A stretch of DNA of 64,000 bases from the NCBI GenBank assembly GCA_001803165.1, contig MHAZ01000012.1:62001-126000 (forward strand), written 5' to 3'. Made by a program: the position numbers and the translations under genes. Every line of letters begins with the position of its first letter. Position 1 is the stretch's first letter. Shown one piece after another: positions 1 to 64,000 of the stretch. The DNA is from Stygiobacter sp. RIFOXYC2_FULL_38_25 (GTDB taxonomy: Bacteria; Bacteroidota; Ignavibacteria; Ignavibacteriales; Melioribacteraceae). The notes under the pieces were generated by a model that had not been told where the DNA came from, did not search any database, and saw only the letters and a list, made by a program, of their open reading frames with translations.

Positions 1-64
1 GATTTCATTTTACACCTAAAATAAAATCCGGATTTAACTTATTAAACCCGGATGCGTTTAATAA

Positions 65-1492
65 TTAAACAACTTCAAAGCGAATCCAATTTTCGCGGGC
101 ATTTTTAATTTTTAATCCGCCTTCTGTAAAAATAACTAAATCACCTTTGTTAACTATCTCTTGATCCAAAAGCATTTGGTGAACAATCTTCGATGCATTG
201 TGCCTATCGCTAATATCTTTGCAATGAAGCGAAATTACGCCCCACTTAAGCGAAAGTTTGTTCATCGTTTCAAAACTATCTGAAACGGCTACAATTAAAC
301 CCTGCGGTCTAAATTTTGAAAGACTGTTGGGCGTATTTCCTTTTGCAGTGAAGGCAACAATTGCCTTTGCGTTAATTTGTTTGCTGATTGAGCAGATGCC
401 TTTGTTCATTGAATCAAATAAATTCTCATCAATGAATTCCGGCTTAGCAAAATTGATTTCTCTTTCAAACTCGTACGCGCGTTCCGCATTCAAAATTATT
501 TCATTCATTAGCTTAACTGCTTGCGCAGGATATTTCCCGACGGATGTTTCCGCGCTTAACATTACAACATCGGTTCCGTCCCATACTGCATTGGCAACAT
601 CGGAAGCTTCTGCACGTGTTGGAACCGGATTGCTTACCATTGACTCCAACATTTGTGTAGCTGTAATTACAAGCTTGCCAAGTTCGTTGCACCGTTTAAT
701 AATTCTTTTTTGAATAATCGGTACTTCGTAAGATTTAAGCTCAACGCCTAAATCTCCGCGGGCAACCATTATTCCGTCTGCCGCATGCAGAATGCTTTCA
801 AAGTTCGAGACAGCTTCCGGCTTTTCAATTTTAGCGATGATTGGAATTTCAAAGCCCCGCTCTGCAAGCCATTTCCTTAATAGTAATATATCATCGGCGT
901 TACGGACAAACGATAGCGCAACAAAATCAACGCGGTGTTTAAGTGCGAATTCTAAATTTTCCAAATCTTTATCCGTCACCGATGGAGTGCTCAATTTCAT
1001 TCCGGGAAGATTCATTCCCTTTTTCGGTTTCAGCTTGCCGCCTTCAATAACTTCACACGTAATAGAGTTCTTTTGTTTGCTGATGACACTAAGATGAATT
1101 AATCCGTCGTCAATCAAAATTTTGTTTCCTACTTCTGCATCCGAGGCGAGAAGTGAATAGGAAGTGGAAATTTTTGATGCTGTGCCTACTACTTTTTTCG
1201 TGGTGATTTCAATTTGCCGACCTTTAATCAATTCTATTTCCGGCTGCGCCAATTCACCTATTCTTATTTTCGGTCCTTGAAGATCAATTAAGATTGGGAT
1301 TGGAAGCGATTTAGACACGCATAGATCATTTATGGAATGAAACACTTTTTCAAAGTATTCAAAATCGCCATGCGAAAAATTTAATCGAAACGCATTGCAT
1401 CCTGCATCAATTAACGCTTCAAGGTTTTCTCTGGAATCAACAGCTGGTCCAATTGTAGCCAGTATCTTTGTCTTTGCAAAAACTTTACTCAC
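65..1492 (-). CDS. pyk: Pyruvate kinase
   Basis: Converts phosphoenolpyruvate and ADP to pyruvate and ATP in the last step of glycolysis, in the cytosol. The 475-residue protein has the usual single-chain length. It shows the N-terminal TIGPA and RLNFSHG motifs (residues 13-42), the catalytic lysine segment IAKIEKPEA (Lys221, Glu223) and the metal/substrate segment ARGDLGVE (Asp247), followed by the regulatory C-terminal domain. Its start codon overlaps the stop of the upstream Lon-family gene by 4 nt (ATGA), so the two are very likely co-transcribed and translationally coupled. Nothing looks damaged. The product feeds the pyruvate dehydrogenase encoded at 18-22.6 kb. Confidence 0.97.
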   Translation of the reverse strand: MSKVFAKTKILATIGPAVDSRENLEALIDAGCNAFRLNFSHGDFEYFEKVFHSINDLCVSKSLPIPILIDLQGPKIRIGELAQPEIELIKGRQIEITTKKVVGTASKISTSYSLLASDAEVGNKILIDDGLIHLSVISKQKNSITCEVIEGGKLKPKKGMNLPGMKLSTPSVTDKDLENLEFALKHRVDFVALSFVRNADDILLLRKWLAERGFEIPIIAKIEKPEAVSNFESILHAADGIMVARGDLGVELKSYEVPIIQKRIIKRCNELGKLVITATQMLESMVSNPVPTRAEASDVANAVWDGTDVVMLSAETSVGKYPAQAVKLMNEIILNAERAYEFEREINFAKPEFIDENLFDSMNKGICSISKQINAKAIVAFTAKGNTPNSLSKFRPQGLIVAVSDSFETMNKLSLKWGVISLHCKDISDRHNASKIVHQMLLDQEIVNKGDLVIFTEGGLKIKNARENWIRFEVV

Positions 1493-3972
1493 TTTTTCCT
1501 TCCTTTGTTAGATTTTACTTTTGAAACTGTTTTCTTCTTGTTTTTATTTTTGGTTTGAGAAGCCGGTCGTATTCGTTTTCTCATAGCTTTCAGTTCTTTT
1601 TCAACTTCGCCAAAAACTGTACGCGGTTCCCAGTTTCCATTTTTAAGTTTGCTTCCTGCTTTCACTCCGGTTAAGATTTCTATCGCTTCTTCAACTTTAG
1701 TAACAGAGTAGATGTGAAACTTGCCATTCTTCACCGCGTTAATCACTTCATCTTTCAGCATTAAGTCTTTAATATTTTGCTGGGGAATGATTACACCTTG
1801 TTTACCGGTAAGTTTATTCCCAACACAAGTATCAAAGAATCCTTCAATTTTTTCATTCACTCCGCCGATAGGCTGAATTTCACCTTTCTGGTTTACAGAG
1901 CCCGTAATTGCAAATGACTGCTTGATAGGAATATTTGATAATGCGGAAAGCAGCGCTGCAATTTCAGTAATAGAAGCACTGTCGCCGTCAATCATTCCGT
2001 AGCCTTGTTCAAATACCAAACTTGCTGTAAAAGAAAGTGGAATATTTTTGCCGAAGTTTTCTCTAAAGTAACCGGAAATAATCAGCACACCTTTGTTGTG
2101 AGTGTTGCCGCTCATTCCGGCTTCACGTTCTACGTTAATAATATTTCCGTTTCCTAAGCCAACACTTGCAGTAATTCTGGTCGGCTTGCCAAATCCGAAA
2201 TCACCACTCTCATAAACAGCTAATCCGTTTATTGTGCCAACACGCTCACCTTCGGTATCAATAAGAAAAGTTTTTTCCTTTATCATTTCAGAAACCTTGG
2301 ATTCATAAAGACCATGCCGTTCCTTTGCGGATTCATAAGCGTGGTTTACGTCATCGGTTGTAACAATTTTATTTTCTTTCGAGTTAGCCCAGAAGGAAGC
2401 TTCGCGTGCAACATCTGCTATATAAGCGAAACGCGTAGTAAGTTTATTTTTCTCTCCGGCGTAACGCGCACCATACTCTGTAATTCGAGCAATAGCAGAT
2501 TTATCAAACTCAAGCAGTTTTTCGTTCGCAATAAGTTTTTTAATTACTGCAGCATATTCACCTACGGCAATATCTGTGCGCTTCATTTCGTAATCAAAAT
2601 CCGCTTTGATTTTGAAAATTTTATTGAAGTCGTCTTCATAGTTCGAAAGGATTGTGTAGATGTAATTGCTTCCAATCAAAATAACTTTCGTGTTGATGTC
2701 AATTGGTTCAGGTTTCAACACGCTTGGAGAAAATTGATAGAGATTTGATACGTCTTGAATTTCCAATTGCCCGAAAAGCAAAACCCGCTTTAGTGCTTTC
2801 CAAACTCCCGGCTCCAAGAAAGCATCTTTGGCATTTATGATAATGTATCCGCCGTTCGCACGAAGTAAAGATCCGGATTTTACTTTGGTGAAATCCGCAT
2901 ACCAGCCGCCGCGTCCATCGCTGTATTTTTCAATTGTACCGAATAGATTGCTGTAAGTCGGCGAAGTCTCAACAATAATTGGGCATTTCTTCAGTTTAGA
3001 GTTATCAAGAATTATGTTCACTTCATACTCTTTCAAGTAATCAATAATTATTCCTTCGGATTCTTCCCGCACCGGACGTTTGCCTTTGAATACATCAAGA
3101 TTCTGTATGATGTTATCTTCAACTTTCTGCAAATATTTTGTAACACGTGCGTTGTGATATTTTTTCTTAATCTCATCAACAGTAACCGAGATCAATCCGC
3201 TTACAAAACTGCTTTCGAGCGATACAAGTTTTTCCTGAAACTCTTGGGTTTGTTTTAAACTATTTCGGAAAACAAGCTGTAGCTCTTCTTGATAGCTTGC
3301 ATACTTATTGATTAACTGCTCTCTCTGCTCGCCGGTGATTTGTTCCGCCTTTACAAGGTCGTTGAGCTGATATAGATTAACCGGAGTTTTGTTAATTATT
3401 GCAAATATCTCGGGACGAATCATTTCGCCATCTTTAACTTGTCCTAATGTAAAACTGTCTTTCTTCAATTTATCTTCGAAGCGGGACATTATCTTTTGCT
3501 GTCTCTGCCCAAATTCTGAAATGATCTTTTTCTTTTCGGAAACGAACGGTTCTGCTTCCAATAGTTGCGGAATTTTTTCCTGGAAGAACTTAATTGTTCT
3601 TTCTAGATCGCGTTTAAACTTTATTGCTTGCCCGGCTGTAAATTGAAGAAGCATAGGGCGGTCTTCATCGCCAAAATTATTAACGTAGGCATAATCGCGT
3701 AAGTTTTCGCAATCACTGGCAATTGCTTCAAGCATCATTTTGATGGTCGAAAACTTTCCCGTTCCGCTAAGACCTGTAATAAAAATATTGTAGCCGGGGC
3801 TTTTCAAATCAACACCAACGCGCAAGGCTTTCAGCGCGCGCTCTTGTCCAACAATTCCTTCCATCGGTTTTACATCCGTCGTAGTCTCAAAATCAAAAAC
3901 ACTCGGGTCGCAATTCCACTTCAAATCTTCCGGTTTTAGTTTCTGCACAAGCTTAGCTTTAATGAGAGACAT
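1489..3972 (-). CDS. Lon-family ATP-dependent protease (LonB/YcbZ-like)
   Basis: Predicted cytosolic ATP-dependent serine protease of the Lon-related group with an AAA-like domain interrupted by a long helical insert. The Walker A region is GLSGTGKFST (residues 67-76). A coiled, charged region follows (about 110-290). The C-terminal Lon protease domain carries the Ser-Lys dyad: Ser665 in DGDSAS and Lys708 in GGVNEKIEG, 43 residues apart as in classical Lon. The last 25 residues are very lysine-rich, which may favour nucleic-acid contact. It lacks the classical Lon N-terminal substrate domain, so it is not LonA. It is the first gene of a two-gene operon with pyk, and its start faces mfd across a 176-bp divergent intergenic region. 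Confidence 0.9.
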   Translation of the reverse strand: MSLIKAKLVQKLKPEDLKWNCDPSVFDFETTTDVKPMEGIVGQERALKALRVGVDLKSPGYNIFITGLSGTGKFSTIKMMLEAIASDCENLRDYAYVNNFGDEDRPMLLQFTAGQAIKFKRDLERTIKFFQEKIPQLLEAEPFVSEKKKIISEFGQRQQKIMSRFEDKLKKDSFTLGQVKDGEMIRPEIFAIINKTPVNLYQLNDLVKAEQITGEQREQLINKYASYQEELQLVFRNSLKQTQEFQEKLVSLESSFVSGLISVTVDEIKKKYHNARVTKYLQKVEDNIIQNLDVFKGKRPVREESEGIIIDYLKEYEVNIILDNSKLKKCPIIVETSPTYSNLFGTIEKYSDGRGGWYADFTKVKSGSLLRANGGYIIINAKDAFLEPGVWKALKRVLLFGQLEIQDVSNLYQFSPSVLKPEPIDINTKVILIGSNYIYTILSNYEDDFNKIFKIKADFDYEMKRTDIAVGEYAAVIKKLIANEKLLEFDKSAIARITEYGARYAGEKNKLTTRFAYIADVAREASFWANSKENKIVTTDDVNHAYESAKERHGLYESKVSEMIKEKTFLIDTEGERVGTINGLAVYESGDFGFGKPTRITASVGLGNGNIINVEREAGMSGNTHNKGVLIISGYFRENFGKNIPLSFTASLVFEQGYGMIDGDSASITEIAALLSALSNIPIKQSFAITGSVNQKGEIQPIGGVNEKIEGFFDTCVGNKLTGKQGVIIPQQNIKDLMLKDEVINAVKNGKFHIYSVTKVEEAIEILTGVKAGSKLKNGNWEPRTVFGEVEKELKAMRKRIRPASQTKNKNKKKTVSKVKSNKGRKK

Positions 3973-4148
3973 GTTTTATCCAAATTTTGTAGAGTATATA
4001 CTACCAAAATAAAGATAATCCGCTAAAAATGCGGGGAATGTGTAAGGCAAAAATTTTACAGCATAAGTTTCTTAACTTTACAGCGCAAAAATCCTTCCGT
4101 CTTGTGGCGGAAAGGGTGTTTTCTATTTTAAAATACTGAAAAGGAATT

Positions 4149-7100
4149 ATGAAGCAGCCTTTCGAGCAGATTATTGATAAGATTGAATCGTTTGTTGTCT
4201 TGGAAGAGAGAATTAAAACGAAGGAAAAACTTATTTACGTTTCTCCATTTTCCGGGTCTTCCAAAAGTTTAATAATAAAAAAAATTGCCCATTCGGAAAA
4301 TCAAATTCTGCTTATGCTTCCAAGTGTGCAAGCTGTAAACGAAGTTAAGGTTGAGCTTTCGATTCTTGGTTTGGAAAAATCTGTTGTAGCTGCCGATGAC
4401 CTCTCTCCGGAAATGCTGCAAGAAAAACTTACGGACTTAAACTCACGCAAAAACTTTGTATTGCTTTCAACTTATGAACTGCTGAAACTGAAGCTGCCAT
4501 CGAAGCAAAATATTGAAGCCAACACAACCAACATTGAAATTGGCGGAAACTTAAGCTACGATGATCTAATCGAGTACTTTAATGCAATAAATTATAACAG
4601 AGATAAATATGTAGAGCAGCCGGGCGATTTTGCAGTACGCGGCTCGATTATTGATTTTTGGTCTTACAGCGAAAAGCAGCCTTGCCGTTTGGAATTCGAC
4701 GGTGACTTCATAGAATCAATTCGGCACTTTGATGCGGAAACACAGCGCTCTGCCGATAAACTTGAACGTGTTACACTTGCAGCGTCTCTTGCGCCGGCAG
4801 AGGAAAATCTTGGAGATATTTTCGATTATCTCAACAATCCGCTAATCTTTGCCGATGAGTATGAACTGCAGAATCTATTTATAGCCAAAACCGTAAGCAG
4901 TGAAGAAAAACTTCCGGATGATATTGATGATGAACTTAAAGAAGAGTTATATGATGCGGATGAAACTACAGATCAAGTTCAAGAGCAAGATCATGATCAA
5001 GTAAAGAATGAAAAGCTTTCTATTGATGAATTGTTTGAGAAGAACGCACGCTGGGTGATTGAAGATGCGCTCGGAAAGGATGAACGTGTTCAGCTTCATT
5101 TGTATGATGCACCTATTATTAATTCCAACTACGAATTACTTTCAAATATTCTTCTCGATTTTACAAACAAGCAGTATCAAACAATTATTGCTGTGGAAAA
5201 TGAACTGCAAAGCAAACGCCTGTACGATTTACTCTGCGAGTTCAGAAACGAGTTGATGGGAATATTCGATTCCGGCGCGGTTAAACTTCAAATCTTTCCA
5301 ATCAAAAGCGGATTTGTTGATAAGCAGTCAAAGCTTTTTGTTCTTACTGATTATCAGATTTTCAACAAACCGTACCGTACAAAACTCAGCACCAAAGCAA
5401 AATACAGAAAATCGCGAGTTAAAGATTTTGCTTCAATCAAGCGGGGCGATTTTGTTGTGCACGAAAGTTTTGGCATCGGGCAGTATGCCGGATTGGAAAA
5501 AATTAAGATTGGCGATATTGAGCAAGAATCAATAAAAATTTTGTATGCTGAAGGCGGCGTTGTTTATGTAAATCTGAATTACCTCTCTCTCGTTAAAAAG
5601 TTTTCTTCGCAAGATAATGTTCAGCCAAAACTTTCTGTGCTAGGCGGCAGCGAATGGAAAACTACCAAGAAAAAAGTTAAGGCTAAGATTAAAGAAGCCG
5701 CCCGCGAGTTAATCACACTTTACGCAAAACGGAAAGCGGCAAAAGGTTTTTCATTTAGTTCGGATTCAATTTGGCAGCGTGAGCTGGAAGCTTCTTTTAT
5801 GTACGAAGATACACCGGACCAAACCAAAGTTACCGAAGAAGTTAAAGGTGATATGGAAGGGGAAAACCCGATGGATAGATTGGTCTGCGGTGATGTAGGT
5901 TTTGGCAAAACTGAAATTGCTGTCCGTGCCGCTTTCAAAGCAATGAATGACGGAAAGCAAGTTGCACTTCTCGCGCCGACAACAATTTTAACCGAGCAGC
6001 ATTTCAATACGTTCAAAAACCGTCTTTCGCAATTTCCGGTTAGAGTTGAAGCGCTATCGCGGTTTCAGTCGGCGGTTAAGCAAAAAGAAATTGTAGAGAA
6101 GGTTTCTAAAGGAGAAGTTGATATTGTAGTCGGTACTCACCGTCTTCTATCGAAAGATATCAAGTTCAAAGATTTGGGCTTGCTCATTATAGATGAAGAG
6201 CACCGCTTTGGTGTTATGGCAAAAGAGAAACTTCGTTCCTATAAAACAAATGTTGATACGTTGACACTTACCGCAACTCCGATTCCGCGAACACTTAATT
6301 TGTCTTTGCTTGGTGCGCGCGATCTTTCAATAATGGCGACACCACCGCCGAACCGCCAGCCGATTTATACTAAAGTCGCAATGTTCGAAATTCCGAAAGT
6401 GCGCGAATGGGTTCTTAATGAGATTCGAAGAAACGGACAAGTGTATTTTGTGCACGATAGAATTCAATCAATAGAAAAAATTGCGGCGTATGTTAAAAAG
6501 TATGTTCCGGAAATAAACATCGGCATCGCTCACGGGAGAATGAAACCGGCTGAACTCGAAAAAGTTATTTACGGATTTCTCAACAAACACTATCACATGC
6601 TTATTTCAACAAAGATTATTGAAAGCGGGCTCGATATTCCAAACGTAAACACAATTATAATTAACCGCGCAGACCGTTTTGGATTGGCGGAACTGCATCA
6701 ATTGCGCGGCAGAGTGGGAAGAAGCGACCGGCAAGCCTACGCGTATTTTCTTGTTCCATCTCTAAATGCAATTACAAAGAAAGCCGTTAAGAGATTGCAA
6801 GCGATTGAAGAATACACCGACCTTGGCGAAGGATTTAACTTAGCAATGCGAGATCTTGAAATACGGGGCGCAGGCAACTTGCTTGGTACCGAACAGAGCG
6901 GCAACATTGATTCCGTTGGTTTTGATCTCTACATGAAAATGGTTGATGAAGCAGTCGAAGAATTAAAGCAAGATGAGTTCAAAGAAATATTTCAGGATTT
7001 GCCGAGGCAACAGGAAAGAAGCGAACCGACTATTGATGCTTTTTTTGAACTTGGAATTCCACACAGTTATATGCCGGACCAATCCGACCGTCTTAGTTTT

Positions 7101-7511
7101 TACACAACGCTTTTTACACTTGTTAAAATTGAGGAATTGGATGAGATACGTGATGAGATGCGCGATAAGTTTGGAAGACCGCCGCTTACGGTTGAGCGTT
7201 TGATACAAACCGCAGTCCTTCGCTTTTATGCTTCTTTTGCTTTACTCGAAAGGATAATCATTCAGAAACAAAAAATTATAATTATACTTCCTAAGGGAGA
7301 CCGGGAGAATTTTTACAAGATACAGTTCATTCCGCTTTTGACGCATATCAACTCAAAGTATTCCAAAGAAATTAAATTTGTGCAGTCGAATGAAACACTA
7401 AAGCTTGAGATTGGTAATAAGTTTGAAACTGCCGAGAAGGTTTTGGAATTTTTAATTAGTTTCGTTCAAGAAATTACAAATGTGATTTCCGGAGTAGGAA
7501 GTACTAAATAA
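4149..7511 (+). CDS. mfd: Transcription-repair coupling factor Mfd
   Basis: Large SF2 translocase (1120 aa) that displaces stalled RNA polymerase from DNA lesions and recruits the UvrABC excision machinery. The order is an N-terminal UvrB-like region, the CarD-type RNA-polymerase interaction domain (about residues 427-490, with KRGDFVVHESFGIGQYAG), Walker A GDVGFGKTE (about 581), the DEEH box (about 681), helicase motifs IV-VI with GRVGRSDRQAYAY, and a C-terminal TRCF domain. Between the UvrB-like part and the polymerase-binding domain is a very acidic stretch (about residues 255-300, rich in D and E) that may be a lineage insertion. The start ATG follows AAAGGA at good spacing. The downstream haem-binding gene begins 32 nt later. 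Confidence 0.97.
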   Translation: MKQPFEQIIDKIESFVVLEERIKTKEKLIYVSPFSGSSKSLIIKKIAHSENQILLMLPSVQAVNEVKVELSILGLEKSVVAADDLSPEMLQEKLTDLNSRKNFVLLSTYELLKLKLPSKQNIEANTTNIEIGGNLSYDDLIEYFNAINYNRDKYVEQPGDFAVRGSIIDFWSYSEKQPCRLEFDGDFIESIRHFDAETQRSADKLERVTLAASLAPAEENLGDIFDYLNNPLIFADEYELQNLFIAKTVSSEEKLPDDIDDELKEELYDADETTDQVQEQDHDQVKNEKLSIDELFEKNARWVIEDALGKDERVQLHLYDAPIINSNYELLSNILLDFTNKQYQTIIAVENELQSKRLYDLLCEFRNELMGIFDSGAVKLQIFPIKSGFVDKQSKLFVLTDYQIFNKPYRTKLSTKAKYRKSRVKDFASIKRGDFVVHESFGIGQYAGLEKIKIGDIEQESIKILYAEGGVVYVNLNYLSLVKKFSSQDNVQPKLSVLGGSEWKTTKKKVKAKIKEAARELITLYAKRKAAKGFSFSSDSIWQRELEASFMYEDTPDQTKVTEEVKGDMEGENPMDRLVCGDVGFGKTEIAVRAAFKAMNDGKQVALLAPTTILTEQHFNTFKNRLSQFPVRVEALSRFQSAVKQKEIVEKVSKGEVDIVVGTHRLLSKDIKFKDLGLLIIDEEHRFGVMAKEKLRSYKTNVDTLTLTATPIPRTLNLSLLGARDLSIMATPPPNRQPIYTKVAMFEIPKVREWVLNEIRRNGQVYFVHDRIQSIEKIAAYVKKYVPEINIGIAHGRMKPAELEKVIYGFLNKHYHMLISTKIIESGLDIPNVNTIIINRADRFGLAELHQLRGRVGRSDRQAYAYFLVPSLNAITKKAVKRLQAIEEYTDLGEGFNLAMRDLEIRGAGNLLGTEQSGNIDSVGFDLYMKMVDEAVEELKQDEFKEIFQDLPRQQERSEPTIDAFFELGIPHSYMPDQSDRLSFYTTLFTLVKIEELDEIRDEMRDKFGRPPLTVERLIQTAVLRFYASFALLERIIIQKQKIIIILPKGDRENFYKIQFIPLLTHINSKYSKEIKFVQSNETLKLEIGNKFETAEKVLEFLISFVQEITNVISGVGSTK

Positions 7512-7543
7512 CCGGTTAATAAATTTATCGGGAGAAATATAAA

Positions 7544-7972
7544 GTGAGACGTTCAAGAATAATTACGTTGCTTATTGTGTTTGCATTAATAGGAATACAA
7601 TTTATAGAAGTAGATAGAAGCAATCCGCCTGTTACAAGCGATTTGCAGGCATCCATGGAAGTGAAAAACGTTTTGAAAGACGCTTGCTATGACTGCCACT
7701 CAAACGAAACCAAGTGGCCTTGGTATAGCAAAGTCGCACCGGTTAGTTTCTTTATTTCAAATCACGTTGTTGAAGGAAGAGAACATCTAAACTTTTCAAC
7801 TTGGGGAAGAATGTACTCTCAGAAACAAGGAGAGTATAAAAAGGAAATTTGGGAGGAGATAGAAAAAAATGAAATGCCGTTGTCTCACTATATCTGGATG
7901 CATCCTAAAGCTAATTTAACATTGGACCAAAGGCAGCTGATTAAGCGCTGGGCATTAGGAGAAAAATATTGA
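7544..7972 (+). CDS. Exported haem-binding domain protein
   Basis: A 142-residue protein with an N-terminal hydrophobic segment (about residues 5-21) that should act as signal or anchor. It has one c-type haem motif CYDCH (Cys48, Cys51, His52) followed by conserved WPWYS and a later Met/His-rich part, all typical of the short haem-binding domain family common in Bacteroidota. It is probably periplasmic or membrane-attached, with a role in electron transfer or haem handling that cannot be specified. The start is GTG, preceded by a good GGGAGAA Shine-Dalgarno. It sits 32 nt behind mfd on the same strand and may be read through from it. Confidence 0.8.
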   Translation: MRRSRIITLLIVFALIGIQFIEVDRSNPPVTSDLQASMEVKNVLKDACYDCHSNETKWPWYSKVAPVSFFISNHVVEGREHLNFSTWGRMYSQKQGEYKKEIWEEIEKNEMPLSHYIWMHPKANLTLDQRQLIKRWALGEKY

Positions 7973-8059
7973 GCGAGCCGGATTTCTTCTGGCTTAGTTG
8001 CGTCTCAATACTTAAGTTGTAATTAAAGTTAAATCCTTCCGCACCTAAAGAGGTGGCTT

Positions 8060-8974
8060 ATGTTAAAGACGTATAAAATTTTTGAGAACAAGATTGTCCC
8101 GGAATCATCCAACGGCGGCAGCATAAAAATTTATGTTAACCCGGATGAAGCCGAAAAGAAATTTCTTGTTGAAGAATACAAGCTTGATGAACACACACTC
8201 AATTCATCTTTAGATGCCGATGAACTTTCCCGCCTTGAGTTTGAGCCTGACCACCTTGCGATGATTTATAAAATTCCTAAGAACTACACCGCTTCCGAGC
8301 CTCTTCTTTTCCGCGTTAATTCAATGGGCGCGTTTGTATTCAAAGATAAAATTATTGTTGTTGTAAATGATGATATTAATCTTTTCCACGGCAAACACTT
8401 TAACAAGATTGTTACGCTTAACGATGTTATGCTTAAACTGATTTTTACTTCCATCATTCACTTTATAGATCACCTTCGTGTAATTAATATGCTGTCGGAT
8501 GAAATTGAAAGGAAGATCAGCACGGCAATGGAAAACCGCTACCTGCTTAATCAGTTTACGCTTGGCAAGAGTTTGGTTTATTACCAAAACGCAATTAACA
8601 CAAACACCGCGCTGATTGAAAAACTGAAGCTCAACGCTTCCAAATTAAATTTAACTATGGAGGAGATTGAACTGCTCGACGACATTATGATTGAAAATAC
8701 ACAGTGCTATAAACAAGCAGAGATTTATTCCAACATTCTCGCAAGTCTGATGGATGCTAAGGCTTCAATTATCAGTAATAACCTTAACGTGCTGATGAAA
8801 ACGCTTAATATTATAACTGTAATGATTATGGTGCCTACATTTGTTGTTAGCGCGTTTTCTATGAACGTGGGAATTCCATTTCAAGATCACCCCCAAGCTT
8901 TTTTTATAATTATGAGTCTGGCGCTTGTGTCTGTTACCGGGTTCTTCATCTTCTGGAAATGGAAAAAGTGGTAA
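8060..8974 (+). CDS. CorA-family divalent cation transporter-like protein with an altered GMN motif
   Basis: 304 residues, organised like CorA: a large soluble N-terminal domain (about 1-240) including a long helical stalk, then two C-terminal membrane helices (about 245-265 and 275-297) and a lysine-rich end (KWKKW). CorA proteins form pentameric Mg2+/Co2+ channels. The signature pore-loop GMN motif normally found after TM1 reads SMN here (Phe-Ser-Met-Asn-Val), the glycine being replaced by serine at 8858-8860. The rest of the loop (VGIPFQDHP) is typical of the family. A clear ribosome site (GAGGTGG) precedes the ATG. Transport activity is uncertain given the motif change; fold assignment is strong. 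Confidence 0.83.
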   Translation: MLKTYKIFENKIVPESSNGGSIKIYVNPDEAEKKFLVEEYKLDEHTLNSSLDADELSRLEFEPDHLAMIYKIPKNYTASEPLLFRVNSMGAFVFKDKIIVVVNDDINLFHGKHFNKIVTLNDVMLKLIFTSIIHFIDHLRVINMLSDEIERKISTAMENRYLLNQFTLGKSLVYYQNAINTNTALIEKLKLNASKLNLTMEEIELLDDIMIENTQCYKQAEIYSNILASLMDAKASIISNNLNVLMKTLNIITVMIMVPTFVVSAFSMNVGIPFQDHPQAFFIIMSLALVSVTGFFIFWKWKKW

Positions 8975-8995
8975 TATATTTTTTGAAGGTTTTAA

Positions 8996-9865
8996 ATGGC
9001 TAAACTTTACATTGGAACATGCGGCTGGAAGTACGACTCCTGGCGCGGATTAGTTTACTCCGGTAAAGAGGAAATCAATTATCTAAAAGAATATTCTGAG
9101 TGCTACGATGCTGTTGAAGTTCAGCAATGGTATTTTTCTCTTCATGGAAACAATAAAGTTGTACTCCCCAAACCGGAAATGGTTACTGCTTATAAGAATT
9201 CAGTTCATAAGGATTTCAAGTTCAGTATTAAAATACCCAACAGTATTACACTAACGCATCTTAACCACAGCGAGAATGAAGAAGAATTAATTCCCAACGG
9301 GCATTTTCTTTCCAACGATCTGCTGGAAGAATTTGTGAGTACGCTTAAACCGCTTCGGCATAATCTCGGCGCGCTCATATTTCAGTTTGAGTATTTTAGC
9401 AAGCAAAAGATGAAATCCCAGGTTGAATTTCAAGGTTTGCTGAGAGAGTTTATTGCAAAAATTCCCGGCGGTTTCCGTTTTGCAATTGAAACCCGTAATC
9501 CGGCTTATCTTAACGAAGATTACTTTTTGTTTTTACGCGACAGCAAAATTGCGCACGTCTTTCTTCAAGGTTATGATATGCCCGATATATTTGATCTTCA
9601 CAAGCGTTACAAAGATTATGTTAAGGATTACGCCGTTATACGTCTGCAAGGTGAAGATAAAAAGGGTATTGAAACCAGAAGCGGGGGCGAGTGGAATAAA
9701 ATTATCGAACCGAAAGATGATGAACTGTTGCGCCTGGTAGAAATGATAGGTGAACTACTCGAAAGAAATATTGATGTTTATCTTAGCGTGAATAACCACT
9801 ATGAGGGATCCGCTCCGCTAACAATTGCAAAAATTCAGAAGTTGATGAGGGAGAAAAGTAACTGA
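8996..9865 (+). CDS. DUF72 family protein (TIM-barrel, YecE-like)
   Basis: 289-residue protein of the widespread DUF72 (YecE-like) family, which has a TIM-barrel fold and no firmly established biochemical role. It begins with the family hallmark IGTCGWKYDSWRG and contains FSIKIPNSITLTHL, FAIETRNPAY and the C-terminal VNNHYEGSAPLTI. It follows the CorA-like gene by 21 nt and may be co-transcribed. Its last 19 codons plus about 20 bases of downstream sequence are duplicated at 10212-10289, beyond an antitoxin gene, which suggests an insertion or duplication event at its 3' end. The gene itself is intact. Confidence 0.88.
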   Translation: MAKLYIGTCGWKYDSWRGLVYSGKEEINYLKEYSECYDAVEVQQWYFSLHGNNKVVLPKPEMVTAYKNSVHKDFKFSIKIPNSITLTHLNHSENEEELIPNGHFLSNDLLEEFVSTLKPLRHNLGALIFQFEYFSKQKMKSQVEFQGLLREFIAKIPGGFRFAIETRNPAYLNEDYFLFLRDSKIAHVFLQGYDMPDIFDLHKRYKDYVKDYAVIRLQGEDKKGIETRSGGEWNKIIEPKDDELLRLVEMIGELLERNIDVYLSVNNHYEGSAPLTIAKIQKLMREKSN

Positions 9866-9883
9866 GCACCTAAGCGCCAAAGT
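9806..9883 (+). repeat. Direct repeat copy A: 3' end of the DUF72 gene
   Basis: 78-bp segment covering the last codons and early 3' flank of the DUF72 gene. It matches 10212-10289 at a fixed offset of 406 bp with only about ten differences. The intervening DNA holds one minus-strand antitoxin gene. Confidence 0.9.
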
Positions 9884-9899
9884 AACAAAAAATTAACAT

Positions 9900-10163
9900 T
9901 CATGCGGATTTTAACTCGCCTTTGTTATACTTATGAATTATGCTTGATATTAATGTTTGATAGGGAATCCCTTCCTCAATTGCCTTCACTTGAATAGCGG
10001 CATAATCCTTTTTAGTTAAGCGAATATTTATTCTTTTGTTTTTGGCAATACTTTCTTTTGCAGCTTTAACAAATGCTTTTTGCTCTTTCTTTTTAATCGA
10101 AGTCCATTCCCCTTTTTCATAAGACTCGATCAATTCTTTTTCTTCTTTATCCAGATACTTCAT
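9900..10163 (-). CDS. Orphan CopG-type (BrnA-like) antitoxin
   Basis: 87-residue basic protein. The C-terminal half (NKRINIRLTKKDYAAIQVKAIEEGIPYQTLI) has the ribbon-helix-helix pattern of the CopG-like antitoxins that accompany BrnT/HigB-type toxins. The N-terminal half carries the EKELIESYEKGEWTS stretch common to this group. It would bind its own promoter as a dimer and neutralise a partner toxin. No toxin reading frame lies in the 170 bp upstream or in the 34 bp downstream, so it is an orphan. A strong AGAGGAA site precedes the ATG. The gene lies between two direct repeats derived from the DUF72 3' end, so it probably arrived as an inserted or duplicated segment. Confidence 0.75.
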   Translation of the reverse strand: MKYLDKEEKELIESYEKGEWTSIKKKEQKAFVKAAKESIAKNKRINIRLTKKDYAAIQVKAIEEGIPYQTLISSIIHKYNKGELKSA

Positions 10164-10211
10164 TTTATTCCTCTTTACTTAAATATTTTTTATTTGCTTC
10201 TCTGCTGATAA

Positions 10212-10289
10212 GGTTCCGCTCCGCTAACAATTGCAAAAATTCAGAAGTTGGTGAGGGGGAAAAGTAACTAAGTTCCTAAGCGCCAAAGT
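10212..10289 (+). repeat. Direct repeat copy B: DUF72 3'-end fragment
   Basis: Remnant of the DUF72 gene end. Read in the original frame it encodes GSAPLTIAKIQKLVRGKSN followed by a stop, against GSAPLTIAKIQKLMREKSN in the intact gene. The similarity continues through the shared CCTAAGCGCCAAAGT 3' flank. It has no start codon and is not a gene. Confidence 0.9.
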
Positions 10290-10333
10290 GCCTTAGCTTA
10301 TAAGAACTCAGTAACGACTTGCGAAATGAATTT

Positions 10334-10780
10334 TTAGTTTTCCGAAGCGTTTCCTCTCATTCCATAAAGTAAAATTCCGCAGACGGCAATCATTGCGAGA
10401 GACAAAGTAACTAAACCAACTTTAACAATTATTTCTTGCCAAGCCGCACCGTGAAGAGCGCCGCCGGCAAACGGCATCATCTCTGCACCGGCTCCCCAAA
10501 TTGCTGCTAACAAAGTTGTGCCCCAATTTGTATAAGTACCAAACAGTGAAAGTCCGTAGCTCCAATTGAGTGCCCGGTTTGTTAATCGAACCTTTGGCAA
10601 GATTAATCCAAATAAAATTAACAGCATACCGTTCATTGTTCCTTCAAGATGACTTGATAATCCCATTCGCGGGTTCCGCATTGCGGGGATTACCAGACCG
10701 GTGAGTAATCCTAATAAGAATAACAAAATTCCATAGCGTATTAGTTTATTACCAAGTTGTGTTTGAGAATCAGTACTCAT
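10334..10780 (-). CDS. Hydroxylaminobenzene mutase-like membrane protein
   Basis: 148-residue integral membrane protein with four predicted helices (about residues 12-32, 48-64, 75-95 and 118-140). The segment GLVIPAMRNPRMGLSSHLEGTMNG resembles, as I recall the family, the conserved NPRMGLxxHLEG region of the HabA/HabB hydroxylaminobenzene mutases, which rearrange hydroxylaminobenzene to 2-aminophenol during nitroarene breakdown. Many homologues are only annotated as membrane proteins, so the substrate here is uncertain. It stands about 160 bp from the HxlR regulator on the same strand. HxlR proteins often control redox or electrophile stress genes, which is compatible but not proof of a link. 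Confidence 0.65.
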   Translation of the reverse strand: MSTDSQTQLGNKLIRYGILLFLLGLLTGLVIPAMRNPRMGLSSHLEGTMNGMLLILFGLILPKVRLTNRALNWSYGLSLFGTYTNWGTTLLAAIWGAGAEMMPFAGGALHGAAWQEIIVKVGLVTLSLAMIAVCGILLYGMRGNASEN

Positions 10781-10942
10781 TGTTAAAGCCTTTCTTTTAT
10801 GTTGGCACTTCTATTTTTAATTATAAGCGTCGAGGGAAATTACCGTTCAAAATAACAATGAGAGTTTTATCAACGCAACTACTTTGTGAAATTTCTAAAA
10901 GCTGTAGGTGGGAGTGGAGTATCTTAGTTTATAAAAAGTTTA

Positions 10943-11389
10943 TTACAAATATTCTGCAACAATCGCCTCGCCCCGCCTAACCTGCTCAATTACTTTCCGG
11001 CTAATTTTACGGTTGTCATCTCTAATAAGCTCGACCAGACGTACTATACGTTTGGCTTCCGAATCAGTGTCGTACTTAGCACTCCATAACACTATTTCAA
11101 AAATCAATGGGATAAGGTCTAACCCTTTTTCAGTAATGGAAAAGATGTCTTTCCTTCCGTCCGTTTCATGTCCCTCCCGCTTAAGAATACCAACTTTAAT
11201 TAAATGGTCCAGGCGAGAAGCCAGAATATTGGTAGCAAAACCCTCTTCTGATTTAAGGAACTCACCGTAAGTCCGTTTCCCTCTGAAAATAATGTCTCGA
11301 AGGATTAGCAGCGCCCAGCGGTCACCAAAAGCTTCAAGACCAAAGTTAACCGGGCAATGTGAACGAAGCTTATTTTTTTCCTTTTTCAT
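10943..11389 (-). CDS. HxlR-family transcriptional regulator
   Basis: 148-residue winged-helix DNA-binding protein of the HxlR family. It shows the family start (CPVNFGLEAFGDRWALLILRDI), in which the cysteine near residue 10 is the usual redox or electrophile sensor, and the central KSEEGFATNILASRLDHLIKVGILKRE helix-turn-helix and wing. The C-terminal part (residues 100-148) is a longer helical tail than the minimal 110-residue members. It starts 46 bp from a 17-bp palindrome (11436-11452) in the divergent region with an SRPBCC gene, so self-control and control of the neighbour are likely. The ATG follows TTTGGAAT. Confidence 0.9.
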   Translation of the reverse strand: MKKEKNKLRSHCPVNFGLEAFGDRWALLILRDIIFRGKRTYGEFLKSEEGFATNILASRLDHLIKVGILKREGHETDGRKDIFSITEKGLDLIPLIFEIVLWSAKYDTDSEAKRIVRLVELIRDDNRKISRKVIEQVRRGEAIVAEYL

Positions 11390-11435
11390 ATTCCAAACTT
11401 AATAATTTACAATTGCTATACATACTAACGAATTC

Positions 11436-11452
11436 ACTTGCAATTTGCAAGT
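11436..11452. promoter_or_regulatory. Palindromic operator candidate in the hxlR/SRPBCC divergent region
   Basis: ACTTGCAATTTGCAAGT is a perfect palindrome around one central base. It lies between the divergent HxlR regulator and SRPBCC gene, the expected place for an HxlR dimer. A second, weaker inverted repeat (AGTAAGTA at 11474-11481, TACTTACT at 11497-11504) follows it. No binding data, so the assignment is inference. Confidence 0.6.
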
Positions 11453-11580
11453 AATAATATTATGTTTGAGATGAGTAAGTAATCGTCCTCTGTTTGTACT
11501 TACTTAACATTGACTTTCCGGATATTTTAATGCTTTCCGCTAGTCAAACATATTCTTTATTAATAAAAGACGGAGTTAAT

Positions 11581-12036
11581 ATGAAGAAAATCATAAATGA
11601 TCAAAATTTTACCGTTACGTTTACGGTAGATCAAAATACTACAGAAGTCTTCGATGCCATAAATAATGTTCGAGGATGGTGGTCAGGAGAAATAAAAGGG
11701 GGAACCGACAAACACGGTGACGAGTTCACTTACCAAGTCAAGGATGTGCACTTTTCCAAACAAAAGATAACTGAGTTCATTCCTGGTAAAAAACTAGTTT
11801 GGCATGTATTAGATGCCTCACTTAGTTTTGTAAAAGATAAGAGCGAGTGGAAAGATACCGACATTATTTTTGAGATCTCCAGACAAGGCAACAAAACAGA
11901 AGTTCAATTTACACACAAAGGATTGGTACCGTCGTTTGAATGTTACAAAGATTGCTCGAACGCATGGGGCATGCTCATAAACGGCAATTTGCGAAAGCTG
12001 ATCACTACCGGCAAAAATCAGCCAAGCCCGTGGTAA
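11581..12036 (+). CDS. SRPBCC (AHSA1-like) domain protein
   Basis: 151-residue protein of the START/Bet v1-like SRPBCC superfamily, AHSA1 (activator of Hsp90) subgroup. It begins with FTVTFTVDQNTTEVFDAINNVRGWW, typical of strand 1 and the following helices. The middle has GKKLVWHVLD and the end NAWGMLINGNLRKLITTGK. Such domains form a hydrophobic ligand cavity; the ligand is unknown. I chose the ATG at 11581 because ACGGAGTTAAT precedes it. An in-frame start at 11494 would add 29 residues lacking any similarity to the family. It is divergent from the HxlR gene and a paralogue follows at 12204. Confidence 0.8.
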   Translation: MKKIINDQNFTVTFTVDQNTTEVFDAINNVRGWWSGEIKGGTDKHGDEFTYQVKDVHFSKQKITEFIPGKKLVWHVLDASLSFVKDKSEWKDTDIIFEISRQGNKTEVQFTHKGLVPSFECYKDCSNAWGMLINGNLRKLITTGKNQPSPW

Positions 12037-12203
12037 AAACTGCAATCATAGTAGAAGTTTGGTCTTAGCGTTAGTCCTGAAGGATTCGATACTGTTACTA
12101 CGATTTCGTTGTTACTTAACCGTTGTTGTTAGATGATTACTTGAATATTTTCTTAATATGAAAAACTAGTCCGTTTTTTATTTATCTAATATAGGAGACT
12201 TAT

Positions 12204-12662
12204 ATGGTTGACATTATACATCGCATTGGGATTAAGTCCAATTCGGCTCAAGTATATAAAGCGTTAACAACAATAAATGGTTTAGCCAACTGGTGGACCG
12301 AAGAAGTTCAAGGCGCTGAACAGATCGGTGGAAAGATCGAATTTACTTTTCGATCATCGGAAGGTGAAGTAATAGGCAAAATGGTTATGGAAGTGTATGA
12401 ACTCAAAGCTCCCGAAGAAGTAGTGTGGCGCTGCATTGAGGGACCGGCTGAGTGGATTGGAACTGACATCACTTTCCAACTATCGCAGCAGGGCGAGCAA
12501 ACTATAGTTCTCTTCGGTCATAGAAACTGGCATGAAGCAGTTGAAATGACATCTCACTGTAGTATGAAGTGGGCAACATTTCTTTTGAGTCTTCGTGAAT
12601 ATGTGGAAACCGGAAAGGGGAATCCGTCACCGCATGATCTGAAAATTGATAACTGGAATTAA
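12204..12662 (+). CDS. SRPBCC (AHSA1-like) domain protein
   Basis: 152-residue second SRPBCC-superfamily protein, clearly related to the gene before it: IGIKSNSAQVYKALTTINGLANWWTEEVQG at the start, then PEEVVWRCIEGPAEWIGTDITFQL, and SMKWATFLLSLREYVETGKG at the end. The ATG follows TAGGAGACTTAT. It is separated from its paralogue by 167 bp with no gene and has two hairpins just downstream, so it may form its own transcript. Function and ligand are unknown. These proteins are common in soil and sediment Bacteroidota next to HxlR or ArsR regulators. Confidence 0.8.
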   Translation: MVDIIHRIGIKSNSAQVYKALTTINGLANWWTEEVQGAEQIGGKIEFTFRSSEGEVIGKMVMEVYELKAPEEVVWRCIEGPAEWIGTDITFQLSQQGEQTIVLFGHRNWHEAVEMTSHCSMKWATFLLSLREYVETGKGNPSPHDLKIDNWN

Positions 12663-12671
12663 AATATAATA

Positions 12672-12715
12672 GCGCAAAATGTTCGAAAGGATATTTTGCG
12701 CGGGTTCAATACCCG
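12672..12715 (+). terminator. Paired hairpins after the SRPBCC gene
   Basis: GCGCAAAAT (12672-12680) pairs with ATTTTGCGC (12693-12701), a perfect 9-bp stem, and the next bases CGGGT/ACCCG (12701-12715) form a second small stem. Position 10 bp after a stop codon fits a transcription end. There is no clean T-run, so a rho-independent terminator is only possible. Confidence 0.45.
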
Positions 12716-12769
12716 ACGAGACTCGACTTCCCGACGAAGCTAAAATCAAACCACTACACTTTATTGTAG

Positions 12770-12899
12770 GAGGCTGTCTCAAATGCCATTTTAGAGTCAC
12801 ACTGAAGTCCGTCGGCTGACGGATCGAAGTGTGAATTATGCAAAAATTCTCATTTCTCGACTACGCTCGAAATGACTTTTCACCTTTTGAGACAGCCTC
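12770..12899. mobile_element. 130-bp MITE-like element
   Basis: Perfect 14-bp terminal inverted repeats GAGGCTGTCTCAAA (12770-12783) and its complement (12886-12899) bound a non-coding 130-bp unit. Inside is TTTCTCGACTACGCTCGAAATGAC-like sequence, a type of palindromic intergenic repeat frequent in this phylum. No clear target-site duplication and no transposase. It fills most of the 308-bp gap between the SRPBCC and DUF4256 genes. Confidence 0.65.
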
Positions 12900-12970
12900 G
12901 CTATTAGATTAATTTGCTGCGAATCATTTGATGTAATCTAATTTTACACAACCGGTTCATCTTTATGAAT

Positions 12971-13531
12971 CTAGACCCTTAGCGAACTGCGGAATCCCCG
13001 TGCGGCATAGTAAGACTCCGCACCGTTATGATACGTGAAAACATTTCCGTAGCGGAAATCGCAGAAAATGGCTCCGCCGAGTTTTCTAATATTAGAAGGT
13101 GTTTTAACCCAGCTCGATGTTTTCGTATCGAACTCACCAAGTTTTTGCAATTCACGATATTGCTCTTCAGTTAAAAGTTCAACGCCCATCGCTTCGGCTG
13201 TATCAACAGCATTATTTTTCGGTTTGTGTTCTTTTCTTGACTCCAGCGCTTCGCGGTCGTAACAAAGACTTCTGCGGTCTTTAGGGCTTTCCGCCGAGCA
13301 ATCGTAAAAAATGTATTCATTTTTCTTTTGGTCATATTCAACAACATCAGGTTCGCCGCCGGTTTTTTCCATTTCATTTAATGACCAAAGTTTTTCAGTA
13401 ATGGCTGCAAGTTTTGCTTCTACTTTTGTCCACTCAATACCTTTATGGCGGTTCATGTTTTTTTCAAAACGGGTTTTTAATGTTTTGAGCAGTTCTTCAC
13501 TTTGTTTAGGTGACAATTTTGTTTTACTCAT
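12971..13531 (-). CDS. DUF4256 family protein
   Basis: 186-residue soluble protein of the DUF4256 family, recognised from the conserved run around GGEPDVV, YIFYDCSAESPKDRRSLCYDREA and the C-terminal GGAIFCDFRYGNVFTYHNGAESYYAARGFR. Its biochemical function is unknown. It is the last gene of an operon ArsR - SRPBCC - DoxX - DUF4256, a combination that recurs in Bacteroidota as far as I recall. A very strong AAAGGAGGAAAT ribosome site precedes the ATG, overlapping the end of the DoxX-like gene (4-nt intergenic gap). Confidence 0.82.
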   Translation of the reverse strand: MSKTKLSPKQSEELLKTLKTRFEKNMNRHKGIEWTKVEAKLAAITEKLWSLNEMEKTGGEPDVVEYDQKKNEYIFYDCSAESPKDRRSLCYDREALESRKEHKPKNNAVDTAEAMGVELLTEEQYRELQKLGEFDTKTSSWVKTPSNIRKLGGAIFCDFRYGNVFTYHNGAESYYAARGFRSSLRV

Positions 13532-13535
13532 AATT

Positions 13536-13952
13536 TTATATTTCCTCCTTTGAAATTATTTTTCTATCCTCAGACCTGAAGTACCAGGACACCGCAGTCA
13601 GGATTAAAAGAAGCAAAGCAGGGAATATTTCATTTACTGAATCACCGGATGCAATGTGTGAAAACATAGCTCCGGTTATGATAAAGAAAAAGCCTGCGTA
13701 AGCCCATTCCTTTATTAAAGGATATTTAGGAATAAGCACGGCAGCAGCCCCTAAAATTTTCCAGATACCCAGTATTGTTAACAAATAAACAGGATATCCC
13801 AAATGTGTAATCATATCAACGCCACCCTGACCCTCATTCGTTTTCAATAACTGCACTACTCCGGTTGAGACCATTCCTAATGCAAGCCAAAGAGTAGAAA
13901 TCCAATATATAATTTTACCTGTCTTGCCGCTAAGCAGATTTTTCTTTGTCAT
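13536..13952 (-). CDS. DoxX-like membrane protein
   Basis: 138-residue integral membrane protein with four predicted helices (about residues 13-32, 52-72, 81-100, 107-125). It has the arrangement of DoxX-like family members, including GYPVYLLTILGIWKILGAAAVLIPKYPLIKEWAYAGFFF. Family members are small membrane partners of oxidoreductases or stress proteins; no enzymatic role can be assigned here. Its ATG overlaps the stop of the SRPBCC gene by 4 nt (ATGA), which means translational coupling in the ArsR-led operon. Confidence 0.85.
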   Translation of the reverse strand: MTKKNLLSGKTGKIIYWISTLWLALGMVSTGVVQLLKTNEGQGGVDMITHLGYPVYLLTILGIWKILGAAAVLIPKYPLIKEWAYAGFFFIITGAMFSHIASGDSVNEIFPALLLLILTAVSWYFRSEDRKIISKEEI

Positions 13953-14416
13953 TGTAATTTCCTCACTATTTCTTGTAACCGGTTATGTGCCATATTTATG
14001 CCTTGAGCAAATGGCAGCTTCAGCATTTGGTCTCTTAGTTCCGCCGATTTATAAACTATATGCATATTAAGTTTGCTTGTGTCGCCGGTGAGTTTTTCAA
14101 ATTCTAAGAACTCGAGCTGAACGCCGAAAGGTGAATTCTCCATTTCAAATGTGCGCGTAATTTTTAGGTTCGGGCTGAACTCGTGTATTACCCCGTTGGC
14201 TTTAAAAACAACATTACCCTGAGGATCGGTTGTTTCAAATTGGTAACTGCCGTGCTTTTTATTTTCAAGCTTCAGCACTTTTGTTCCCATCCATTGCTCA
14301 ACAATTTCAGGTTCAACATAGGCTTTAAAAAGTAATTCCAGCGGTAAATCAAATTCCCTTGTTACTGTTAAATCTTGTTTGCCGTTTTCTGCATCTATTT
14401 TTGTTTTTCGTTCCAT
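13949..14416 (-). CDS. SRPBCC (AHSA1-like) domain protein of the ArsR operon
   Basis: 155-residue SRPBCC/AHSA1 protein. It starts with LTVTREFDLPLELLFKAYVEPEIVEQWMG and contains the family's typical GSYQFETTDPQGNVVFKANGVIHEFSPNLKITRTFEME. The substrate is unknown. It follows the ArsR-type regulator by 11 nt and overlaps the DoxX-like gene by 4 nt. ArsR-SRPBCC pairs are common; the regulator usually represses the operon and an unknown small molecule relieves it. It is more distant from the two SRPBCC proteins at 11.6-12.7 kb than these are from each other. Confidence 0.87.
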   Translation of the reverse strand: MERKTKIDAENGKQDLTVTREFDLPLELLFKAYVEPEIVEQWMGTKVLKLENKKHGSYQFETTDPQGNVVFKANGVIHEFSPNLKITRTFEMENSPFGVQLEFLEFEKLTGDTSKLNMHIVYKSAELRDQMLKLPFAQGINMAHNRLQEIVRKLQ

Positions 14417-14427
14417 ATTTTTACCTT

Positions 14428-14751
14428 TTATTTTTTGGTTGTGTAATTCTTCATTACAGATTCTAACTTATTAAACCTGTCATCCCACAATTTGCGGAAT
14501 GGTTCTATAAAGTCTGCTATCTCTTTTATCTTTTGAGGATTGAAATGATAATAAATTTCTCTTCCTTGCTGCTGCTGGTTTAATATTTCACACTCAGTAA
14601 GAATTTGTATGTGCTTGGAAATTGTTTGTCTTGATGAATCAAAATTGTCTGCAATTGCTCCGGCAGTCATGGTCTGCGAAGCAAGCAAAACCAGTATTGC
14701 TCTTCTTGTTGGGTCTGCAATTGCCTGAAACGGGTCTCGTCTAAGGTTCAT
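14428..14751 (-). CDS. ArsR-family transcriptional repressor
   Basis: Winged-helix regulator, 107 residues from the ATG at 14751. The hallmark is [32 protein letters not shown] with the recognition helix [19 protein letters not shown] and the wing [11 protein letters not shown]. No metal-binding CxC motif is visible, so it belongs to the non-metal SRPBCC-linked subgroup. In-frame starts at 14775 and 14817 exist, but the family alignment begins at [14 protein letters not shown] and CCGGAATTAAA precedes this ATG. It heads a four-gene operon running to 12971. Confidence 0.9.
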
Positions 14752-14969
14752 TTTAATTCCGGTTAAATTAAACATGCAGTCATTTGACTGCAAATATATG
14801 TGTAAGTATTTAGCCATGCAAATATTTTTGTAATTTTTTTTGAAGGAAAAATTAACTCACAAATCGAACGCGTTTATATTAAGCAGTTAACAAAAAAAGA
14901 TTTGAAATAATTTGTTCCTATTTTAGTTCTCGGATAGTCTCAGGACCATGACGACCGGAGAAAAAGCTC

Positions 14970-15467
14970 TCACTTGGGTTCCCATAGTTCAATCTTGTTG
15001 CCCTCTGCGTCCATAATATGTACAAATTTTCCAAAGTCGTAAGTCGCAATGCTGTCAAGTATGGTTACTCCGTTTTCTTTGAGTTTGTCCACAAGTTCTT
15101 CGATATTCTGAACCTGGTAATTAATCATAAAATCTTTTTTGGACGGGGAAAAATATTCATCTCCTTTTTTGAAAGGTTTCCATTGAAGAGAATTTATTTC
15201 GTCAGGTCTGTTAATGTTTCTGGATTCAAAACTTGACGAGCCCCACGCATTGATTTCAATCCCTAAGTTTTTGGTGTACCATTCTTTCGTTTCCTTCGGA
15301 TTGTCTGTGTAAAAGAAAATGCCGCCAATGCCGGTAACTTTTGGTATTGAGTCATTCATAATTATTCCCTTCTGTTTATATGTGTTAATAGTATTGTTTG
15401 TTTTATCGCTTGTACTGCAGCTTAATATTAGTAATGATAAGAGCGTTATTACCGAAACTTTTTTCAT
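14970..15467 (-). CDS. VOC (glyoxalase-like) domain lipoprotein
   Basis: 165 residues: a lipoprotein signal (MKKVSVITLLSLLILSC, Cys17 as the acylated residue), a short linker, then one vicinal-oxygen-chelate domain (about 41-165) with KVTGIGGIFFYTDNPKETKEWYTKNLG at the start and HIMDAEGNKIELWEP at the end. The glutamate in IELWEP is the usual metal ligand of the fold. Reaction unknown. A second in-frame ATG at 15359 (MNDSIPKVTG) has its own strong AGAAGGG ribosome site and would give a cytosolic VOC protein, so two forms are possible. The gene is flanked by two copies of ACCATGACGACyGGAGAAA (14945 and 15622). Confidence 0.78.
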   Translation of the reverse strand: MKKVSVITLLSLLILSCSTSDKTNNTINTYKQKGIIMNDSIPKVTGIGGIFFYTDNPKETKEWYTKNLGIEINAWGSSSFESRNINRPDEINSLQWKPFKKGDEYFSPSKKDFMINYQVQNIEELVDKLKENGVTILDSIATYDFGKFVHIMDAEGNKIELWEPK

Positions 15468-15508
15468 TTTGTTTTCCTTTCAAAACTATACCAAATAAAT
15501 TAGTATAA

Positions 15509-15543
15509 GCGTTGCGCCTAACGCGCCGCCAAATAATTTAGCA
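15509..15543 (-). repeat. Shared upstream repeat, copy R1
   Basis: GC-rich stretch upstream of the VOC gene, containing GCGTTGCGCCTAACGCGCCG followed by CCAAATAATTTAGCA. Its left part matches 16208-16230 and its right part matches 17599-17633, which lie upstream of the next two minus-strand genes. On the minus strand it includes GCGTTAGGC, a heptamer like an integron core site, but no full attC structure can be drawn. Confidence 0.6.
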
Positions 15544-15575
15544 TGTGCTATTTGCGGGAAAATCCGACTATAAGC

Positions 15576-15630
15576 TGTCGCGGACCATTCCGCGACATAA
15601 TTTCTTTTTCGTCATGGTAGAACCATGACG
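15576..15630. repeat. Two consecutive perfect hairpins
   Basis: TGTCGCGGA (15576-15584) pairs with TCCGCGACA (15589-15597) over a 4-base loop. CGTCATGGT (15610-15618) pairs with ACCATGACG (15622-15630) over a 3-base loop. Both lie between the small lipoprotein gene and the VOC gene and may act as transcript ends or be remnants of intergenic repeats. Confidence 0.55.
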
Positions 15631-15696
15631 ACTGGAGAAACCTCACGAATGCAAGGTGCGATCTTGCTGTCGGCTTGAGCAGCATAGTATACACCA

Positions 15697-16182
15697 TTAC
15701 TGATCTACCAAAGAATAAAAGAATAATTTCTTTTGAATTCCGTTTTTCTCTTCTTTCAATTTAAATCTTGCATCATTTTTTGAAAAGGTTTTAGGTTCTA
15801 TGTTTATAAAATCACCTTCATATCTTGGATAATCAAAAAATGCAATTACTTCTCTTTCTTTAGTAAATACCAATAAGTTAGATATCTCATCATTTAGTAC
15901 CGATGTTTTTTCCGCGTCTTTCCAATGAAATCCAAGTCTTTTATCTATTTCTGATGTTGATGTATAAGGTGTAAAGATATATAATGTATCCCATTCGAAA
16001 TGAGTTATCTTATAAAAAGAAATTGTACCATTCTGTTTATACTTTATTGAATCTGTAATTTCTATTAAATGTTCTTTAACCCTTCTCGAATTATCATCTA
16101 TCAAAGAATCAGAATTATCACACTGATAAAGTATAAGGGTGAGCATAGAAAAAATTATCAATGGAAATATTCTTTTCATCAT
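15697..16182 (-). CDS. Small lipoprotein of unknown function
   Basis: 161 residues from the ATG at 16182. A lipoprotein signal is clear (MMKRIFPLIIFSMLTLILYQC, Cys21). The mature part is mixed and moderately charged, with TDSIKYKQNGTISFYKITHFEWDTLYIF, a pattern seen in unannotated small Bacteroidota lipoproteins. I do not recognise a named family. A longer frame back to 16290 would put the signal peptide in the middle of the protein, so the internal start is preferred. The gene is AT-rich and lies in a minus-strand run with the VOC and TIR genes, each preceded by related repeat sequence. Confidence 0.65.
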   Translation of the reverse strand: MMKRIFPLIIFSMLTLILYQCDNSDSLIDDNSRRVKEHLIEITDSIKYKQNGTISFYKITHFEWDTLYIFTPYTSTSEIDKRLGFHWKDAEKTSVLNDEISNLLVFTKEREVIAFFDYPRYEGDFINIEPKTFSKNDARFKLKEEKNGIQKKLFFYSLVDQ

Positions 16183-16207
16183 TATTCTTTTATTTTGCTG
16201 TATAATG

Positions 16208-16230
16208 GCGTTGCGTTTAGCCCGCCGCCC
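16208..16230 (-). repeat. Shared upstream repeat, copy R2
   Basis: GCGTTGCGTTTAGCCCGCCG and the next three bases match 15509-15531 with about five differences over 23 positions. It lies upstream of the small lipoprotein gene. A TTGCGTT/AACGCAA inverted pair (16208-16261 region) surrounds it. Confidence 0.55.
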
Positions 16231-16391
16231 ATAACAGCAAAGACAGAATTTCAACGCAACTTTATTTATAAAATCACTTTTGTTTTGCAATCATACTTTT
16301 AAGAACAACTTACTCTGAAAAGCCAAACCCAATAATCTTTTCTACGACCGATTCGAAGAAGTAGGCGGGCTGAGTCGCTCGTATATTGCTA

Positions 16392-17315
16392 TTATTCGTA
16401 CGGATTACGTGATAGAGCAAATACCATATGATATATGGTATCAATTAATTCATTATCCAAACCATTTCTCGCATCAAGGATTTGATAATTACCAATAAAA
16501 TGATTTTCATAATCGATAAAATCACCTTCGATAAGTACAGGAATTATTTTCATGTTATCAGTAAAATTTTTTCTTAATGCTTGTTCTAACTCTGGTTTTG
16601 AAATTGGACCATTTAAATAATCTTTTGATAAAATTGGAATAAAGACTTGGCATTTGATTATTAGATCAATTAATTGTTGAATCCAACTGCCAGATGATAA
16701 ATCTATTTTATCCATGCGAGGGGTGAAAATATTTTTGTTATTATAATCTCCAAGCAAATGGAATAAGCTAATAGCAGATTCATAGTTATTTGATCTGTAC
16801 GAAATGAATAGTTCCTTCTTCTTTTTTGTATTTATTTTTATCTGCGAGTCTTCAAAAGAAAAAGAATTATAGAATAGTTTGTACATTTCCTCATTAACAT
16901 ATTTGTGGATATCTACAATAATTTGCTGGATATGTTTTGGAATTTTATCCATTGACAATAGTAATTCGCCATCTTCCTTAGCATAATGACTGAATTCATA
17001 TGAATATTGAATATTATTTATATCAAATGGGTTTACAGAATCTTCAGAAAGATAATTTGCAAGTATAAATTTGGGAAATATTTTTTTACCGGCAATTACT
17101 AAATGCTTCTCTTTGTCAGCCAATAAGGAGATATAGTAGTTCACCAGTATATCTAATTTATCCTTGAGAGTATTCTCCGGACAAGCGAATAATTCAAGTC
17201 GGCTTTTTATTTCATCTAGCATAGAATAACTAAGATCTGAATCTTGAATGTCAACAACTAGCCCACGAAGTTGATTCGGTTGAAAATAATAGATCCATTT
17301 AGTTCTTATTTCCAT
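16392..17315 (-). CDS. TIR-domain protein
   Basis: 307 residues from the ATG at 17315, which follows CTGAGAGAT; an in-frame TTG at 17327 is less likely. The C-terminal half (about residue 170 to the end) is a TIR domain: KELFISYRSNNYESAISLF, then IDLSSGSWIQQLIDLIIKCQVFIPILSKDYL and KPELEQALRKN, where the glutamate of PELEQA is in the position of the catalytic NADase glutamate. The N-terminal 165 residues are helical and unrecognised. Bacterial TIR proteins often destroy NAD+ on phage sensing, but a sensor or partner gene is not evident here. The gene is very AT-rich (14/60 G+C counted at 16861-16920), unlike the neighbouring aceE, which suggests transfer. Confidence 0.8.
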   Translation of the reverse strand: MEIRTKWIYYFQPNQLRGLVVDIQDSDLSYSMLDEIKSRLELFACPENTLKDKLDILVNYYISLLADKEKHLVIAGKKIFPKFILANYLSEDSVNPFDINNIQYSYEFSHYAKEDGELLLSMDKIPKHIQQIIVDIHKYVNEEMYKLFYNSFSFEDSQIKINTKKKKELFISYRSNNYESAISLFHLLGDYNNKNIFTPRMDKIDLSSGSWIQQLIDLIIKCQVFIPILSKDYLNGPISKPELEQALRKNFTDNMKIIPVLIEGDFIDYENHFIGNYQILDARNGLDNELIDTIYHMVFALSRNPYE

Positions 17316-17867
17316 ATCTCTCAGCAATATAACAATTACTTATCCCGATTGACCGTTGCACATATCTACCGGCTTTTATTTACTCAAAAGAAAATCTATT
17401 TGCGGTTACAGTTTAATCAATCAGAAAGTAATGACGAATTAATTTATTTTTCTTTCCACTCTTCGTTCTACACTCTACGTTCCCGCTTCGACTCGCGTCT
17501 TCAGCGAGGCGAGCTTCATTCGTACTCCCTTCAGTTCTTCACAAGTCTAGAATGGAACCTCTTTTCTAAATTCAACATAGCTTTGTGAAGAAAAAGAAGC
17601 AAGACTAAAACACAGCAGCCAAATAATCTAGCATCAAGCATCCGGTATCCAGAATCTTTTCAAATCCCAATTCCAAATTCCTAAATCCAAAATTATTTAA
17701 TGCTTTTTGAACTTCACTTACTCCGACCCCGTTATCTATGTTAGACTTGTCCTGAAGTATTGAAGGATAGAATTCATCTAACATTATTGTTAAATTTATA
17801 CCGGCAAAAGAAAATTTTTAGCGTCATTACAAGTCAAGCAAATCTTATTTACCGCCGTAATGGTGGA
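17316..17867. other. Gene-free region between the TIR gene and the aceE-side element
   Basis: About 550 bp without a convincing gene on either strand. It contains the R3 repeat (17599-17633), a tract resembling degenerate intergenic repeats (GCTTCGACTCGCGTC near 17485), and an inverted pair ATGTTAGA (17738-17745)/TCTAACAT (17777-17784). A 105-codon frame here shows no family resemblance and low-complexity composition. Confidence 0.6.
17599..17633 (-). repeat. Shared upstream repeat, copy R3
   Basis: The right half CCAAATAATCTAGCA matches R1 (CCAAATAATTTAGCA at 15529-15543) almost exactly. Over the last 19 positions 17 agree with R1, while the left half is decayed. It lies about 280 bp upstream of the TIR gene. 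Confidence 0.5.
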
Positions 17868-17987
17868 TGTCGCATAATTAATATTTTGTTAATAAATAGC
17901 CCGCGGATGACGCAGATTTAACGGATGCTTCGGTACACTCAGCACAGGTTTGCACTGATATATTTTTGATTCATTAATTATGCAACA
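17868..17987. mobile_element. 120-bp inverted-repeat element, copy 1 (upstream of aceE)
   Basis: Bounded by TGTCGCATAATTAAT (17868-17882) and ATTAATTATGCAACA (17973-17987), a 15-bp inverted repeat with one mismatch. The interior (CGCGGATGACGCAGATTTAA and on through CGGTACACTCAGCACAGGTT) is nearly identical to the element at 20774-20893, same orientation and same length. It ends 48 bp before the aceE start codon, so it forms much of the leader. No coding capacity. Confidence 0.85.
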
Positions 17988-18035
17988 TTCACTAATGGCA
18001 TTTCACGCAAAGAATAGAAACAGAGGATCAATAAA

Positions 18036-20714
18036 ATGAGTGAAAACAGTAACAACGGTTTTTCCGAACTAGATGAACTTGAACTGAAAGAGTGGCTGGA
18101 ATCCCTTGAGTATGTGCTGCAATCGGGCGGACCGGAAAAAGTAAAAGAACTTTTACACAACTTAGATACTTACGCGCAAGAAGCGGGAGTAGAACTTCCG
18201 TTTACTGCTAACACACCGCATATAAACACAATTCCAAAATCAGCTCAGCCGCCGTTTCCTGGTGGAAGAGAAATTGAGCGCCGCATAAAAAGTTTAATCC
18301 GCTGGAACGCAATGGCAATGGTAGTGCGCGCCAACAAAGAAGAAAACGGAATTGGCGGACACATTTCTACATACGCGTCTGCGGCAACTTTGTATGAAAT
18401 TGGCTTTAACCATTTCTTCCGAGGCAAAGACAGCAATCACGATGGCGACATAGTTTATTTTCAAGGACATGCGGCGCCGGGAATTTACGCGCGCGCATTT
18501 CTTGAAGGAAGAATTACCAAAGAGCAGCTCAAAAATTTTAGAAGAGAATTAAAACCGGGCGGCGGACTTTCTTCTTATCCGCATCCTTGGCTAATGCCGG
18601 ACTTCTGGGAATTCCCAACTGTATCAATGGGACTCGGACCAATACAAGCAATTTACCAAGCTCGCTTTAACCGTTACTTAGAAGACCGTGGTTTGAAGAA
18701 ACCGAGCGATCAAAAAGTTTGGGCGTTCTTAGGCGATGGTGAAACCGACGAACCGGAAGCACTCGGCGCGATTTCACTTGCCGCACGCGAAAAATTAGAC
18801 AACTTAATTTTTGTTATTAACTGTAATCTTCAACGTTTGGATGGACCGGTTCGCGGCAATGGCAATATTGTTCAAGAATTGGAATCTGTATTCCGCGGCG
18901 CCGGATGGAATGTTATAAAAGTAATCTGGGGCGGCGATTGGGATCCGCTTCTTGAAGCTGATAAATCCGGTACTCTGTTAAAGAGAATGAATGAAGGATG
19001 TGACGGAGAATCTCAGAACTATGTTACTCGCGGCGGTAAATATGTGCGCGAACATTTCTTCAACAAATATCCCGAGCTTGCTAAGCTGGTAGAAAAATAT
19101 ACTGATGAGCAATTAGAGAAAATGAAACGGGGCGGTCACGATCCGGAAAAAGTTTACGCGGCTTACAAAGCGGCTGTTGAACATAAAGACGCGCCAACGG
19201 TAATCTTAGCTAAGACGGTTAAAGGTTACGGACTTGGTGAAGCCGGCGAAGGAAAGAATATTACTCACTCTCAGAAAAAATTAAATGAAGATGAGTTAAA
19301 AGAATTTAGAACACGTTTCTCAATTCCAATCAGCGATGAAGATACTTCCAAGATGCCTTTTTACAGACCGGGTGAAGACTCCGCAGAAATTCGTTATATA
19401 AAAGAAAGAAGAAAAGCGCTTGGCGGTTACATTCCTAAGCGTGTTGTAAAGTCCGCGCCGCTAAAAACACCAAGCGAAGAACTCTTTCAAGAATTTTATA
19501 CCGGAACAGGCGAGCGCGAAGTTTCCACAACAATGGTTTTCGTTCGCATACTTGCAAAACTTTTGAAGGATAAAGAAATCGGTCACTTGATTGTTCCAAT
19601 CGTACCCGATGAAGCGCGTACGTTTGGTATGGAATCACTTTTTAGACAAGTTGGAATTTACGCTCACACCGGACAGCTTTACGAGCCGGTTGATAAAGAT
19701 ATTTTCTTGTATTACAAAGAAGCTAAGAATGGACAAATTCTTGAAGAGGGAATTACTGAAGCCGGTTCAATGTCCTCATTCATTGCTGCGGGCACAGCTT
19801 ACGCAGTTCATGGTGTAAACACAATTCCTTTCTTTACACTTTATTCTATGTTTGGAATGCAGCGCGTTGGCGATCTTGTCTGGCTCGCCGGAGATATCCG
19901 TACAAAAGGATTTTTCCTTGGCGCAACTGCTGGTAGAACAACTCTCGCCGGTGAAGGTTTGCAGCATCAAGACGGCAACTCTCACTTGCTTGCTTATCCG
20001 GTTCCAAATTTAGTTGCTTACGATCCTGCCTTCGCTTACGAGCTTGCAGTAATCATCCGCGATGGAATTTACCGCATGTATGAAAAACAAGAGAACGTTT
20101 TCTATTACATTACAATTATGAATGAAAACTACGCTCAGCCTAACATGCCTGAAGGTGCAAAAGAAGGAATCTTAAAAGGTATGTACAAATTCAGAACGAG
20201 CGAATTGAAAAACGCGAAAGCGAAAGCTCAGCTTCTCGGCAGCGGTACAATTCTAAATGAAGTTATTAAAGCGGCAGACATTTTAGAGAAAGATTACAAA
20301 GTTGCTTCCAACATCTGGAGCGTTACAAGCTACAAGAACTTGCATCTTGATGCTCAGGAAACCGAAAGATGGAATATGTTTAATCCGGATAAAGAAGCTA
20401 AAGTGCCTTACATTGCGGAAGTTACAAAAGGTGAAGAGGGCGTTTATGTTGCCGCTTCCGATTATGTTCAGCTTAGCAGCGATGCAATGGCTAAGTGGCT
20501 TCCGGGTCCGCTTCATTCTCTGGGTACATTTGGTTTTGGAAGAAGCGAAGGAAGAACATCTTTGCGCGATTTCTTTGAAGTAGATGCAAAGCATATTGTT
20601 TACGCTACTTTGTATTCTTTGATGAGAGAAGGCAAAATTAAAGCTGATGTTGTGAAGAAAGCTCTGAAGGAATTGGAAATAAATCCGGAAAAATTAAATC
20701 CGGCAAAAGCGTAG
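18036..20714 (+). CDS. aceE: Pyruvate dehydrogenase E1, homodimeric type
   Basis: 892-residue thiamine-diphosphate enzyme that decarboxylates pyruvate and transfers the acetyl group to the lipoyl domains of E2. It is the AceE type (single chain, as in Escherichia coli, 887 aa), not the alpha/beta type. Visible are the ThDP site GDGETDEPEALGAISLAAREKLDN and INCNLQRLDGPVRGNG (about 232-270), the histidines in YFQGHAAPGIYARAF (about 145), the central transketolase-like domain (EGITEAGSMSSFIAAGT) and the C-terminal domain ending in GFGRSEGRTSLRDFF. GAGGATC precedes the ATG. aceF follows after 249 bp; lpd is separate at 37 kb. The gene is bracketed by two copies of a 120-bp repeat element. Confidence 0.97.
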   Translation: MSENSNNGFSELDELELKEWLESLEYVLQSGGPEKVKELLHNLDTYAQEAGVELPFTANTPHINTIPKSAQPPFPGGREIERRIKSLIRWNAMAMVVRANKEENGIGGHISTYASAATLYEIGFNHFFRGKDSNHDGDIVYFQGHAAPGIYARAFLEGRITKEQLKNFRRELKPGGGLSSYPHPWLMPDFWEFPTVSMGLGPIQAIYQARFNRYLEDRGLKKPSDQKVWAFLGDGETDEPEALGAISLAAREKLDNLIFVINCNLQRLDGPVRGNGNIVQELESVFRGAGWNVIKVIWGGDWDPLLEADKSGTLLKRMNEGCDGESQNYVTRGGKYVREHFFNKYPELAKLVEKYTDEQLEKMKRGGHDPEKVYAAYKAAVEHKDAPTVILAKTVKGYGLGEAGEGKNITHSQKKLNEDELKEFRTRFSIPISDEDTSKMPFYRPGEDSAEIRYIKERRKALGGYIPKRVVKSAPLKTPSEELFQEFYTGTGEREVSTTMVFVRILAKLLKDKEIGHLIVPIVPDEARTFGMESLFRQVGIYAHTGQLYEPVDKDIFLYYKEAKNGQILEEGITEAGSMSSFIAAGTAYAVHGVNTIPFFTLYSMFGMQRVGDLVWLAGDIRTKGFFLGATAGRTTLAGEGLQHQDGNSHLLAYPVPNLVAYDPAFAYELAVIIRDGIYRMYEKQENVFYYITIMNENYAQPNMPEGAKEGILKGMYKFRTSELKNAKAKAQLLGSGTILNEVIKAADILEKDYKVASNIWSVTSYKNLHLDAQETERWNMFNPDKEAKVPYIAEVTKGEEGVYVAASDYVQLSSDAMAKWLPGPLHSLGTFGFGRSEGRTSLRDFFEVDAKHIVYATLYSLMREGKIKADVVKKALKELEINPEKLNPAKA

Positions 20715-20773
20715 CTACTGAGCGAAGCGAAGTATCTCTAACAAAATGAATTTGAGATTCTCCCGAAGGAGAC

Positions 20774-20893
20774 TGTCGCATAATTAATTATTTAAACAGA
20801 AATAGCACGCGGATGACGCAGATTTAACGGATGCTTCGGTACACTCAGCACAGGTTTACACTGATACGTTTTTGATTCATTAATTATGCGACA
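20774..20893. mobile_element. 120-bp inverted-repeat element, copy 2 (between aceE and aceF)
   Basis: Bounded by TGTCGCATAATTAAT (20774-20788) and its perfect complement ATTAATTATGCGACA (20879-20893). Interior nearly identical to copy 1. It fills half of the aceE-aceF gap and would be carried in the leader of aceF if the genes are co-transcribed. A smaller hairpin TCCCGC/GCGGGA (20921-20939) follows before the aceF start. Confidence 0.88.
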
Positions 20894-20963
20894 TCTACCG
20901 AAGGGATGCCTTCGGCATTCTCCCGCAAAAATCGCGGGATCAGAATTAAATAAGGAAAAAAAC

Positions 20964-22646
20964 ATGATAGTAGATTTTAGATTACCGCTTTTAGGCGATA
21001 ACATAAGCTCGGCAGATGTGATCAAGGTTCACGTTAAAGAAGGCGATAAAGTTGAAGTTGATCAGGTTGTGGTTGAGATTGAAACTGACAAAGCTACGGT
21101 AGAAGTGCCAACTGACATTGCCGGAATTGTAAAACAAGTTTACGTAAAAGAAGGTACCAAAGCTGCAATTGGCGAGCCGGTTATTTCGGTTGAAGTAGGC
21201 GGAGAAGCCGTAAAGGAAGTGAAGAGTGAAGAAGTAAGAGCGAAGAACGAAGTACAAAGTGAGAAGGAAGAAGTAAAAACATCTAACGACTCTGTACTAT
21301 CTACTAAGGATTATTTGTTTACTATTCCAACACTCGGCGAAAATATTACGTCCGCTCAAATCACAAAAGTTCTTCTCAAAGTTGGTGATAAAGTTGAGGT
21401 TGACCAAGTGGTTCTCGAAATTGAAACCGACAAAGCCACAGTGGAAGTTCCATCCGAAGTAAGCGGCGTAGTTAAAGAAGTTAATGTTAAAGATGGCGAT
21501 AAAGTTACAATTGGTTCAGTAGCGCTAGTGATTGAAACAAGCGGGAAGAAAGCAATTGAGAATTCGAAACCTGTCCGCAATCAGTCTGGCGGATTGAGAA
21601 TTGAGAATGAAAAGCCAAAGAGTGAAACTGAGATTAAGCCAGCGCAACTCTCAACTAACAACTCTCAACTTTCAACCGTAAAAGAACACACTCACATGCC
21701 GCAGATTTTAACTCTTCCGCGAGACATTGTAAAAATTGTTGTTCCGGCGGCTCCTTCTGTTAGAAGATTCGCACGTGAGATTGGTGTTGAGATTAATAAT
21801 GTACGGGGCAGCGGTCCAAGCGGAAGAATTTCTGTTGAAGATGTTAAAGCATTTGCGAAAGCACTGAATCAACAGTTGCAGCAGGGCGGAGCTGTTGGAT
21901 GTGCTGTTGTTGGAGTTCCAAGAGAAACATTGCCGGACTTTTCAAAGTGGGGCGATATTGACCGACAGCCGATGAGCAATATTCGCCGCAAGACAGCAGA
22001 GCATTTATCATACGCTTGGGCAACTGTTCCTCATGTAACGCAATTTGATAAAGCTGATATAACAGAGCTTGAGAAAATCCGCAAGCAATTTGGCAAGCAA
22101 GTAGAAGCTGCCGGCGGCAAATTAACCGTTACCGGAATTCTTCTTAAAGTTATTGCAAGCGCAATGAAAGTTTATCCTCAGTTCAACAGCAGTGTTGATA
22201 TGGAGAAAAACGAAATCATCTATAAAAAATATCTAAACATTGGTGTAGCGGTTGATACCGAAAAAGGTTTGCTCGTTCCGGTAATTAAAGATGTTGATAA
22301 GAAAAACATAACTCAGATAAGTGTTGATCTTGCGGAAGTTTCTAAAAAAGCACGCGATAAAAAACTTGGCTTAGATGATATGCAAGGCGGATGCTTTACA
22401 ATTTCAAATCTTGGCGGAATCGGCGGAACGTATTTCACTCCAATTGTAAACACACCGGAAGTTGCAATACTTGGTGTTTCGAAATCATCTTACGAGCCGG
22501 TTTATATTGATGGCGAATTCAAACCAAGATTGATGATGCCCCTTTCACTTTCCTACGACCACAGAATTATTGATGGCGCGGATGCTATTCGTTTCTTACG
22601 CTGGGTTGTTAACGCCCTGGAAAATCCGTTTTTAATGTCGCTATAG
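20964..22646 (+). CDS. aceF: Pyruvate dehydrogenase E2, dihydrolipoamide acetyltransferase
   Basis: 560 residues from the ATG at 20964. It accepts acetyl groups on lipoyl lysines and passes them to CoA, forming the core of the pyruvate dehydrogenase complex. Two lipoyl domains with the EIETDKATVEVP motif carry Lys43 and Lys157; both are followed by flexible charged linkers. Next come an E3/E1-binding domain (APSVRRFAREIGVEINNVRGSG) and the catalytic domain ending in SYDHRIIDGADA with His533 and Asp537. The start follows AAGGAAAAAAAC. The frame is open back to 20886, but those codons come from the repeat element and a hairpin, so they are not coding. It works with AceE upstream and Lpd at 37 kb. 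Confidence 0.95.
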   Translation: MIVDFRLPLLGDNISSADVIKVHVKEGDKVEVDQVVVEIETDKATVEVPTDIAGIVKQVYVKEGTKAAIGEPVISVEVGGEAVKEVKSEEVRAKNEVQSEKEEVKTSNDSVLSTKDYLFTIPTLGENITSAQITKVLLKVGDKVEVDQVVLEIETDKATVEVPSEVSGVVKEVNVKDGDKVTIGSVALVIETSGKKAIENSKPVRNQSGGLRIENEKPKSETEIKPAQLSTNNSQLSTVKEHTHMPQILTLPRDIVKIVVPAAPSVRRFAREIGVEINNVRGSGPSGRISVEDVKAFAKALNQQLQQGGAVGCAVVGVPRETLPDFSKWGDIDRQPMSNIRRKTAEHLSYAWATVPHVTQFDKADITELEKIRKQFGKQVEAAGGKLTVTGILLKVIASAMKVYPQFNSSVDMEKNEIIYKKYLNIGVAVDTEKGLLVPVIKDVDKKNITQISVDLAEVSKKARDKKLGLDDMQGGCFTISNLGGIGGTYFTPIVNTPEVAILGVSKSSYEPVYIDGEFKPRLMMPLSLSYDHRIIDGADAIRFLRWVVNALENPFLMSL

Positions 22647-22706
22647 CAGTGAGTAAATAATTGATTTTAATAAAGGCTGTATAAAAAGTAATTTTTTATC
22701 ATAAGA

Positions 22707-22797
22707 TAACCCGCGGATGACGCGCTTGCCTCGTTGCGCAGTCGAAGCGGGGATTTAACCGATGCTTCGATAACTCAACACAGGTTTTCGCAGATTG
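22707..22797. repeat. Degenerate relative of the aceE-flanking element
   Basis: Contains CCGCGGATGACGC, then after about 28 extra bases ATTTAACCGATGCTTCGATA and ACTCAACACAGGTTT, which line up with the interior of the elements at 17868 and 20774. The terminal repeats are missing. It lies just downstream of aceF. Confidence 0.6.
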
Positions 22798-22801
22798 TTT
22801 T

Positions 22802-22899
22802 AGGGCAGTTCGAAAATTTGCTTTAATAAAAATTTAATGCAGAGCTCGCAAAGAAAACGCAAAGTCCGCTAAGGATGCTGATATTTTTAGAACTGCCCT
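22802..22899. repeat. 98-bp inverted-repeat element
   Basis: AGGGCAGTTCGAAAAT (22802-22817) and ATTTTTAGAACTGCCCT (22883-22899) are inverted repeats with about two mismatches. The interior contains CGCAAAGAAAACGCAAAGTC, another phylum-typical intergenic motif. Together with the previous entry it fills the 296-bp gap between aceF and the convergent membrane-protein gene; no gene is seen in this gap. Confidence 0.55.
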
Positions 22900-22942
22900 T
22901 ATTGAATAAATCCGTTTGAGACTGCCTTTGCTTTTATCTCAG

Positions 22943-23581
22943 TTATAAGCCGAGTTTAATGCCCAGCGTTCCGGAGAATGAATCAGCGCCATTATACATT
23001 ACATTTCCATCTAAATAAAAATTGCTAATAATGTTTGTCGAAGCACCGATGCCAATCTTACTTCTATTATAAAATCCGGAAGCCATTTTTTCAACAGAGT
23101 TATTCTGAACGGAATTAATTAAGCCACCATTCTTACTATAAGTGTTAAATGACCGATTAACTTTATAATCACTTGAATAATCATACTCGATGCCGTAAGT
23201 ATATACCAGATAAGGTGAAATTGCCCAATCGAATGGTGAATATTTTACTGCAATATTTAATGACAAACGATTATAAGGGCTGTATTCTTCCCTTATTGTT
23301 TCAAGGGTAGATATTTCGTTATTGTCTGAAAAATATGACCTTGAATTGTTCTGTAAACGAACCGAACCTATGCCGCCATTTAAGGAAATAGAAAAATGTT
23401 CATTAAGCTTTCTTTCAAGAGATAGCGTGACAAAATTGTTATCAATGCGGTGATTAAAATTAAGGACGCTATAATTTAATCCTACAAACCAATTGTGGGA
23501 TTGTTGAACAGAATTATTTTCTTGCGCAAAAATGGAATGAAATGAAAAAAGTATTATTAGAAGCGCTGTTCTTGTTTTCAT
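22943..23581 (-). CDS. Outer-membrane beta-barrel-like protein
   Basis: 212 residues from the ATG at 23581, with a signal peptide MKTRTALLIILFSFHSIFA. The mature part shows alternating hydrophobic strands with aromatic ends (NWFVGLNYSVLNF, FVTLSLERKLNEHFSISLNGGIGSV, YNRLSLNIAVKYSPFDWAISPYLVY, FYLDGNVMYNGADSFSGTLGIKLGL), as in small outer-membrane porin-like or adhesin-like proteins. No named family recognised. AGGGGTTCAC precedes the chosen start; a frame open to 23737 would place the signal peptide internally and is rejected. It diverges from the OmpA-like gene. Confidence 0.75.
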   Translation of the reverse strand: MKTRTALLIILFSFHSIFAQENNSVQQSHNWFVGLNYSVLNFNHRIDNNFVTLSLERKLNEHFSISLNGGIGSVRLQNNSRSYFSDNNEISTLETIREEYSPYNRLSLNIAVKYSPFDWAISPYLVYTYGIEYDYSSDYKVNRSFNTYSKNGGLINSVQNNSVEKMASGFYNRSKIGIGASTNIISNFYLDGNVMYNGADSFSGTLGIKLGL

Positions 23582-23764
23582 GTGAACCCCTATGATGTTT
23601 TGAAATTGCTTGCCGGCGGGTTTTCTACAAAACAAGGACAGCTTTAGTTCCTTATCACATACAAGAACAAAAACAAAATTATAATTGTGAGCAATCTCAA
23701 AAATTGAGAATCGAGGTTCGCATATTTTTGCTCTCATAAGTTCATTAATTATTATGGAGGAAGT

Positions 23765-24433
23765 ATGAAATACACAAAATCATTATTGGGTGCTGTTCTC
23801 ATTGTTTCAATTCTCGCATCCGGCTGCGGAGCGAGCAAAGCTGTTCAAGGCGGCGCTATTGGAGTTGCAGCAGGTGGCGTCCTTGGCGGCGTAATTGGTA
23901 AAGCTGCCGGCAACACAACATTAGGAGCAATTATCGGCGCGGCTGTTGGTGGAACAGCGGGCGCTTTAATTGGTCATCATATGGATAAGCAAGCAGAAGA
24001 AATGCAGAAAGATATTGACAACGCAAAAGTTGAAAGAGTAGGAGAGGGAATTAAAATTACTTTCGACAGCGGAATTCTTTTTGCAACAAACTCATCTAAG
24101 CTTGAAGCTCAGGCAAAAGTTAATATTGATAAGCTTGCAAAAATTCTCAACAAATATCCGGATACAAATATTTTTGTAGCCGGACACACAGACATTACCG
24201 GAAAATTGGAAATGAACATGAAGCTTTCCGAGCAGAGAGCTAAATCAGTTGTAGATTACGCAACAAGCCTTGGTGTCTCTACATCAAGATTTTCTATGCA
24301 AGGTCTTGGACCAAATGAACCGGTTGCTACCAACGATACACCGGAAGGCAGACAAGCTAACCGCCGCGTTGAAGTTGCAGTGTTCGCTAATGAAAAATTA
24401 AAAGAAGCTGCTGAAAAAGGAATGCTCAAATAA
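23765..24433 (+). CDS. OmpA-family lipoprotein with glycine zipper
   Basis: 222 residues. A lipoprotein signal peptide (LVSILASGC, Cys21) anchors the protein in a membrane. A glycine-zipper region follows (about 29-75, GGAIGVAAGGVLGGVIGKAAG and a repeat of it), then the OmpA/MotB peptidoglycan-binding domain (about 95-205) with ITFDSGILFATNSSKL, VAGHTDITG, LSEQRAKSVVDYATSLGV and GRQANRRVEVAV. The aspartate of GHTD and the arginine of NRRVE are the usual diaminopimelate ligands. It should tether the outer membrane to peptidoglycan. ATGGAGGAAGT gives a strong ribosome site. A 13-bp-stem hairpin lies directly after the stop. Confidence 0.92.
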   Translation: MKYTKSLLGAVLIVSILASGCGASKAVQGGAIGVAAGGVLGGVIGKAAGNTTLGAIIGAAVGGTAGALIGHHMDKQAEEMQKDIDNAKVERVGEGIKITFDSGILFATNSSKLEAQAKVNIDKLAKILNKYPDTNIFVAGHTDITGKLEMNMKLSEQRAKSVVDYATSLGVSTSRFSMQGLGPNEPVATNDTPEGRQANRRVEVAVFANEKLKEAAEKGMLK

Positions 24434-24440
24434 TTTTAGT

Positions 24441-24473
24441 AGGTTGACTAAAGTTTGCTGCTTTAGTCAACCT
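24441..24473. terminator. Hairpin between convergent ompA-like and membrane-protein genes
   Basis: AGGTTGACTAAAG (24441-24453) and CTTTAGTCAACCT (24461-24473) form a perfect 13-bp stem with a 7-base loop. It lies between two convergent genes and is the probable shared transcription end; T-runs are short on both sides. Confidence 0.75.
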
Positions 24474-24486
24474 TAATAAAAAAGAA

Positions 24487-25596
24487 CTATGGATTACTGT
24501 TATTTGTTGCACCGGTCTTTGCAGCCAGCTCGTTATTCTCTTTCTTAATTTCCATTTGATTTCTAAACAGGTAACTGCCCTGACTAATTCCCATTAATAA
24601 AATTAATTCATCCGGTACCGACCATAATTTTCCTTCAACAGAACTTTTGTAGATGAACAATATCAGCGTGGCGATAGTCCAAAATAAAAATTGAGATTTA
24701 GCCATGGTGGGATATTCTTTTCCTTCAACAGTAATGGTGATTAAAGATGATAAACTTGAAAAGAGACTTTTCTTTTTAACCTGTTGAACTGTTGAATTCT
24801 TTCCAAGTACATCTTTAATTCCTTCCAACACCTGAGATTGAAAATGACCGGCTGCACTTGTAGCCGCAGATAATCCCATTAGTATTACCAGCGAAGTTGG
24901 AATTGAGGGTACGGTTAAATGCATCAAGCCAAATGCGAACACCATGCCTCCGACCGAAACTGTCCACAGCGCCATTTGAACAAGAGGAAGGGATAATTCC
25001 GTCTCACTAATTCTCATTACATCAAGAGGATTGCTTTTAGCTTTATACTCAAGAAATATAATTATGATAAAAAAGCCGACTAAGAATGTTGCCGTCCAAA
25101 AAACTCCGCCGGTGCCGTTTCCTATATAAACTTCTTTATCACTTATAACTTGTGAGTATTTGATCGAGAGTTTGTTATCTGCCGAAGTATCTACTTTTGA
25201 AACCCAGGTTACTACAGGTAGTACCCTTACACCCGAAGAATAAATGGGAATTATTAAACTGTCCAAATCAAACAGCATCAATGTTCCTTTGGCAGAAAGC
25301 TGTTTATTTCCAACAGACTTCGCAATTGTTTGATCGGGCGCTGATTCAAAAGGAGAAAAAGATGGACCTTTGCATAAAATGTTGCTGCTAATCCTTCTTG
25401 TTTTTTGATCAATGGCAACTAAGCAGAGTACCGGATTCTTCTCTTTTGTAATAGTGGCATTCTCAACAAACACCATTACCGGATGAGATCTTAACTGTCC
25501 ATCATCCATAAGAAGTATTGGCTTACCCGCAGTATCTTGAGCATTAACAGAGTTTACGATCAGTAAAAAGGAAACAAAAGCAATTATTTTTTTCAC
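24487..25596 (-). CDS. Multi-pass membrane protein of unknown function (LCAT-like lipase cluster)
   Basis: 369 residues with a GTG start after AAGGAGGTGAAG. It has a signal-like N-terminus (IIAFVSFLLIVNSVNA), an extracytoplasmic domain (about 20-160), a hydrophobic helix (about 166-183), two or three more (about 205-250) and two near the end (about 303-345). A cytosolic loop with basic residues (VQQVKKKSLFSSL) lies between. No family recognised. It is the last of four minus-strand genes (28462 to 24487) with small gaps; the shared strand and close spacing suggest one transcript with the lipase-like gene. Confidence 0.72.
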   Translation of the reverse strand: MKKIIAFVSFLLIVNSVNAQDTAGKPILLMDDGQLRSHPVMVFVENATITKEKNPVLCLVAIDQKTRRISSNILCKGPSFSPFESAPDQTIAKSVGNKQLSAKGTLMLFDLDSLIIPIYSSGVRVLPVVTWVSKVDTSADNKLSIKYSQVISDKEVYIGNGTGGVFWTATFLVGFFIIIIFLEYKAKSNPLDVMRISETELSLPLVQMALWTVSVGGMVFAFGLMHLTVPSIPTSLVILMGLSAATSAAGHFQSQVLEGIKDVLGKNSTVQQVKKKSLFSSLSSLITITVEGKEYPTMAKSQFLFWTIATLILFIYKSSVEGKLWSVPDELILLMGISQGSYLFRNQMEIKKENNELAAKTGATNNSNP

Positions 25597-25628
25597 GGTT
25601 CTTCACCTCCTTATTAAAGTAACTAATT

Positions 25629-26672
25629 TTATTCCGGAGTTGCAAAACGGAAATTAAGAGAACTGCTGGAAACGAATTTACTCCCATCTTTTTTAATTAG
25701 CCCAAGTGAAATATCCGCCCATACACCATTCGTTACATTGTATTCATAACCAATGTTAAGCGAATAAGAGGGAAACATTTCTGAAGCTACTTTTATATCT
25801 GCCTCCAAAAACAATTTTTGATTGTTCGTTCCGTAATAGCCTCTAACGCCAAGACTACCTTCGGATTTTTTTAACTCGTCTTTATCATTTTTGGATACAC
25901 CGCCGTTTAATCCGGCAATAATCTGTCCCTCCTTTCCAAGCGGTAGTGCAGCGGAAAACCAAAATTGGTAACTGTTTACGGATAAACTCTTTGCTAGCGA
26001 ATCTCCGGAGAGTGCTGAAGTTGCAAATCCCATTTCGACAATCGGGGCGTTCCAGTTCTTTTCTTTTACACTATCACGAAGGGCATTAATTTTTTTAGAT
26101 ATGTAATCTTTCTTTGCCTCCATACATTCATCCAATAAGATGCTAAAGTTATCGTCTGCAATTTTATCGGCTAATTCGTCCGCACAAGAAGAGTTTAAGT
26201 CATCGCTAGTTTTGCCGATCTTAATTAGTTTTTCTTCATAGTTAGTATTTAGCCTCAAATCTGTATCATCATACAAAGTGAGTCTAACTCCAAGACCAAT
26301 GTGTTTAGCAGAGTTCTCCATAGTCTTTGTTGCGAAAGAAATTCTAGCGCGATAGCAGAGGGGATTTTTTTTATAGTTATCAAGCGAGTTAGCTAAAAGC
26401 AAGCCCGGCGAGATTTCTAAAGCATAATTATCGGGTATTTTTCCACCTTTGAATAAATTGGCTACAGTAACAGCAACTTCTCTTGAACTAGTTGGTCTTA
26501 AAACAGTAGAAGGATCAGTTTGCAGTATTTTGAATGCGGGTGCATCGGGTACTGCATAATCTGCTTTCGCTTTCTTCAAAAAGTCAACCGGATTAACTTG
26601 CGGAAAAAGGTTTACCCACGTAGCAAAAAATAGTAAACATAGTAGTGCCTTCGTGTTTTTAACAAGTTTCAT
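25629..26672 (-). CDS. Exported protein of unknown function, possibly outer-membrane
   Basis: 347 residues with a signal peptide (ALLCLLFFATWVNLFPQ) and a strong GGAGAG ribosome site. The middle has a charged helical part with two KISKKI-type stretches (ECMEAKKDYISKKINALRDSVKEKN). The C-terminal half is strand-like with repeated aromatic and glycine positions (YQFWFSAALPLGKEGQIIAGLNGGVS, LFLEADIKVASEMFPSYSLNIGYEYNV, SLNFRFATPE). The terminal phenylalanine-containing strand suggests a beta-barrel or surface protein. No known family. Third gene of the LCAT-like cluster, 33 nt before the membrane-protein gene. Confidence 0.7.
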   Translation of the reverse strand: MKLVKNTKALLCLLFFATWVNLFPQVNPVDFLKKAKADYAVPDAPAFKILQTDPSTVLRPTSSREVAVTVANLFKGGKIPDNYALEISPGLLLANSLDNYKKNPLCYRARISFATKTMENSAKHIGLGVRLTLYDDTDLRLNTNYEEKLIKIGKTSDDLNSSCADELADKIADDNFSILLDECMEAKKDYISKKINALRDSVKEKNWNAPIVEMGFATSALSGDSLAKSLSVNSYQFWFSAALPLGKEGQIIAGLNGGVSKNDKDELKKSEGSLGVRGYYGTNNQKLFLEADIKVASEMFPSYSLNIGYEYNVTNGVWADISLGLIKKDGSKFVSSSSLNFRFATPE

Positions 26673-26685
26673 GTCGCTCTCCGGA

Positions 26686-27084
26686 CTAAATTGTTTTTAA
26701 GATTGCAACAAGAGCACCACTCTGAAGATTCTCGCCGGGTGCGATTGACCTAATGCCCGAACTTAAAATCCCATCGTCTATTAATTTACCGTTTTGCTTA
26801 AATAATGCTCTAACTTCGTACTTACCTCCTTCTCCGGTTTGATCAATGACAGTGAAAAAAATCCAGACAGTTTTGCCATCTGACTTTTTTGCAATACCGA
26901 TCACATATTTGTCTTCTTCATCATTGGAATTGTCGCCGGACTTACTAAAGATCACCTGGTTGCTGTTCTTTTCTCGCACTTGAATCTTGTAGGTACATAA
27001 AAGCAATGTGTCAAACTCCAACTCAACTGTAATTGCAGCATCGTTGGGAAGAATGTTAACGAGCTTCTTAACTACTACAGCCAT
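26686..27084 (-). CDS. Small beta-rich protein of unknown function
   Basis: 132 residues without a signal peptide, composed of alternating hydrophobic and polar residues as in a beta-sandwich (AITVELEFDTLLLCTYKIQVREK, KTVWIFFTVIDQTGEGGKYEVRALF). No family recognised. It has a very strong AGGAGGAGAAAA ribosome site. Second gene of the four-gene cluster, 76 nt after the lipase-like gene and 13 nt before the exported-protein gene. Lack of export signal contrasts with both downstream neighbours. Confidence 0.7.
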   Translation of the reverse strand: MAVVVKKLVNILPNDAAITVELEFDTLLLCTYKIQVREKNSNQVIFSKSGDNSNDEEDKYVIGIAKKSDGKTVWIFFTVIDQTGEGGKYEVRALFKQNGKLIDDGILSSGIRSIAPGENLQSGALVAILKTI

Positions 27085-27160
27085 TTTTCTCCTCCTGTTT
27101 GTTAGTTTCCCGTCATCAAAGACGGTGGCTTACTAATTTCTTTTTCTATCAAAGAGAATG

Positions 27161-28462
27161 CTACTCCTTGTAATCCAATTCCATTGGCGGCTGCCATTTA
27201 TCTTTTGTAACGCCGGGAACGCTTCTGCCCCAGGTGTTGCCGTGATAATCTTTTCTTCCGGTAAAATGCCTAACAATTAAGCGGTGAATCATGTTCATAT
27301 TGGGAATCATTCCATGAAAACCGGCAGCTTTGGAAATAATTTTGTCCTGAAATTCCCAGTAACCAAAATCATCCGGTGTAACGCAAACAAGATTTTCCGG
27401 TTTTAGAAAACTTGGTACAGCTCCTTCAAACGGAACGGTGCCGTCACCGGTTAATTTTTTCTCTTCAACATTATTGCTATCCCATTTATTGCTTCTATCG
27501 GATGAACTAAATTCAAAATCGGGACCTTTGGGAGTGGTAACAATCTTTAACCTAACTCTTGTTTCCGTATTAACGCCAACAACTGCAAGCCAATCGTTGC
27601 TAGATAGACCGGCATTCTTTAGTGTAAACGATTCAACTTTATCTCTATGTTTTGACGCTGATGATAAAAGAGCGTTAAATAATTCTTCCGCTTGCTGTTT
27701 TGGATTTTTGCTATTCACAGCATAAAGCCGGATATATTCTTCCAGCGTTTGATAAATACTCCGCTGCCATAATGAAGGATCGTACAAGTTTTTCTGAGGC
27801 AGTTTGGGATCTATTTTTAATCCCGGGCAAGAAGGAAGTAAATGATACAAAGCCGGTGTAACGCGGGCTGATTCTCTTTCACGCGAACTTGGCGACGACA
27901 CTCCCAAATTTGCTGTCCCGGTGGTTACTTTTATCACTGCTTCGTAAGAGCCTTTGAATGGTGTTGCGAGCGTTACAACTTTTGCTACCTTGCAGTTTTT
28001 TCCGGCGGACTGCATGTAACCGGCAATTACTAAGCCGCCCATTGAATGACCAACCAGATTAACTTTTGAATTTTCTGTGTAACCATCCTTTACGTAATTG
28101 CGCATCAGCTTGGTGCGCTCAATTACTTCATCAATAAAAAGTGCAAGCTGCTCTTCAATTAAATCTAACGGCTGCCGCCAATCGTAAGCAAAAGGATAAA
28201 CCGGAACCGGCTTATCTTCCTTCTCGCGTAAGTTGTAACGGAGTTCTTCAGCCAGTTCATTGTATGCGATAGACATAATATTATCGGGCTGAATGCGTGC
28301 CGGCTCATTAACTTCATACCGGCAGTTATCCGGGTGAAGCGAAATTCTTGTGTAATCTTTTGAGAGAACAGACCAAACTGTTTCTGGAGAGATTGGGTAT
28401 TCATCTCTTAGGTTTGTTGCTGTAATGCCTGGAACAATAATAACCGGATTAGGAAGTGCCAT
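27161..28462 (-). CDS. LCAT-like alpha/beta hydrolase (lipase/acyltransferase)
   Basis: 433-residue alpha/beta hydrolase related to lecithin:cholesterol acyltransferases and phospholipid acyltransferases. Evidence: NPVIIVPGITATNL at the N-terminus, VYPFAYDWRQPL (about 88-99), the nucleophile elbow VGHSMGGLV (Ser140), and later GDGTVPF (about 337) and a C-terminal FHGMIPN, where the Asp and His of the triad would lie. It has no signal peptide, so it is probably cytosolic or peripherally attached unless exported by another route. The start follows AAGGAGGCTTT. It is the promoter-proximal gene of the four-gene unit ending at 24487. Substrate is unknown. Confidence 0.82.
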   Translation of the reverse strand: MALPNPVIIVPGITATNLRDEYPISPETVWSVLSKDYTRISLHPDNCRYEVNEPARIQPDNIMSIAYNELAEELRYNLREKEDKPVPVYPFAYDWRQPLDLIEEQLALFIDEVIERTKLMRNYVKDGYTENSKVNLVGHSMGGLVIAGYMQSAGKNCKVAKVVTLATPFKGSYEAVIKVTTGTANLGVSSPSSRERESARVTPALYHLLPSCPGLKIDPKLPQKNLYDPSLWQRSIYQTLEEYIRLYAVNSKNPKQQAEELFNALLSSASKHRDKVESFTLKNAGLSSNDWLAVVGVNTETRVRLKIVTTPKGPDFEFSSSDRSNKWDSNNVEEKKLTGDGTVPFEGAVPSFLKPENLVCVTPDDFGYWEFQDKIISKAAGFHGMIPNMNMIHRLIVRHFTGRKDYHGNTWGRSVPGVTKDKWQPPMELDYKE

Positions 28463-28622
28463 AGCAAAGCCTCCTTATTATGGTTGGAAGGATTTAGAAT
28501 ATATGTTTTGAATAACTGGAATTTGTAACTAGCTTTTAAGTAAATCTACAAACCGTTTTACCACCCGGGAATTCTTGAGAAATTGAAACAATGATACTAG
28601 TTAAAGAACTCGAATTAAAAAA

Positions 28623-28762
28623 TCATGTTACGCACGAAATAATTTTTTGCCACAAAGTCTCCAAGGCACAAAGGAAAAATTCAAAATTTACTTGCTTATT
28701 CAAAATTTCTTAGTGCCTTGGTGTCTTAGTGGCGAAGTTATTTGAGTTAATGCGTAACATGA
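28623..28762. mobile_element. 140-bp MITE-like hairpin element
   Basis: Perfect 12-bp terminal inverted repeats TCATGTTACGCA (28623-28634) and TGCGTAACATGA (28751-28762). The interior is itself nearly palindromic: GCCACAAAGTCTCCAAGGCA near 28649 pairs with GTGCCTTGGTGTCTTAGTGG near 28713. No target duplication recognised. It ends one base before the stop codon of a small minus-strand gene. Confidence 0.75.
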
Positions 28763-28763
28763 G

Positions 28764-28943
28764 TTAAAAATTTATGTTCGTGCTGTTAATGAGCTTGCAA
28801 GAACGTTTTCGTTTTTTGATATTTTCTAAAACTTGATGATTAAAAATTGTGTCTGGATTTGCCGTTGCAGAATGAAAGGAATAGTAAGTCATTGCATCAA
28901 TAACAATTCTTAAAGGAATTCGGTTTTCATTATCAACTTCCAT
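28764..28943 (-). CDS. Possible small protein truncated by the adjacent element
   Basis: 59 codons from an ATG at 28943 that is preceded by AAGGGG at good spacing, coding a basic peptide (VDNENRIPLRIVIDAMTYYSF, then a KKRKRSCK stretch). I recognise no family. The stop codon lies directly beside the 140-bp element at 28623-28762, so the original frame may have been longer and cut by its insertion. From 28944 to 29089 nothing else is seen. Low confidence as a functional gene. Confidence 0.3.
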   Translation of the reverse strand: MEVDNENRIPLRIVIDAMTYYSFHSATANPDTIFNHQVLENIKKRKRSCKLINSTNINF

Positions 28944-29095
28944 TTCAAGCACCCCTTACAAATTCGTGGAATAGGAAGTAGAGTATGTTTCTTTGTAAAC
29001 AACTTAAATAATAAGGGTAGTTTAGTCAATAAAATTGTAACTGTTATATAGAGCCGCATTATTTGTTGTCAATAATTTTGCCAAGATATGTTTTT

Positions 29096-29153
29096 GTAAA
29101 GACGCCATACCCGTCAAGACTCGGTCTTGCCGAGGCTGATATGGCGTCTCTAC
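29096..29153. repeat. Split copy of the GACGCCAT hairpin
   Basis: GTAAAGACGCCATA (29096-29109) and TATGGCGTCTCTAC (29140-29153) are the arms of the palindrome found intact at 31660-31687, here separated by about 30 extra bases. It marks the outer edge of the duplicated DUF5916 3' region. Confidence 0.7.
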
Positions 29154-29167
29154 GTTAATAACATTGA

Positions 29168-29655
29168 CTATGTCCGCCACAAGTAACTCATCTTAAAGAA
29201 AAATCCACGCTGAACTTCGTTGAATGAATTGCTGGCTAAGTATCTGTTTTGCGGCTCATCCCATTCGGTTTTATTATACAAAGAGCCGTAACCCAAATGC
29301 ATTACTGTTCCGGGAACGTATGTGAATGAAACAAGAAAATCCGTAAGCAATTGTTTCTTGAACTTATTGTACTCGGCAATTCCTCTGAAGAATAAATATT
29401 TGTTTACCTGATAAGTCAACCGCTCGCGAATTATGGAATACTCGTAAATCAGTTCATCGTTAGCAGCACGGCGGAAGTCGGAGAATATGAAGCTAGTATA
29501 TGGCTCCATGTTTTGGGTAGGCTGAAAGTTAGTGTAGCAGTAATTCTATTTGAGTAGCCTTGCTAGGGAGAGGAGGAGGAATAGATAGACTGCATTCTTC
29601 TATGAGTAATATTCGAAGCGAGCTCTTTTGTTAACTGTCCGCCGAATGAAACCGC
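29168..29655 (-). pseudogene. 3' fragment of a DUF5916 gene (duplicate of 31704-32190)
   Basis: The last 113 codons (29168-29509) are almost identical to the C-terminus of the intact DUF5916 protein, including FTYVPGTVMHLGYGSLYN. Further upstream the match continues in another frame (VSFGGQLTKELASNITHRRM, against VSFGGQFTRQLSSNITYRRM) to about 29655, with stop codons and indels in between. Similarity is highest at the 3' end and falls upstream. The sequence from 29656 to 29766 codes a valine/isoleucine-rich stretch with no match to the intact gene. Not functional as the parent protein. Together with the intact copy it flanks the deaminase/ATPase gene. Confidence 0.9.
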
Positions 29656-29844
29656 GTCGCCGCCAACCACAGTTACAAAACCTACAACTATGCCAATTGC
29701 TGCAATTTCTATTGCAACTATACCAACAATATCTTTAACTGCATCTGGTTCATTTACAACTTGCATTTGCTAGAACAGATTTTTTCACTTAACTGCCTAA
29801 TCTAAGCACAATTTCCCGGTAGTTTGACTTGCGGCTTGTCCAGA

Positions 29845-29989
29845 TTACAATCTTATTCGTTCCTTATTTTTCTTTCCGGCAGTTTTTCCGGCAAAGTTGC
29901 CGGTATTATTGCCGGAATCAGATTTTATATATTTATAAAAATTCTTTCCGGCAACTTCAAGTGTGATATTGCCGGTATTTATGCCGGAA
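29845..29989 (-). other. Out-of-frame glycine/asparagine-rich tail behind the deaminase/ATPase gene
   Basis: In a frame different from the preceding gene, this stretch codes DSGINTGNITLEVAGKN and DSGNNTGNFAGKTAGKK, two repeats of a DSGxNTGN pattern. At DNA level TTGCCGGTATT.ATGCCGGAA occurs twice. Related ATP-binding proteins often end in such G/N-rich tails, so this may be the former C-terminus lost by a frameshift near 29990, or one reached by frameshifting. A frame that overlaps the gene end by 44 nt exists, but I do not call it a separate gene. Confidence 0.45.
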
Positions 29990-31480
29990 TCAATTAATAA
30001 CAACATATTTTGTAGCCTTACCCTCACCCTCAACCCTTAATAAACCTAAATCGACCATTTTCTTTAGATGATTACGTGCGGTTCTTTCAGAAACATCCAG
30101 TACTTTCAAATACTCCGAAGAAGTAATGCTGCCTTGAATCCTGATCGTCTCATAACCTTCCTTTTCTTTTGGGTTAAGATCTTTCACTTTATCTTGAATT
30201 TCAATTGAAGAAGATTTGGCCCCGGTCTTAGTGTAAATAGTTGTAACAAAATATTGTCCGTCCATCCTAAAAGTTGGCTTTGGCAATTGCCGTACTTCTG
30301 AAAGTTTTTTTAGTTCTTTCATACCTAAACCTAATTCTTCAATAACACTAATCTCATTAAATAGGTAAGCTATTTTAGGGTTACGGCTCTCCGGCGGAAC
30401 ATTATAGTTATTGAACTTCTCAATTGGGTGGATCGGTTTACCGGGACTAAAAATTTCAACGCGGTCTTCGTAAATATAAACTTTTATTGTAGTACCTGTA
30501 ATTGTGTAATCTCTGTGAGCAATTGCATTGTTTATAGTTTCACGAATTACCTCAATTGGCACATCGTAATACTCTTCCCTTTGCATTGTTTTTCGAGAAA
30601 TATGCTTTGGATATATAAGATCGAGATACTTTTGAATCTTCTGAGGTTGCAGTAGGACCGGTCCATCAAAATTTTCTGTTATATCGTCTGCCCCGGGTTG
30701 GTTGATAAAAAATTGAACTCTGGCTTGCGTAAATATGAGTTGAGGGTTCTTGCCAAACAATAATAATCCAAGTCCAGTTGGCTTAGTAATGTTTGTTTTT
30801 ATATTGGTTTCTATAAGGTTAAGTTGAAGTAAGTATTTGTTAAAATCTTTCGAACCCACTTTATAATTAAGTTCTGCACGGTTGATCAGTTCTTCTTGAG
30901 CTTCTAATGAAAAATCATCAAGCGTGACATTTTGTATGGCATTATCAAGAGGGTCGGAACTTTCTTTAATTTCACCTTCGAGTACTTTTTTAGCCTCAGC
31001 TTCAGCATATTTTATAAAATCTTTATTTTCTTTTCTAATTTCTTCAGCCAGATCGGCATCAAAAAATTCCAAATCAATTTTATGTTTATGAAGAATCTTT
31101 ATTCCCTCACCGGCAACCGAAGGGTGCGGGTCTTGAATGCCTATGTAAATTTTTTTTATCCGTGCATTAACTGTTCTGTTTACACAAGCACTTTTGGGTT
31201 GATTTCTTTCAACACACGGTTCTAGGGTAGTATAAAGGATATAATCAGTTAAGGGTAAATTTCTTTGTTTTTTATCTAGAAGAATAAATTCAGCGTGATC
31301 CCCAGAACGAATTTCTCCTCTGTATGCTACATCAATTAATTCACGACCATCTGGAGAAACGAGTACAGCCCCGACTTTGGGGTCGGGTTTATCATCGTGT
31401 TCAGAAATGGATTTCTTCATTTCTTCAACTGCCATCTCCATAAATTCTCGATGTGTAAAAATCTTTTTTTGTTTACCCAT
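29990..31480 (-). CDS. RibD-like deaminase fused to a RecG-like ATP-binding/winged-helix protein
   Basis: 496 residues with two parts. Residues 10-145 are a zinc deaminase domain close to RibD/CMP deaminases: PKVGAVLVSPDG, HAEF (His62, Glu64), TLEPC (Cys89), Cys99, and QDPHPSVAGEGI as in RibD. Residues about 185-420 match the ATPase part of the RecG-like/AlbA-type putative DNA-binding proteins (LGLLLFGKNPQ, EVIRETINNAIAHRDY, RVEIFSPGKPIHP, EELGLGMK), a GHKL-like fold. Residues 440-490 form a winged helix (DVSERTARNHLKKMVDLGLL). The usual N-terminal AlbA_2 domain is replaced by the deaminase. It sits between a DUF5916 gene and a 3' fragment of it. A role in nucleotide-based defence or regulation is inference. 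Confidence 0.85.
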   Translation of the reverse strand: MGKQKKIFTHREFMEMAVEEMKKSISEHDDKPDPKVGAVLVSPDGRELIDVAYRGEIRSGDHAEFILLDKKQRNLPLTDYILYTTLEPCVERNQPKSACVNRTVNARIKKIYIGIQDPHPSVAGEGIKILHKHKIDLEFFDADLAEEIRKENKDFIKYAEAEAKKVLEGEIKESSDPLDNAIQNVTLDDFSLEAQEELINRAELNYKVGSKDFNKYLLQLNLIETNIKTNITKPTGLGLLLFGKNPQLIFTQARVQFFINQPGADDITENFDGPVLLQPQKIQKYLDLIYPKHISRKTMQREEYYDVPIEVIRETINNAIAHRDYTITGTTIKVYIYEDRVEIFSPGKPIHPIEKFNNYNVPPESRNPKIAYLFNEISVIEELGLGMKELKKLSEVRQLPKPTFRMDGQYFVTTIYTKTGAKSSSIEIQDKVKDLNPKEKEGYETIRIQGSITSSEYLKVLDVSERTARNHLKKMVDLGLLRVEGEGKATKYVVIN

Positions 31481-31659
31481 TATAATCTCACAAGATTTCT
31501 TCTAGAGAATCTGATGTTTCTTCTTCAAGTTTTAAAATATCTATTCTTATTTCTTCATGAATAAGTAAAAGTTTTTATTTTAAGAATCAAGTACAATTAT
31601 ATGAACTTTAAGTTTTATGATCTTAATGCAAGATTTAATCATAGATGTGGCATATTTTT

Positions 31660-31687
31660 GTAAAGACGCCATATATGGCGTCTTTAC
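31660..31687. repeat. Perfect 28-bp palindrome downstream of the DUF5916 gene
   Basis: GTAAAGACGCCAT (31660-31672) and ATGGCGTCTTTAC (31675-31687) form a perfect stem with almost no loop, 17 bp after the DUF5916 stop. No T-run follows on the minus strand, so it is not a standard terminator. A split copy occurs at 29096-29153. Confidence 0.75.
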
Positions 31688-31703
31688 ATTATTATAAGAA
31701 GAA

Positions 31704-33848
31704 CTACGTCCTCCACAAATAACTCATCTTAAAGAAAAATCCACGCTGAACTTCGTTGAATGAATCGCTGGCTAAGTATCTGTTTTGCGGCTCATCCCAT
31801 TCGGTTTTATTATACAAAGAGCCGTAACCCAAATGCATAACTGTCCCAGGCACGTAAGTGAATGAAACAAGAAAATCCGTAAGCAATTGTTTCTTGAACT
31901 TATTGTACTCGGCAATTCCCCTGAAGAATAAATATTTGTTTACTTGATATGTTAACCGCTCGCGAATGATTGGATATTCATAAATCAATTCGTCATTGGC
32001 TGAGCGGCGGAAATCCGAAAACACAAAGCTTGTGTATGATTCAATATTCTGCGTGGGGCGTAAAGTCATTGTCGCCGTTAGTCTATTTGAATAGCCTTGA
32101 TATGGTGAAGATGAATAATAAATTGACTGCATTCTTCTGTACGTAATGTTTGAAGAGAGCTGTCTTGTAAACTGTCCGCCGAATGAAACAGCAAAACCAC
32201 CGGTGTTAAATTTTTCTCTTTCAAAGATTTCCGTCGCGTAGATAAATTTAATCTTAGCCGAAAGAGAACCAAACATAAACGCCTGAGCAGATACATGATT
32301 GAACGTTTCCCATTTCTCACTTGGCATATCTTTCAACTGAGCTGAGAATGCTTCCAAATCAATTCTGGAAATGAATGATGAAGTTGGAAATAGTTTTGGT
32401 CTTACCAAACCGGTTAAAGACAAAGCACCGTTTCGAGTTAAATAGCCGGTTTCAACAAAGAAGTCTTGTGAGATATTTTTGAAGGAGAAATCATAATACA
32501 AATCCCGTGAATCCATTGCGTAGCGAAGACTTAACACAGAGCCGTCTTTGGCTTTATCAATCCCGGAATATTTAGTGTTGGAAAAAATGCCATTCCATTC
32601 TAAAGTGCTTGATTGAGTAACGCGGAAAATTCCATCAACAGCCGCAACTCTATTGAAATTATTTTTTGTTTCCCTTCCGGTATAAATAGCGCCAACGTAA
32701 CTATCTTCTGAAAGAGTTCTCTTGAAGCGAAGTATTGGAAAGCTAGCATACTTGCCGTCAATATCATTCGGCAATTCATCCATAGAAAAAAGCGCGGCGA
32801 GTGTATTTTTAGTTCCAAGCTTGCCGGAAAGTTTTAAACCCGTTAGCGGATTAACAATTGTTCTTGTGTGCACCAAAGTCCCAAGCGGATCCACTTCGGA
32901 AGTTCCTAATCCGGCTACGTTAAAAATTTCGCTTCCTTCTAAAAAAAATGGACGCTTCTCCGCAAAAAATAATGAGTAGCGTAAGTTAACATCAACTTGT
33001 CCGGCATCGGATTCAACTTGGCTAAAATCGGGATTGTAAGTCGCATCGAGAATTAAATCAGAAGTGATTCCATACTTTGCGGTTAAGCTCAAATCGCCTT
33101 TGTTTTCCGTGCGTGTAAGTTCATTCTTATTCCTAGCGTATTTATTACTGTAGGTAAATGCCGGCAGCAGTTCGAACAAAGTATAATGTTCCAAATCTCT
33201 GTATTCAAGCGGCGTCATCTGCATAAGAAAAGCCATTCCCAATTTCGGATCAAGTTCCGGGAAGGATGAATGCTCAATCATTCGGCTAACGTAGCGCTCA
33301 AAGAAGATTGACATTGTTACCGGGTTAGCATCCGAGTAACGAATGCTTTTTAGCGGAATTGAAATTTCAATTGAGTAACCGTCCGGCAGCATTTGTCCCG
33401 CGCTGTACCAAACAAAGTCCGCGCTAAAATCTTCAATGCCCGTTGCGTAACGGCTGTCGGTTTGTATTCCATTTGGATTGATATAAAAAGCGTACAATGA
33501 TTGCTGATCGAAAAAAGAATCGAGATTAATGCACACCCAATCATCCGGACGGATATTGTCTCTACTGTTTACTGATGTTTTAATTTTATCCGGCTCGGTA
33601 TCGTAGCATCGGAAAGCAAAGTATAGATTCTCGCTGTCGTAACCGGCGTAAGCAACAGTTTTTTGTGATCCATCTTTTCCAAAATCCGGCGAGAAAGTTT
33701 TGAAAGTTGAAATGGATAAAACATTTTTCCATTCGGCATCTTCCAACTTTCCATCAATTGTTGGCGGAGTTGATATTCGCGTGGGTTTAAGTGCTTCCCC
33801 CGCAAAATTTATTGTTGTGATGAAAAGAAGCAAGAATATCTTTCTCAT
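31704..33848 (-). CDS. Exported DUF5916 protein with CBM9-like domain
   Basis: 714 residues. Signal peptide MRKIFLLLFITTINFAG, then a carbohydrate-binding-family-9-like N-terminal domain (about 25-215; TPPTIDGKLEDAEWKN, AYAGYDSENLYFAFRCYD, DDWVCINLDSF). A long beta-barrel-like DUF5916 region follows (FFAEKRPFFLEGSEIF is the hallmark), ending in an aromatic strand (FFFKMSYLWRT). Typical of outer-membrane proteins of unknown function in Bacteroidota, often near peptidases. It is the last of three genes with 10-bp gaps behind the PD40 and alpha/beta-hydrolase genes. Its 3' end is duplicated at 29168-29655. Confidence 0.88.
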   Translation of the reverse strand: MRKIFLLLFITTINFAGEALKPTRISTPPTIDGKLEDAEWKNVLSISTFKTFSPDFGKDGSQKTVAYAGYDSENLYFAFRCYDTEPDKIKTSVNSRDNIRPDDWVCINLDSFFDQQSLYAFYINPNGIQTDSRYATGIEDFSADFVWYSAGQMLPDGYSIEISIPLKSIRYSDANPVTMSIFFERYVSRMIEHSSFPELDPKLGMAFLMQMTPLEYRDLEHYTLFELLPAFTYSNKYARNKNELTRTENKGDLSLTAKYGITSDLILDATYNPDFSQVESDAGQVDVNLRYSLFFAEKRPFFLEGSEIFNVAGLGTSEVDPLGTLVHTRTIVNPLTGLKLSGKLGTKNTLAALFSMDELPNDIDGKYASFPILRFKRTLSEDSYVGAIYTGRETKNNFNRVAAVDGIFRVTQSSTLEWNGIFSNTKYSGIDKAKDGSVLSLRYAMDSRDLYYDFSFKNISQDFFVETGYLTRNGALSLTGLVRPKLFPTSSFISRIDLEAFSAQLKDMPSEKWETFNHVSAQAFMFGSLSAKIKFIYATEIFEREKFNTGGFAVSFGGQFTRQLSSNITYRRMQSIYYSSSPYQGYSNRLTATMTLRPTQNIESYTSFVFSDFRRSANDELIYEYPIIRERLTYQVNKYLFFRGIAEYNKFKKQLLTDFLVSFTYVPGTVMHLGYGSLYNKTEWDEPQNRYLASDSFNEVQRGFFFKMSYLWRT

Positions 33849-33858
33849 TATGAATCCG

Positions 33859-34869
33859 CTATTTGGATGAATTAGTTTTTAGTTCATTAATAAATTGCGC
33901 GTCAATCCAGTACATTGTGTTACTTCCGTTGCCCGGCGAGTTGTGAATTTTCTGAAGCCAATCATAACTAAAATTTTCATTTTCTTTGAAAAGATTTTCA
34001 TCCGGCTTCATAGACATAAAGAAGAAGTATTTTCCATCGCGGGTTACATATGGCGAATACTCATTGAACTTAGAGTTTATTTTGTCACCCATATTTATTG
34101 GATTTTGCCATGTGTCGTCAGAGTTTCTGAAGACAATATAATAATCAGCGGCGCCTTTTCCATCCTTAGCTCTAAACACGCTAACTATTATATATTTTTC
34201 TTCCGGATCAATAAAAGCGTTAAATCTATCAGCGCCAAAATTAATTTGCTCGGGAAGTTTTTCCGCCTCCGCATATTTCCCATCAACTAATTTGGATCTA
34301 TATATGGCGTTGCTTCTATCGGCAGCTTCACGTGTAAAATACATCGTTCCGCTATTTGTAACAGAAGGGAAGTATTCATCTGTTGCGGAATTAATCGGTT
34401 CCCCAATATTCACCGGCTCGCTCCAGCCATCATTGATTCTGTCCATCATCCAAACATCGTAACTTTCTTTTTCTCCGCTTGGTGATGTCTTAGATCGGTT
34501 GGAAACGAAATACATTTTCTTTCCGTCAGGCGAAATGCATGGTTCTGTATAAGCGAACTTAGGATTCTTCGAGAATGGTGCTACCTCCGGTTTTTGCCAT
34601 TTTCCATCAATAAATTTTGAGCAAAGAATTACGCTGAATAAATATGTTGAGCCGTGAACAGTAAAGTACATTTCTTTTCCATCCGGTGTTATTGCCATAT
34701 CTCGTGTTGGCAATCCGGTTGTAACCAAACCGGGCATAAATATTTTCGCAGTCATTCTCGGCGGTTCTTGTCCAAGATATTTTTCTTGCGAAGTTTGCCC
34801 GAAAGAAGTTAAGTAAACAATTGTTGTAAAAAGGAAAGCGAAGCGTAGAATGTTGAACTGCTTTTTCAT
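33859..34869 (-). CDS. Exported PD40 (TolB-like) beta-propeller protein
   Basis: 336 residues from the ATG at 34869, preceded by GAGGAATCTATT. The signal peptide (ILRFAFLFTTIVYLTSFG) is followed by several PD40 repeats, seen as ITPDGKEMYFTV, ISPDGKKMYFVSNRS, PSVTNSGTMYFT, IDPEEKYIIVS and VTRDGKYFFFMS. Such propellers bind proteins or peptides in the periplasm. A longer frame to 34965 would bury the signal peptide. Its spacing (10 bp on each side) to the hydrolase and DUF5916 genes shows one operon. Specific partner unknown. Confidence 0.88.
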   Translation of the reverse strand: MKKQFNILRFAFLFTTIVYLTSFGQTSQEKYLGQEPPRMTAKIFMPGLVTTGLPTRDMAITPDGKEMYFTVHGSTYLFSVILCSKFIDGKWQKPEVAPFSKNPKFAYTEPCISPDGKKMYFVSNRSKTSPSGEKESYDVWMMDRINDGWSEPVNIGEPINSATDEYFPSVTNSGTMYFTREAADRSNAIYRSKLVDGKYAEAEKLPEQINFGADRFNAFIDPEEKYIIVSVFRAKDGKGAADYYIVFRNSDDTWQNPINMGDKINSKFNEYSPYVTRDGKYFFFMSMKPDENLFKENENFSYDWLQKIHNSPGNGSNTMYWIDAQFINELKTNSSK

Positions 34870-34879
34870 AATAGATTCC

Positions 34880-35809
34880 TCATTTTGCGATGAATTCTTT
34901 AATAAGCCGAAAATAGACTTCAGGTTTTTCAAGATGAACAAAATGCCCGCAATCCAGAATAACATTAAGCTCGCAATTTTTTATTTCCTTTTTCATTCGT
35001 TCAACAGCTTCCGTAGGAATGATATCGTAATCTCCGTGGATAATCAAAGTTGGACAATTGATTTCCTTTAATCGCGGATACAAGTTATAGTTCATCATAT
35101 AAGGGGAAAACATTACAGAGCTGGCGAAAAAATTTTGAACGCGGCTGCTATCGAAATAGTTGAAATCCCTTTTCTTTGTAAAGGAAGAATCAAAAAAATA
35201 AGGATTGGTTCTAATCTCCATAAATTTTTTAAACGTCTCCGGATTCGTTTTTATATCGGGCATTTGGGAGAGCTTCGTAAGTTTTTCTTTTTCTTGTTCG
35301 GACAAGCGGCTCAAAATAGTTTTCTGAATTTCTGGCATAAACTCGCTGCTTCCTGGTGCCGGTTCTAACAGCAATAATTTTTTGATATTCTGAGGGTACT
35401 TTAATATGTAATTGAGAGCAATGGTGGCGCCCCATGATTGACCCGCCAAATAAACATCCGCGAGATTAAATTCCTTTCGTATGCTTTCAAGGTCTTCAAC
35501 CAGAGTTTCCATAGTTACGGTTTCATCTTTTTCAAATGAAGAAGATCTTCCGCATCCGCGCTGATCGTAGAAAATTAATTTGAAATTTTTAGATAGCTCT
35601 GTGAATGGTTCGTATAGATAATCGTGTGCTAAACCGGGTCCGCCGTGTACAACTAAAATTGGTTCACCGCTTCCAATTACTTTGCAATAAATCTCAGCAC
35701 CGTTAATTTTCTTGGTGCCGTCAAATATAGTCTGTGTCTGTGCAAGTGAAACGAGAGATATAGGCAGTAAAAGAATTAACACAAGTGCCGCTTGTTTTAA
35801 CTTTTTCAT
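34880..35809 (-). CDS. Exported alpha/beta hydrolase, proline iminopeptidase-like
   Basis: 309 residues from the ATG at 35809 after GAGGCATCCAA. A signal peptide (AALVLILLLPISLVSLAQ) leads to an alpha/beta hydrolase close to prolyl aminopeptidases: VVHGGPGLAHDYL (oxyanion region), FYDQRGCGRSS, nucleophile elbow AGQSWGATIALNY (serine in GQSWG), IIHGDYDIIPTE (aspartate) and CGHFVHLEKP (histidine). It likely removes N-terminal residues from peptides in the periplasm, although homologues also hydrolyse esters. It is the first gene of the operon with the PD40 and DUF5916 proteins. Confidence 0.85.
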   Translation of the reverse strand: MKKLKQAALVLILLLPISLVSLAQTQTIFDGTKKINGAEIYCKVIGSGEPILVVHGGPGLAHDYLYEPFTELSKNFKLIFYDQRGCGRSSSFEKDETVTMETLVEDLESIRKEFNLADVYLAGQSWGATIALNYILKYPQNIKKLLLLEPAPGSSEFMPEIQKTILSRLSEQEKEKLTKLSQMPDIKTNPETFKKFMEIRTNPYFFDSSFTKKRDFNYFDSSRVQNFFASSVMFSPYMMNYNLYPRLKEINCPTLIIHGDYDIIPTEAVERMKKEIKNCELNVILDCGHFVHLEKPEVYFRLIKEFIAK

Positions 35810-35921
35810 TTGGATGCCTCTTTTTTTGATTTTACAGCAGGGCAAAACCAGCATGTGACTGTTTTCCCTGCGCAAATTAGACGATTTTAAGAAGCACTTG
35901 TTAGCAGAATTTTACGAGCGG

Positions 35922-36278
35922 TTAATCTTTCTTTTGGTTGTAGCCTTTGTCGTCGTAAGGCTGAAGTTTTTCCAGCCACATTTCTTCGAGCACTTTTAAA
36001 TCTTCGGTGTAATCATATTTGGGGTCTTCCTTTGATTCAAGCGTATCTATAACTTCGAACACAAAATTCGCTCTTCCGAATTTTTCATAATCTTCTCTCA
36101 GTTCTTTACTCACATGCGCGCCTATATCAAGATTAAACTCGAAACGGTTAGCCATGCCCCGTAAATTTTTACTGCTTGCCAAATATATTTTTTCGTTAGC
36201 CAAGTTCCTTATCTGAAAAATTCCCATCGGCTGAACAGTCTGCTTATATTCTTTTATTGCTTCCTTTTTATCAATCAC
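35922..36278 (-). CDS. GIY-YIG nuclease-like protein
   Basis: 118 residues. The central part (GIFQIRNLANEKIYLASSKNL, then FGRANFVFEVIDTLE and EEMWLEKLQPYDDKGYN) follows the GIY-YIG domain plan, with the ELREDYEKFG helix and the final asparagine. The two signature tripeptides are altered, GIF instead of GIY and YLA instead of YIG, so catalysis is doubtful. The end of the ArsR/DUF2087 gene lies 1 nt upstream, giving tight coupling. This ArsR/GIY-YIG pairing recurs in Firmicutes and Bacteroidota; its role is unknown. Confidence 0.75.
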   Translation of the reverse strand: MIDKKEAIKEYKQTVQPMGIFQIRNLANEKIYLASSKNLRGMANRFEFNLDIGAHVSKELREDYEKFGRANFVFEVIDTLESKEDPKYDYTEDLKVLEEMWLEKLQPYDDKGYNQKKD

Positions 36279-36279
36279 T

Positions 36280-36840
36280 TTATTTCTCCATTTCTTTTAG
36301 CCAATAAATTTGATTTTCCCTTTGCATGATTCCTTCCTCTATCAGCAGTCTTCTAATCGTGCAGTGATCGCCGTAGGTCTCGTTAATCAAACTATCAACT
36401 TCATTTTCCGTGTACGTTTTATTGCTGCTAAACTTCTTAACAAACTCATCAAGGATAATCAGTTTCTTTTTTCTTTGCACCGGCAGCTTTGTAAGCCTTT
36501 TGTTTTGCATAAAATTCTTCAGAACCTTTTGCCGGTATTTTTCAACCCGCTCATCTTGTACAAATTTTTCGATGTTATCAAACGAAGTAAGCTCTCGCAG
36601 AGTGAGATTAAAAATTTCATCATTCACTTGATAGATGATGTAATACTGATCCTTCTTCTTGCAGACCAATCCAGCCTTCTCAAGCTTCTTCAAGTGAAAC
36701 GAAACAGTTGAAACGGCTAGATTGATTCTGTGAGCGAGTTCTTCCACATACTGTGGTTTTTGCAGAACTGCATTAAGAACTTGCAGACGGGAAGTATCCG
36801 CCAGCGATTTCATAATTTCAATACTTTTTGAGATTTCCAT
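36280..36840 (-). CDS. ArsR-type regulator with C-terminal DUF2087 domain
   Basis: 186 residues from the ATG at 36840. The N-terminal winged helix (about 5-85) shows SLADTSRLQVLNAVLQKPQYVEELAHRINLAVSTVSFHLKKLEKAGLV. The C-terminal part is a DUF2087 domain (KLIILDEFVKKFSSNKTYTENEVDSLINETYGDHCTIRRLLIEEGIM). The frame extends to 36873, but that part lies on a palindromic operator, so I prefer the internal start even though no strong ribosome site is visible. It should repress itself and the GIY-YIG gene by binding the twin operators at 36853 and 36906. Confidence 0.85.
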   Translation of the reverse strand: MEISKSIEIMKSLADTSRLQVLNAVLQKPQYVEELAHRINLAVSTVSFHLKKLEKAGLVCKKKDQYYIIYQVNDEIFNLTLRELTSFDNIEKFVQDERVEKYRQKVLKNFMQNKRLTKLPVQRKKKLIILDEFVKKFSSNKTYTENEVDSLINETYGDHCTIRRLLIEEGIMQRENQIYWLKEMEK

Positions 36841-36852
36841 TGCTTTAATATA

Positions 36853-36870
36853 TTTCGATAATTGTCGAAA
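36853..36870. promoter_or_regulatory. Operator O1 of the ArsR/DUF2087 gene
   Basis: TTTCGATAATTGTCGAAA is an 18-bp palindrome (arms TTTCGA/TCGAAA) 13 bp upstream of the proposed start codon. It matches O2 at 36906 in spacing and arms, as expected for a dimeric winged-helix repressor. Confidence 0.65.
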
Positions 36871-36905
36871 CAAAAATAATGTTGAAATCCAGTCTTGTCA
36901 ATCCA

Positions 36906-36923
36906 TTTCTATGTTTGTCGAAA
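36906..36923. promoter_or_regulatory. Operator O2 of the ArsR/DUF2087 gene
   Basis: TTTCTATGTTTGTCGAAA, same 18-bp frame as O1 with a conserved TGTCGAAA half. Its centre is 53 bp from that of O1, close to five helical turns. It also lies about 125 bp upstream of lpd on the other strand. Confidence 0.55.
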
Positions 36924-37046
36924 TAAAAATATCATAAAATACTTTGCCATTATTGGTGTGGAATGAGGAAAGGTAACCAGCCATCTTCATTCTTCCTCTT
37001 TTTACTATTTTTGTGAAGAAGAAATAACGAAAGGACTTTCGAATTT

Positions 37047-38465
37047 ATGTCAACACAAACACAATTAGCAGTTATTGGCGGCGGACCGGGCGGCTATGCG
37101 GCGGCATTTATAGCGGCTGATCTCGGAATGCAAGTAACATTAATAGATTTGGAAAAAAATCCGGGCGGCGTTTGCCTCTATCGCGGTTGTATTCCTTCCA
37201 AAGCGTTGCTGCATGTTGCTAAACTTATAAATGAAGCAGAAGAAGCAAAAAAATGGGGCGTAGATTTCGGCGAACCGAAAATTGATGTAGCTAAACTGCG
37301 CGATTTTAAGAACGGCGTTGTTACCAAACTTACCAACGGATTAGGTCAGTTAGCTAAGCAAAGAAAAGTAAATTTTATAAATGGTAAGGCGACTTTTGTA
37401 AACTCCAATACACTTTCTGTTGCTAAGGCAGATGGAACTACTGAAGAAGTGGTTTATGAAAAAGCTATTCTCGCAACCGGTTCAGTTCCAACAAAAATCC
37501 CGGGATTATCAATTGATTCGCCGAGAGTAATGGATTCAACTTCCGCGCTTGAATTGAATGATATTCCAAAACGCTTGCTGGTAATTGGCGGCGGGTACAT
37601 AGGCTTAGAACTTTCAACAGTTTACGCTTCTTTAGGTAGTGAAGTAACTGTTGTAGAAATGCTGCCCGGATTATTGCCTGGTGCTGATAGAGACATGGTT
37701 GCGGTTCTCGAACGCAGAGTAAAATCATTAATGAAAAATGTTTTTACAGAAACTAAAGTTGTTGATCTGAAAGACAACGGCGATTCTGTTACTGTTAAGT
37801 TGGAAGGCGCAAAAGTTACTGAGGCGGAACAGACGTTCGATAAAGTTTTGATTTCGATTGGAAGAAGGCCGGTTACAACGGGCTTTGGTTTAGAGAATAC
37901 AAAAGTAAAAGTGAATGAGCGTGGTTTTGTTATCACTGATAAAACTATGAAGACCGACGATACGAGCATTTATGCGATTGGTGATATAGTTGGCAATCCG
38001 ATGCTGGCGCATAAAGCATCGGCAGAAGGTAAAGTCGCTGTTGAAGCAATTCTCGGTCACAAAGTTGCATTTGAGCCAAACGCGATTCCGGCTGTTGTGT
38101 TTACAGATCCGGAATTAGCTTGGGCTGGAATTACAGAAAATGAAGCGCGGGAAAAAGGAATTAAAGTTGAAGTTGCTAAATTCCCTTGGGGCGCAAGCGG
38201 ACGTGCAACTACATTGGATAGAAACGACGGCATGACTAAACTGATTGTAGAGCCGGAAACTGAACGCATTCTTGGCGTTGCTATTGTTGGCGTTGGCGCA
38301 GGCGATATGATTGCAGAAGGTACACTCGCAATTGAAATGGGCGCGGTTGTTAAAGATTTGGAGCTTACAATTCATCCGCATCCAACTCTTTCGGAAACTA
38401 TGATGTTTGCGGCAGAGCTTTATTACGGACACGCAACGGATATGTACCGACCAAAGAGAAAATAA
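37047..38465 (+). CDS. lpd: Dihydrolipoyl dehydrogenase (E3)
   Basis: 472-residue FAD flavoprotein that re-oxidises dihydrolipoamide on E2 proteins and reduces NAD+. It shows the N-terminal FAD dinucleotide motif VIGGGPGGYAAA, the redox disulfide Cys43-Cys48 (GGVCLYRGCIPSKA; Tyr-Arg between the cysteines instead of the usual Asn-Val), the NAD motif VIGGGYIGLELS (about 179), FAD motif YAIGDI, and the C-terminal HPHPTLSE active-site histidine. It stands alone between two minus-strand genes and presumably serves AceE/AceF at 18-22.6 kb and possibly other lipoyl enzymes. AAAGGA lies upstream of the ATG. Confidence 0.96.
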   Translation: MSTQTQLAVIGGGPGGYAAAFIAADLGMQVTLIDLEKNPGGVCLYRGCIPSKALLHVAKLINEAEEAKKWGVDFGEPKIDVAKLRDFKNGVVTKLTNGLGQLAKQRKVNFINGKATFVNSNTLSVAKADGTTEEVVYEKAILATGSVPTKIPGLSIDSPRVMDSTSALELNDIPKRLLVIGGGYIGLELSTVYASLGSEVTVVEMLPGLLPGADRDMVAVLERRVKSLMKNVFTETKVVDLKDNGDSVTVKLEGAKVTEAEQTFDKVLISIGRRPVTTGFGLENTKVKVNERGFVITDKTMKTDDTSIYAIGDIVGNPMLAHKASAEGKVAVEAILGHKVAFEPNAIPAVVFTDPELAWAGITENEAREKGIKVEVAKFPWGASGRATTLDRNDGMTKLIVEPETERILGVAIVGVGAGDMIAEGTLAIEMGAVVKDLELTIHPHPTLSETMMFAAELYYGHATDMYRPKRK

Positions 38466-38471
38466 ATTTAT

Positions 38472-38498
38472 GCCCCGAAGATTTAAATTCTTCGGGGC
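38472..38498. terminator. Bidirectional terminator between lpd and the PQQ-propeller gene
   Basis: GCCCCGAAGA (38472-38481) and TCTTCGGGGC (38489-38498) form a perfect 10-bp GC-rich stem with a 7-base loop, located 6 bp after the lpd stop and 8 bp before the end of the convergent gene. Confidence 0.85.
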
Positions 38499-38506
38499 TA
38501 ATAGTT

Positions 38507-40957
38507 TTACAATTCGTAAGCTTTTATTACTTCTTTATCAACTGTAAAAATGTATTTGTTGTTTGGCGATACTAAAAAGATTGGTCTCTTAGTTTCGTCT
38601 GCGCTCCAATTAGCAACACCGGTTTTCATATCTACACTTGTAAGATTTCTTTCTACGCAGTAAACAAATTTTCCGCCAAGTATGCTCGGCATGAATTGAA
38701 CATTGTCTTGATCGTATTCCCATGGATGAACCCACAATATTTTTCCATCAGCGGAATTAATCATTGCCACGCCTTTTGTACCCATGATGAAAATGTTTTT
38801 GTCATCATAAGCAACACGCAGACACTTTTTTGCGGCGGCGCCCCATATTGTAAATATTCCGTTATATTCAATTGCCGCATCTGCTTGTTCGGAGGCAGAA
38901 AGAAATTTATCATACTCAACACCACCTTTTCTGTAATAAGTATATTCAGCGCCGTAGCCAATAGAACCAATCGCCCATTCATCTATTGCATAGGTTTTCT
39001 TGAGTGGTATTTCGCCAATTTTATTCTTATCTAAATTAATTACGTAATCAAATTTGCCGCCATCTCTCTTCAATTGAAGTGCATACACGTTTTCTTCATC
39101 ACCAAAGTAAAGCTGCTTGGTGGCTGCATTATAATTGTTCTTTAAGGAAAAGTTGGGAGTGAGAAAAGCGGGATCAACTTCAGTCTCAATTCTCCAGAGA
39201 AGATTTCCGGTGGCGGCATCGTATGCTGCGAAGCCATAAGGGTCTTCATCCCACTTGTCTTCAATCTTCATAGACACAACGTCAAAAAAAGCTACCGGTG
39301 CCGCCATATCAATTTTGAATTTTCTTTCTCCAAATTTTATGTAAAGAACGTTATCAACTACCATTGCCTCGCGCGGAATAGCTTTGATTGTTTCCTTATT
39401 AACCCATAATCTTTTTCTTGCTTTAAGGTCATAAGCGGCAATGTTTTCGTTTCCAACAAGGTAAGCGATATTACCGCTGATGTGCGGCATCATATCGGCG
39501 TAGCGTACCGCTCCAATAGACATAATTGAGTAGTCGCTTAGGCGAAGATAATCTTTGAATAATATTTCTCCGGTCTTTGGATTTATAATGGCAATTCCAT
39601 CTCCGCCCGATTCTCTTGTCTCCGGATTTTGTAGTGAGTTAATTGAGAGTGTTCCGAAAACTAAGTTCCCTTCAAATTCCTCAATCGCATAATTAAAGCC
39701 GATGTCTTCATAGCCAAGTGTGTTTTCAACTTTCATAAATTTCATGAGTGGTGTAAAAATATTCCGTGCCCAATCAGCTTGTCCGTAAGGACTGTTTCCT
39801 AACGGTGGAGTTTTGTAATTAACTTTTCCGGTTAAAACGTTTATGCTCATCAAGTAAACATTTACACCGCCTTCACTCATAGAAGTGTTTGTATATGTAA
39901 CTATCAAATCATTTCCGTCTATCTTTATATACCGGTGTGCGTATCCATCAAAATATTTATCCTCTTTTTGAGATTGCCACAAAACTTTTCCATCGGCAAC
40001 ATCAATTGCCATCATGCCGTCAACAAGTCCGGCAAAAAAGTACTCTTTGTTGCCGGCACTCATAATTTTAAATGTTCGGAAATCATCAATGCCGACTTTA
40101 ATCTCGGTTAGTTTTCCGGTTTCTTCATTAAAGAAAAACGTATTGTCTTCTCCAATAACAACGCAGCCTTTATCAACTGGATAAATAGCTTCCCTCTCGC
40201 CATCGTAATCTGTTTTTATGCGGTATATTTCTTTGTTTGAAACAATATCAACTACAGCTACTTCTTCATCCAGACAGCATACAATGTAGCGTTCATCTTT
40301 TGAGATATAACCCCACTCGCGCCCATTCTCTGTTAAATCGGAATTTACTACGTAATTCTCACCTAAGAAAACTCTATCGCCGGATTTGATATCAAACAAT
40401 CCCAACGCTTCTGTATAGAGCATTACTAAATAACGATTCTGCTTTGGAAGCACTTTATAGTTCCATGAGCCATGATTATACAACTGTTGATTGTAACCAA
40501 AATCTTGCCGCCAAAGCTCGTTTCCGGTTTTAATGTCAATACCAACATGAACAGAACCGTAGCGCAGAACAGTTACATCGCCAATGAAAAAAAGTCTTCC
40601 AAATTCTTTTTGATCAATATCAGCATACTGTTTTTCCCAAATTAATTTTCCGGTTAGAGCGTCGTAACATCTGACGGCTTCTGAAGTGCTTACAAAATAG
40701 TTGTTGCCGGCAATTTGATGAACACCCTCTTTTTCATAGTCGTCAATTTCAAGTGCATAAATTTTTTGACCGGTTACTGCATCGTATAGATAGGCATTTT
40801 CGCCACTACGCAAGAAAAGGAAATTGCCATCTTTAAGAAAGTTATATCCCTCAATCTGATCATCAAGTTCGAGAACCCATTTGGGGACTTGCTGTGCATG
40901 CACGGCAGATACAAGAAGAAATAATATCAAGAATAATTTTTCGAACCACATTTTCAT
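38507..40957 (-). CDS. Exported PQQ-like beta-propeller protein
   Basis: 816 residues from the ATG at 40957 after AAGGAGACT; an upstream in-frame ATG at 40984 lacks a ribosome site. It has a signal peptide (FLILFLLVSAVHAQ), then repeated quinoprotein-like blades of the form LYDAVTGQKIYALE, CYDALTGKLIWEKQY, GIDIKTGNELWRQDF, AIDVADGKVLWQSQ, YDAATGNLLWRIE, MINSADGKILWVHPW and SVDMKTGVANWS. Probably a periplasmic or surface binding platform; no dehydrogenase residues were recognised, so enzymatic PQQ use is unlikely. It follows the beta-barrel-like gene by 23 nt in the same transcript. Confidence 0.85.
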   Translation of the reverse strand: MKMWFEKLFLILFLLVSAVHAQQVPKWVLELDDQIEGYNFLKDGNFLFLRSGENAYLYDAVTGQKIYALEIDDYEKEGVHQIAGNNYFVSTSEAVRCYDALTGKLIWEKQYADIDQKEFGRLFFIGDVTVLRYGSVHVGIDIKTGNELWRQDFGYNQQLYNHGSWNYKVLPKQNRYLVMLYTEALGLFDIKSGDRVFLGENYVVNSDLTENGREWGYISKDERYIVCCLDEEVAVVDIVSNKEIYRIKTDYDGEREAIYPVDKGCVVIGEDNTFFFNEETGKLTEIKVGIDDFRTFKIMSAGNKEYFFAGLVDGMMAIDVADGKVLWQSQKEDKYFDGYAHRYIKIDGNDLIVTYTNTSMSEGGVNVYLMSINVLTGKVNYKTPPLGNSPYGQADWARNIFTPLMKFMKVENTLGYEDIGFNYAIEEFEGNLVFGTLSINSLQNPETRESGGDGIAIINPKTGEILFKDYLRLSDYSIMSIGAVRYADMMPHISGNIAYLVGNENIAAYDLKARKRLWVNKETIKAIPREAMVVDNVLYIKFGERKFKIDMAAPVAFFDVVSMKIEDKWDEDPYGFAAYDAATGNLLWRIETEVDPAFLTPNFSLKNNYNAATKQLYFGDEENVYALQLKRDGGKFDYVINLDKNKIGEIPLKKTYAIDEWAIGSIGYGAEYTYYRKGGVEYDKFLSASEQADAAIEYNGIFTIWGAAAKKCLRVAYDDKNIFIMGTKGVAMINSADGKILWVHPWEYDQDNVQFMPSILGGKFVYCVERNLTSVDMKTGVANWSADETKRPIFLVSPNNKYIFTVDKEVIKAYEL

Positions 40958-40980
40958 AGTCTCCTTCTTATTGTTCATTA

Positions 40981-41751
40981 TCAAAGAATATCTGTGAATA
41001 ATCCCAGCTTTAATTCGAATCTTGAAGCGCTTAACGATGTACCGGCTTTTGCGGAATCTTCCAATCCTTGAATCATTGTATAATCAATTCCAAAATAGAG
41101 ACCGCTTTTCATCATGATGCCGGGCGTAAAGTTTATGAAGCTTGGCTTTTTAGCGCCGCTAACCTCTGTTCCGGAACTAACGGGGATTGTGAAAGAGAAT
41201 CCCATCTTCAGCATTATGTCTTCAGAAAGTAAATAGTCTCCATCGATGTAAGGTCCAAGATTAACGTACGTTCCTCTTTGATCATTGAATTCTCCCTTAC
41301 TATCCCAAAATTCAAGATGAAAGATGTTCGAAGAAATTCCGGCAGCTGCGCGAGTTGTTTGGTTGTAAAAAACATTCACTCCGCAATTCATTTCCAGAAA
41401 AGAATAAAACCAAGGAGATTCGGGATCAGTTGCCTCTTTATTCTTGATTCGCCCGAGCATATAAATGAAATCATCAATGAAGTGAGATTTAATACTCATG
41501 TTGTAAGCCCAATTTCCGGTTTGATTCCATTCCATCAAAAGAGTTACACCCCAAATGTTGGGATTGCTTTCGTAGGGTCTTAACTTTCCATCGCTGTCGG
41601 TGACTTTTCCATTAAGTGGTTTTAAGTCATGGTTAATGAAGGTTTTTGTTACTCCCCAGAAGTTTCCAATGTCATAAAAAGCATCTTGGTTTTGTGCTTT
41701 TGAAATAAAAGAAGGTGCAAGAAAAAGAATAACCAGTAGAATTCTTTTCAT
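40981..41751 (-). CDS. Putative outer-membrane protein of unknown function
   Basis: 256 residues with a signal peptide (ILLVILFLAPSFISKAQ) and a strong AAAGGAGAG site. The mature part has strand-like segments ending in aromatic residues (NIWGVTLLMEWNQTGNWAYNMSIKSHF, FLEMNCGVNVFYNQTTRAAAGIS, IMLKMGFSFTI, GLYFGIDYTMIQG, RFELKLGLFTDIL). It looks like a small beta-barrel, but I recognise no family. It is co-directional with and just upstream of the PQQ-like propeller gene, and the two may form an envelope complex. It faces the TPR gene across a region with a strong palindrome. Confidence 0.7.
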   Translation of the reverse strand: MKRILLVILFLAPSFISKAQNQDAFYDIGNFWGVTKTFINHDLKPLNGKVTDSDGKLRPYESNPNIWGVTLLMEWNQTGNWAYNMSIKSHFIDDFIYMLGRIKNKEATDPESPWFYSFLEMNCGVNVFYNQTTRAAAGISSNIFHLEFWDSKGEFNDQRGTYVNLGPYIDGDYLLSEDIMLKMGFSFTIPVSSGTEVSGAKKPSFINFTPGIMMKSGLYFGIDYTMIQGLEDSAKAGTSLSASRFELKLGLFTDIL

Positions 41752-41906
41752 AGTACTCTCCTTTGGTTTATTATTTATTTGGAATAATTGAGAAATCAGA
41801 TTGAGGAGAAAGCATTTATATCAAAACTAAATGACAATTCCCAAAAAGCCGGATCATAGTATGAAAAGAGGAAGTATAAGTTTTTGAAGCCGCTAAAATG
41901 TAGCAA

Positions 41907-41933
41907 ATATTTGATTGTCTAACAATCAAATAT
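41907..41933. promoter_or_regulatory. 27-bp perfect palindrome in a divergent intergenic region
   Basis: ATATTTGATTGT (41907-41918) and ACAATCAAATAT (41922-41933) around CTA. It lies between the minus-strand outer-membrane gene and the plus-strand TPR gene, 156 bp and 88 bp from their starts. It could be an operator or a stable hairpin. No T-run on either side, which argues against a terminator. Confidence 0.5.
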
Positions 41934-42020
41934 ATTTCGAATTACACTATGCAAATTGGAAATTATCGTGAATCATCATTACGTTCAAGGCATCAATTTT
42001 GAAATTATTGAGAGTAATCA

Positions 42021-43169
42021 TTGAACTTAAAAATTTGGATTCTGCTACTGCTGTTTTTTACTGCAAAGCTCTCCGCACAAAACTATAATTGGGTCCGCCA
42101 CGATTCGCTTGTTAAGGCGGGCATCAATCAGATTTATGGCATTGAGTTAGACAAAGCCGATAAAACTTTTGATGTGGTTGTTAAAGAATATGCTAAACAT
42201 CCTTCCGGCAAATTTTTTAAAGCTATGACAACATGGTGGCGGATTCTTCTCGATCTTGAAGATGAAAGTATGGATGATAAATTCTACGATCAGCTTGAAG
42301 AAGTGATTGATCTTTGTGATGACATCTTAGATGATAATGAACGAAGTGTTGACGCGATGTTCTTCAAAGGAGGAGCGCTTGGTTTTAGGGGACAATTACG
42401 CGCGATACGTGAAAGCTGGTTCAAGGCCGCGCTTGACGGAAAAGATGGATTGAATCTCGTTTTCAAATCTTACGAGGTAAATCCTAAAAATGTTGATGTG
42501 CAGCTTGGTTTTGGAATCTATCATTACTACGCGGATGTAATTCCGCAGAAATATCCTGCCGTAAAGCCGTTTATGGTTTTCTTTCCCAAAGGTGATAAGA
42601 ACCGCGGCATAAAGGAACTTGAAAATGTAGCAATGAATGGAAGATATACACGAATCGAATCACGCCACTTTTTACAGAAGCTGCTCTTTCAGTTCGAAGA
42701 GAATATGGAAGAATCCAGAAAGTGGGGAAAAGCGCTGCTAGCGGATTATCCCAACAATCCCAATTTCCAGAAGTACTACGGACTCACTTACATAAAAGAA
42801 AATAATTACACTGAAGCTGTAAAAACATTTAGAGATATTTATAATAAGTGTGAACGAGGCTTACCCGGCTACAATAAACGCTACAAACGGGAAGCTACTT
42901 ATTATCTCGGAATGGATTTCTTGTTGAAAAACAAAGCTGATTCATCAGCTTTCTATTTTGAAAAATCGGAAAAACTTTCGCGTGAGATTGATAAAGAAAC
43001 TGAATCCGGCTTCTTAATAAACACGGTTTTATATTTGGGTTATATGAATGATTTGATGGGCAAGCGGGATAAAGCGATTAAGTATTACACCGAATCACTT
43101 CGTTTGAAAGAAAGAAGTAATTCGCATGAACAAGCTGAACGCTATTTAAAAACACCGTATAGGAAATAA
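42021..43169 (+). CDS. Exported tetratricopeptide-type protein
   Basis: 382 residues with a TTG start, signal peptide MNLKIWILLLLFFTAKLSA and a helical repeat body. Recognisable TPR-like helices include GKFFKAMTTWWRILLDLEDES, PNFQKYYGLTYIKENNYTEAVKTFRDIY, REATYYLGMDFLLKNKADSSAFYFEKSEKL and LYLGYMNDLMGKRDKAIKYYTESLRL. It is likely a periplasmic protein-interaction scaffold with unknown partner. GAGAGTAA lies upstream of the start. It ends 53 bp before the recQ-like gene, which is far more AT-rich, so the two are probably unrelated in origin. Confidence 0.8.
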   Translation: MNLKIWILLLLFFTAKLSAQNYNWVRHDSLVKAGINQIYGIELDKADKTFDVVVKEYAKHPSGKFFKAMTTWWRILLDLEDESMDDKFYDQLEEVIDLCDDILDDNERSVDAMFFKGGALGFRGQLRAIRESWFKAALDGKDGLNLVFKSYEVNPKNVDVQLGFGIYHYYADVIPQKYPAVKPFMVFFPKGDKNRGIKELENVAMNGRYTRIESRHFLQKLLFQFEENMEESRKWGKALLADYPNNPNFQKYYGLTYIKENNYTEAVKTFRDIYNKCERGLPGYNKRYKREATYYLGMDFLLKNKADSSAFYFEKSEKLSREIDKETESGFLINTVLYLGYMNDLMGKRDKAIKYYTESLRLKERSNSHEQAERYLKTPYRK

Positions 43170-43222
43170 TTCGGTATTATAAGCTAAGTACTATTGATTG
43201 CAATAATATCAACGGATATATC

Positions 43223-45259
43223 ATGAATCGTGTTGAGGCAGAGAAAAAATTAAAGACAATCTTTGGCTTTGAAAATTTTTATGATGAGCAATGGAATACC
43301 ATCAAATTATTGTTTGAAGGTAAAAGAGTACTACTGATTGAGAAAACTGGTTATGGTAAATCACTCTGTTTTCAGTTTCCAGCAACTCAGTGTAGTGGAG
43401 TTACGGTCGTCTTTTCACCCTTAATTGCTTTAATGCGCGACCAAGTTAGGAGCTTAAATGAAAAAGGAATTGCGGCGAAATTTATAAATTCTGAACAAAC
43501 TCAAGAAGAAAATTCAGCTACAATTCAAGATGCCATACAGGGAAAAGTAAAAATATTATACATAGCACCAGAAAGACAAGAAAATCAAGAATGGATAGAC
43601 GCAACTCGGAAAATGAATTTAGCGATGATCGTTATTGATGAAGCTCATACTATTTCGGTTTGGGGGCACGATTTTCGCCCCGCATTTAGAAGAATAATAA
43701 ATTTAGTTCAGTTGTTGCCGAAAAACCTTCCTGTTTTAGCAACTACTGCTACTGCTACCAAAAGAGTCGAAAAAGATATTGAAAAACAAATCTCTGGAGA
43801 TATTGTCACAATTCGCGGTAATTTGATGAGGGAAAACTTACATCTCTTTGTAATCGATGTTAAATCAGAAGATGACAAACTTGTTTGGCTGGGGGATAAT
43901 ATTGCTAAACTACAGGGAAGCGGAATAATCTATACCGGCACAAGAGTTAATACAGAAATTTATTCGAGATGGCTTAATTTCATCAATATTAACTCGGTTG
44001 AATATAATGCGGGTTTAGATGGTGATTCAAGAAAAGAAATTGAAAAGGGTCTGATGTCAAATAAATGGAAGTGTGTTATTTCTACTAATGCTCTTGGAAT
44101 GGGCATTGATAAGCCCGATATTAGGTTTATCATACACACCCAGATTCCAGCTTCGCCAATACACTATTATCAAGAAATTGGGAGAGCTGGTAGAGACGGA
44201 AAACCCACGTATATAATTTTATTTTTTAACTCGACACTGCTAAAAAATAATATTTTTGAAGATGCACAACTCCCAATTGCTTTCATCGAAGGAGGAAGAC
44301 CATCTATTCAAAAATATCAAAGTATAATTGACGCTTTAAAAACACAGCCGCTCGGAGAAAGAGAACTTATCAAAGTAACAAATATGAAGCAGACTCAGAT
44401 ACGAGTTATTAAAGCGGATTTAATTGAGCAAGGGATTGTTAAAGAAGTAGTATATGGACGCTCTAAAAAATACGACTATCAGTTTAACGCTCCTCGATTG
44501 GATACAAAAACGTTCCAAGAATTAAGGGAAATGAAACTCAAAGAATTGGATTCTATGATTGAATACATATTCACAGAAAAATCACGGATGCAATTTCTTT
44601 GTGAGTATTTAGGCGATAGTTACAACAAAATCTTTTCGAATTGCGACAATACAAACCACAAAAAAATTATTTTTGTTCAGAACAAGGAAGTATCAGAAAA
44701 ACTATCGAAATTTAGAGAAACATATTTTCCAGAATTGATTGTTGAATCAAACGATTCAAATATCGTGAACGGTGTTGCATCATCATATTACGGTGCTTCA
44801 AGTGTTGGGGCAGCGATACATAAGAGTAAATATGAAAATGGTGGCGACTTCCCGGACTTTTTGCTAAAGCTGACATTAAAAGCATTTAGAAATAAATACA
44901 GTCAACAAAAATTTGACTACGTTTGTTATGTGCCGCCTACAGAGTCGGGGGACTTAGTTAAAAATTTTGCCGAGAAAATTTCTATTGTTTTAAAAATTCC
45001 AATTACGCATAAATTGAAAAAGATTTCGGTTACAAAACCTCAAAAAATATTTCAAAATAGTTATTTGAAAAAAGACAATGTAAAAGGTGCATTTAGGTAT
45101 GAAAATCCATCAGAAATAAAAAGTAAGGTGATTTTATTACTTGATGACATTTTTGATAGTGGGGCAACCATTAAAGAAATTGGAAGTTTATTTACAAGTT
45201 ATGGGGCAAAAACAATAGCTCCAATAGTCATGGCAAGGACTGTTGGCGGAGATATTTAG
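43223..45259 (+). CDS. RecQ-like helicase fused to a ComF-type phosphoribosyltransferase domain
   Basis: 678 residues. The N-terminal 340 residues are an SF2 helicase of RecQ type: KTGYGKSLCFQFP (Lys47, Walker A), DEAHTISVWGHDFRP (about 138), TATATKRV, STNALGMGIDKPDIRFIIH and QEIGRAGRDGKP (motif VI). The RecQ zinc/RQC and HRDC domains are absent. A winged-helix-like part follows (about 380-430). The C-terminal about 130 residues are a phosphoribosyltransferase-like domain with YVCYVPPTESGD and the PRPP loop LLLDDIFDSGATIKEIGS (about 636-650), as in ComF. It is followed 9 nt later by a dprA-like gene. Base composition is distinctly AT-rich, suggesting transfer. Confidence 0.88.
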   Translation: MNRVEAEKKLKTIFGFENFYDEQWNTIKLLFEGKRVLLIEKTGYGKSLCFQFPATQCSGVTVVFSPLIALMRDQVRSLNEKGIAAKFINSEQTQEENSATIQDAIQGKVKILYIAPERQENQEWIDATRKMNLAMIVIDEAHTISVWGHDFRPAFRRIINLVQLLPKNLPVLATTATATKRVEKDIEKQISGDIVTIRGNLMRENLHLFVIDVKSEDDKLVWLGDNIAKLQGSGIIYTGTRVNTEIYSRWLNFININSVEYNAGLDGDSRKEIEKGLMSNKWKCVISTNALGMGIDKPDIRFIIHTQIPASPIHYYQEIGRAGRDGKPTYIILFFNSTLLKNNIFEDAQLPIAFIEGGRPSIQKYQSIIDALKTQPLGERELIKVTNMKQTQIRVIKADLIEQGIVKEVVYGRSKKYDYQFNAPRLDTKTFQELREMKLKELDSMIEYIFTEKSRMQFLCEYLGDSYNKIFSNCDNTNHKKIIFVQNKEVSEKLSKFRETYFPELIVESNDSNIVNGVASSYYGASSVGAAIHKSKYENGGDFPDFLLKLTLKAFRNKYSQQKFDYVCYVPPTESGDLVKNFAEKISIVLKIPITHKLKKISVTKPQKIFQNSYLKKDNVKGAFRYENPSEIKSKVILLLDDIFDSGATIKEIGSLFTSYGAKTIAPIVMARTVGGDI

Positions 45260-45268
45260 GAAATTATT

Positions 45269-46402
45269 ATGAAACAAGAATATGCATATTGGATGGCTTT
45301 AGCACATCTACCCAAATTGAGCAACAAAATAAAGAATGAATTAATAGTGAAAATATTCCAAGAAGGTCTTTCTATAATAGATTTATTTCAGTTGGATAGA
45401 ATTACTTTAAAAAAGGATTATCTTCTAAATGATAATGAGATAACATTATTAGAAGAATCTAAAAACGATTTGGCTAATTATGCTTTCATTGTTGAAGATC
45501 TACTTGAGCAAGGGTATGATATTATTCCAATCACTTCAGAAAATTATTCTTCCATACTCAAAAATAATTTAAAACGTTCTTATTCACCGCCTGTTATTTA
45601 TACAAAAGGGAATAAGCAAATCTTGAAAGAAAAATCAATAGCTATTGTTGGTTCAAGGGACGCATCCGAAATAGCGTTAAAGTTTACAGACAATGTGGCA
45701 ATGAAAGCAAGCAAAGATTTTAAAGTTGTTGTAAGTGGCTTTGCAAAAGGTGTTGACAAACAAGCATTAGACTCTGCTATCAAATATAATGGCCAAAGCA
45801 TAATAGTTTTGCCTCAAGGGATTATGACTTTCGATTCTGGATTTATTAAATATTATAGGCATATCATAGACGGGAATGTTATAGTGTTAAGTACTTTTTT
45901 TCCTAAAGCACCATGGAATGTAAAATTAGCAATGGCTAGAAATCCAATCATATACGGTTTAGCAGAGGAAATCTATGTTGCTGAGTCGAGTGAAAAAGGA
46001 GGCACTTGGTCTGGAGTTTTGGATGGATTACGGAAGGGACGGAAGATTTTTGTAAGAGAATCAAATCATGCGGAGAAGAATGCAAACAAAATTCTTATTG
46101 AAAAAGGCGCATTGCCAGTTGATTTAGCCGGAAATATTGTTAAACATGTTAGGTACGAACAAATTGAAACGTTTACTCATGTTGTTTCTGAACCTAAAAT
46201 GGAACCCATAGAAACAAAAATTTATGAATTACTCAATGAAGGCGCGTTTACTTCAAAAGAAATTGTAAAAAAATTAAATCTTGATTGGAGCGTTAGAAAA
46301 TTAACTTCTTTTCTAAAATCGCATACTAAGGTTCAGACTATAAACAAGAAACCTTTAAAGTTTACCATCAAACAATTTGAGGAATTTTCATTATTTAACT
46401 GA
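45269..46402 (+). CDS. DprA/Smf-like DNA-processing protein
   Basis: 377 residues. The central Rossmann-like DprA domain (about 95-300) shows PPVIYTKGN, SIAIVGSRDASEIALKF, VVVSGFAKGVDKQALDSAI (typical SGGARGID region, here SGFAKGVD), VLPQGI, and EIYVAESSEKGGTWSGVLDGLRKGR near its end. An N-terminal helical part of 90 residues and a C-terminal winged helix (about 315-360) complete it. Housekeeping DprA loads RecA on incoming DNA; this one is divergent and paired with a RecQ/PRTase gene, so it is probably an accessory paralogue. AGGAAATTATT precedes the ATG. G+C was 17/60 in a counted line (45301-45360). Confidence 0.85.
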   Translation: MKQEYAYWMALAHLPKLSNKIKNELIVKIFQEGLSIIDLFQLDRITLKKDYLLNDNEITLLEESKNDLANYAFIVEDLLEQGYDIIPITSENYSSILKNNLKRSYSPPVIYTKGNKQILKEKSIAIVGSRDASEIALKFTDNVAMKASKDFKVVVSGFAKGVDKQALDSAIKYNGQSIIVLPQGIMTFDSGFIKYYRHIIDGNVIVLSTFFPKAPWNVKLAMARNPIIYGLAEEIYVAESSEKGGTWSGVLDGLRKGRKIFVRESNHAEKNANKILIEKGALPVDLAGNIVKHVRYEQIETFTHVVSEPKMEPIETKIYELLNEGAFTSKEIVKKLNLDWSVRKLTSFLKSHTKVQTINKKPLKFTIKQFEEFSLFN

Positions 46403-46477
46403 AAACGTGTTTCACAATAAATTTTCTAGACACAAGCTGTGGGAAATATACCCTAAGAGATTAACTCTCAATTTCTT

Positions 46478-47401
46478 TTATAAATTTGTTGAGACACCAA
46501 ATCTATGCATCGCGCCAATGAAACCAAGCGATGAGAAAGCATAATCAACATTATAGCCTTTAACTATAAATCCAACGCCAAGATTGAATCCGGCTAATCC
46601 GGCGGAGGAACCAGTCTTTAATTCTTTTCTCTTTTCGTTGTCGTATCCGAAACGTAAACGAAGGCTTTGTCCTAATCTAAACTCGCCGCCAAAAGTAATT
46701 TGAGCAAAGTGATTCAAGAACTTTTCCTGATCTTCATTTATTTTGTTGAAAGACCAGAAAAATTTGAGAGGTAAGTTTTCTAATTGTTTAGAAAAACCAA
46801 CGCGCACATCAAGCGGAAGTTCTTCTTTCGTATCGAAATAGGAAGATAGTTGACCACCGAGATTTAGAACTGAAAAGCCAAAATTCCATTTTGAACTTGG
46901 AATTGCGTAATGCAAACCAAGATCAATTGCAGCGGCTGAAGAAGAGACATCAGAAATTTTTGAGTAGATAAATTTAACATTAGCGCCGTAGTAAAAATTT
47001 TCATCAAGCTGGTTCCCGTAACCAAGCGTAATTGCCATATCGCCGGCGCTGAACTCGCCGAGGTTATTTCCTTGGGCATCTGCTTTTGTAAATGTACCGT
47101 AACTAATATATTGAATAGCCGCCGCGAGTTTTCCAATTCCTTCAAAATCCTTTGAACCGGCAAGACTTGCAGAATTAACATCCTCTAAATGTTTCAAGAA
47201 AGAAAAAGAAACCGGAGTTCCTTGAAGAAGATTTATTCCAGCCGGGTTATAAAACATAACATTCGGGTCATCGTTATTGGCAACAAAACTGCCGGCAACC
47301 GCAGCAGCGCGCGGGCTTGTTTCCAGCCTTAAGAACTCGTAAGCACTTTGGGCGGATATAATTGAAACGGACATAATCACAAATACGAATATCTTCTTCA
47401 T
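46478..47401 (-). CDS. porQ: PorQ-like type IX secretion / PorV family protein
   Basis: 307 residues with a signal peptide (IFVFVIMSVSIISAQS). It shows the family opening YEFLRLETSPRAAAVAGSFVANNDDPNVMFYNPAGI, where N-P-A-G is the usual FadL/PorV-type motif, then repeated outer-membrane strands to the end (GYNVDYAFSSLGFIGAMHRFGVSTNL). PorQ belongs to the attachment complex of the type IX secretion system together with PorU, PorV and PorZ. Its presence agrees with the type IX-like tail of the protein at 52.4 kb. It stands alone, convergent with the dprA-like gene and divergent from htpX. Confidence 0.85.
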   Translation of the reverse strand: MKKIFVFVIMSVSIISAQSAYEFLRLETSPRAAAVAGSFVANNDDPNVMFYNPAGINLLQGTPVSFSFLKHLEDVNSASLAGSKDFEGIGKLAAAIQYISYGTFTKADAQGNNLGEFSAGDMAITLGYGNQLDENFYYGANVKFIYSKISDVSSSAAAIDLGLHYAIPSSKWNFGFSVLNLGGQLSSYFDTKEELPLDVRVGFSKQLENLPLKFFWSFNKINEDQEKFLNHFAQITFGGEFRLGQSLRLRFGYDNEKRKELKTGSSAGLAGFNLGVGFIVKGYNVDYAFSSLGFIGAMHRFGVSTNL

Positions 47402-47523
47402 TTATTACTCAAATTTTGATGCGATTTTACACATAAATGAGCATATAAGGCAAGTCAATCCGTGGTGCAAATTTTTTGGAACAAATGAAAAACCCGCCCT
47501 GTTAGAGATTACGAAACGTTTAC

Positions 47524-47554
47524 TTGAATCAACTTGGCTTTAAGCCTAAATTTG
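47524..47554 (+). promoter_or_regulatory. Bacteroidota-type promoter candidate for htpX
   Basis: TTG at 47524-47526, 20 bp, then TAAATTTG at 47547-47554, fitting the TTTG/TAnnTTTG consensus of this phylum. The start codon of htpX lies 24 bp further, after AGAGGAG. Confidence 0.6.
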
Positions 47555-47577
47555 AACCAAAATAAAAGAGGAGTAAG

Positions 47578-48426
47578 ATGAACGGATTCAAAACTGTCGT
47601 TTTGATGACTGCTATGATGGTGTTGTTTATTCTTGTCGGCAATATTATTGGCGGACAGAATGGAATGATGATTGCTTTTTTATTTTCACTTGCAATGAAT
47701 TTCGGCTCGTATTGGTTTTCCGATAAAATTGTTCTTAAGATGTATGGCGCGCAGCAAGTTACGCGTGAAGAAGCGCCGCAACTATATGATAGTGTTGAAA
47801 AACTTGCTATGAAAGCCGAGCTGCCGATGCCGAAAGTTTATGTAATGAATAATCCGGCGCCGAACGCATTTGCAACCGGAAGAAATCCCAATAACAGTGC
47901 TGTTGCCGTAACAACCGGAATTTTGAAATTGCTCAACCGCGAAGAATTGGACGGAGTCATTGCTCACGAATTATCGCATATTAGAAATCGTGATATACTT
48001 GTTGGCACAATTGCGGCAACATTGGTTGGAACGATTACATACTTAGCGCATTTTGCTATGTTCTTTGGCGGCGGAAGAAGCGATGACCGCGAGGAAGGTT
48101 CCAATCCAATTGTAGCTATTTTGATGTTAATCTTAGCACCAATTGCGGCAATGCTAATACAGATGGCAATTTCCCGTTCTCGTGAATATATGGCAGATGA
48201 TAGCGGAGCGGAAATTTCCGGTAAACCGCTTTCATTGGCTTCAGCGTTAAATAAGCTTCAGCATGGTAACGAAGTTGTTCCAATGCGCAATGCAGGACAA
48301 GCTTCGGCTCATATGTTTATAGTAAATCCGCTTCATGGTGGTGGAATGATGAAATTGTTTTCAACCCATCCTCCAATTGAAGAAAGAATTGCACGTTTGC
48401 AAGAAATTGCTGCGGGCAGAAGATAA
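47578..48426 (+). CDS. htpX: Zinc metalloprotease HtpX
   Basis: 282-residue M48 family membrane protease that degrades damaged membrane proteins. Hydrophobic segments: two at the N-terminus (about 4-27, 30-48) and two in the middle (about 142-165, 180-200). The active site HELSHIRNRD (His129 region, HExxH) is followed by the third zinc ligand in REYMADDSGAEISG, and FSTHPPIEERIARL is the usual end. AGAGGAGTAAG precedes the ATG and a good phylum-type promoter lies upstream. Length and motifs are canonical. Confidence 0.95.
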   Translation: MNGFKTVVLMTAMMVLFILVGNIIGGQNGMMIAFLFSLAMNFGSYWFSDKIVLKMYGAQQVTREEAPQLYDSVEKLAMKAELPMPKVYVMNNPAPNAFATGRNPNNSAVAVTTGILKLLNREELDGVIAHELSHIRNRDILVGTIAATLVGTITYLAHFAMFFGGGRSDDREEGSNPIVAILMLILAPIAAMLIQMAISRSREYMADDSGAEISGKPLSLASALNKLQHGNEVVPMRNAGQASAHMFIVNPLHGGGMMKLFSTHPPIEERIARLQEIAAGRR

Positions 48427-48447
48427 TAAGTTTATTTCTGAGACTAT

Positions 48448-49044
48448 TTGAAGAAAACATTCATCATATTATGCGCTCTGTTAATTGTTCCGGTATTCGT
48501 TACCGCACAGACAAAAACAAACCTCGAAAAAATTTTTCAGTTGATTGATAATTCTGTTGTTAAGGTTGGAGAAGTAGTTGGTAAAACAGAAAATGTGGCG
48601 CTATCGGTTACTGGTACAGTTTCTTTAGAATTATTAAAACCAAAAGTGCAGGCGGCGTTTTCTAATCGCGGCTACAAAATGAAAAACGAAAATTCAGACG
48701 AAATTGCCAAAGTGACGTATTCACTTAATCAAGCTAAGGTTGAATATGCTAATGCCGAGAAGGATGGTTTCTTTGGCGACGTTATTGCAGAACGGATTGT
48801 TTCGCTAAATGGAATAGTTTCTATTATCTCATCGGATGGCTTACTCAAGACGTTTGATGTTAATGAATCGGCAAAAGACACGATCATAGTTGATGAAATA
48901 AAAAACTATGAGGACTCCACTGTTCCATTTACGCAAGGAAAGAAGCCGGAGGTTTCTTTTTTTTCAAATCTGTTGGAACCGGTATTAGTAGTTGGAACCC
49001 TAGTTACAACAATAATTCTGCTGTTTACCGTAAGGGGCAAGTGA
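48448..49044 (+). CDS. Exported protein of unknown function with C-terminal membrane anchor
   Basis: 198 residues beginning with TTG. N-terminal signal peptide (TFIILCALLIVPVFVTAQ), a soluble region of about 145 residues with LSLELLKPKVQAAFSNRGY-like alternation and a SLNQAKVEYANAEKDGFFGD segment, and one C-terminal hydrophobic helix (about 170-193, VLVVGTLVTTIILLF) followed by RGK. That layout suggests a periplasmic domain fixed in the inner membrane. Family not recognised. The ribosome site is weak (CTGAGA). It lies 22 nt after htpX and 67 nt before bamD, so it may belong to either transcript. Confidence 0.7.
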   Translation: MKKTFIILCALLIVPVFVTAQTKTNLEKIFQLIDNSVVKVGEVVGKTENVALSVTGTVSLELLKPKVQAAFSNRGYKMKNENSDEIAKVTYSLNQAKVEYANAEKDGFFGDVIAERIVSLNGIVSIISSDGLLKTFDVNESAKDTIIVDEIKNYEDSTVPFTQGKKPEVSFFSNLLEPVLVVGTLVTTIILLFTVRGK

Positions 49045-49110
49045 AAACCTAAGAGTTTTTAAGCTGAGTCAAATTGATTATTTTTACACGCTAATTAAGG
49101 AGAAAGTATT

Positions 49111-49866
49111 TTGTTAAGAAAGTTGAAGGTAGCTGCGCTGGTTTTGTTGGCGCTTGTATTGGTAAATTGTTCCGGTGCCGTTGATACAAGTAAGTTTAAC
49201 GCCGAAGATTATTATAATTATTTAATGACGCTTTATAATGATGAAGACTATGAAGTTGTTGTTCAGGAATTCCAGAATTTCTTGCTTCAGTATTCCGGGA
49301 GCGCATATAACGATGATGCCCAATACTATTTAGCTATGACGTATTTTAAGCGTGAACAATATTTACTCGGTGCTTACGAGTTCAGCAAACTGATTAGAAA
49401 TATTCCGGCATCGCCGTTTGTTTCGGAATCCCAATACATGCTTGCCGAGTGTTATTACCAACTCGCGCCGGCTTATCAGCTCGATCAAGCATACACCAAA
49501 AAAGCAATTGAAGAATTTCAAGCGTTTATAGATTTCTTCCCGGCGGATAAAAAAGTTGAAGCAGCCTCGGCAAAAATTAAAGAACTAAATGAGCGTTTGG
49601 CTGAAAAAGAATATCAAGCAGCTTTGATATATGAGAAGATGGAATATGAAAAAGCTGCTATCAAATATTATGGAAATGTTACCGAATATTTTCACGATAC
49701 AAAATTTGCACCGTTAGCACTTTATAAAAAAATTCAGCTTGAAATCAAAAAGGGAATGACTACCGAAGCATCGAATGATATAGGTGTTTTTCTTAGCCGC
49801 TATCCGGAGGATTCCAACGCAAAAGAAATTCAAGAAACAGAAATTAAGTTAAGCCAGAAGAAATGA
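49111..49866 (+). CDS. bamD: BamD-like outer-membrane assembly lipoprotein
   Basis: 251 residues, TTG start after AAGGAGAAAG. The lipoprotein signal LVLLALVLVNC has its acylated Cys near residue 20. TPR-like helices follow: DYEVVVQEFQNFLLQYSGSAYNDDAQYYLAMTYFKREQYLLGAYEFSKLI and VSESQYMLAECYYQLAPAYQLDQAYTKKAIEEFQAFIDFFP, the YfiO/BamD pattern. BamD works with BamA to insert beta-barrels into the outer membrane. Its stop overlaps the next start by 4 nt, and it leads a run of tightly packed genes to 55325. Confidence 0.85.
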   Translation: MLRKLKVAALVLLALVLVNCSGAVDTSKFNAEDYYNYLMTLYNDEDYEVVVQEFQNFLLQYSGSAYNDDAQYYLAMTYFKREQYLLGAYEFSKLIRNIPASPFVSESQYMLAECYYQLAPAYQLDQAYTKKAIEEFQAFIDFFPADKKVEAASAKIKELNERLAEKEYQAALIYEKMEYEKAAIKYYGNVTEYFHDTKFAPLALYKKIQLEIKKGMTTEASNDIGVFLSRYPEDSNAKEIQETEIKLSQKK

Positions 49867-50345
49867 GCGAGCCTGTTAAACAGAAAAGGGTACGGGATTC
49901 AATTATAACAATGACGGAGTTGGTTCTCCCAAACCATACTAACCAGCTTGGTAATTTGCTTGGCGGACAGTTAATGCACTGGATTGATATTTGCGCAGCG
50001 CTCGCTGCCGCAAAACATTCGCAAAGAATTTGTGTTACAGCCTCGGTTGATAAAATTGATTTTCACCACCCGGTTCGTTTAGGAAACGTAGTTACAATCA
50101 CTGCTTCTGTTAACAGAGCATTCAAAACATCTATGGAAGTTGGCGTAAAAGTATTCGCCGAAAATTTTTCCGAAGGAACACATATTCATACAAACTCGGC
50201 ATATCTAACTTTTGTTAGTGTTGATGAAAATACCCGTCCGGTTGCAACAATAGAAATTGTGCCCGAGACAAAAGATGAAAAGAGAAGATTCGAAGAAGCA
50301 TTACAGAGAAGAAAAGCCCGCCTTGAAAAAAGAAAAAGTTCTTAG
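49863..50345 (+). CDS. Acyl-CoA thioesterase, hotdog fold (YciA/BFIT type)
   Basis: 160 residues forming one hotdog domain. It carries the family segment VLPNHTNQLGNLLGGQLMHWIDICAALAAAKHS with the catalytic Asp/Asn positions, then VTASVDKIDFHHPVRLGNVVTITASVNRAFKTSMEVGVKVFAE and HTNSAYLTFVSVDE. It hydrolyses acyl-CoA to free acid and CoA in the cytosol; chain preference is unknown. The start overlaps bamD by 4 nt (ATGA), and its 3' end overlaps the next gene's start by 23 nt, so translation is coupled on both sides. Confidence 0.9.
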   Translation: MSEPVKQKRVRDSIITMTELVLPNHTNQLGNLLGGQLMHWIDICAALAAAKHSQRICVTASVDKIDFHHPVRLGNVVTITASVNRAFKTSMEVGVKVFAENFSEGTHIHTNSAYLTFVSVDENTRPVATIEIVPETKDEKRRFEEALQRRKARLEKRKSS

Positions 50346-52413
50346 GATTGCATTTCTCTTTTTCTGGACGCCAAGTTTTTTTGCCCAAGTACCTATTAAT
50401 GGTTTTTGCAAGCTCAACGAGTTTTCCGTAAAACCTAATTACACATCAATTGTAGCTGTAGATTATAACTCCGATGGATACCGCGATCTTGTACTCTATA
50501 ACCCAACTCTAAATAATTATTCCACTTTAACAGCAGATTCGCGGACGAGCTTCGGCAAACCCAGCGAAAAATATTCTTCCTTCAGCTTAGCTAAGATTCA
50601 TTCTTACACGAGTGACAAAAGCGGCAAAAAATTTTTAGCTCTTTCAAGAAAAACAAGAGAAGCGGGAATTGTAGCCTTTACTCGCGGCGGAATTCTAAAT
50701 CTTACTTCGAAAATTAAATTTGATGGCTTTGTTTCTACCATTGATGTTGGGAAAGCAGAAGAAGGTTTTGCAACTAATGTAATTTGTGCTGGTGCAGGAA
50801 TTGATGGGCTCATTCTTGCTAAAGAAAAGAACAAAAGATTGACTGAAGCAGAGAGGATAAAAGGGAAAATATTCTCTGATGCGGTTTTTATTGATTTGAA
50901 TTATGATGGTTTTGAAGACATTGCTGCGGTTGATTTAGTCTCGAACGCAATCGTATTCTACAACAATGATGAAACCGGTAATTTTGAAGAGACCCGCTCG
51001 ATTGGTCTTGGCTCGGAAGTAATCGAATTCCGTTCGCTCGATTTTAATTCCGACCGCTTTACCGATATAGCTTACCTCAAGAACAATAATCTTGAAATAC
51101 TCTTAGGCGATTCAGTTTCATCATTTCAAAAAAGATTACACTTTAATGCCGAGCAGGGCGTTTCCAAATATTCAGTTTTAGATTTCAATGGAGATGGTTT
51201 CAACGATGTTGCTTTTATTAACAAAGACGGCAACAAGTTGTTTATTTCATTCGCAAAAGGCAGCAATTCTTTTTACGCGCCGGTTTGTTATATAAATAAA
51301 CAAAACCTTAGTGATATTACATCTTATGTTGATCGAGGGGGAAGAAAACTTGCCGTAGTTTCAACTAATGGAATTGTGTCTCTGATAAGCTCTCTTTCAA
51401 TGCATGATGAAAACTTCAGTCTTGCGTTAAATGAAGGCGCTGCTACTCTACGAGTTTTTGATTATAACCGCGATGGCTTTAAGGAATTAGCTTTTATTGA
51501 TTCCGGAAGCAGCACATTTAAAATCGGTTTAAGTGAGCGAAGAAATTTGTTACGCACTTATTTTTCATTTAATCTTTCAACCAATCCAAACCGGTTGATT
51601 ATTGACGATTCAAAGAAAAACGTAACTACATTTATTTGTTATAGAAATGGTGAAAAAGCAATAGAGCTATTACGCTATAATTTTGAAAATAACCGGCTGA
51701 GCAAACAAGTTATTTATGCTACCGATCCTATTAGAGAAGTAAAATTTTCCAGCGATAGACTGAAAGATAGAATTACAGTTTGTGCGCTCACCCTTCAAAA
51801 TAAAATACTTTCTCTTCAAGAATTTGAGATACGTAACTTCCGCAGTCGGGCTGCTGAAAAACGGCAAGTTGCCGCCAATGTTGAAGACGCGACTTTTAAT
51901 TTTAGCGTTTACAAAGATATCTATGCACTAATTCGTTTTGGAAGAAACGTAGACTTAGTAAAGATTGTCTTTGATAAAAAAGAAATTGAACGGAGACCTC
52001 GCTTAACTTTTGAAATTCCGGAAGACGAAACGGTTGAATCCAAAATGGTTTCTGTTGATGAGCTTATAGGACGCACCAAGCCTGCGGCGGCTCTGTTATC
52101 ATTTAATAAGAAATCCGTGCTGTATTTTTTCCGGAAAGGAAAAAACATTCGTATGGAAATAAAAGAAAGGCTTCAGACAAGTTTACCAATAAAGTATATT
52201 ACTGAAGGCGAAAAGGTTTTCTTCTTAACTTACTCAGAGCAGGCGAATAAGATTTGGGAAATAAACCCGGCAGCTAAAAGTGCCAAAGCAATTGCACCAA
52301 TTGAAACGAAAGAACTCAATGATTATTTTGTTGCCACGTTTCATGGGAAAAACAAATATTTGTTCTATTCGAGCGGAAATACTAATTCCATCACTATCAA
52401 AAAATATTTATGA
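50323..52413 (+). CDS. Exported FG-GAP/VCBS-type repeat protein
   Basis: 696 residues from the TTG at 50323, chosen because it gives a clean signal peptide (MKKEKVLRIAFLFFWTPSFFA); earlier ATGs at 50257 and 50275 would add 7-22 charged residues before it. The body has at least five calcium-type repeats of the form DYNSDGYRDLVLYN, DLNYDGFEDIAAVD, DFNSDRFTDIAYLK, DFNGDGFNDVAFIN and DYNRDGFKELAFID, spread over residues about 45-400, as in FG-GAP beta-propellers. The last 270 residues show no clear repeat. Likely a surface or periplasmic binding protein. Its stop overlaps the next start by 4 nt. Confidence 0.83.
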   Translation: MKKEKVLRIAFLFFWTPSFFAQVPINGFCKLNEFSVKPNYTSIVAVDYNSDGYRDLVLYNPTLNNYSTLTADSRTSFGKPSEKYSSFSLAKIHSYTSDKSGKKFLALSRKTREAGIVAFTRGGILNLTSKIKFDGFVSTIDVGKAEEGFATNVICAGAGIDGLILAKEKNKRLTEAERIKGKIFSDAVFIDLNYDGFEDIAAVDLVSNAIVFYNNDETGNFEETRSIGLGSEVIEFRSLDFNSDRFTDIAYLKNNNLEILLGDSVSSFQKRLHFNAEQGVSKYSVLDFNGDGFNDVAFINKDGNKLFISFAKGSNSFYAPVCYINKQNLSDITSYVDRGGRKLAVVSTNGIVSLISSLSMHDENFSLALNEGAATLRVFDYNRDGFKELAFIDSGSSTFKIGLSERRNLLRTYFSFNLSTNPNRLIIDDSKKNVTTFICYRNGEKAIELLRYNFENNRLSKQVIYATDPIREVKFSSDRLKDRITVCALTLQNKILSLQEFEIRNFRSRAAEKRQVAANVEDATFNFSVYKDIYALIRFGRNVDLVKIVFDKKEIERRPRLTFEIPEDETVESKMVSVDELIGRTKPAAALLSFNKKSVLYFFRKGKNIRMEIKERLQTSLPIKYITEGEKVFFLTYSEQANKIWEINPAAKSAKAIAPIETKELNDYFVATFHGKNKYLFYSSGNTNSITIKKYL

Positions 52414-54029
52414 AAAAACTCTTAGCTCTTTCGGTTTTATTGTTCGGCACACTCCACGCCCAAAATCTTGATTCCCTTTACTCGGAGTTCTTGCGAATTA
52501 GAGGAATATCAGATCCATCGGTAACACATGTTTTAGGGGATAGTCAAGAACCAGTTAAATGCAGTTTTGGAACTGTAAACAGTATAAAGCTTAACTACAA
52601 TAACTTCTCCGCTAAACAGAAAATTGTATTGGCTCCAATGCTTCAAAGACCAACTGCAGATACAAGTTTTATTTCTCCTTCCGGCAAATTTAGAATTCAT
52701 TTTAATAAGACCGGCTCTAACGCACCTGGCTATGATTTGAAAGAGTTTGCTAAAGCAGCGGATTCATCTTACAACTACGAAGTTAATATTATGAAGTTCC
52801 CAGCCCCCCCGTCAGATAATGGTGAAGGAGGCGATAATAGGATTGATGTTTATCTTCATAACCTTGTTGGTGGTGATTATGGTTACACAGAACAAGACCA
52901 AATTGGCGCAACCACATCGCCCAGCTACATTGTGATGGATAATGATTTTTCCGGCTCCGGATATTATACTCATGGAATTGATGCTGCAAAAGCAACGATT
53001 GCCCACGAACTACATCATGCAATACAATTAGGAAATTATATATTTCGTGAACCGGACCGATTTTACCATGAGCTTACATCCACTGCCATGGAGGAATTTG
53101 TTTACGATGATGTGAATGATTACTACGCATATATCAGCTCGTATTTTCGTAATACCGGTAAGGCACTTGCAATGAACAGCGGTTACAATCTCGCTCTTTG
53201 GAATATTTTCTTGCGTAACAGATTTGGTGATAAAATAATTAAAGATATTTGGGAGGAAATGCCTAACATGCGGGCGGTTGAAGCATTTTCGAAAGTTCTT
53301 TTAGATTATGGCTCTTCACTCAAAGTAGAATTTAACCGTTTTGGTCTTTGGTGCTATTTTACAAATACCAGAGCAGTACCAGGTAAATATTTTGAAGAAG
53401 CCGCGAATTATCCGGTAATAACAAATTCTATGTCAATGGATATTTCACAACCAATTTCAGTAACCACAGAGCCGGTTTCGAATAACTTTTATGAGTTTAT
53501 TGACGGCAATAACAGACTATACTCAATAATCTCAAATGTTGATGTACAAAGTTCAATTAGTTCTTCCGCAACAAAAATTTCGCTTGATTACTACGTGTCT
53601 TCACAGGCAAGTAGTGGTTTTAGAAAGCTTAATCCCAATTATAATTATTATTCTAAAATCGTAAGCCAGGATTTAACTTTATTGGCGGAGACAAATATTC
53701 TAAATGATATTCCGTTAAATGAAGGAGAAGTATCGGTTGAGACAGCCGGCTATGCTTATCCTCAGCCGTTCAAATATTCAGAGCATCAATATTTGTTTTT
53801 ACCGGCAAGCTTAAATGGCGGCAGCGGTAATGTTGATCTATATATTTATTCAACAGATATGAACTTGGTTTATTCAGGTCAAAAACGTATAGTTGCCACC
53901 GAAAAAATTGTTGTGCCCTGGGATGCAAAAGACTCTAATCAGCATAAACTTGCAACAGGCGTTTACTTTTACGTTATTAAGTGCGGCGAAGATATTATTA
54001 AAGGAAAATTTGTAATCTATAATGACTAA
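52410..54029 (+). CDS. Exported metalloprotease-like protein with type IX-style C-terminal domain
   Basis: 539 residues. Signal peptide (LLALSVLLFGTLHAQ), then a domain of the MXAN_6640-type putative metalloproteases: DNRIDVYLHNLVGGDYGYT, then AHELHHAIQLG (HExxH, near residue 199) and ELTSTAMEEFVYDDVNDY, where the later glutamate is a likely third ligand. The C-terminal about 85 residues end in VPWDAKDSNQHKLATGVYFYVIKCGEDIIKGKFVIYND, the FlgD-like/type IX sorting-domain pattern. It is therefore probably exported by the Por system, for which a PorQ-like gene lies 5 kb away. Overlaps its neighbours by 4 nt upstream and 8 nt downstream. Confidence 0.85.
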   Translation: MKKLLALSVLLFGTLHAQNLDSLYSEFLRIRGISDPSVTHVLGDSQEPVKCSFGTVNSIKLNYNNFSAKQKIVLAPMLQRPTADTSFISPSGKFRIHFNKTGSNAPGYDLKEFAKAADSSYNYEVNIMKFPAPPSDNGEGGDNRIDVYLHNLVGGDYGYTEQDQIGATTSPSYIVMDNDFSGSGYYTHGIDAAKATIAHELHHAIQLGNYIFREPDRFYHELTSTAMEEFVYDDVNDYYAYISSYFRNTGKALAMNSGYNLALWNIFLRNRFGDKIIKDIWEEMPNMRAVEAFSKVLLDYGSSLKVEFNRFGLWCYFTNTRAVPGKYFEEAANYPVITNSMSMDISQPISVTTEPVSNNFYEFIDGNNRLYSIISNVDVQSSISSSATKISLDYYVSSQASSGFRKLNPNYNYYSKIVSQDLTLLAETNILNDIPLNEGEVSVETAGYAYPQPFKYSEHQYLFLPASLNGGSGNVDLYIYSTDMNLVYSGQKRIVATEKIVVPWDAKDSNQHKLATGVYFYVIKCGEDIIKGKFVIYND

Positions 54030-54669
54030 CTACACTGTCGAACTCAACAAGCTGGTTAAATATTTCGGGAGAAGGTTGATCTTCGACGGAATTGATTATT
54101 CATTTCAGTCCGGACATGTTTACGGTATTTCAGGTCCAAATGGATCAGGCAAATCTACTCTTGTAAAAATAATCGCATGTTTAATTTCTCCAACTAAAGG
54201 TAGTATAAAACACTCCTTTGATGGAAAGACTGTAGAAGAGGAAGCTCTTCATAATTTTCTCGGATTTGTTTCCCCCTATCTTTTTCTTTATGATGAATTT
54301 ACCGCAGAAGAAAATCTCATACATGTTTCAAAAGTTAGAGGAATCAAGTTTAACAAAGAGCGTTCCGATTTTCTTTTGAACGAATTTAATTTGTACGAAA
54401 GAAAAAGCGATTTGCTTCGCGGGTTTTCTTCCGGTATGAAACAACGGCTTAAATTTGCTTTCGCCTTGCTTCATAAACCGCAACTTTTAATTTTAGATGA
54501 GCCAACTTCAAATCTGGACAACTCCGGCAAAGAAAAAGTTTATCAGTTTATTCAGTCCGAAGGAAAAACTAAGTTGGTTTTGGTTGCTTCAAACGAAGAA
54601 GCCGACTTAGCTTTGTGCGAGAAAGTTTTAGAATTGCAGAACTTCAAGAATCTACAGCCGAGACAATGA
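54022..54669 (+). CDS. ccmA: ABC transporter ATPase, CcmA-like
   Basis: 215 residues with all ABC motifs: Walker A GPNGSGKST (about residue 38), Q-loop region GFVSPYLFLYDEF, signature GFSSGMKQRLKFA, Walker B LLILDEPTSNLD and the switch region near LVLVASNEEAD. Followed by a CcmB-type membrane protein with a 4-nt overlap, which makes it the ATPase of a haem-exporter-like CcmAB unit used in cytochrome c maturation. ccmC and the later ccm genes do not follow, so the pathway must be completed elsewhere. It overlaps the metalloprotease-like gene by 8 nt. Confidence 0.85.
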   Translation: MTNYTVELNKLVKYFGRRLIFDGIDYSFQSGHVYGISGPNGSGKSTLVKIIACLISPTKGSIKHSFDGKTVEEEALHNFLGFVSPYLFLYDEFTAEENLIHVSKVRGIKFNKERSDFLLNEFNLYERKSDLLRGFSSGMKQRLKFAFALLHKPQLLILDEPTSNLDNSGKEKVYQFIQSEGKTKLVLVASNEEADLALCEKVLELQNFKNLQPRQ

Positions 54670-55325
54670 AATCATTTGCGCTATTTAAGAAAGATTGGGA
54701 GTCCGAACTTAGAACGCGTTACGCTATAAACGCGCTGGCAATGTTTGTGCTTGTTACAATCAGCGTAATAATGTTTTCCATTGGTGATGAGAAGATTACA
54801 GAGTACTTAACCGGCGGACTTTTGTGGGTAGTGATTTTTTTCTCTGCTATGTCCGGTCTTTCGAGAGCGTTTGTTTCGGAAGAAGAACGGGGAACAACTC
54901 TTACTCTTCAACTTATTGCTTCACCAACAACAATTTTTTCCGGTAAATTGCTGTTCAATCTCATCCTGGTTTTTTTGATGAACATTGCGATAACCATTCT
55001 TTTCTCAATGCTCTTTGATTCTTTTGTTGTGAAAAATCTTTCGTTGTTTATAGTGGCATTCCTTCTTGGCAATATTGGGATCGCAATTTCATCTACAATA
55101 ATTGCCGCAATAATATCCAAGGCGAGCTCTAAAGGAACACTTTACCCGGTCCTTTCATTCCCAATTTTGCTTCCGCTTATTTTAACTCTACTCGAACTAA
55201 CAAAATTTTCTATGGATGGGAATTCGATCAGTAGTTCAATAGTTGAAATCGCAGTTTTATTTTCCTACGATGTAATTATGGGAACCGCTTCCTATTTACT
55301 CTTCGATTTTATCTGGAAAGATTAA
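54666..55325 (+). CDS. ccmB: CcmB-like haem exporter membrane subunit
   Basis: 219 residues from the ATG at 54666 (4-nt ATGA overlap with ccmA). Six predicted membrane helices. It has the CcmB opening FKKDWESELRTRYAINALAMFVLVT and the segment FSAMSGLSRAFVSEEERGTTLTLQLIASP, which is characteristic of the family, plus LYPVLSFPILLPLIL near the end. It should form the membrane part of the CcmAB complex needed to release haem-loaded CcmE. Its TAA stop overlaps the stop of the convergent membrane-protein gene by 2 bases. Confidence 0.9.
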   Translation: MKSFALFKKDWESELRTRYAINALAMFVLVTISVIMFSIGDEKITEYLTGGLLWVVIFFSAMSGLSRAFVSEEERGTTLTLQLIASPTTIFSGKLLFNLILVFLMNIAITILFSMLFDSFVVKNLSLFIVAFLLGNIGIAISSTIIAAIISKASSKGTLYPVLSFPILLPLILTLLELTKFSMDGNSISSSIVEIAVLFSYDVIMGTASYLLFDFIWKD

Positions 55326-55924
55326 TCTGTAACCTGCTTAGCTTCCATAACCCTAACAAGAAATCTCGGATCATCTTCTCTGTAAAGCGCAAAGAATATT
55401 CCTAATAAGATTTGCACCACGTTAGATATAAAAAAGAACCATACACCTGTTGAAAAGTTAAGTAATAAGGCTAAAGACTTAAAGACATTTAATGCTTGAT
55501 AGAAAATAAGAACAGCATGGAAAATATGAATACTTCCTCTTTCAACTATAAATTGAAAACTTTGTTTTATAAGAATGACTAAAACAAAAAACAATACAGT
55601 TGTAAAAAAGTAACTCCCATATTCCCAAAAATGAAAGAATGAATAAGTGCCTATCCCTACAATTGTAAGATAGAATAGAATCTTATAAGCCTTTATTTTC
55701 TTGTATTCAATTACAGAAAAGAAAAACAAAATGTCTAGCGGGACATATAATTGAGCAATCACTAAGTTGAAACTTTTCCCGACGATGATAGCAATTGGAT
55801 CTGCAAGTCCAAGCGTCAAGAAAAACCAAAAGTATCTTGTTTTGTATTGTCTAATTGGAGTTATAAGCCAAACAATTACGCCTACAATAATTAAATACTT
55901 TGTATAAAGTACTAGCTCACTCAC
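55322..55924 (-). CDS. Unrecognised multi-pass membrane protein, tandem paralogue 1
   Basis: 200 residues, GTG start, with about seven hydrophobic helices and a conserved signature WLITPIRQYKTRYFWFFLTLGLADP near the N-terminus and FALYREDDPRFL at the C-terminus. It is about 75-80% identical by eye to the two paralogues upstream. No family recognised; the fold resembles small membrane sensors or scaffold proteins. It is the last of the triplicate behind the response-regulator gene. The likely ribosome site (TTAGGA) lies inside the preceding duplicated regulator 3' fragment. The end is tail-to-tail with ccmB, sharing bases of the stop codons. Confidence 0.8.
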   Translation of the reverse strand: MSELVLYTKYLIIVGVIVWLITPIRQYKTRYFWFFLTLGLADPIAIIVGKSFNLVIAQLYVPLDILFFFSVIEYKKIKAYKILFYLTIVGIGTYSFFHFWEYGSYFFTTVLFFVLVILIKQSFQFIVERGSIHIFHAVLIFYQALNVFKSLALLLNFSTGVWFFFISNVVQILLGIFFALYREDDPRFLVRVMEAKQVTD

Positions 55925-55926
55925 AA

Positions 55927-56060
55927 TTAGTCGTTTCCTAAAATTTTATTAGCATTAGAGTATTTTATAGCATAAGAAATTAATTCTGGTAGGCTTTTTA
56001 AGTTAAGCCGAGCCATCATTCTGGAGCGGTAATGATTTTTTTGAAAGCTCAAGTAATTCT
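55927..56060 (-). pseudogene. Response-regulator 3' fragment, duplicate 1
   Basis: Codes NHYRSRMMARLNLKSLPELI and on to KILGND then a stop, matching the end of the regulator at 57421-57556. The first part is decayed. It has no start. It precedes paralogue 1 by 2 nt, exactly as the true regulator precedes paralogue 3, and probably supplies its ribosome site. Confidence 0.85.
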
Positions 56061-56065
56061 GAAAA

Positions 56066-56671
56066 TTAGCCATTTTCAAACTTATTGACCCTCATAACTT
56101 CTATCAAAAATCTCGGATCATCCTCTCTGTAAAGCGCAAAGAAAATACCTATTAAGATTTGCACCACATTAGATATAAAATAGAACCACACTCCAGTTGA
56201 GAAATTAAGTAACATGCTTAAAGATTTGAAGACATTTAAAGCTTGGTAGAAAATGAGCAACATGTGGAAGATATTTATACTACCTTTTTCAATTACAAAT
56301 TGAAAGCTTTGCTTAACAATTACTACTAAAACTAAAAACAGTACTGCTGTATAAAAGAAAGCACCATATTCCCAAACATGAAAAAATGAAAAACAGCCCA
56401 CTCCAACTATGGCGATATAAAATGAAACCTTGTAAATAGTAATTTTTTTGTATTCAATTACCGAGAAAAAAAACAAAATGCTCAAAATGACATACAGCTG
56501 AGTAATCATTATGTGAAAATTTCTTGCGGCAATAATGGATACAGGATCCGCAAGACCGAGTGTTAAGAAGAACCAAAAGTAACGTGTTTTGTATTGTCGA
56601 ATTGGAGTAATGAGCCAAACAACGATGCTTATAATAGCTAGGTATTTATAATAAAGCGTAAGCTCACTCAT
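56066..56671 (-). CDS. Unrecognised multi-pass membrane protein, tandem paralogue 2
   Basis: 201 residues, ATG start, second copy of the triplicate. It keeps WLITPIRQYKTRYFWFFLTLGLADP and ALYREDDPRFLIEVM. It is the most divergent in the first half of the chain (ISIIAARNFHIMITQLYVILSILFF against IAIIVGKSFNLVIAQLYVPLDILFF in paralogue 1). The reading frame is intact, so selection appears to have kept it. It is preceded by a response-regulator 3' fragment with a 2-nt gap. Function unknown. Confidence 0.8.
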   Translation of the reverse strand: MSELTLYYKYLAIISIVVWLITPIRQYKTRYFWFFLTLGLADPVSIIAARNFHIMITQLYVILSILFFFSVIEYKKITIYKVSFYIAIVGVGCFSFFHVWEYGAFFYTAVLFLVLVVIVKQSFQFVIEKGSINIFHMLLIFYQALNVFKSLSMLLNFSTGVWFYFISNVVQILIGIFFALYREDDPRFLIEVMRVNKFENG

Positions 56672-56673
56672 AA

Positions 56674-56800
56674 TTAGTCGTTTCCTAATATTTTATTAGT
56701 GTTAGAATATTTTATCGCGTAAGAAATAAGTTCAGGAAGGCTTTTTAAGTTAAGCCGCGCTATCATTCTGAAACGGTACTGATTTTTTGAAAGCTCACTT
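56674..56800 (-). pseudogene. Response-regulator 3' fragment, duplicate 2
   Basis: Codes NQYRFRMIARLNLKSLPELI through KYSNTNKILGND and a stop, against DHYRSRMMARLNLKSLPELI and KYSNANKILGNE in the intact regulator. It sits between paralogues 3 and 2 with the same spacing as the original junction. Not a gene by itself. Confidence 0.85.
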
Positions 56801-56812
56801 AATTCTGAAAAT

Positions 56813-57418
56813 TCAGCTATTTTCAAACTTATTTACCTTCATAACTTCTATCGAAAATCTTGGATCATCCTCTCTGTAAAGCGCAAAGAAAATGCCTAAA
56901 AAGATTTGCACCACGTTAGATATAAAATAGAACCACACCCCTGTTGAGAAATTAAGCAACACTGTTAAAGACTTAAAGACATTTAACGCTTGATAGAAAA
57001 CAAGCACAGCATGGAAAATATTTATGCTTCCTCTTTCAACTATAAATTGGAAACTTTGTCTTATAAGAATTACTAAAACAAAAAATAATACAGTTGTAAA
57101 AAAGTAACTCCCATATTCCCAAAAATGAAAGAATGAATAAGTACCTATTCCTACAATTGCAAGATAAAATAGAATCTTATAAACATTAATTTTCTTGTAT
57201 TCAATTACCGAGAAGAAAGACAAAATGTCTAGCGGAATATATAATTGAGCTATCACTAAGTTGAAACTTTTCCCAACGATAATAGCAATTGGATCTGTAA
57301 GTCCAATTATTAGGAAAAACCAAAAGTATCTTGTTTTGTATTGTCTGATTGGAGTAATGAGCCAAACAACAATGCTTACAACGACTAAGTACTTAAAATA
57401 AAGCGTAAGCTCGCCCAT
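56813..57418 (-). CDS. Unrecognised multi-pass membrane protein, tandem paralogue 3 (next to the regulator)
   Basis: 201 residues, ATG start 2 nt after the response-regulator stop, so this is the founding arrangement of the tandem unit. About seven hydrophobic helices; conserved WLITPIRQYKTRYFWFFLIIGLTDP and FALYREDDPRFSIEVMKVN. Closest by eye to paralogue 1. Being in one transcript with a histidine kinase and a regulator, it could be an accessory membrane signal receptor or a target of the two-component pair. No family assignment possible. Confidence 0.8.
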   Translation of the reverse strand: MGELTLYFKYLVVVSIVVWLITPIRQYKTRYFWFFLIIGLTDPIAIIVGKSFNLVIAQLYIPLDILSFFSVIEYKKINVYKILFYLAIVGIGTYSFFHFWEYGSYFFTTVLFFVLVILIRQSFQFIVERGSINIFHAVLVFYQALNVFKSLTVLLNFSTGVWFYFISNVVQIFLGIFFALYREDDPRFSIEVMKVNKFENS

Positions 57419-57420
57419 TG

Positions 57421-58104
57421 TTACTCATTTCCAAGTATTTTATTTGCGTTAGAATATTTTATCGCGTAAGAAATAAGTTCAGGAAGGCTTTTTAAGTTAA
57501 GCCTAGCCATCATTCTGGAACGGTAATGATCTATTGAGCGCTTGCTTAACTCTAAGTGTCCGGCAATTTCCTGACTAGTATGACCCTTGCTTACGTATTC
57601 CAATATTTTCCGTTCTTTCAAAGTAAGATGAATGTAATCATCAGCAAAGCTTCCTGTAATTTTTCTGTAGTTATGTTCAATCTGTTTCAACTTTGCCATA
57701 TCATATTGTTTTCCAAAATACTTTTCATCAGCGAAAACCGATTTAATAGCATAGACAAGTTCCCCCTTAATAGTATTCTTGCTTATCAAACCCATAGCGC
57801 CAATTTTATAAGCGTGCAGTATGTACTCCTCGCTGTCATGCATTGTTAGAAAAATAGCTTTAACAGTTTTATCAGTTCTCTTTATGTATTTCAACGCCTC
57901 AAAACCATTCATATCCGGCATGGATATATCAAGCAGTATAATGTCCGGCTTAACAGTTGAGTACTTTTCAACTAATTGAGTTCCGTTTTCTGCCTCACCA
58001 ACAATTAAGATATCTGTAATATCTTCAAAGATAGATGCTATTCCATTTCTAAATAACTGATGATCGTCTGCAATTAAGACGCGTATTGGTCTTGAGTGTG
58101 CCAT
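57421..58104 (-). CDS. NarL/LuxR-type response regulator
   Basis: 227 residues. The receiver domain (about 6-125) has the acidic pair Asp13-Asp14, the phospho-acceptor Asp59 in LLDISMPDMNG, a Thr near 87 and Lys109. The C-terminal LuxR-type helix-turn-helix (about 160-215) shows LTLKERKILEYVSKGHTSQEIAGHLELSKRSIDHYRSRMMARL. It should activate or repress transcription when phosphorylated by the kinase encoded just upstream, whose 3' end it overlaps by 31 nt. Its last about 130 bp have been copied twice downstream with the following membrane gene. Confidence 0.95.
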   Translation of the reverse strand: MAHSRPIRVLIADDHQLFRNGIASIFEDITDILIVGEAENGTQLVEKYSTVKPDIILLDISMPDMNGFEALKYIKRTDKTVKAIFLTMHDSEEYILHAYKIGAMGLISKNTIKGELVYAIKSVFADEKYFGKQYDMAKLKQIEHNYRKITGSFADDYIHLTLKERKILEYVSKGHTSQEIAGHLELSKRSIDHYRSRMMARLNLKSLPELISYAIKYSNANKILGNE

Positions 58105-59267
58105 ACTTTTCCCACGGTTAATGGAATTTCTGCTACAAGCATAGTTCCGTTATTGGTAAATGAATCAATTTTAAGTTTTCCGTTATAACTCTCTACTCGC
58201 TCTTTCATGTTAATTAGTCCCATGCCATGGTTAGAGCTTTTTAAAGTTGTATTCACATCAAAGCCAATTCCATTATCTGAAATTATTAGGCGAATTAACT
58301 TTGGTGAATAAACTAATTGAATGCTGTAACTTGTTGCTTTTGCATACTTAATAATATTGTTAATCGCTTCTTGCACTATTCTATAAAGTGTAGTTTCAAG
58401 CCTGCCTTCAAACCGTATTTCTTTTCCTACTGCATTAATTTCGCCGCAAATTCCGGTATCATTGTAAACCTTATCAACTAAATTTTTTATTGCGCTTAGT
58501 AATCCCATTTCTTCTAATAATCTTGGCTTAAGGGAATAAGTAATTTCCTTTAATTCGCTGATGATATCTTCTATGTTGGCAACCAAATCTTCGTAATAGT
58601 CATATTGAGCTGGGTTATTCGATTCTTCTTGCAGGCGCAGCAGTTTTATTCTGAGCAAAGAAAGGCTTTGTCCAATTCCATCGTGAAGTCCGGATGAAAT
58701 CCTTTTCCTTTCTTCTTCGATTAAATCCTGAAGTCTTTCGGATAGGTTTTTTAACTTTATTTGATAATCAATGAGTGCTTCTTCGAATTTTTTTAATTCA
58801 GTTATATCTCTAAAGTAAAGTTGAGCAAGATTTAGTTTGGAATCGCCACGGTATAGAATAGAGAAATACCTTTCACCAATTTTTTGTGTGATATTTTTAG
58901 TTTCGTTACTAATTATTGAGCTTTCAGGCAAATTTAAAGTAGGTACAAGGTCGCTTATTCTTTTTCCAATCAATGGTAAATCCGGGAACACTGACTGAGC
59001 AGCTTTGTTGGTTTCTAATATTTCGCCAAACCGGTTTAATCTAATTACCGGATCGGGGTCTAACTGGGCAAAGAGTGCCATCATTTGAGCGGATTTAAGT
59101 TCCAAATTTAGCTTTTCTTGCTTAAAACGCTCGTTTAGAGGATTTATTCCATATTTATAGAAAAAATATACTGTACCAAACAACGCAAGAACTGCCAAAA
59201 GTGATATATAGATGGGGTTTTGAGGATCTCGTAAAGCGTTGAATATTTCTTCTTTCATACTTATCAA
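58074..59267 (-). CDS. Sensor histidine kinase (HisKA_3 type) with PAS domain
   Basis: 397 residues. One N-terminal membrane helix (about 20-38), a PAS-like sensor (about 60-155, PDPVIRLNRFGEILETNKAAQ), a short coiled segment, a HisKA_3 dimerisation domain with the phospho-histidine His195 in SSGLHDGIGQSLSLLRIKL, and a GHKL ATPase (YRIVQEAINNIIKYAKA, SDNGIGFDV, GMGLINMKERVESYNG). No periplasmic loop, so it likely reads an intracellular or membrane signal. Start is TTG at 59267 or, more likely, ATG at 59258. It precedes the response regulator with a 31-nt overlap and heads the operon with the three membrane proteins. Confidence 0.93.
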   Translation of the reverse strand: MISMKEEIFNALRDPQNPIYISLLAVLALFGTVYFFYKYGINPLNERFKQEKLNLELKSAQMMALFAQLDPDPVIRLNRFGEILETNKAAQSVFPDLPLIGKRISDLVPTLNLPESSIISNETKNITQKIGERYFSILYRGDSKLNLAQLYFRDITELKKFEEALIDYQIKLKNLSERLQDLIEEERKRISSGLHDGIGQSLSLLRIKLLRLQEESNNPAQYDYYEDLVANIEDIISELKEITYSLKPRLLEEMGLLSAIKNLVDKVYNDTGICGEINAVGKEIRFEGRLETTLYRIVQEAINNIIKYAKATSYSIQLVYSPKLIRLIISDNGIGFDVNTTLKSSNHGMGLINMKERVESYNGKLKIDSFTNNGTMLVAEIPLTVGKVWHTQDQYAS

Positions 59268-59379
59268 ACTAGAGCCCTTTATATCCCGGAATAGCTTAAA
59301 ATCTAACCCAATATAATTTATTATTTTAAAAATAAAAGCGCAGAACTTATTCCCTTTTAACTACAATACGCTTAATTAC

Positions 59380-59411
59380 TTGTATTATTATCGGGCGAAT
59401 GTGTAAATTTG
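59380..59411 (+). promoter_or_regulatory. Bacteroidota-type promoter candidate for lgt
   Basis: TTG at 59380-59382, 21 bp, then TAAATTTG at 59404-59411, matching the phylum consensus. lgt starts about 60 bp further on. Confidence 0.5.
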
Positions 59412-59469
59412 TTTCAACTCAATAGCTGAAAAGCATTCGGGTTGGTTTCTTCCCCTTTTCTTAACTTTT

Positions 59470-60267
59470 GTGCGAGGGCGTGTGATTTATTGGGATGTTA
59501 GTCCGGATATATTTTCTATTGGACCCGTAACAATCCGCTGGTACGGTCTTCTTTTTGCGGCTTCTTTCATAGTTGGATATCAGCTAATGATGGTAATATT
59601 CAATAAAGAGGGACGCTCCGAAAAGGATTTAAATGATTTGGTTTGGTATATGGTAATTGGTACAGTAGCCGGCGCCAGACTTGGTCATTGTTTGTTTTAC
59701 AGTCCCGAATATTACCTTTCTCATCCGTTGGAAATTCTGATGGTTTGGAAAGGCGGCTTAGCAAGTCATGGGGCAGCCATAGCTATTCCTCTTTCGCTTT
59801 ACTTGTATATAAGATCGAGAAAAGGATTCACTTTTCTTTGGATAATGGATAGAGTGGTTATTACTGTAGCACTTTCCGGGTTCTTTATCAGAATGGGAAA
59901 TCTTTTTAATTCCGAGATTTTCGGCAAGCCAACTGATGTTCCATGGGCATTTGTTTTTTCTATTGTTGATGGACAACCTCGTCACCCAACTCAAATTTAT
60001 GAAGCGCTAGCGTATTTGATGATCTTCATCTTACTTTTAGTTATGTATTTGCGTTCTCAAGGAAAGATCAGAGAAGGTAAGCTGTTTGGCATCTTCCTAA
60101 TACTTGTTTTTGGCTTCAGATTTTTTGTAGAATTTATAAAAGAAAACCAAAGCCAGTTTGAAGAAGGCTTAATATTAAATATGGGACAACTGCTTAGCAT
60201 TCCGTTGGTGCTAATGGGAATTTATATTTTAACTGTCAAAGAGAAAAAAACAATCAAATTACAGTAA
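59470..60267 (+). CDS. lgt: Prolipoprotein diacylglyceryl transferase
   Basis: 265 residues, seven membrane helices. It moves diacylglycerol from phosphatidylglycerol to the lipobox cysteine of prolipoproteins, the first step of lipoprotein maturation. Motifs: IFSIGPVTIRWYGLLFA at the N-terminus, GGLASHGAAIAI, and the signature IRMGNLFNSEIFG with the conserved Gly-Asn-x-x-Asn-x-Glu pattern, then PRHPTQIYEAL. The start is GTG at 59470; a second GTG at 59482 would give a start closer to other members. It serves the several lipoproteins in this window, such as BamD, the OmpA-like and VOC proteins. Confidence 0.94.
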   Translation: MRGRVIYWDVSPDIFSIGPVTIRWYGLLFAASFIVGYQLMMVIFNKEGRSEKDLNDLVWYMVIGTVAGARLGHCLFYSPEYYLSHPLEILMVWKGGLASHGAAIAIPLSLYLYIRSRKGFTFLWIMDRVVITVALSGFFIRMGNLFNSEIFGKPTDVPWAFVFSIVDGQPRHPTQIYEALAYLMIFILLLVMYLRSQGKIREGKLFGIFLILVFGFRFFVEFIKENQSQFEEGLILNMGQLLSIPLVLMGIYILTVKEKKTIKLQ

Positions 60268-60288
60268 CAATTTTGGGAATAACAATAC

Positions 60289-61446
60289 ATGAATTTTCGT
60301 TTCCAGACAAACTTTTTAGTTTTGGGTTTATTTGCCCTTCCGTTTTTAATTGCATTCAAAAGTGAAATACCAAATAAAATATATGATGCTTCAAAAGACA
60401 CTTTACGTTATGATGGGGAAAAGCATTTAAGAAATATTCGCCAGCTAACATTTGGCGGAAACAACGCTGAAGCATATTGGAGCTTTGATAGCAAACAGCT
60501 CATTTTCCAAAGTGATTGGAAAACTTTACACAACCAAGGCTGCGATCAAATTTTTACAATGAACATTGATGGCTCTTCGTATAAAAACGGCAAGAAATAT
60601 CAGCTTGTTTCAACGGGAAAAGGTAGAACAACATGCAGTTACTTTTTGAAAGATGGTAGGATTGTTTTTGCTTCTACTCACGAAGGAAATGAGAGCTGCC
60701 CGGAAAGCAAAATGTTTGCCGGCGGAAGATATGTTTGGCCGCTTTTTGATACTTATGATATTTTTACCTCGAATGCGGATGGCTCTAATATACAACTGCT
60801 AATTGGCGGAAAAGGATACGATGCCGAAGCAACTGCATCGCCGGATGGAAAGTATATTATCTTTACATCAACCCGCAGCGGTGATCTCGAATTGTGGCGC
60901 TATGAAATCAAAACTAAAAAATTTCTTCAGCTAACCAACACACTTGGTTATGATGGCGGCGCGTTCTTTTCCCGCGACTCCAAACATATTGTTTGGCGTG
61001 CAAGCAGACCGATTGGTGAAGAAGCAGAAACTTATAAAAAACTTTTAAACGATGGCTATGTAGAACCGAAAGCGCTGAATATTTACGTTGCTGATATTGA
61101 TGGGAAAAATGTTAAACAAGTAACAAATCTTCCAGGTGCAAATTGGGCGCCTTTCTTTCATCCTGAAGGAAAGAAAATTTTGTTCTGCTCCAATCATCAT
61201 TCGCAAAAAGAGGGCGGCAGAAGATTTGATGTTTTTATGATAAATGTTGATGGAACCGGCTTAGAACAAATTACAAATTCCGGTTTGTTCGATGCGTTCC
61301 CAATGTTCTCTTTCGACGGAAAGAAAATTGCTTTTTGTTCTAACAGGCAAGCGGATAGAAAGCCGACTCGTGATACTAATGTTTTTGTTGCAGATTGGAT
61401 TGATGAACCGGAAAGCGTTGATTTAAATTTCAAATCGGTCCGGTAA
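60289..61446 (+). CDS. Exported TolB-like PD40 beta-propeller protein
   Basis: 385 residues. A hydrophobic N-terminus (FLVLGLFALPFLIAF) acts as signal or anchor. PD40-type blades follow: RQLTFGGNNAEAYWSFDSKQLIFQS, ASPDGKYIIFTSTRSGDLELW, FSRDSKHIVWRAS, FHPEGKKILFCSNHHS and FSFDGKKIAFCSNRQ. The last 17 residues are polar. It is related to TolB but without its N-terminal domain. Probably periplasmic; ligand unknown. It starts 21 nt after lgt. Confidence 0.85.
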   Translation: MNFRFQTNFLVLGLFALPFLIAFKSEIPNKIYDASKDTLRYDGEKHLRNIRQLTFGGNNAEAYWSFDSKQLIFQSDWKTLHNQGCDQIFTMNIDGSSYKNGKKYQLVSTGKGRTTCSYFLKDGRIVFASTHEGNESCPESKMFAGGRYVWPLFDTYDIFTSNADGSNIQLLIGGKGYDAEATASPDGKYIIFTSTRSGDLELWRYEIKTKKFLQLTNTLGYDGGAFFSRDSKHIVWRASRPIGEEAETYKKLLNDGYVEPKALNIYVADIDGKNVKQVTNLPGANWAPFFHPEGKKILFCSNHHSQKEGGRRFDVFMINVDGTGLEQITNSGLFDAFPMFSFDGKKIAFCSNRQADRKPTRDTNVFVADWIDEPESVDLNFKSVR

Positions 61447-61475
61447 TTTCAAATCTTTCTTTATTGGAAAGGTAA

Positions 61476-61901
61476 ATGACAGAAAAAGAATTTATTTCGA
61501 AATGGATTGATAAGATTCGCGTAGAGCTGAAAAAGTTTCCTGGAGACTTTTTAAAAGGTGAAGAATGCACAACTCTAAATTTGCCTCCTAAGTTGCTGAT
61601 TTTTCCTCCACCGCTATTTAACACTTATCAGGTTATTGATGAAAGCGGCGAGACTGTGTTTTCTACAGATGAACACTTTAAAGCTAAGTATGTTATTTAT
61701 GCTAACCGAACAAGACCAAAGGAGCTTCAAATTCCGGTTAATGATCTGCGCATTTACGAAATTGTCCGTGATTACGAAAAACATTTAGATACCTTCCTCA
61801 AAGAGATGGAATTAGAGTTTAAGAAATTGTTTGCTAATCCAAAAGGGTTCAAACGTATATCTTTGCAAATCTTTAATTCTCTGGATTTAATACGACACTA
61901 A
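61476..61901 (+). CDS. Small conserved-looking protein of unknown function
   Basis: 141 residues, no signal or membrane segment. Features: an N-terminal helix (EKEFISKWIDKIRVELKKFPGDFL), LPPKLLIFPPPLFNTYQVIDESGETVFSTDEHFKAKYVIYAN, and a C-terminal helical part (YEKHLDTFLKEMELEFKKLFANPKGFKRISLQIFNSL). I do not recognise a family. It is directly followed by the rRNA methyltransferase gene with one base between stop and start, so the two are probably co-translated, which hints at an RNA- or translation-linked role. Ribosome site GGAAAGGTAA. Confidence 0.72.
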   Translation: MTEKEFISKWIDKIRVELKKFPGDFLKGEECTTLNLPPKLLIFPPPLFNTYQVIDESGETVFSTDEHFKAKYVIYANRTRPKELQIPVNDLRIYEIVRDYEKHLDTFLKEMELEFKKLFANPKGFKRISLQIFNSLDLIRH

Positions 61902-61902
61902 A

Positions 61903-63330
61903 TTGATTGAATTAAGCGAAAACATTTCCAGCTACATTCTCAAATACTTTGGAGAAGATTACCTCCGCCGGTATCAATCCTATTTTGAAAGCGAGTACAA
62001 ACCATACATCCGTTTTTCCCGCAACACAAATGCCGATGAATTAATCACACGCTTAAATGCATACGGAATCATTCTTGAAAAAGTTGAGAATGTTCCCTTT
62101 GCTTATCAAGTGATTGAAGGAAGCAATGTCGCCGGAAAAACTCTTGAGTTCATACTTGGCAAATATTACATACAAAGCTTGTCTTCAATGATTCCACCTC
62201 TTGTGCTCAATCCATCTACATCAGATAAAGTTTTGGATTTATGTGCCGCTCCCGGCTCTAAAACAACTCAGCTTGCAGAAATGATGTGCAACACCGGAAC
62301 GTTAATAGCTAACGAAGTTTCAACGGATCGTTTAAAAAGTTTGGTGTTTAATGTTGATAAAATGAATTTAGCTAACACGGGAATTCTTCACGGTCGCGGT
62401 GAATTGCTGAGTACGGTTTATCAAAACTATTTTGATAAAGTTTTGGTTGATGCGCCGTGCAGCGCACTGGGAATAACACAGAAGAAAGGGGAGGTAAGCA
62501 ACTGGTGGAATGAAAATAAACTTGTTGCGTTTACAGAAATGCAAATGAAGCTGCTTGTTGCGGCAATAAAAGCTTGCAAACCCGGCGGAGAAATTGTTTA
62601 CTCAACTTGTACGCTTTCCGTTGAAGAAAACGAACTTGCTCTTAATCGCATTTTGCAAAAATATCCGGTTGAACTTGTTGAAGTAAAATTACCGGTAAAA
62701 AGCCGTGCGGCGTTAAGCTCAATTGAAATTACTATTCTTCATAGCTCAATTCCGCTTGCGCACAGAATAGTTCCTTGGGAAATTGATTCCGAAGGATTCT
62801 TTGTTGCGAAACTAAAAAAGATTGATGAAACCGAACGGATTAAAGAGGGAAGCAAATTTACAAATGAGACTCAGCTTGTTAACGCCGGCAACGCGAAAAT
62901 AAAAAAGCAGCTCGAGGCCTTATCGGATTACTTTGGTATTAGCTGGGAAGTGTTAAACCGTTATAAATATCTTCTGCGAAGTAAAGATATATACTTTTCA
63001 GATGCAGCATGGCATTCGTACAACCTCGATTCTTTTGTGCGCATCGGTTCAAAGCTTGGTTCGATTGAGAAACGTGGTTACATTCAACTCCATACGCTTG
63101 CTGCTCAAATATTTGCGAATAACATTACCAAGAATATTATCGAGCTTATAGAGAAGCACGATATTGAAATCTATCTTAGCGGCGGAACAATTAAACGAGA
63201 TTTTGGCGTAGCCGGACAAATGATTGTTAAATACAGGGGCGATGTTATTGGAACTGCTGTTTCTTCCAAAGATGGTTTGAAAAGTCAATTCCCAAGAGAG
63301 TACCGAACACAAGAAATAATTGTAGCGTAA
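61903..63330 (+). CDS. RsmB/RsmF-type rRNA m5C methyltransferase
   Basis: 475 residues, TTG start coupled to the preceding gene. S-adenosylmethionine-dependent cytosine-5 RNA methyltransferase of the NOL1/NOP2/Sun group. Visible: motif I DLCAAPGSKTTQLAE, motif IV VDAPCSALG, motif VI YSTCTLSVEENE with the catalytic cysteine, and a C-terminal PUA-like part ending GDVIGTAVSSKDGLKSQFPREYRTQEIIVA. The length and extended C-terminus resemble RsmF (YebU, m5C1407 of 16S rRNA) more than RsmB, but the target base cannot be fixed from the sequence. A hairpin follows the stop. Confidence 0.88.
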   Translation: MIELSENISSYILKYFGEDYLRRYQSYFESEYKPYIRFSRNTNADELITRLNAYGIILEKVENVPFAYQVIEGSNVAGKTLEFILGKYYIQSLSSMIPPLVLNPSTSDKVLDLCAAPGSKTTQLAEMMCNTGTLIANEVSTDRLKSLVFNVDKMNLANTGILHGRGELLSTVYQNYFDKVLVDAPCSALGITQKKGEVSNWWNENKLVAFTEMQMKLLVAAIKACKPGGEIVYSTCTLSVEENELALNRILQKYPVELVEVKLPVKSRAALSSIEITILHSSIPLAHRIVPWEIDSEGFFVAKLKKIDETERIKEGSKFTNETQLVNAGNAKIKKQLEALSDYFGISWEVLNRYKYLLRSKDIYFSDAAWHSYNLDSFVRIGSKLGSIEKRGYIQLHTLAAQIFANNITKNIIELIEKHDIEIYLSGGTIKRDFGVAGQMIVKYRGDVIGTAVSSKDGLKSQFPREYRTQEIIVA

Positions 63331-63357
63331 AAAAGGCAAGTTCAACACTCGCCTTTT
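63331..63357. terminator. Terminator between methyltransferase and glnA
   Basis: AAAAGGC (63331-63337) and GCCTTTT (63351-63357) form a stem followed by TCTTTAT; on the minus strand the same stem is followed by a T-run. It separates two convergent genes. Confidence 0.7.
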
Positions 63358-63403
63358 CTTTATCTAAATCTAACTACTAAATACTATTTACTAATTACTG
63401 TTT

Positions 63404-64000
63404 TTACACATCAAAGTATTGCTCAAACTCGAATGGAGTTGGACGCAACGCTGCCGGTTTAATTTCCTTAACGGTCTTGTAATTAATCCAAGTATTGATA
63501 ACATCTTCAGTAAACACTCCGCCTTTCAATAAGAATTCGTGATCATCAGCTAAAGCTTTTAATGCGTGACCAAGAGATTCCGGTGTAGATGGAACGTCTT
63601 TCAATTCTTCCGGAGACATATCATAAATATCTTTATCAAGCGGTTCACCCGGATCAATTCTGTTTTGAACGCCATCAAGACCAGCCATTAAGATTGCAGA
63701 GAATGCTAAGTAAGGATTTGCAGAAGGATCTGGACAGCGGAATTCAACACGCTTTGCTTTTGGCGAGTTTCCAAAAGGAATTCTGATAGAAGCGCTTCTA
63801 TTATTCGATGAATAAGCCAAGTTAACCGGCGCTTCAAATCCCGGAACCAAACGTTTGTAAGAGTTGGTAGTTGGATTTGTAATAGCTAATAAAGCCGGAG
63901 CGTGTTTTAATAATCCACCAATAAAGTGAAGAGCCATTTCACTTAAGCCGGCATATCCGCCACCGGCAAAGAGTGGTTTTCCCTTCAACCATAAACTTGT
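63404..64000 (-). CDS. glnA: Glutamine synthetase type I, 3' part (start outside window)
   Basis: The last about 199 codons of glutamine synthetase, which condenses glutamate and ammonia with ATP. Seen are [34 protein letters not shown] (glutamate/ammonia site region), [28 protein letters not shown], and the end segment [13 protein letters not shown]. The adenylylation-tyrosine segment around [12 protein letters not shown] contains a Tyr in the expected place, suggesting adenylylation is possible. The frame remains open to the window edge, so the gene continues beyond position 64000. Confidence 0.95.

Follow-up and report, generated by a model that had tools for sequence, protein, structure and literature searches.

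The closest described relatives of the gene pair analysed here are the PsyrTA systems (also known as RqlHI), in which a helicase bearing a phosphoribosyltransferase (PRTase) domain is the toxin and a DprA-like protein the antitoxin (PMC4670107, available part). In the same part of that report, toxicity of E. coli RqlH requires the PRTase domain, and its D663A mutant loses the effects on growth, SOS and filamentation with viable counts changed only modestly; RqlI binds RqlH and still inhibits it without its own C-terminal 80 residues. Control of the toxin seems more complex than a simple leash because the PRTase domain alone is not toxic and because helicase-dead RqlH mutants cause a loss of viability that RqlI does not rescue (PMC4670107, available part). 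A related PRTase toxin, ShosT, interferes with purine metabolism according to the accessible sections of PMC12593503.

Within the window, i.e., the whole 64,000-nucleotide stretch of Stygiobacter DNA that was analysed, we find a two-gene unit that we read as a horizontally acquired PsyrTA (RqlHI) toxin–antitoxin system with a probable role in abortive infection, at a probability of about 0.72. Its gene content is directly observed: both open reading frames, 43223-45259 (+) and 45269-46402 (+), are intact and separated by a 9-nt gap. The features of the locus are as follows.

43172..46477, no strand: segment of 3,306 bp between two convergent genes, missing from same-genus empty sites (flank alignments)
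43223..45259, + strand: psyrT (rqlH), RecQ-type helicase fused to a phosphoribosyltransferase, 678 aa, predicted toxin (PADLOC, Pfam)
43223..44236, + strand: RecQ helicase core, aa 1-338 (domain matches, alignment, closest solved structures)
43343-43363, + strand: Walker A KTGYGKS of PsyrT
43637-43648, + strand: DEAH of PsyrT
44306..44479, + strand: predicted winged-helix-like segment, aa 362-419 (AlphaFold2 secondary structure, helix-strand)
44507..44647, + strand: degenerate RecQ zinc-binding-like region, aa 429-475 (sub-threshold Pfam)
44660..45244, + strand: phosphoribosyltransferase domain, aa 480-674 (Pribosyltran above cut-off, ComF below, secondary structure)
45143..45169, + strand: PRPP loop DDIFDSGAT, aa 641-649 (alignment of 19 sequences)
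45269..46402, + strand: psyrA (rqlI), DprA-like predicted antitoxin, 377 aa (PADLOC, Pfam, fold matches)
45509..46114, + strand: DprA core, aa 81-282 (Pfam PF02481, DNA_processg_A, 130.7 bits)
46205..46372, + strand: predicted C-terminal winged-helix-like domain, aa 313-368 (AlphaFold2)
46382..46399, + strand: disordered tail EFSLFN, position of a candidate beta-clamp-binding motif (pLDDT <50 at aa 371-377)

Both proteins match their PADLOC profiles over the whole length, PsyrT with 881 bits (E 1.1e-265, aa 2-677 of 678) and PsyrA with 265 bits (E 3.1e-79). As negative controls, another RecQ-like protein of the same genome scores 401 bits with the PsyrT profile (it has no room for a PRTase, since 474 matched residues are given of a 498-aa open frame), and the genome's own housekeeping DprA scores 102 bits with the PsyrA profile. 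The locus thus has the same two proteins as PsyrTA in the same order, strand and domain arrangement: a RecQ helicase with a C-terminal PRTase on one chain (PADLOC, Pfam) and a DprA-like gene directly downstream on the same strand. An earlier, sequence-only reading had recognised both the fusion and the DprA-like neighbour 9 nt away. Its suggestion of a competence-like set of three DNA-uptake functions does not hold, the architecture being that of the PsyrTA/RqlHI toxin–antitoxin (PMC4670107, available part), and its doubt whether the pair had a name or a tested function is lifted by the profile searches of both proteins, given that the pair is PsyrTA/RqlHI and that relatives of it have been tested. 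The pairing is likewise a direct observation: all 8 other relatives whose PsyrT is full-length have psyrA behind psyrT, and so do 22 of the 23 named GTDB loci (the two sets overlap by at least one genome); in the remaining locus the contig stops after psyrT.

PsyrT shows Pfam matches to DEAD, Helicase_C and Pribosyltran (30.0 bits, cut-off 26.3), and the nearest solved structures to its helicase core are RecQ catalytic cores (e.g., 4tmu and 1oyw). The description of this helicase as minimal was partly right: the Pfam search gave no match to RQC or HRDC, but the linker is not empty. It holds a helix-strand segment at aa 362-419, predicted by AlphaFold2, that may in our reading be winged-helix-like, and a sub-threshold RecQ_Zn_bind match at aa 432-476 (20.9 bits, cut-off 25) where PsyrT of the window has SNCDN versus CGKCENC in the E. 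coli plasmid relative. Besides this degenerate zinc-site region, the window pair differs from described PsyrTA in belonging to a divergent clade; PsyrT is only ~30-34% identical to the E. coli, Acinetobacter, Nostoc and haloarchaeal plasmid copies, so that transfer of mechanism from the tested relatives is not certain. Its catalytic motifs are nevertheless seen intact. D641, D642, I643, D645, S646, G647 and T649 of the PRPP loop, which had been called intact before, are invariant among the 19 aligned sequences (window plus 18 relatives). In an alignment with the E. coli plasmid copy (which does not include the F11 protein itself), Walker A K46, DEAH D139 and DDIFDSGAT have their counterparts, and the helicase and PRPP-loop residues important in E. 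coli RqlH according to the mutants in the available part of PMC4670107 are intact. PsyrT passes the general RecQ-family model TIGR00614 (317 bits, cut-off 220) and stays below the curated cut-offs for TIGR01389 recQ (351 of 640 bits) and TIGR00201 comF (33 of 234 bits).

In PsyrA, a disordered linker (aa 293-312, AlphaFold2) precedes the C-terminal domain, which the model suggests to be winged-helix-like, as the earlier reading had also proposed. The fold matches of PsyrA include DprA (3maj) and, second-best, the ShosA crystal structure 8zva, and ShosTA resembles the window pair in combining a PRTase toxin with a DprA-like antitoxin. The ShosA profile matches PsyrA at 114 bits but does not discriminate, because housekeeping DprA scores 246 bits with it, and the ShosT model (237 positions) matches only aa 466-674 of PsyrT at 23 bits. 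We rejected an assignment to ShosTA, whose toxin is a stand-alone PRTase, whereas PsyrT combines helicase and PRTase in one 678-aa chain.

The single-domain folds of the pair are shared with competence DprA and ComF and with housekeeping RecQ, and this overlap would fit a housekeeping DNA-maintenance or competence pair (recQ–comF–dprA) of the lineage that is no toxin–antitoxin at all; the available part of PMC4670107 also reports RqlH without RqlI as widespread in Gram-positive bacteria. We consider such a role very improbable in view of separate gene copies and of presence and absence among relatives, both of which contradict it. The search for housekeeping copies found a separate dprA at G000:C17:520061-521176, which excludes psyrA as the genome's single conserved dprA, together with a comF-like gene and two other RecQ-like genes, and PsyrA, like PsyrT, stays under the specific cut-off (107 of 191 bits for TIGR00732 dprA). 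PsyrT (at E 1e-150) is absent from 72 of the 79 genomes of the family and occurs in the other 7, one of which is the genome analysed here, whereas dprA was found in 55 of 58 relatives; more broadly, PsyrT occurs in 31 of 395 genomes of the phylum, and PsyrA in 17 of 164 genomes of the order and 35 of 391 of the class (own genome counted in each).

The mobility of the pair can be observed directly at empty sites in the same genus, where PsyrT is found in none of 5 other genomes and 3 of these 5 have an empty site. In one of them (G004), the left flank aligns to 43171 and the right flank from 46478 with the flanking genes abutting, and a second (G005) agrees with this to within 2 bases. A PsyrT from another family shares 91% identity with the window copy while the dprA genes of those genomes are only 58% identical, which indicates horizontal transfer between families and also speaks against a housekeeping role. 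The pair is therefore accessory, given the separate dprA, comF-like and RecQ-like genes, the sporadic presence and the empty sites, and this is the kind of accessory, mobile distribution that PsyrTA would have. The sequence-only reading had favoured an accessory unit that could be directed against phages or other foreign DNA, and had set against it the case of a pair conserved at one syntenic place in all relatives of a genome with no other dprA; the genomes contradict that case, its view of the unit as accessory holds up, and activity against phages or foreign DNA is likely. In one relative (G049), two genes have counterparts in the window, so that some synteny is possible there.

Phage carriage was not apparent, as none of 27 matching phage records covers 80% of PsyrT and no relative was confirmed among viral contigs scanned with two peptide patterns from the PsyrA alignment; of 258 matching plasmid records, 6 reach 80% coverage of PsyrT. 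Integration of the tRNA type was rejected, there being no tRNA in the window. The G+C content is 34.2% for psyrT and 31.7% for psyrA versus 38.0% for the window minus the insert, and a G+C content at or below that of the unit is seen in 3 of 122 windows of 3,180 bp; the AT-richness noted earlier is real, but the contrast with the neighbours is modest rather than pronounced.

A survey of gene neighbourhoods bore out the expected co-occurrence of the two genes but not an enrichment of defence genes around them. Among 126 neighbour proteins of 24 loci (mechanical ORFs, at most three per flank and any lying in between), no defence model matches more than 2 proteins, and the matches (to a type II methyltransferase, a type IV restriction enzyme, RT and AbiEi) are scattered, as judged from the best 25 of 105 matching families; we accordingly rejected a defence-island reading. 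The flanks of the window pair contain no recognisable defence genes. Such a solitary insertion with few defence neighbours could be a selfish or stabilising toxin–antitoxin element that persists by securing its own maintenance and plays no part in phage defence. PsyrTA has been found under-represented in defence islands (PMC10924106, accessible sections), and overexpressed PsyrTA of an E. coli strain slowed growth with no detectable phage protection in the portion available of PMC12409345. We nevertheless regard this explanation as unlikely, though it keeps some weight, since distant plasmid relatives are nested in a type I R-M locus, flanked by its S and R genes, and in a BREX locus, where a DUF262 gene accompanies the insertion between pglX and pglZ, and since a related DprA–PRTase pair found in P2-like phages confers protection against T7 and lambda (PMC9122126, available part).

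Under our preferred reading as PsyrTA, the window copy may defend against phages by analogy with its relatives, and we infer its trigger and chemistry along the following lines. PsyrT would be a RecQ-type helicase whose toxic part is a PRPP-using transferase, and PsyrA, encoded just downstream, would bind and restrain it. Phage infection or DNA damage might upset this complex and release the PRTase, which could then damage DNA or distort the nucleotide pool so that cell growth stops and phage spread is limited.

While the PsyrTA pair itself is already known, a clamp-like tail on PsyrA relatives is new here. These proteins often end in a Q-x-x-[LMI]-[FL] motif (in variants such as QLDLF, QMELF, QQSLF, QEKMF and QLELTL); the window copy has E instead of Q (EFSLF), which makes the case weaker for this copy. 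The strict motif is found in 25 of 44 members of the window's PsyrA clade versus a mean of 0.74 for shuffled tails—a comparison that is not blind because the patterns were chosen after the first tails had been seen—and the other 19 members lack it. These 44 (PsyrA >350 bits, with ORFs lacking a stop codon in the locus excluded and sequences at least 85% identical merged) are not phylogenetically independent but form 11 clusters at 65% core identity, 4 of which contain the motif (in 20/28, 3/5, 1/3 and 1/1 members). One of them, L136, is an ORF of 782 aa with an end that does not compare with the others, and those merged away include L032 (317 aa, without the motif and 91% identical to motif-bearing L047) and L050 (without the motif, merged into L035). 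The remaining 39 sequences comprise 29 housekeeping DprA, none with the strict motif, and 10 distant PsyrA, of which 2 have it and 8 do not; among 303 background ORFs it occurs in 5. A QxxLF-like tail in many PsyrA thus sets the window clade apart from the E. coli and Acinetobacter plasmid copies, which are among those 8. Q is present at -3 in 25 of 38 anchored tails and is the only independent evidence in this column statistic, because the tails were anchored on the L-F pair; the two positions in between show weak conservation as well, -1 being commonly T or S. Six of 10 short PsyrA without a winged-helix match keep the motif. The archaeal-labelled records L035 and L050 (PsyrA 86% identical) both lack the tail, and archaeal hosts are expected to use PCNA, not the bacterial clamp.

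In this PsyrA clade, the tail would tether the antitoxin to DnaN and thereby place the pair at the replication fork. We tentatively propose, at somewhat less than even odds, that PsyrTA is a replisome-riding guard, with PsyrA docked on the sliding clamp via its Q-x-x-L-F tail and the toxin held at the fork until the clamp is lost or altered through phage takeover or fork collapse and the toxin is freed. An antitoxin riding the clamp would offer a concrete and cheap test of the system's location and of toxin release, and would tie DprA-type antitoxins to replication-fork surveillance; without the tether, the locus is unremarkable, a well-formed representative of a defence family that is already catalogued and is sporadic in this lineage. 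Among the literature matches listed, judged by titles, abstract openings and term counts, we recognised none that connects the sliding clamp with PsyrA or any other DprA-like antitoxin and found none naming PsyrTA together with the clamp. There is precedent for toxin–antitoxin proteins engaging DnaN in SocAB and RipAB (PMC9690074 and PMC12795458, available parts), although the toxin acts on the clamp there whereas here the antitoxin carries the candidate motif, which would serve as a tether.

The tail could also be a docking peptide for PsyrT or some other partner, which we hold to be plausible but clearly on the lesser side of even. In its favour, the motif is short, its Q is missing in the window copy and conservation alone does not name a partner. 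Docking to the toxin sits poorly with the restraint of E. coli RqlH by RqlI lacking its C-terminal 80 residues (PMC4670107, available part), and the tail variants resemble the beta-clamp consensus QL(S/D)LF (PMC9690074, available part). The clamp is also favoured by motifs in other proteins: of two Y-family polymerases encoded in the same genome, one has QTDLF at a distance of 30-40 residues from its end, and a MutS beside one relative's pair carries QIDFF, which lies outside the strict pattern.

The two-gene unit that the sequence-only reading proposed as an accessory module against foreign or phage DNA is borne out as a known kind of system, accessory and mobile, and can now be named PsyrTA (also RqlHI). 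In PsyrTA, a RecQ helicase-phosphoribosyltransferase (PRTase) toxin, PsyrT/RqlH, is paired with a DprA-like antitoxin, PsyrA/RqlI, and the two window proteins match the PADLOC models PsyrT (E 1.1e-265, residues 2 to 677) and PsyrA (E 3.1e-79). Their genes lie 9 nt apart:

43223-45259, + strand: psyrT, intact open reading frame of 678 residues with DEAD, Helicase_C and Pribosyltran domains
45269-46402, + strand: psyrA, intact open reading frame of 377 residues with a DprA domain

The PsyrT model gives the window protein 881 bits versus 401 bits for a RecQ-like protein encoded elsewhere in the genome (498-residue open frame, 474 residues of it matched), and the PsyrA model gives 265 bits versus 102 bits for the genome's own DprA. 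A relative on an E. coli plasmid reaches 1019 and 577 bits with the two models, which marks the window pair as a divergent PsyrTA. The PADLOC ShosA model is non-discriminating, giving 246 bits for the own housekeeping DprA, so that ordinary DprA may be among the proteins called ShosA automatically. The low G+C content noticed earlier holds against the window remainder (34.2% for psyrT and 31.7% for psyrA versus 38.0%) but is not unique, since 3 of 122 equal-length windows are as low or lower.

A housekeeping role for the pair was rejected. The 4.4-Mb genome (22 contigs) does contain the separate genes whose search had been suggested: contig C17 carries a second dprA, C17 and C4 encode two further RecQ-like proteins, and C3 has a weakly matching PRTase open reading frame that we take for comF. 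Furthermore, PsyrT is found by profile in only 7 of 79 genomes of the family, whereas dprA is present in 55 of 58 relatives. Full-length PsyrT occurs in 9 of the 58 genomes searched and is missing from all 5 remaining genomes of the genus, two of which are 75% to 77% complete. Profile searches find PsyrT in 31 of 395 genomes drawn from the phylum, and PsyrA in 17 of 164 genomes at order level and 35 of 391 at class level (own genome included in all positive counts for the pair).

Two convergent genes flank the pair: one encodes a TPR protein, the other has an outer-membrane-transporter match below threshold. Both genes abut without the pair in two genomes of the genus (G004 and G005); alignment of G004 to the window runs as far as 43171 on the left and resumes at 46478 on the right, leaving 3,306 bp of the window without a counterpart. 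In G002, a gap of some 70 nt separates the two flanks at the end of a contig, again without the pair. G003, where the flanking genes lie on separate contigs next to different genes, and G001, for which neither flanking gene gave a close orthologue, are uninformative. The closest PsyrT (91% identity) comes from G034, which belongs to another family; the dprA genes of G034 and our genome share only 58% identity, and we therefore infer that the pair was acquired by horizontal transfer. Of the matching records, 6 of 258 from plasmids and 0 of 27 from phages cover 80% of PsyrT, and a search of viral contigs based on the PsyrA alignment and two peptide patterns confirmed no relative.

Among the neighbours at 30 other, mostly short PsyrTA loci, matches to window proteins at a threshold of E 1e-30 occur only in G049, where two genes reach this level. 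One, reading as dihydrolipoamide dehydrogenase (lpdA), lies near the pair both there (L078:5241-6653) and in the window (37047-38465), reflecting either a shared hot spot or chance; the window counterpart of the other is about 36 kb from the pair. The PsyrT of G049 is only 58% identical to ours. The window also encodes an ArsR-type HTH protein with a DUF2087 domain (36283-36873, - strand) adjoining an uncharacterised 118-residue open reading frame.

Pairing of psyrT and psyrA is conserved: PsyrA lies downstream in all 8 other relatives with full-length PsyrT from the 58-genome search and at 22 of 23 named GTDB loci (an overlapping set), the exception being a contig end. In a type I restriction locus on an E. 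coli plasmid, a distant PsyrTA relative separates the S gene from the R gene; on an Acinetobacter plasmid, another, with a DUF262 gene after it, occupies the space between pglX and pglZ in a BREX locus. Among 126 neighbours around 24 loci of the clade (PsyrA relatives scoring above 350 bits), defence matches are present but scattered, in agreement with the under-representation of PsyrTA in defence islands, inside which it is yet co-localised with other systems, as described in PMC10924106. In a record labelled Candidatus Altarchaeum (L035:5250-10016), a complete PsyrT is fused, within a 1588-residue open reading frame, to a DinG/XPD-type helicase that has RQC and HRDC domains, giving two helicases and a PRTase in a single chain, with PsyrA downstream. 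At L047:10010-11605, a 531-residue open reading frame without any Pfam match separates psyrT and psyrA, possibly as an extra component or an insertion. PsyrTA-type genes also occur in a record labelled Altiarchaeales bin (L050:1-1559), and on a haloarchaeal plasmid (L094) psyrT is listed without an adjoining DprA-like gene.

The two proteins are organised as follows:

PsyrT, residues 1-338: RecQ core
PsyrT, residues 362-419: predicted winged-helix-like segment
PsyrT, residues 429-475: degenerate zinc-site region
PsyrT, residues 480-674: PRTase
PsyrA: N-terminal helices, DprA core, disordered linker (293-312), winged-helix-like domain (313-368) and disordered tail (371-377)

The closest solved structures to PsyrT are RecQ catalytic cores, and the PsyrA fold matches DprA (3maj), ShosA (8zva) and pneumococcal DprA (3uqz). 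The Walker A lysine, DEAH box and PRPP-loop residues of PsyrT are intact and do not vary across 19 aligned sequences, and these motifs line up with those of an E. coli plasmid copy; mutation of such residues alters RqlH toxicity (PMC4670107, section 11). According to that study, E. coli RqlH interacts with RqlI, is genotoxic without it and needs its PRTase domain for toxicity; the D663A mutation in the PRPP pocket abolishes the effects on growth, SOS and filamentation and leaves viable counts only modestly affected. By itself, the PRTase domain is reported there as non-toxic, and helicase-dead mutants lose viability without rescue by RqlI, so the helicase is involved in toxicity or its control. 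ShosT, a related but stand-alone PRTase toxin, is reported to disturb purine metabolism with resulting DNA damage (PMC12593503). The main rival reading, that the pair is a selfish element, draws on PsyrTA of E. coli NILS69, for which PMC12409345 reports slowed growth and no detectable phage effect, and is countered by a DprA-PRTase pair of P2-like phages that protects against T7 and lambda (PMC9122126). Set against the NILS69 result, the findings for RqlH, ShosT and the P2-like pair favour a toxin-antitoxin system with probable abortive defence as the most likely role of the window pair.

The extreme C-terminus of PsyrA is conserved amid variable surroundings and looks like a clamp-binding motif (bacterial consensus QL(S/D)LF, C-terminal; PMC9690074), making clamp binding a candidate function. 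Among 44 non-redundant clade members with a complete C-terminal end, 25 carry the strict motif, Q-x-x-[LMI]-[FL] or a six-residue variant of it, in their last 14 residues; 2000 shuffles of the last 25 residues yield 0.74 on average and at most 5. The motif occurs in none of 29 housekeeping DprA and in 5 of 303 background open reading frames. This pattern was picked once the first tails had been seen. Clade members share descent, and at 65% core identity they form 11 clusters, of which 4 contain the strict motif. When the tails are aligned on their L-F pair, position -3 is Q in 25 of 38 sequences and E in 5, with weaker conservation in between and T or S common at -1. The window PsyrA ends in EFSLFN, with E where the motif has Q, and 19 of the 44 clade sequences, together with 8 of 10 distant PsyrA, lack the strict motif. 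It is kept in 6 of the 10 PsyrA shorter than 340 residues, none of which, nor the DNA just 3' of their stops, matches a clade-built winged-helix profile that finds 32 of the 34 longer clade proteins. One of two Y-family polymerases of our genome has QTDLF 30 to 40 residues before its end, the other has no such motif in its last 80 residues, and a MutS adjoining one relative's pair has QIDFF, which does not fit the strict pattern. Clamp binding predicts absence of the motif from the archaeal-labelled L035 and L050, and it is absent from both (n = 2, mutually related, host label putative). E. coli RqlI can restrain RqlH without its C-terminal 80 residues (PMC4670107), so the tail probably serves a partner other than PsyrT. 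In the known clamp-targeting toxin-antitoxin systems SocAB (PMC9690074) and RipAB (PMC12795458), the toxin acts on the clamp, whereas here the candidate motif sits on the antitoxin. The idea of a clamp-binding tail is the part that would surprise specialists, and it is directly testable. A separate group of 332-residue PsyrA (L103, L105, L109 and L121) has QVSLDLF, QVSLGLF, QDSIGLF or EISIGLF near the end. These tails resemble clamp-binding motifs of the six-residue type and are possibly an independent occurrence; L103 conforms to the strict pattern and L109 does not.
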